Source: Pseudomonadota bacterium
Lineage (GTDB): Bacteria > Pseudomonadota > Alphaproteobacteria > Acetobacterales > Acetobacteraceae
DNA length: 14,914 nt
Assembly (NCBI GenBank): GCA_021829055.1
Contig: JAJZCS010000022.1
Coordinates: forward strand, 1-14,914
Reading direction: 5' to 3'
Under the pieces are notes generated by a model, which saw only the letters and a list, made by a program, of their open reading frames with translations, was not told where the DNA came from and made no database searches. The position numbers were made by a program, and so were the translations under genes. The number at the start of each line of letters is the position of its first letter. Position 1 is the first letter of the stretch. Positions 1 to 14,914 of this stretch are shown here, piece after piece.

Positions 1-336
1 CTCAGCGCGGCCAAATTCCTGATGATCGGATCGCTCAACCGTTCCCCCGAGCTGGGTACACATTATCTGCTCGCCGTAACAGATGCCGAGCACCGGTATT
101 CCTGCCTGGAAAACAAATTGTGGGGCGCGAGGCGTCTCTTGGCTGGTGGCGGTGGCAGGCCCGCCGGAAAGTACGATGCCTTTCGGGGAAAAGGCTGCTA
201 TCGCTGTGGGATCGGCATTAAACGGCCAAATCTCACAAAATACGCCCGCTTCGCGAAGGCGACGGGCAATCAACTGGGTAACTTGACTGCCAAAATCAAG
301 AACGAGAATGCGATCATCAATAGCGGGCGTGCTCAT
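1..336 (-). CDS. guaA: GMP synthase (glutamine-hydrolysing), N-terminal part, cut by window edge
   Basis: GuaA converts XMP to GMP using glutamine-derived ammonia and ATP, the last step of guanine nucleotide synthesis, in the cytoplasm. The 112 visible codons are the N-terminal class I glutamine amidotransferase domain. They show the opening strand with [20 protein letters not shown], then VLSGGPA, then the nucleophile elbow GICYGEQ, whose Cys is the catalytic nucleophile, followed by [18 protein letters not shown]. The synthetase domains lie beyond the left edge. The start at 336 is the only one possible: the same frame has a TGA two codons upstream, and [16 protein letters not shown] aligns with the usual GuaA N-terminus. 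No good Shine-Dalgarno is visible. The start codon lies in the 3' arm of a perfect inverted repeat (listed separately). Genes to its right run in the same direction. The call is very secure. Confidence 0.95.
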
Positions 337-356
337 ACCATGTCATGAGCACGCCC
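325..356 (-). promoter_or_regulatory. Perfect 12-bp hairpin enclosing the guaA start codon
   Basis: Bases 325-336 and 345-356 are perfect inverted repeats (arm GGGCGTGCTCAT) separated by 8 nt. Read on the minus strand, the 3' arm is the ATG plus the first three codons of guaA, so in the mRNA the start codon would sit in a very stable GC-rich stem. The structure is seen directly. A role in translational control is inference. Confidence 0.6.
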
Positions 357-392
357 CGCGCGGCGGTTCAATCCCCCCGCGCGGCGGCGGTT
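354..392. repeat. Short GC-rich direct repeat between guaA and the hydrolase gene
   Basis: The unit CCCCGCGCGGCGGTT at 354-368 recurs at 375-392 with one extra CGG. It lies in the roughly 170-bp gap between guaA and the hydrolase gene. I see no gene in this gap. Further right, 456-467 is a 12-bp palindrome without a loop, so it is not a convincing terminator. Confidence 0.45.
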
Positions 393-507
393 AGCTATCA
401 GCCAGTCGTCGAGAATGCGTAATCCATAACGTGGCGCTGTCGTTGCCTAGGATGCAAGCGGCCGCTTTTCGCCGAATCAGCCACGGGGTTTTGCAAAGAG
501 CCTCGAT

Positions 508-1173
508 TCAGCTCAGATGTTCGGCGAGAAATGCCAAGCTCCGATGAAGTGCTATCTCGTTGGCTCTGGCATCGAAGCTCTGCCGTTCTTCGCACCCAAA
601 TCCATGACCAGCGTCCCGATAGACATACGTAGGCACATTCGGATGCGTTTTGCGGATTGCCTCAACATCAGCAAGCGGAATGCTTTGGTCCGCAGCACCA
701 AAGTGCAGTTGGACGGGGCAGTGTGGCACGGCATGCCTGCTGGCCGCAATGCCAGCACCATACCAACCAACGGCTGCGTTAAAGGCCTTTGTTCTAGTTG
801 CGCCCCACCAAGCGATCGTACCACCCCAGCAATAGCCGATGATACCGACGGCCCGCGGCGCAAGTTTCGTCGCAGTTGCCTCGATGTCGCGAATGACCTC
901 GTCTTCGGTTATCTTTTCACGCAGGGCAAGGCCTTTTTGAATTTCGTCGGATGTGTATCCGAGTTCGACGTCGCGCTCTACCCGATCGAAAAGTGCTGGC
1001 GAAAGAACACGGTAACCGAACGAGGCCAACTGATCAGAGACGGCACGCATGTGGTGGTTGACCCCGAAAATCTCTTGGACCACGACCAGGCCGCGTGCAG
1101 CGTTTTCATTTCCGGTGGCGTAGGCCTGAAATTTGTGACCGCACGATGCGGTCAGGGATATCATTTCTCCCAT
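508..1173 (-). CDS. Dienelactone hydrolase family protein
   Basis: A 221-residue alpha/beta hydrolase of the dienelactone hydrolase (DLH, carboxymethylenebutenolidase) family, at the family's usual length. The DLH triad is visible: Cys115 in GYCWGG, Asp162 in AADQSIP and His190 in AGHGF. The Glu in VVQEIFGVN (about residue 34) matches the family's conserved Glu that contacts the nucleophile. There is no signal peptide, so it is probably cytoplasmic. The start at 1173 follows GGAG at a good distance; a second ATG three codons later is possible. The gene overlaps the end of rppH by 13 bp, so the two are probably translated together. No aromatic-degradation genes are nearby, so the true substrate (a lactone or ester) cannot be named. 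The family is certain, the reaction is not. Confidence 0.9.
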   Translation of the reverse strand: MGEMISLTASCGHKFQAYATGNENAARGLVVVQEIFGVNHHMRAVSDQLASFGYRVLSPALFDRVERDVELGYTSDEIQKGLALREKITEDEVIRDIEATATKLAPRAVGIIGYCWGGTIAWWGATRTKAFNAAVGWYGAGIAASRHAVPHCPVQLHFGAADQSIPLADVEAIRKTHPNVPTYVYRDAGHGFGCEERQSFDARANEIALHRSLAFLAEHLS

Positions 1174-1691
1174 GATGACTCTCCGTTGGTTGTGATATGG
1201 TTGGGTTTTGAGAAGACGGCGAAATCACGAGCAACTCGTGCATAGACTGCTCGTTTGAACGGAACAACAAGTTCAGGAATCTCTGCCAAGCTTGCCCAAC
1301 GCCAACAATCGAACTCCGGAAATTCGTGATCGTTCAACCGGATCATGTTATCGCTTCCCATGAAGCGCAGGGCAAACCAGCGTTGCCGTTGCCCACGATG
1401 TCGATTGTTAAAGCGGCGGGCAATTTCGGGTGGAAAGTCGTAAGCAAGCCACTCCGGGATTTCCCCTATTATCTCTGCCGCATCGGTGCCGATCTCTTCA
1501 CGAAGCTCACGAAGAACCGCATCACGCGGCGACTCATTTTCGTCAATGCCACCTTGTGGCAGTTGCCAAGGGTGGTCGACTGTCGCGGCTATATCGGCAC
1601 GGCGCGCAATTAGAACGTACCCCTGCTCGTTGAAAAGAGCCGCACCAACATTCGGACGATATTCATCGAGGGATCCATTGTTTGCATTCAT
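1161..1691 (-). CDS. rppH: RNA pyrophosphohydrolase (Nudix)
   Basis: RppH removes pyrophosphate from 5'-triphosphorylated mRNA, opening it to RNase E-dependent decay. The 176-residue protein begins with YRPNVGAALFN and has PWQLPQGGID leading into a full Nudix box at residues 47-69: Gly47, Glu53, then RELREEIG at 61-68, which supplies the metal-binding glutamates. W(L)AYDFPPEIAR and QRQRWFALRF are typical of the RppH/Ap4A-hydrolase subgroup. The frame is open further upstream to 1817, but the family N-terminus fits ATG 1691, which has AAGGAA about 14 nt before it. It overlaps the downstream hydrolase gene by 13 bp, and a possible small ORF overlaps its 5' end. In alphaproteobacteria rppH is often close to ctpA, as here. 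Confidence 0.93.
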   Translation of the reverse strand: MNANNGSLDEYRPNVGAALFNEQGYVLIARRADIAATVDHPWQLPQGGIDENESPRDAVLRELREEIGTDAAEIIGEIPEWLAYDFPPEIARRFNNRHRGQRQRWFALRFMGSDNMIRLNDHEFPEFDCWRWASLAEIPELVVPFKRAVYARVARDFAVFSKPNHITTNGESSWEK

Positions 1692-1935
1692 GATTTTTAG
1701 GTTGTTTCCTTTGCGTGACCAAAATGGGGTTACACGCACTAAAACTAATCCATGTTTGGAAGGTCTCGTACCAGGCCGCAACCAGCACGGCCGCGCGCGG
1801 GGCGGTATTCCAAGCAAGTTGCCATCGTGCGATGGACTGGGGCTCGGCTCTTTCGAGGAGTGTGAGGGGGTCGGAAAGATAATTCACAGGTTGAACGACC
1901 GTGTCCGCGGCTCGACCTGCGAAACTAGCTCGCAT
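1663..1935 (-). CDS. Possible small hypothetical protein (90 aa) upstream of rppH
   Basis: I do not recognise a family. The ORF begins MRASFAGRAADTVV at ATG 1935 (a GTG at 1944 is also possible), with GGTGG about 6 nt upstream. Its middle is rich in evenly spaced Trp and Ala (ARWQLAWNTAPRAAVLVAAW, then YETFQTW), which looks like an amphipathic helix and unlike random translation. The last residues run out of frame through the rppH ribosome-binding site and its first codons. It could be a real short helical protein or the frameshifted end of a longer, lost gene. The evidence is coding character and position only. Confidence 0.35.
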   Translation of the reverse strand: MRASFAGRAADTVVQPVNYLSDPLTLLERAEPQSIARWQLAWNTAPRAAVLVAAWYETFQTWISFSACNPILVTQRKQPKNHECKQWIPR

Positions 1936-2151
1936 TGCTGCCACCGTTTCTTAGCGGCCGGGAACAGAAAGCCGCACATTGTCATGCTGAAGCCGAGCTA
2001 AAATTCGTCGCTGAGTCGCTAATATTTTTTAGCCTCGTGAAAGAGTTAGTCCAATGGGCTACGGCCAAGGCCACACGAAGCAAGTAACTGCCGCGCGCGC
2101 AGCCGAGAGAGGGATCAGGCTGCGGGGCGCATGGAATCGCATCTTCGGGCC

Positions 2152-3516
2152 TCATTGTGACGCTGGTGTCCTGCGCTCGGCGATCATGGCGTTGGCGAGT
2201 TTTAGCGCCATCTGTAGTTGATAGTCCGTTGCCGGGTTACCAATCTTGAATTTCGGCCAGTTGGATGGTGGGTAAGTAGCAATCGATTTTGCGACTGCGG
2301 GTAAAGGAATCCGCGGCGGCAACGGTGGAGCCTTCAGTCCTGAAGGATTGTGAAAGGCGTGCGGCATGTCGGCTTCACGAAGTATCGGGAAGCGGTCATT
2401 GGATTTTTGGGCTTCGTGGACGACGATGTCGGGTTGCACACCATAATCTTGAATCGACTGGCCGGACGGCGTGTAGTACAGGGCAGTGGTCAGCCGCAGC
2501 GCGCCATGACCAGGGATCGTAAAGATTGTTTGCACAGATCCTTTTCCGAAGCTGCGCGTGCCGAGCACAATGGCGCGGCGATTCTGCTGCAATGCAGCCG
2601 TAACGATCTCAGCTGCCGAGGCCGTTCCGGCGTTGATCATCACAACAAGCGGTGCGCCTTTCGTCAAGTCGCCATTGGCATGTGCATACCATACGGAGTC
2701 GTCGGCCGGATGCCGCCCGTGGGTTGAAACGATCTCACCCGAATTGAGGAAATCATTGGCAACATCCACACCTTGGTCAAGGAGACCTCCCGGGTTGTTG
2801 CGAAGATCAAGTATATAGCCGGCAACCTTGTCATGGCTTTCGGCTTTCAGATGAACGATGGCCTTGTGAATGTCGCGGTTGGCGTTCTGGGCAAACGAGG
2901 CGAGACGAATGTATCCTATGTTTCCATATAGCTTACTCTTGACCGCTTTGACGTGGATTGTTGCCCTGATCAGGGTTGCTATGATCGGCTTGTGCACATC
3001 ATGACGCTTGATGGTCAGGGTGATCTTTGAGCCAACGGGTCCACGCATTTCGTTGACGGCCTTGTTCAGGGACCAACCGATTACGGGTTTTTTATTGATA
3101 GCAACAATCATGTCGCCGGGCTTGATGCCAGCTTTGGCTGCCGGCGTGCCGTCGATCGGGCTGATCACGGTGATAAGCCCCTTTGTTTCCGTTACCTCCA
3201 AACCGAGCCCGCCAAAGTGGCCAGACGTTTCCGCTTGCATGTCAGCATACTGCTGTTCGTTCATGTAAGCGCTATGCGGGTCAAGGCCGGCCAACATGCC
3301 GTTCAAAGCGTCATACACAAGCTTGCTTGCTGGTTCAGGTGTCACATAGTCCGCGCGGACGCGTTCAAAGACATCCCCAAAAAGACTGAGCTGCTGATAT
3401 GTGTTTGAGCCTTTCTGGCCATCTGCCAACGCGCCGTGTACTGTCGGCGCTAAGACACCAAAACAAATTCCTAGAACAAACCCGCTAGCGACCATCAACC
3501 CACTGCGAAGATTCAT
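2152..3516 (-). CDS. ctpA: C-terminal processing protease, S41 family
   Basis: A 454-residue periplasmic serine protease of the CtpA/S41A family, which trims or degrades envelope proteins, often peptidoglycan hydrolases. Residues 1-31 form a signal peptide (hydrophobic GLMVASGFVLGICFGVLAPT). The N-terminal helical segment contains YDALNGMLAGLDPHSAYM. A PDZ domain spans about 97-172 (GLGLEVTE, then AGIKPGDMIVAINKKPV). The protease core has LDLRNNPGG, then catalytic Ser300 in NAGTASAAEIV, with Lys325 and Gln329 in RSFGKGSVQ at the family's 25-residue spacing. GGAGG lies 10 nt before the start. In relatives ctpA usually follows an envC-like gene; here the upstream sequence is transposase debris, so the ancestral neighbour has been lost or moved. 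Confidence 0.95.
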   Translation of the reverse strand: MNLRSGLMVASGFVLGICFGVLAPTVHGALADGQKGSNTYQQLSLFGDVFERVRADYVTPEPASKLVYDALNGMLAGLDPHSAYMNEQQYADMQAETSGHFGGLGLEVTETKGLITVISPIDGTPAAKAGIKPGDMIVAINKKPVIGWSLNKAVNEMRGPVGSKITLTIKRHDVHKPIIATLIRATIHVKAVKSKLYGNIGYIRLASFAQNANRDIHKAIVHLKAESHDKVAGYILDLRNNPGGLLDQGVDVANDFLNSGEIVSTHGRHPADDSVWYAHANGDLTKGAPLVVMINAGTASAAEIVTAALQQNRRAIVLGTRSFGKGSVQTIFTIPGHGALRLTTALYYTPSGQSIQDYGVQPDIVVHEAQKSNDRFPILREADMPHAFHNPSGLKAPPLPPRIPLPAVAKSIATYPPSNWPKFKIGNPATDYQLQMALKLANAMIAERRTPASQ

Positions 3517-3628
3517 CCGATTTCAACCTCCAAAAGCCATACCATCATTAAGATGGTTCCGCAGGAAGTCCAGTCACGACGGAGTTGGTTCCCATAATAG
3601 GGTAGGGTCGGGACAACCCACGTTGTCA

Positions 3629-4260
3629 TCAGGGCCCTGTGGTTGACCTGGTTTTGGTGGGCGCGATGCCGAACCGCTCTTTCAAATCGACCAGCTTCGC
3701 ACGCTTGGCGGAGCGCCCGCCGTTCTGCAGAACAGCATTGAGCTGGTGCGAGGGGGGCTGGATTGCGGAAATCCAGCCGTTCGAGAACCAGTTTCTTTGG
3801 TCGCCCCTGCTTGGCGAGGCGGTTCCGTACCCGGCCGATTCGCGCGGTGCGAAGAAATACCCCCGTACGCCCTGTACCGGCGCCCGACACCGCTTGCTGC
3901 CGCCGGTCGACATTTGGCCGAGACGGGTATCGACCTTCCGGATCCACCGGCAGGCAGCTTCGCCTCGGTAGCGGGCGAGATGCTTGACAGAGATTGAGCG
4001 AAACGCAGCGATCAGCACCAAGCCCATGAAACCATTGGGGCTGTCCATCCGGCTGACGTGGACGCGGTACCCAGATCATCTGATCCGCACACGCATATTC
4101 TCGGGACGAGTGATTGACGGATAGACAGATGCGATTGGCACCGAAACGCCCGCGGACGAGGACACGATCAGGTAAATCGCCTGTGTCCACTTGTATGCGC
4201 GTGCGCGACGTCCGGGTGAATTGGCGCTCGCATCCGGCGTAGCACCAGACCTCGCGGGAC
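3629..4260 (-). pseudogene. Decayed ISXO2-like (IS1595-family) transposase
   Basis: Pieces of an ISXO2-like transposase can be read in different minus-strand frames. Near 4253 is a zinc-ribbon half, EVWCYAGCERQFTRTSRT. Then comes YKWTQAIYLIVSSSAGVS, the helical linker typical of this family. After an apparent internal deletion follows GFMGLVLIAAFRSISVKHLARYRGEA, matching the C-terminal catalytic stretch (usual form ...GVFHSISxKHLxRYLxE). The DDE core between them is largely missing. The frame remains open to a stop at 3629, but the last 70 codons are not recognisable. No flanking repeats were found. The family assignment rests on motif resemblance from memory and is moderate. The remnant ends about 110 bp before ctpA. 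Confidence 0.55.
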
Positions 4261-4456
4261 GGGATTCACCAAGCTCGGCTAGTTAGGCAACGGCTCCGAA
4301 AAATCACTCAATAGCCTAATAGACACACAGCATGTTCCTTATTTGTTCTATATCTCGTGGTGCCATACGTCAACCCGATAGGCCCGCCCATAAGTATGGG
4401 CTGCCCATTAGCGCTACTTTGGCATATCTTTGTTGGCGGTTTTTGTCAGGGGCGTG

Positions 4457-5760
4457 TCACGGTGCCGACATCGCCGAGGCGGAGGCCGTGCGACGAGATT
4501 GAGGATCGCGTTTCTGATGGCCGGCATGGTCGGTTGCGGTGGTGGACCCTCGATTCCTTTTTTTCCGCCCCGCTGCCTGGAGGCGGCGGGATTGGAGGAA
4601 GGCGTAGGCGATCATTGTCATCAGGGCATGTCGATGCAACCCGATCCAGGATCGGCCTTCAAAGTGATCGAGGCCACGTTCCTCTCTTGAGTTGCTGGTG
4701 CGCATGTTCACAGACCCACCTGGCTTTTATTGCGGCAGCCAGCGTCCTGACGGCGGTATCGGCGGGCAGATTTTCGACACAGCGTATTTTTGTTCGCCTG
4801 TCGAACGCCGTTCACCACCGAGCCACACCTCCTCGCCAGGCATGCACTGTACGCGATTATCGAGCATTTGATGCTTATGGCCGTCGGCCACCCGAACACG
4901 GCAGACGGCAAAGAGGCATGTCAGCCCACCTTTCGTGCTGTGACGCCAGGTGATCTCTTGCCATTTTTTTCTCGGCCGGCATGAGCTCCGCGGAGATCGG
5001 AGGCCGGTCAGGGACATGGTATCTCCGGTGTTTCCCCGTTTCTGCAACGGGGAATGACAAGGCAATATCGGCTGGAGAGACGTTTGGGCGCCGCGACAGG
5101 CCCACCGCCCACAGCAAGCCACGCTTGCTCAATGCCTGCGGAAAGACCCCCTTGATCCGTATCCTGCATCGGCAGGCACACAACCGAAACGCGCGCCGGA
5201 AGCGATGACACGGTCGATCTCCTCCAGCGCAATTTCAGGCTTTGTCCGTGCGGCCTGTCGATCCTCCGGTACACGGGCCCGCGCCATGCGTTTGGGATCG
5301 ACCCTCCAACTGTCGGACAGAAATACGACCATCACAAGCACCTCGCGCGCGGCCGCAACCGAAACCAGCAACTGACAATGGGCGGTCCTGCCACGTGCAG
5401 AGGCATCTTGCAGCGCAACGCCAACCGAGTGGCGGCCTTTCTTCGGCAATGCGGTGTCGTCGATGATCAACCAGGCATCCTCGCCGCCAACCAGCGCCAT
5501 CGGCTTCAACCAGCAGAGCTGTTCCCAGAGGAGCTGCATCCCAGACACTGCTGCCGATGAAATGGTGAAGCCGGTCATAATTCACAGCCTTGTCACGGAC
5601 CGCCATCGGCCGAACGCTCTTGCGATCGCCAGGGCCAATCAATGCAGCCACATGGGCAGGAACATATCCGCCGGCACGTGCTGTGCCCAGGCACATCCAT
5701 GAACGGCTCAGGCCAGTGCTCAAGCTCGCCCGACCGCCTCTGTCGTTGTGGCGCTGCCAT
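4457..5760 (-). pseudogene. IS701-family transposase, multiply frameshifted
   Basis: A DDE transposase of IS701 type and near-complete length (about 430 codons), broken by at least six frame changes. Reading from ATG 5760: MAAPQRQRRSGELEHW; next frame, AALIGPGDRKSVRPM and LHHFIGSSVWDAAPL; next, AWLIIDDTALPKKGRHSVGV (first catalytic Asp), RTKPEIALEEIDRV and DAGYGS; next, ALSKRGLLWAVGLSRR; next, GEEVWLGGERRSTGEQKY; next, ADTAVRTLAAAIKARWVCEH; last, GLDHFEGRSWIGLHRHALMT and the stop at 4457. Every family block is present in order, so this is recent decay of one intact gene rather than a mosaic. It cannot make an active enzyme. Confidence 0.88.
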
Positions 5761-5833
5761 GAAGAATTTGGCCCAGAGTGCTTCTCTCCATTCGTGAGAA
5801 TGGATCGCACCATCAAAGTCCGGGATCAAACAC
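4457..5833 (-). mobile_element. Remnant IS701-type insertion sequence
   Basis: The element carries the transposase pseudogene and, 73 bp upstream of its ATG, one end beginning GTGTTTGATCCCGGACTTTG (5833 leftward on the minus strand). The same end occurs at 10459 in a second copy with about 93% identity over about 100 bp. The opposite end could not be found between 4200 and 4457, so the low-coordinate boundary is the stop codon, not a proven terminus. The adjoining bases CTAT at 5834-5837 may be the target. Confidence 0.7.
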
Positions 5834-5837
5834 CTAT

Positions 5838-6105
5838 GGTACTGCCGTGCCCAGAAATTCTTTGCTGCGACCATTGGAAGCGTACCGCCTCTCATGGGCC
5901 TAATTTATCCACTACAGCTTGCATATATGCGACATTAAAGCCGGCACATGTCTTTACGTTTGCATGGATGATTGGTTTTGGTCAGGTTTTGTCCATCGTT
6001 TACCGCGTCTTTGGGAGCTGGTGTTCAGAGCGCGTGCGCGAGCTAATGCTACGTGCTGTTGTGCCCGTCCCGGAAGAACGCAACCAGTATCGGAAAAGGG
6101 CGCGT
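5838..6105. other. Unassigned spacer between IS701 remnant and uppP
   Basis: No gene is recognised. On the minus strand the first about 70 bases read MVAAKNFWARQYH in frame into the IS end, which looks like the truncated tail of another reading frame, possibly older mobile DNA. No clear terminator for uppP is visible. Confidence 0.4.
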
Positions 6106-6951
6106 TTAGAGTCCGAAGGCAAGGAGCATGAGTGTCAACACACCGAAGCTTGCGCAATAGGCCGCAAAAGGGCTGAGTGCCCAACGATCGTGATTATGAA
6201 AGTAGCGCAGAAGAATTGCAGTGGAGATGAATGCAACGGTTCCAGAAGTCAGGGCCGCAACGACTGCGAGGGATAGCATGTGAGCCCCCGCCGCACCGTG
6301 GAAATATATAAGTCGCGGGACCTCCAGCAATGTTGCCCCCGCGATAACCGGGGTTGCCATTAGGAAGCTAAAGCGAGCAGATTCCTCATGATCTAGCCCT
6401 CGTGAAAGCCCGCCGACTATGGTTGCCCCAGAACGTGATAGTCCAGGCAAAAACGCAAGACACTGGAAGAAGCCGATGATAAGAGCGTCGGCGTTGCTCA
6501 TATCGCTGACGGTCTTGGCAGACGCACGCGTACGTAGGCGCTCTCCGGCAAGAAGCACAACGGCATTGGCGATCAAAAAGAGGGCTGCGATCGCGGGTGT
6601 CGCGAATAAATGCTGGATGGGCTTTTTCAGAACAAAGCCGACGATTGAAGCTGGCAAAGTTGCGACGAGAAGGTGAATCAGTAAACGGCGCTGGTTGGTG
6701 TTTTCGAGCGGGCTGAAGCGGCCCAGCAGGCCAAGAAGAATATTAATCCACGCGCGCCAGAAGTAGATTAGCAGCGCACTTGCGGTGCCGACATGAAGCA
6801 TCACTACGAAGGGAAGGAACGACGGCGCCCGCTCATTTATTTGCCAGTGAAGAATCGCCGGAACGATGACCGCATGGCCAAGGCTGGAGACAGGGAAAAG
6901 TTCGGTGGCGCCTTGCATCACTGCAAAAAGCATCGCGGCTATTAAAGTCAT
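6106..6951 (-). CDS. uppP: Undecaprenyl-diphosphate phosphatase
   Basis: UppP (BacA) dephosphorylates undecaprenyl pyrophosphate at the outer face of the inner membrane, recycling the lipid carrier for peptidoglycan and other surface polymers; extra copies give bacitracin resistance. The protein has 281 residues, close to the usual 265-280, and is strongly hydrophobic along its length. Both signature regions are present: QGATELFPVSSLGH at 13-26 with catalytic Glu17, and PGLSRSGATI at 169-178 with the essential Arg173. The usual EFLP is ELFP here, a conservative swap. GGAGC lies 5 nt before the start. It is transcribed away from the YbjQ-PspA operon across a 578-bp gap, which places two cell-envelope functions back to back. 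The call is secure. Confidence 0.95.
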   Translation of the reverse strand: MTLIAAMLFAVMQGATELFPVSSLGHAVIVPAILHWQINERAPSFLPFVVMLHVGTASALLIYFWRAWINILLGLLGRFSPLENTNQRRLLIHLLVATLPASIVGFVLKKPIQHLFATPAIAALFLIANAVVLLAGERLRTRASAKTVSDMSNADALIIGFFQCLAFLPGLSRSGATIVGGLSRGLDHEESARFSFLMATPVIAGATLLEVPRLIYFHGAAGAHMLSLAVVAALTSGTVAFISTAILLRYFHNHDRWALSPFAAYCASFGVLTLMLLAFGL

Positions 6952-7529
6952 TGCTGCTCCATGAATCGAGACTGAGCTTCAGTGGCAAAATGCTGGCGGC
7001 ATGGCAATTCGCAATTACGAATAATTAGCGTTTCCCAGACGCGGTTTTGATGCGGAAACGACAAATAATGTCGACGCCGCCTCTGTGACGCGACTGCCAA
7101 AGCAGGTTGAACATATGGTCGACGATTGGTAACTAGATAAATAGAGGAGGTCACACGTGTCGTTTCGGTGGTCGCAATAACGATCACGCCGTCTCCAGTC
7201 AGGTCACAAAAAAACTACTACACTCGCGCAGATTGGCAGGCCGTCGCTTGCTTGGCTCGGCAAGCGATTAAAAGGCACGAAGGACACGAACACAAGGCGT
7301 CAGCGGAGAGCTGACATTATACAAAATAGGACTCTACCTCGCTGCACTTGCTACGCAGGTGAAATTTTTAGTTTCGCGCAATGTTTCTTATCGATTATTG
7401 GCCCGAGTTCTTCAGTGGGGCTTGACCTTGGCTTTGAAACAGATACGCTAATTTAGAGTAAATATTCATATCTAGTGTATCTGATGGGTTTTTCTGTCGG
7501 ATCTCACGAAATCGGGAGCAAGAATTGTC
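6952..7529. other. Divergent intergenic region between uppP and the YbjQ-PspA operon
   Basis: No convincing gene is present; short frames here have neither family resemblance nor good start signals. It holds two small hairpins: stem TCGCTTGC/GCAAGCGA at 7244-7267 (8 bp, 8-nt loop) and GTCAGC/GCTGAC at 7299-7315 with loop GGAGA. Neither is followed by a T-run. The last 110 bp carry the inverted repeat at 7441-7482 and a possible weak promoter (TTGACC at 7422, GCTAAT at 7447, spacer 19, so doubtful). I see no sigma-54 -24/-12 element of the kind that drives classical pspA. Confidence 0.5.
7441..7482. promoter_or_regulatory. Inverted repeat upstream of the YbjQ-PspA operon
   Basis: AGATACGCTA (7441-7450) and TAGTGTATCT (7473-7482) are inverted copies matching at 9 of 10 positions, with the mismatch a G-U pair in RNA. 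Their centres are 32 bp apart, about three helical turns, and the right arm ends 47 bp before the first start codon. It could be a dimeric operator or a 5' leader hairpin. The repeat is seen directly; its role is inferred. Confidence 0.4.
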
Positions 7530-8366
7530 ATGTCGGTTCCTACTACTGCTGCCGAGGCCCGGCTTTCCCATCAGGCAATTGAGCGACTGCGCGGGTTACG
7601 TTCCGAAGGCAGTCACGAAGGTGTGTTTACTTCAGATTTTTCTGTCAGCGAATTCCTTATGGTCCGAGAAGCTGGGTTTGAGCCCCTCGGTCTTGTTGTA
7701 GGATCCTGCATCTATCATGTGGGTGTGCAGTATACATCCTGGAACCGGAATCAGGAAATGACGGTTCTATCTCAGGCGATGTACCATGCGCGTGAACTTG
7801 CCATGACGAGAATGGAAGAAGAAGCTGGCGCTCTGCACGCTGACGGCATCGTTGGCGTGAGGCTCGAAGTCAAACGGATGGAATGGGATAAAGACATCCT
7901 CGAATTTATGGCGATCGGTACTGCAATCGCGCATTCTGCAGGCCATCCGATGTTTAAAGGGCGGGGAGGGAAGCCCTTTACATCTGATCTGTCGGGCCAG
8001 GATTTGTGGTTACTGCTGCAGTCGGGCTATCGCCCACTAGAGATGGTAATGGGATCGTGCGTCTATCACATGGCCCACCAAGGCGTCATGAAATCGCTTG
8101 GCAATATTGGTCGTAACACTGAGATCGAAGTCTTCACTCAGGCCCTGTATGATGCGCGGGAACTTGCGATGGAAAGAATGCAGCGTGAAGCTCATGAGGC
8201 TGGGGCGGAAGGTGTTGTGGGGGTGCAGTTGCACGAGGGTTCGCACAACTGGCAACCTCACGTGATTGAGTTCTTCGCGATCGGCACGGCAGTAACTCCG
8301 GTTGAGGACGTATCGATCCTCCCCGAAAAACTCGTCCCACAGATCGTTCTGCCCGTTAATGATTAA
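7530..8366 (+). CDS. Tandem YbjQ-like (heavy-metal-binding fold) protein
   Basis: A 278-residue protein made of two YbjQ/DUF74-type units in tandem. Unit 1 (about 33-134) runs from FTSDFSVSEFLMV through VVGSCIYHVGVQ to EFMAIGTAIA. Unit 2 (about 150-255) runs from FTSDLSGQDLWLL through VMGSCVYHMAHQ to EFFAIGTAVT. Both contain ARELAMxRM and a GVVGV-like strand. The Cys-x-Tyr-His motif in each unit is a plausible ligand or active site, but metal binding is only a family label. YbjQ proteins are usually single-domain, about 105 residues, and pentameric, so a fused pair is notable. No signal peptide or membrane segment is seen. It is first in the operon; GGGAG lies 11 nt before the ATG and pspA begins 26 nt after the stop. 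Its function is unknown, with an envelope-stress link inferred from pspA. Confidence 0.85.
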   Translation: MSVPTTAAEARLSHQAIERLRGLRSEGSHEGVFTSDFSVSEFLMVREAGFEPLGLVVGSCIYHVGVQYTSWNRNQEMTVLSQAMYHARELAMTRMEEEAGALHADGIVGVRLEVKRMEWDKDILEFMAIGTAIAHSAGHPMFKGRGGKPFTSDLSGQDLWLLLQSGYRPLEMVMGSCVYHMAHQGVMKSLGNIGRNTEIEVFTQALYDARELAMERMQREAHEAGAEGVVGVQLHEGSHNWQPHVIEFFAIGTAVTPVEDVSILPEKLVPQIVLPVND

Positions 8367-8392
8367 CGGGATTCCATCTTCAGGAGCAGATC

Positions 8393-9124
8393 ATGAGCTT
8401 GATGTCCCGTTTTTCAAACCTTGTTGCCGCAAAAGCCAATAAGTTCCTCGACGCTGCTGACGACCCTGATGCTGACTTGGAACTCTCTTATGAAAAAATG
8501 CTAACGAATCTTCAGGAAACAAAACGTCATTTGGCCGACGTTGTTGCTGAGCAGATCACGCTGGAGCACCAGATCTCCGAACATCAGGCGGCAATAGATC
8601 GCCATGATTCCGATGCGCGTATCGCAATGAAAGCGGGGCGCGAAGATCTTGCGCGCACCGCCCTGGCCGACAAGGCCGCGGAGACACATAAGGTCGCCCC
8701 AATTCAGGCCTCCTGCGAGCATGTTGCGCAACAGGCCGATAAGCTCAAAGAATATGAGAAGAAACTGGAGGAAAGAATTGAGCAGTTCCGGACCGAAAAG
8801 GAGACACTAAAAGCGGAACATGACGCTGCCGGTGCAGAGCTAAAAGCTAACCAGGACCTTGCCGGCATAGGTGACGGTCTCGGTAACGTCGAGGAGACTC
8901 TCCAGCACGCTCGTGACAAGACGCATGCGCTCGCCAGTAAGGCTGAAGCCATGGAACGGATGATTGACGACGGTACAATCGCCAAGCCCTTGGACAATCG
9001 CAGCCAGAGCGAGCACGACATTGAGAAACTGCGTGATCAGTCCGATATCGAGGACGAACTGCGGAAATTGCGGGCGGAAGCATCAAAAGGGACGCAGCCT
9101 AAGCCGCCGTCTTCGCCGTCATGA
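8393..9124 (+). CDS. pspA: PspA/IM30-family phage-shock protein
   Basis: A 243-residue member of the PspA/IM30/Vipp1 family, peripheral proteins that bind and remodel stressed inner membrane as large coiled-coil assemblies of the ESCRT-III type. The N-terminal amphipathic helix MSLMSRFSNLVAAKANKFLD is followed by the DDPDADLELSYEKMLTNLQE family region. A long charged coiled coil spans about 30-200 (for example KLKEYEKKLEERIEQFRTEK). The short disordered tail is rich in Pro, Ser and Lys. AGGAG lies 7 nt before the ATG. Classical partners PspBC and PspF are absent from the window; the neighbours are two YbjQ-like proteins and one unknown. The stop overlaps the next start as ATGA, so coupling is likely. 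The family is certain; the inducing signal is unknown. Confidence 0.92.
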   Translation: MSLMSRFSNLVAAKANKFLDAADDPDADLELSYEKMLTNLQETKRHLADVVAEQITLEHQISEHQAAIDRHDSDARIAMKAGREDLARTALADKAAETHKVAPIQASCEHVAQQADKLKEYEKKLEERIEQFRTEKETLKAEHDAAGAELKANQDLAGIGDGLGNVEETLQHARDKTHALASKAEAMERMIDDGTIAKPLDNRSQSEHDIEKLRDQSDIEDELRKLRAEASKGTQPKPPSSPS

Positions 9125-9516
9125 CCAGTGGTGAGGTGATCGACAGCATGGATTTGCACGCGGCCTTTATGCGCCGCGCAGTCGCTGATCAAGCGGCTTT
9201 CATTGAAGCGCTTGCCGCGCGTCTGGAGCAGGCGCTGCCTGGCCTTGTACGGATCGAGCGAAAGCGGGATGGATTGTTTAGCAAAGTAGCTCATGTTCGT
9301 GCGATTTGTATCGACACTGGTGACACCCAATATGTATTGGAGCAGGATCAGGGCAGCTTGCGTGCTATGTGCACGCACGCCGCCCATGGCGTCATTCTTA
9401 AGCGGGAGACCCTTACCATTCAGCAATTTCTTGACGCATTAAGCAATACTCTTGGCAAGCTGTCCGCGGATGCCGAGGGCGCACATCGTGTGCTGCACGA
9501 TTTTTTGATGTCATAG
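9121..9516 (+). CDS. Conserved-looking protein of unknown function in the pspA operon
   Basis: I do not recognise this 131-residue protein with confidence. It opens with an amphipathic helix (AAFMRRAVADQAAFIEALAA), continues with alternating strands around LPGLVRIERKRDGLFSK, VRAICIDTGDTQYVLEQDQG and HGVILKRETL, and ends in helices (IQQFLDALSNTLGKLSADAE). This suggests a compact alpha/beta fold without signal peptide or membrane segment. The start at 9121 overlaps the pspA stop as ATGA; an internal ATG at 9148 is an alternative. It ends 12 nt before the next gene. The tight placement argues for a job tied to PspA, perhaps as an adaptor. It might belong to the small PspA-associated proteins seen beside pspA in other bacteria, but I cannot confirm that. 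Confidence 0.8.
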   Translation: MTSGEVIDSMDLHAAFMRRAVADQAAFIEALAARLEQALPGLVRIERKRDGLFSKVAHVRAICIDTGDTQYVLEQDQGSLRAMCTHAAHGVILKRETLTIQQFLDALSNTLGKLSADAEGAHRVLHDFLMS

Positions 9517-9528
9517 AGAAGCCAACTC

Positions 9529-10458
9529 GTGTCCTTCAAGGATCTCTTTAAAGGCTTGGCCCGAATGGCTGCTGCTGGGACCGTTAACGATCCAGCAGAA
9601 ATTGCGCGACAGAATGCGCGGAGCTGCGAATGGCAAAACGCATTGCAACACAATGTGGTCCCAGGTTTCGTTTCGGAACGATTGCGTCAAACTGCGGTAG
9701 GCCGATTACCTTGGATTTCTACCGCTTCGCCAGCTGATTTACTGACGCTCCGTACCCACGGCATCACGACACTCGGTATGGTTGCGGGCAACTGTTGGTT
9801 TCACTTCGGTTATTCATGGACGGAAGGGCATCGGGACGGATGGCGTACAGCAATTGCACGTATGCAGCACGAGGCCGCGCTGATGGGGGCGGATGCGGTG
9901 GTGGAAGTGCGATTGAATACGCGGCGGCTCAACGACGGAAGCGACCACGATTCAATGGACTATAGTGCAGTTGGAGTGGCTGTAACGATCGCAGGATTTC
10001 CAAAAGTTCACGCACCTGTCATCGCCACTGTGTCGCAGCTTGAATTTGCCAGATTGTTGGAAGTCGGTATCCTGCCCGTTGGGCTCGCAGTGGGCGCTTG
10101 CTATGAGTGGATGGCTGACCCCTATGGTTGGGCTGATGTGCAACAGGCGTATTTCAACCAGGAACTCGAGGTCCTGGCCGGGTTTCAGAGGCGTGTCCGC
10201 CAGTCAGCTTTGTCTGCAATGACGGACGATGCTCACCGCCAGCAAGGGAGTGGGGTACTCGGCCGCGTCCAGTTCACTGAAATGTTCCGCGAACAAGGCG
10301 GTCAGGATGGGCCGACCCAATATTTGTGTCGCCATATTGCCTTTGGGACCGTGGTCCAACATCGCAGCCATGACCACGTAAGCATAAAGCCGCGCGCAGT
10401 GCTGCTGACAAGGGTGAGCAAGTCAAAATCGCTTGAAGCTTCGGAATCGGTCATCTAG
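9529..10458 (+). CDS. Divergent tandem YbjQ-like protein
   Basis: A 309-residue protein, a distant paralogue of the first gene of the operon. After an N-terminal extension (MSFKDLFKGLARMAAAGTVN...) it carries two YbjQ-like units. Unit 1 is at about 64-154: TLGMVAGNCWFHFGYSW, then ARMQHEAALMGADAVVEVRL and YSAVGVAVTI. Unit 2 is at about 164-277: PVGLAVGACYEWMAD, ending CRHIAFGTVV. The Cys-x-Tyr-His of the first paralogue is altered (NCWFH, ACYEW), so any metal or ligand site has changed or been lost. The start is GTG at 9529 with AGAGAAG upstream; the first ATG is 12 codons in. Its TAG stop coincides with the CTAG target of the adjoining short mobile element, whose duplication left the stop intact. 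Confidence 0.8.
   Translation: MSFKDLFKGLARMAAAGTVNDPAEIARQNARSCEWQNALQHNVVPGFVSERLRQTAVGRLPWISTASPADLLTLRTHGITTLGMVAGNCWFHFGYSWTEGHRDGWRTAIARMQHEAALMGADAVVEVRLNTRRLNDGSDHDSMDYSAVGVAVTIAGFPKVHAPVIATVSQLEFARLLEVGILPVGLAVGACYEWMADPYGWADVQQAYFNQELEVLAGFQRRVRQSALSAMTDDAHRQQGSGVLGRVQFTEMFREQGGQDGPTQYLCRHIAFGTVVQHRSHDHVSIKPRAVLLTRVSKSKSLEASESVI
10455..10458. repeat. Target-site duplication CTAG, left copy
   Basis: CTAG directly precedes the left inverted repeat and recurs at 10748-10751 directly after the right one. It includes the TAG stop of the upstream YbjQ-like gene. Confidence 0.7.
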
Positions 10459-10747
10459 GTGTTTGATCCCGGACTTTGATGGTGCGATCCATTCTCACGC
10501 ATGGAGGGAAGCGCGATGGGCCAAATTCTTCATGGCAGCGCCACAACGACAGCGGCGGTCCGTCGAGCGATACCACCATGCTCGACATGAGCGGCTCGAA
10601 CGTCACCTCAACGACGTCATTGATGCGTCTCATTTGATGAAAGACCCTCAAAGGTCTCACGCTATACGAGTCCATCGTTAAACCCCGGGCAAATGAACCA
10701 GAACAATTCACGCTAAACCCAATCCAGCAAATGCCGAAACTAAACAC
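10459..10747 (+). mobile_element. MITE-like internally deleted IS701-type element
   Basis: A 289-bp element with terminal inverted repeats: left GTGTTTGATCCCGGACTTTG, right GTGTTTAGTTTCGGCATTTG, 17 of 24 positions matching over the first 24 bp. It is flanked by the direct repeat CTAG (10455-10458 and 10748-10751). The first about 110 bp match the transposase-side end of the remnant at 5720-5833 at about 93%, including the transposase ATG (10532) and a few codons. The rest of the transposase is missing, leaving 175 bp that lead to the other end. It cannot move itself but could be mobilised by a full copy elsewhere. Confidence 0.8.
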
Positions 10748-10751
10748 CTAG
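10748..10751. repeat. Target-site duplication CTAG, right copy
   Basis: Right-hand copy of the 4-bp direct repeat flanking the MITE-like element. Confidence 0.7.
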
Positions 10752-11266
10752 AGTCTGATTGGTTCAGGTTTGTCATCCAGGGCGGTCGGTCTGGTTCGTT
10801 GCGTAGGTCAACCAGGACCAGGAAGGCCTTGGCATTCTCCGACCGGCTTTACCTCCAGCAAAGAGCTTGAAACGCTCAGTCGCCGATCCGGGAATCCCTC
10901 GATTCCACCGAAACCAATCAGGCTCTAAAACGACCGCCAGGCAATTTGTGCAGAGCTCGTGAGCGTACATCAGTGCTCTTGAACGTAATTAAAGCTCCTG
11001 AGTCCACCGGGCAATTAGCCAGTCGCGCCTGCCCACTCTCAGAGCGGTCCCAGAAGCCTCGCGCAATCTCATCCGAAACTCGTTTCATGGCGACACAACG
11101 CCTCATGACGAGTTCGAGCAAACGCCGCACGAAGCCGCGGGCAACATCAGCGGGCCATTCTCAGTCCACGCGGATTTTCCGCGCGCTAGAACAGCGGCTA
11201 GGCATTGACCAGAGTTCTTCAACTATATGCCAACTTCGTGAGAATGGGTCTGAAGGTGAGGGCACC
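10752..11266. other. Unassigned region before the ubiTUV operon
   Basis: About 515 bp with no gene I can support. Short frames on both strands (for example minus 10918-11130 and plus 10946-11275) lack family resemblance and plausible starts. It may be decayed coding or mobile DNA. No tRNA, terminator or repeat was recognised. The region ends at the FNR-type box. Confidence 0.4.
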
Positions 11267-11280
11267 TTGATTTAGATCAA
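11267..11280 (+). promoter_or_regulatory. FNR-type binding site upstream of ubiTUV
   Basis: TTGATTTAGATCAA has both perfect half-sites of the FNR consensus TTGAT-N4-ATCAA. It ends 72 bp before the preferred ubiT start. This fits activation under low oxygen by an FNR/Anr/FnrL-type regulator, in keeping with a pathway that works without O2. No strong -10 is obvious; GATACT at 11309-11314 is a weak candidate, and its spacing to the box is not the canonical -41.5. Confidence 0.75.
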
Positions 11281-11352
11281 AGCACACCCGCTTCTCGCAT
11301 GTTGAGACGATACTCTTGTCAGATCGGCACGAATCAAAAGAGAGGGAAGTTG

Positions 11353-12024
11353 ATGGCGGAGAGGGAACTCCCAGTCATGCTCGCGAGCAACATCCTGGGT
11401 TTCTTCCCCATGGTGGCGTTACGGCCCGTCTTAGCTATGCTTATACGTCGGCTGGAGCGGACGTATCCGCAGTTGTTCGAAGCCCTTGCAGGCCACGAAC
11501 CTTGTGCGATCGGCATAGAACCAACCGATTTGGACTATCGTTTCATTATTCGGTTCGGCGGAAAACCGGCATCACTTCTGCCGGTACCGACGTTCGACGA
11601 GTCTCTGAACGCTCGCGTGAGAGGTGATTTGGCAACCTTGCTAGGATTACTGGATGGTTGTCTCGATAGCGACTCCCTTTTCTTTTCTCGGGATCTTACC
11701 GTTACCGGAGATATGGGAGCCATTGTAAATCTTCGGAATATCATCGAGCGCGAGGCGTTGGACATTTTTGAAGTGGTTGCAAGGATGTTTGGACCCGTAC
11801 GCACTCCCGTTCGGGTTGCCGCTCTGATACTAGAACGTCGGTTGAGGAAAGTAAGACGATACATAATTGGCAAGCATGAGATCTTGCATGCCAGACGGCA
11901 GGAGACGAATTCGTCGACTGCTTATTATGACAAACTGACTGCCGAGTTGCGGGCAACGAATGAGCGAGTGGCCAAGCTTGAAGTGCAAGCCAGACGTCGA
12001 AACCGAATTGCTGGAGTAACATGA
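11353..12024 (+). CDS. ubiT: Anaerobic ubiquinone biosynthesis accessory factor UbiT (SCP2 domain)
   Basis: UbiT is the SCP2-domain lipid carrier of the O2-independent ubiquinone pathway, thought to present the prenylated intermediate to UbiUV. The SCP2-like core covers about residues 20-135; the stretch SLFFSRDLTVTGDMGAIVNL followed by RNIIEREA is the best family match. The frame is open from ATG 11299, but that codon has no ribosome site and lies only 18 bp after the FNR box, so I chose ATG 11353, preceded by AGAGGGAAG. The resulting 223 residues exceed E. coli UbiT (about 174) by a charged helical tail (LRKVRRYIIGKHEILHARRQ and beyond), perhaps a coiled coil. The stop overlaps ubiU as ATGA. 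Identification rests on weak SCP2 similarity plus the decisive ubiUV context. Confidence 0.85.
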   Translation: MAERELPVMLASNILGFFPMVALRPVLAMLIRRLERTYPQLFEALAGHEPCAIGIEPTDLDYRFIIRFGGKPASLLPVPTFDESLNARVRGDLATLLGLLDGCLDSDSLFFSRDLTVTGDMGAIVNLRNIIEREALDIFEVVARMFGPVRTPVRVAALILERRLRKVRRYIIGKHEILHARRQETNSSTAYYDKLTAELRATNERVAKLEVQARRRNRIAGVT

Positions 12025-13016
12025 CGCGTTATCTGGAACTGGTATGCCCTGCAGGAAATCCTGCAGCGCTACGTGTTGCTGTTGATGCTGGTGCCAACAG
12101 CGTCTATTGTGGCTTTCGCGACTGTACCAATGCCCGTAACTATCCCGGTCTAAATTTCGATCGACAGGAACTGCGTGCTGGCATTACGTACGCGCACGCC
12201 CGCGGATGCCGCGTCTTCGTCGCGGTGAATACATTTCCACGTGCGGGCAAAATTGAGACGTGGCATCGCGCAATTGATGACGCGGCTGCGTGCGGTGCTG
12301 ATGCAGTGATACTTGCTGACCTTGGTCTGCTTGATTACGCCATGCGTCAGCATCCAAAACTACGCCGGCATCTCTCGGTGCAAGCCGCAGCCGCCAGTGC
12401 GCTTAGCATCCGCTTCTACATGGAAAAATTTGAGGTAAGTCGCGTCGTTTTGCCGCGCGTGTTGGCCGTACACGAGGTGTCAAATCTTATTGGGCAGACG
12501 GGCGTTGAGGCCGAAGTTTTCGCGTTTGGCAGCCTTGGAACCATGGTCGAAGGGCGTTGCTTTCTGTCATCCTATATGACTGGCCGTTCGCCAAGTAGCG
12601 ACGGTGTCTGTGCTCCCGCTGAATGTGTTTCGTATCGCGAGGAAGGCGGAGGTCTTCTTTCGTGTCTCGGCGACGTTATGATCAACTGCTTCGGAACTGA
12701 CGAGCCAGCGGCCTACCCAACGCCATGTAAAGGGCGATTCCTGGTGCGAGAGCGTCCACGCTATATATTTGAAGAGCCTACAGGGCTCAATGTCATTCCT
12801 CTTTTGTCTGATCTTAAGGCGTCAGGCGTAACAGCACTGAAAATTGAAGGCCGCCAACGCGGGCGTAACTATGTTGCGACTGTTGTCTCTGCGTTTCGCG
12901 GTATCCTCGACGCTCTCGCGGAGGGCAGGGCGCCGGCGGGAACGCCAGATGTATTGCGAACTGTCGCGGAGGGACAGCGTGAAACATTTGGCGCTTACGC
13001 GAAGGGATGGCGATGA
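12021..13016 (+). CDS. ubiU: O2-independent ubiquinone hydroxylase subunit UbiU (U32 family)
   Basis: UbiU and UbiV form a heterodimer, each with a 4Fe-4S cluster, that hydroxylates the ubiquinone ring without oxygen, using prephenate as oxygen donor in E. coli. This 331-residue protein belongs to the peptidase-U32 family: ELVCPAGNPAALRVAVDAGA at the N-terminus, YCGFRDCTNARN, and the signature EVFAFGSLGTMVEGRC. Candidate cluster ligands are Cys180, Cys197, Cys202 and Cys236 (EGRC, GVCAPAEC, TPCKGRF), in the order seen in UbiU. The C-terminal part has SGVTALKIEGRQRG, typical of U32 proteins. It has no signal peptide and is not a true peptidase. ATGA overlaps tie it to ubiT and ubiV, so the three are co-translated. 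Lookalikes RlhA and TrhP are unlikely because of the operon. Confidence 0.93.
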   Translation: MTRYLELVCPAGNPAALRVAVDAGANSVYCGFRDCTNARNYPGLNFDRQELRAGITYAHARGCRVFVAVNTFPRAGKIETWHRAIDDAAACGADAVILADLGLLDYAMRQHPKLRRHLSVQAAAASALSIRFYMEKFEVSRVVLPRVLAVHEVSNLIGQTGVEAEVFAFGSLGTMVEGRCFLSSYMTGRSPSSDGVCAPAECVSYREEGGGLLSCLGDVMINCFGTDEPAAYPTPCKGRFLVRERPRYIFEEPTGLNVIPLLSDLKASGVTALKIEGRQRGRNYVATVVSAFRGILDALAEGRAPAGTPDVLRTVAEGQRETFGAYAKGWR

Positions 13017-13912
13017 GTAAACTTACGTTAGGACCAGTACAGTTTCATTGGTCTGCTGCACAACGCCTAGATTTTTATGCGCGAATGGCTGACGAATCGC
13101 CAATCAGCTGTGCCTACCTCGGCGAGGTAGTGTGCAGCAAGCGTCTCCCGTGGTTCGAGAAAGATCTGACGATCATAGCAGAGCGCCTGCAGCGAGCTGG
13201 AAAACAGGTCGTGTTTTCGACGCCGGCGTTGATCACGACAGACCGTGAAGTGTCTATGATTGCGTCGATCTGCCACGCGGTAGAGCTGATCGAAGTCAAT
13301 GACATCGCCTGCATATCTCTTCTGAACGGGAAAGAATTCGTTTCCGGCCCGTTAATAAACGCGTTTAATGAGGGCACGCTTGACGTGCTTATCGGAATGG
13401 GCGCGGTGCGAATCAATGCTCCAATCGAACTGTCTGCGTCAGCAATTATAACATTGGCTTCAAAAAGTAAAATTGAAATAGAGGTTTTTGCATTTGGGCG
13501 CCAACCGCTTGCGATTTCGCAGAGGTGTTATCATGCGCGTGCCCATGACTTACACAAGGATAATTGTCAATTCGTGTGCGGTGAAGATTTGGACGGCATG
13601 GAAATAGCCCAGCTCAACGGACGCCCGCTACTAACGATTAACGGTACGCAGACGCTGTCATATGGGCATGTGACGCTTCTAAGTGATCTTGCCAACCTCC
13701 AAGCTAACGGAGTAACACATTTTCGTCTGTCACCACACGCGCTTGATATGGTTGAAATCGCATCAGTGTATCGTGCAGTACTTGATGGCGCTCTTGATGC
13801 CGAAGAAGGACTTGTAAAACTGCGCAAAAGTACAGCGCCCATTCCCTTTATCAACGGCTATTTACATGGACGCGCTGGTATGGAGTGGTTAACGAATCCC
13901 ACAAACGAGTAG
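13013..13912 (+). CDS. ubiV: O2-independent ubiquinone hydroxylase subunit UbiV (U32 family)
   Basis: UbiV is the partner of UbiU in O2-independent ring hydroxylation. Counting from ATG 13013 the protein has 299 residues. The four Cys expected for its 4Fe-4S cluster are present: Cys41 in YLGEVVCSKR, and Cys172, Cys185 and Cys189 in a C-x12-C-x3-C array (QRCYHARAH, DNCQFVC), matching E. coli UbiV spacing. VFAFGRQPLAISQRC is the UbiV form of the U32 signature. I prefer 13013 over an ATG at 13007 because it makes the ATGA overlap with ubiU and puts AAGGG 6 nt upstream, whereas AAGGG would touch the earlier ATG. Another gene in the same direction begins 58 bp after the stop. Confidence 0.94.
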   Translation: MSKLTLGPVQFHWSAAQRLDFYARMADESPISCAYLGEVVCSKRLPWFEKDLTIIAERLQRAGKQVVFSTPALITTDREVSMIASICHAVELIEVNDIACISLLNGKEFVSGPLINAFNEGTLDVLIGMGAVRINAPIELSASAIITLASKSKIEIEVFAFGRQPLAISQRCYHARAHDLHKDNCQFVCGEDLDGMEIAQLNGRPLLTINGTQTLSYGHVTLLSDLANLQANGVTHFRLSPHALDMVEIASVYRAVLDGALDAEEGLVKLRKSTAPIPFINGYLHGRAGMEWLTNPTNE

Positions 13913-13970
13913 AATTTGTTTCTTAATAAGTACCGACACGGCATTAGCCTTTGAATGTGGAGTATTGAGG

Positions 13971-14914
13971 ATGGAATCCAGCGAAACTGTTGCCATAAAG
14001 TCCTACCGGCAGAATCCGGGGGGAGGGGAACATTTTATCGTTGTGGATCCACCTTATGGACTCTCAATTGAAGAGCAAATTGCCTACGTTGAAGAACGCT
14101 ATGATGAGGCACAGCGAGAACTTAGCTTACCTCATGGCAGTGCAATTTTTCGCCGTCTGTTCGTCAGTGATATTGTAAACCAGAGCGCTCTTCTAGAGCG
14201 CAGCACGCTGTTTTCTGATAAAGACGGGTCTCCTGTCGCGATTTCTTTTATCGAGCAGCAGCCATTGTCACAAGCAAAGCTTTCGCTCCTCGCATATCAT
14301 GTCAGTGATCCGTTAGGCGTTTCTAAGAGAAGGCTGACGCCTCATCACGTGGTCGTCGAAAAGAAGGGAGTTTCGCACCTCTGGACAACAGGAATATGTG
14401 CATCAGCAGACGAAAAACCGAGTCCCGTATCTCAGCAAACGCGCGAGTTGTTCCGTGATGTTGTCGGGACACTTGATTGTCTTGGTGGGAATCTGCTGAA
14501 TAATTGCGTTCGTACTTGGATCTACGTTAAAGATGTAGATGTATTTTATAACGACATGGTAACAAGCAGGCGAGAACTGTTTCTTCAAGAAGGATTGTCT
14601 GCGGAGACGCATTTTATTGCGAGTACGGGAATTGAGGGGGCGTGTGCACACCGGTTCGATATGGTGACGATGGATGCATATTCGATCCTAGGTCTGTTAC
14701 CTAAGCAAATTTCGTATCTAAATGACTTTAATTATCTTTGCCAGGCCAATGACTATAACGTGACGTTTGAACGTGCCACACGAATCAGCTATTCTGATCG
14801 TGCTCACCTATTTGTTTCGGGAACCGCGAGCATTGATAACGCCGGTAGGGTGGTTCATGTGGGAGATGTCTTGCGACAGTTTGATCGAACAATCGAAAAT
14901 GTGTTACTCCGTTA
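13971..14914 (+). CDS. Multi-domain Rid/YjgF-superfamily protein, cut by window edge
   Basis: The frame is open from ATG 13971 to the right edge (314 codons), with GGAG about 8 nt upstream. Three Rid-like units can be traced. Unit 1 (about 20-112) has FRRLFVSDIVNQSALLER and QPLSQAKLSLLAYHV. Unit 2 (about 128-242) has HLWTTGIC, CVRTWIYVKDVDVFYNDM and ETHFIASTGIEG. Unit 3 begins at about 258 (RAHLFVSGTASIDNAGRVVH, GDVLRQF) and continues off the window. Proteins of this architecture, about 380 residues, occur in other phyla and are labelled Rid family or endoribonuclease L-PSP; FkbO/Hyg5/XanB2 chorismatases share the ISGTAS...GD...Q pattern. Its place 58 bp after ubiV suggests the same transcript. 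A role on chorismate or a reactive imine is inference only. Confidence 0.8.
   Translation, partial: MESSETVAIKSYRQNPGGGEHFIVVDPPYGLSIEEQIAYVEERYDEAQRELSLPHGSAIFRRLFVSDIVNQSALLERSTLFSDKDGSPVAISFIEQQPLSQAKLSLLAYHVSDPLGVSKRRLTPHHVVVEKKGVSHLWTTGICASADEKPSPVSQQTRELFRDVVGTLDCLGGNLLNNCVRTWIYVKDVDVFYNDMVTSRRELFLQEGLSAETHFIASTGIEGACAHRFDMVTMDAYSILGLLPKQISYLNDFNYLCQANDYNVTFERATRISYSDRAHLFVSGTASIDNAGRVVHVGDVLRQFDRTIENVLLR

Follow-up and report, generated by a model that had tools for sequence, protein, structure and literature searches.

Four adjacent genes at positions 7530–10458 of the window (the whole stretch of 14,914 nucleotides analysed here) belong to a conserved module in which two double YbjQ-domain proteins, Y1 and Y4, and a small uncharacterised protein, X, accompany either PspA or TelA. 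Our preferred interpretation, to which we give roughly even odds, is that this module is a discrete envelope-protection unit, in which the X–Y4–Y1 core positions PspA or TelA on the membrane.

Components of the module

The four-gene cluster of the original prediction was confirmed, and all four genes, in the order Y1–PspA–X–Y4, lie on the forward strand. Y1 (7530..8366) is a double YbjQ-domain protein of 278 amino acids, which scores 81.4 bits over two stretches against the Pfam YbjQ_1 domain (PF01906; cut-off 23). It is followed by a PspA/IM30-family protein of 243 amino acids (8393..9124; 78.9 bits against PF04012, curated cut-off 33.9); by X (9121..9516), a protein of 131 amino acids described here from its relatives in sequence searches and a predicted model; and by Y4 (9529..10458), a divergent double YbjQ-like protein of 309 amino acids with a GTG start. 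The first half of Y4 passes the PF01906 cut-off with 34.7 bits, and the second half is, by its predicted fold, a second YbjQ-like unit of the same kind. An ordinary single YbjQ is also encoded in the window's own genome, on another contig.

X represents a new family. Its predicted fold consists of two helices, five strands and a long helix (model pLDDT 81.9), and no PDB match was obtained at E<=0.001. Searches returned 58 relatives at E<=0.001 with the window X as query and 744 with an X of the TelA type described below. Hydropathy analysis showed no transmembrane segment in any of the four window proteins (the highest 19-residue mean is 1.69, as against 2.32 for UppP, used as control), and for this reason a peripheral cytosolic complex is likely.

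Conservation of the gene set

A scan with an X alignment over one genome per species (GTDB 220) identified 43 loci: Acidithiobacillus (10), Acidiphilium (5), Thiomonas (4), Alicyclobacillus (2), Planctomycetota (2), Burkholderiales/Burkholderiaceae MAGs (2), loci labelled simply Proteobacteria (12), and one each in Igneacidithiobacillus, Lichenifustis, Caulobacter, Beijerinckia, Actinomycetes and Alphaproteobacteria. Of these loci, 39 carry the full set of four genes, a count that includes two loci with a gene cut by a contig end (Y1 in L013, PspA in L031) and one, L039, whose Y4 runs in two frames. Three of the four incomplete loci (L045, L047 and L052) are truncated by a contig end, and the fourth (L054), from an Actinomycetes MAG, contains X-Y1 only, with neither PspA nor TelA identified.

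To delimit the unit, ORFs of at least 90 amino acids from 42 X loci and the window (L013 was left out) were clustered by blastp (E 1e-12, 60% coverage). The families common to at least three lineage bins were X, Y1/Y4 and PspA, together with ORFs that overlap the module genes and, judged from their printed members, lie in other frames of these genes; no further family was common to at least three bins in these 42 loci and the window. Because no other flanking family is shared in this way, the four genes constitute, on the evidence of their neighbourhoods, a discrete conserved module. The earlier proposal of a dedicated assembly is thus borne out at the level of gene content: the set recurs as a unit across phyla, and the genome-neighbourhood survey, now run, finds it far beyond a few strains. 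It could still be argued that PspA and YbjQ are common genes (9 and 10, respectively, of 14 control genomes have them) and that they came to be adjacent without any joint function. The return of the same set in 39 of 43 loci from three phyla, with no other conserved neighbour found, makes such a chance cluster exceedingly improbable and, for the association itself, already refutes it.

The main text of the two main Psp surveys (PMC11237479 and PMC9239133) contains no reference to YbjQ, UPF0145, DUF74, heavy metal or metal-binding. Likewise, no operon joining YbjQ with PspA or TelA was found in the open-licence literature, in agreement with the view that the layout is uncharacterised, as far as that part of the printed record extends.

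Gene order

The predominant order is X–Y4–Y1–PspA, which is found in 32 of the 39 complete loci, including L039, where Y1 sits between Y4 and PspA. The window layout, Y1–PspA–X–Y4, accounts for the other seven (L013–L019). Five of these seven are from Acidiphilium, and the remaining two, L013 and L018, are from Proteobacteria that group with Acidiphilium: the L013 Y4 scores 652 bits against the window (loci elsewhere, at most 273) and the L018 Y1 scores 566 bits (loci elsewhere, at most 490). The bracketing layout is, by these comparisons, special to Acidiphilium-type loci. The idea that the bracketing of pspA by YbjQ pairs is a structural clue to the assembly must consequently be abandoned, since the bracket is one rotation of an order that mostly reads differently.

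An additional 21 stretches, some of them from genomes already counted (L121 is the contig of L047), gave a similar picture. Sixteen have X–Y4–Y1–PspA, although PspA matches poorly in two of them, L113 and L114 (58.9 and 69.4 bits), and two from Acidithiobacillaceae, L116 and L117, have Y4–Y1–PspA–X. The others are L121, which is cut by a contig end; L108, a second copy with Y4–Y1 only; and L106, an expanded operon that encodes X, a triple-YbjQ protein, an M48 peptidase, two Y4 copies, Y1 and PspA. In L106 the triple-YbjQ protein has a hydrophobic C-terminus, the M48 peptidase likewise has a hydrophobic segment, and the Y4 copies are in tandem and 63% identical.

Among PspA-type loci, three complete linear orders of the four genes occur (X–Y4–Y1–PspA, Y4–Y1–PspA–X and Y1–PspA–X–Y4), all of them rotations of one circle, and the order TelA–X–Y4–Y1 is a further rotation, with TelA in the place of PspA. 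Such rotations make up 4 of the 24 possible orders, or 3 of 10 outcomes of a single block move; with few independent events the cyclic order is therefore suggestive rather than proof. It fits either repeated tandem duplication and loss or transfer via a circular intermediate. Duplication followed by loss would yield rotations, and duplication within the operon does occur, as the tandem Y4 copies of L106 demonstrate.

TelA in place of PspA

In eight other genomes TelA replaces PspA. Seven of these have the order TelA–X–Y4–Y1: two in the genus Acidiphilium (G002 and G006), four in the same family (G625, G572, G507 and G619) and one in the same class (G205). The eighth, G612, has X–Y4–Y1–TelA. 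The assignment was made by Pfam (PF05816) in G006, with 73.2 bits against a cut-off of 30. These operons resemble the window in that genes related to X, Y4 and Y1 adjoin TelA, but differ in that PspA is absent from the TelA-type stretches examined. Conversely, no TelA was found in any of L013–L055 or L106–L126, and the two proteins never occur together at any examined locus. A comparison of the window PspA with a TelA gave no credible sequence similarity.

Since TelA can substitute for PspA, X and the double YbjQ proteins are best described, from gene content, as the core of the module, with PspA or TelA as one of two alternative partners. A Streptomyces plasmid (L087) carries Y–Y1–X, and no PspA or TelA was identified there; this locus and L054 raise the possibility that the core may work without a coat protein. 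A common task for PspA and TelA at the membrane is supported by what is reported for Listeria, where the Psp response is tied to tolerance of a membrane-active bacteriocin (PMC12791056) and where work cited in the same paper links TelA to nisin resistance.

Relationship to classical Psp systems

The module PspA proteins form a subfamily of their own. The window PspA is 40-76% identical to the other 18 module PspA sequences compared, and 22-25% identical to the PspA of E. coli and to the pspF-linked PspA of Acidiphilium. In a tree that carries a long-branch warning, a 100/100 branch separates the module PspA from classical PspA; the module clade also includes two Acidithiobacillus PspA sequences that lie outside modules (L083 and L084), one of which, L084, is followed by a 67-amino-acid YbjQ-like gene. 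Many module genomes encode additional PspA proteins: about 7-8 of the 14 searched (E 0.001) have a second one or more (G687, G688, G691, G692, G694, G695, G696 and G698, one of them falling short of the family cut-off), with four in G694. In three Acidiphilium genomes inspected, a second PspA lies divergent from a PspF-like gene, identified as PspF by eye, besides the module.

As originally predicted, the window does not contain a classical Psp operon of the E. coli PspF-PspABC type. The likeness to that system consists of the PspA/IM30 protein and a probable role in membrane protection. The differences are that the window lacks PspF (every ORF of more than 250 amino acids was assigned otherwise), that the genome, which is 78.5% complete, has no match to PspC (PF04024), and that no sigma-54 site rises above chance. 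Over the whole window, four sigma-54-like matches were obtained against 9.5 expected; none is on the forward strand of the operon, and the single match within the operon is on the opposite strand (9442-9457).

A candidate sigma-70-like promoter, CTTGACC-N16-TACGCT, lies at 7421..7449 on the forward strand, 80 bases upstream of Y1, from which the four genes would be transcribed as an operon. A pattern drawn up after the upstream alignment had been seen, CTTGACC-N16-TASGNT, has one match in the window and none in 200 shuffles. It is present in 11 of 126 fetched loci, in every case before Y1 in Acidiphilium-type loci: L014, L015, L017, L018, L019, L066 (the contig of L017) and five loci that overlap the window. 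Counted by distinct upstream regions, six of eight of the Acidiphilium type have the motif, and in L016 and L065 it is missing before Y1 even when two mismatches are allowed. A general sigma-70 scan did not list the candidate, because it demands more matches in the second hexamer.

Two other systems, together with the envelope-stress lipoprotein RcsF, are among the closest known. The yjfIJKLMC operon of E. coli is similar in that a PspA paralogue, YjfJ, adjoins an uncharacterised protein of about 130 amino acids, YjfI (DUF2170), but YjfJ shares 15% identity with the window PspA, and the annotation of that stretch includes no YbjQ gene. An assignment of X to DUF2170 was rejected (hhalign probability 0.1; hmmsearch -1.1 to 0.2 bits). 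The solo YbjQ/UPF0145/DUF74 proteins (1y2i, 1vr4 and 3qkb) share the domain and the predicted fold, but the module has double domains, and Y1 has a set of invariant residues described below.

Distribution and probable horizontal transfer

Acidithiobacillus, Acidiphilium, Thiomonas and Alicyclobacillus are acidophilic or inhabit acid waters. Family surveys, which counted single genes at set E-values and not whole modules, located Y1 in 26 of 29 Acidithiobacillaceae, 13 of 41 members of the Alicyclobacillus family (28 are without it), 8 of 299 Bacilli (six of the eight in the Alicyclobacillus family), 2 of 200 genomes of the Thiomonas family (both Thiomonas), 9 of 249 genomes of the window's own family and 2 of 398 Pseudomonadota, one of which is the window. 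With a TelA-type Y1 as query, 2 of 385 genomes in the window's class were found (the window and G898). Within the window's genus, X matches 10 of 12 other genomes, two of them weakly and of the TelA type; it was not found in the 87 other genera sampled. Overall, the Y1 family is large, with 7997 of 8000 candidates scored passing 1e-20 (Dyella and Stellaceae names among them), and it is far wider than the acidophiles, since TelA-type, Streptomyces and cyanobacterial forms exist.

In a Y1 tree built by a quick method and with long-branch warnings, the PspA-type copies of Acidiphilium group with Acidithiobacillus, Thiomonas and Planctomycetota (support 97) and are separated from TelA-type copies in the same genus (support 100). 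A Planctomycetota Y1 (L020) is 76% identical to that of the window. This grouping across phyla, together with the high identity, makes horizontal transfer the likely cause of the Y1 distribution. The same observations, and the presence of TelA-type modules in other Alphaproteobacteria such as G205, can be accommodated by a different account, in which X-Y4-Y1 is a regulatory or assembly device that serves PspA or TelA against general envelope damage (peptides, solvents or desiccation); acidophiles would merely exchange DNA, transfer within shared habitats alone could suffice, and low pH would not be the selected stress. We consider this account unlikely, as the retention of Y1 in nearly all Acidithiobacillaceae has the appearance of a retained need and not of passing transfer.

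Conserved residues of Y1 and a possible metal connection

An alignment of 127 Y1 sequences, made up of the best 119 hits listed, seven more distant sequences and the window, and thus mostly of close relatives, shows C177, H180 and H244 unchanged in all 127 and H63 in 126. The three invariant residues may make up a site for a metal or ligand. Acid mine sites are rich in metals too, and the module might respond to metal or oxyanion stress, with Y1 and Y4 binding a metal or small ligand through Cys and His, PspA or TelA providing the protection, and the link to acid reflecting metal-rich mine water. The Pfam label of the YbjQ domain is heavy-metal-binding, though only as putative, and TelA is named after toxic anion resistance. 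We nevertheless find this explanation doubtful: no metal transporter or regulator was common to the flanks of at least three lineage bins, and the PspA type also occurs in Lichenifustis, Caulobacter sp. S45 (a lichen MAG) and Beijerinckia sp. L45, lichens being acidic and not metal-rich.

A model for the module

Under the preferred envelope-protection reading, Y1 and Y4 would assemble, perhaps as a mixed ring, into a scaffold or sensor; single YbjQ proteins form rings. X would be the adaptor from Y1/Y4 to the coiled-coil partner. On the cytosolic side of the inner membrane, Y1, Y4 and X would recruit, nucleate or release PspA or TelA at sites of damage, and PspA, as an ESCRT-III-like membrane coat, or TelA would carry out the membrane work. 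The core would in this way stand in for PspF, PspB and PspC, with expression from a housekeeping-type promoter and control exerted through assembly and not through sigma-54. The hydrophobic segments encoded in the expanded operon L106 are in keeping with this reading. The role of PspA in membrane sealing is still debated.

In acidophiles the main danger across the pH gradient would be a proton leak, and the module would keep the membrane proton-tight. This is probably the selected benefit in these organisms, an acid role for which the evidence is distributional. Psp is reported to maintain the proton-motive force (PMC3068692). More tentatively, X–Y4–Y1 may be an undescribed modular platform that fits either of two unrelated coat-like proteins, PspA or TelA, to the inner membrane and that has spread through several phyla of acidophiles as a pH-gradient cassette while keeping its cyclic order.

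Implications

Extreme acidophiles face a very large pH gradient, and for the question of how they exclude protons the module, with Y1 kept in most Acidithiobacillaceae and the unit found in unrelated acid-living bacteria, offers a testable candidate. We know of no established function for the YbjQ family, to which the module gives a functional context. The exchange of PspA for TelA offers a handle on the mechanism of TelA, and the rotated gene orders bear on how operons evolve. Taken as a whole, the recurrence of this self-contained unit suggests a membrane-sealing mechanism that is as yet undescribed.

Sequences flanking the module

In the window, uppP and the four-gene module are enclosed between the arms of a 113-base inverted repeat (5724-5836 and 10456-10568), whose complementarity is 93%. 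Transposase pieces (DDE_5, in two frames; 5129-5816) adjoin the left arm, and the right arm starts at the last codon of Y4, the divergent double YbjQ-like protein. The genes for UbiT, UbiU and UbiV (11299-13912, + strand), which serve oxygen-independent ubiquinone synthesis, are located after the module region and are outside the conserved module. A shorter inverted repeat of 26 bases has its arms at 13705-13730 and 14889-14914; the second arm is the contig's extreme end, and this repeat may be an assembly artefact.

Related genes in other genomes

An expanded operon in stretch L106 (1481-7554) contains the small protein X, a triple YbjQ protein with a hydrophobic C-terminus, an M48 peptidase, two copies of Y4, the double YbjQ-domain protein Y1 and PspA. 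Separate from the module, Acidithiobacillus ferriphilus has a second gene for PspA, and a YbjQ-like gene of 67 aa comes after it (L084, 2196-3217). Relatives of module genes also occur on plasmids: a Streptomyces plasmid (L087, 5118-7219) encodes X and two YbjQ proteins, with neither PspA nor TelA, the protein replacing PspA in eight other genomes, identified; and in the cyanobacterium Aulosira laxa, a conjugative plasmid (L088, 5562-6393) carries adjacent X-like and Y1-like genes.
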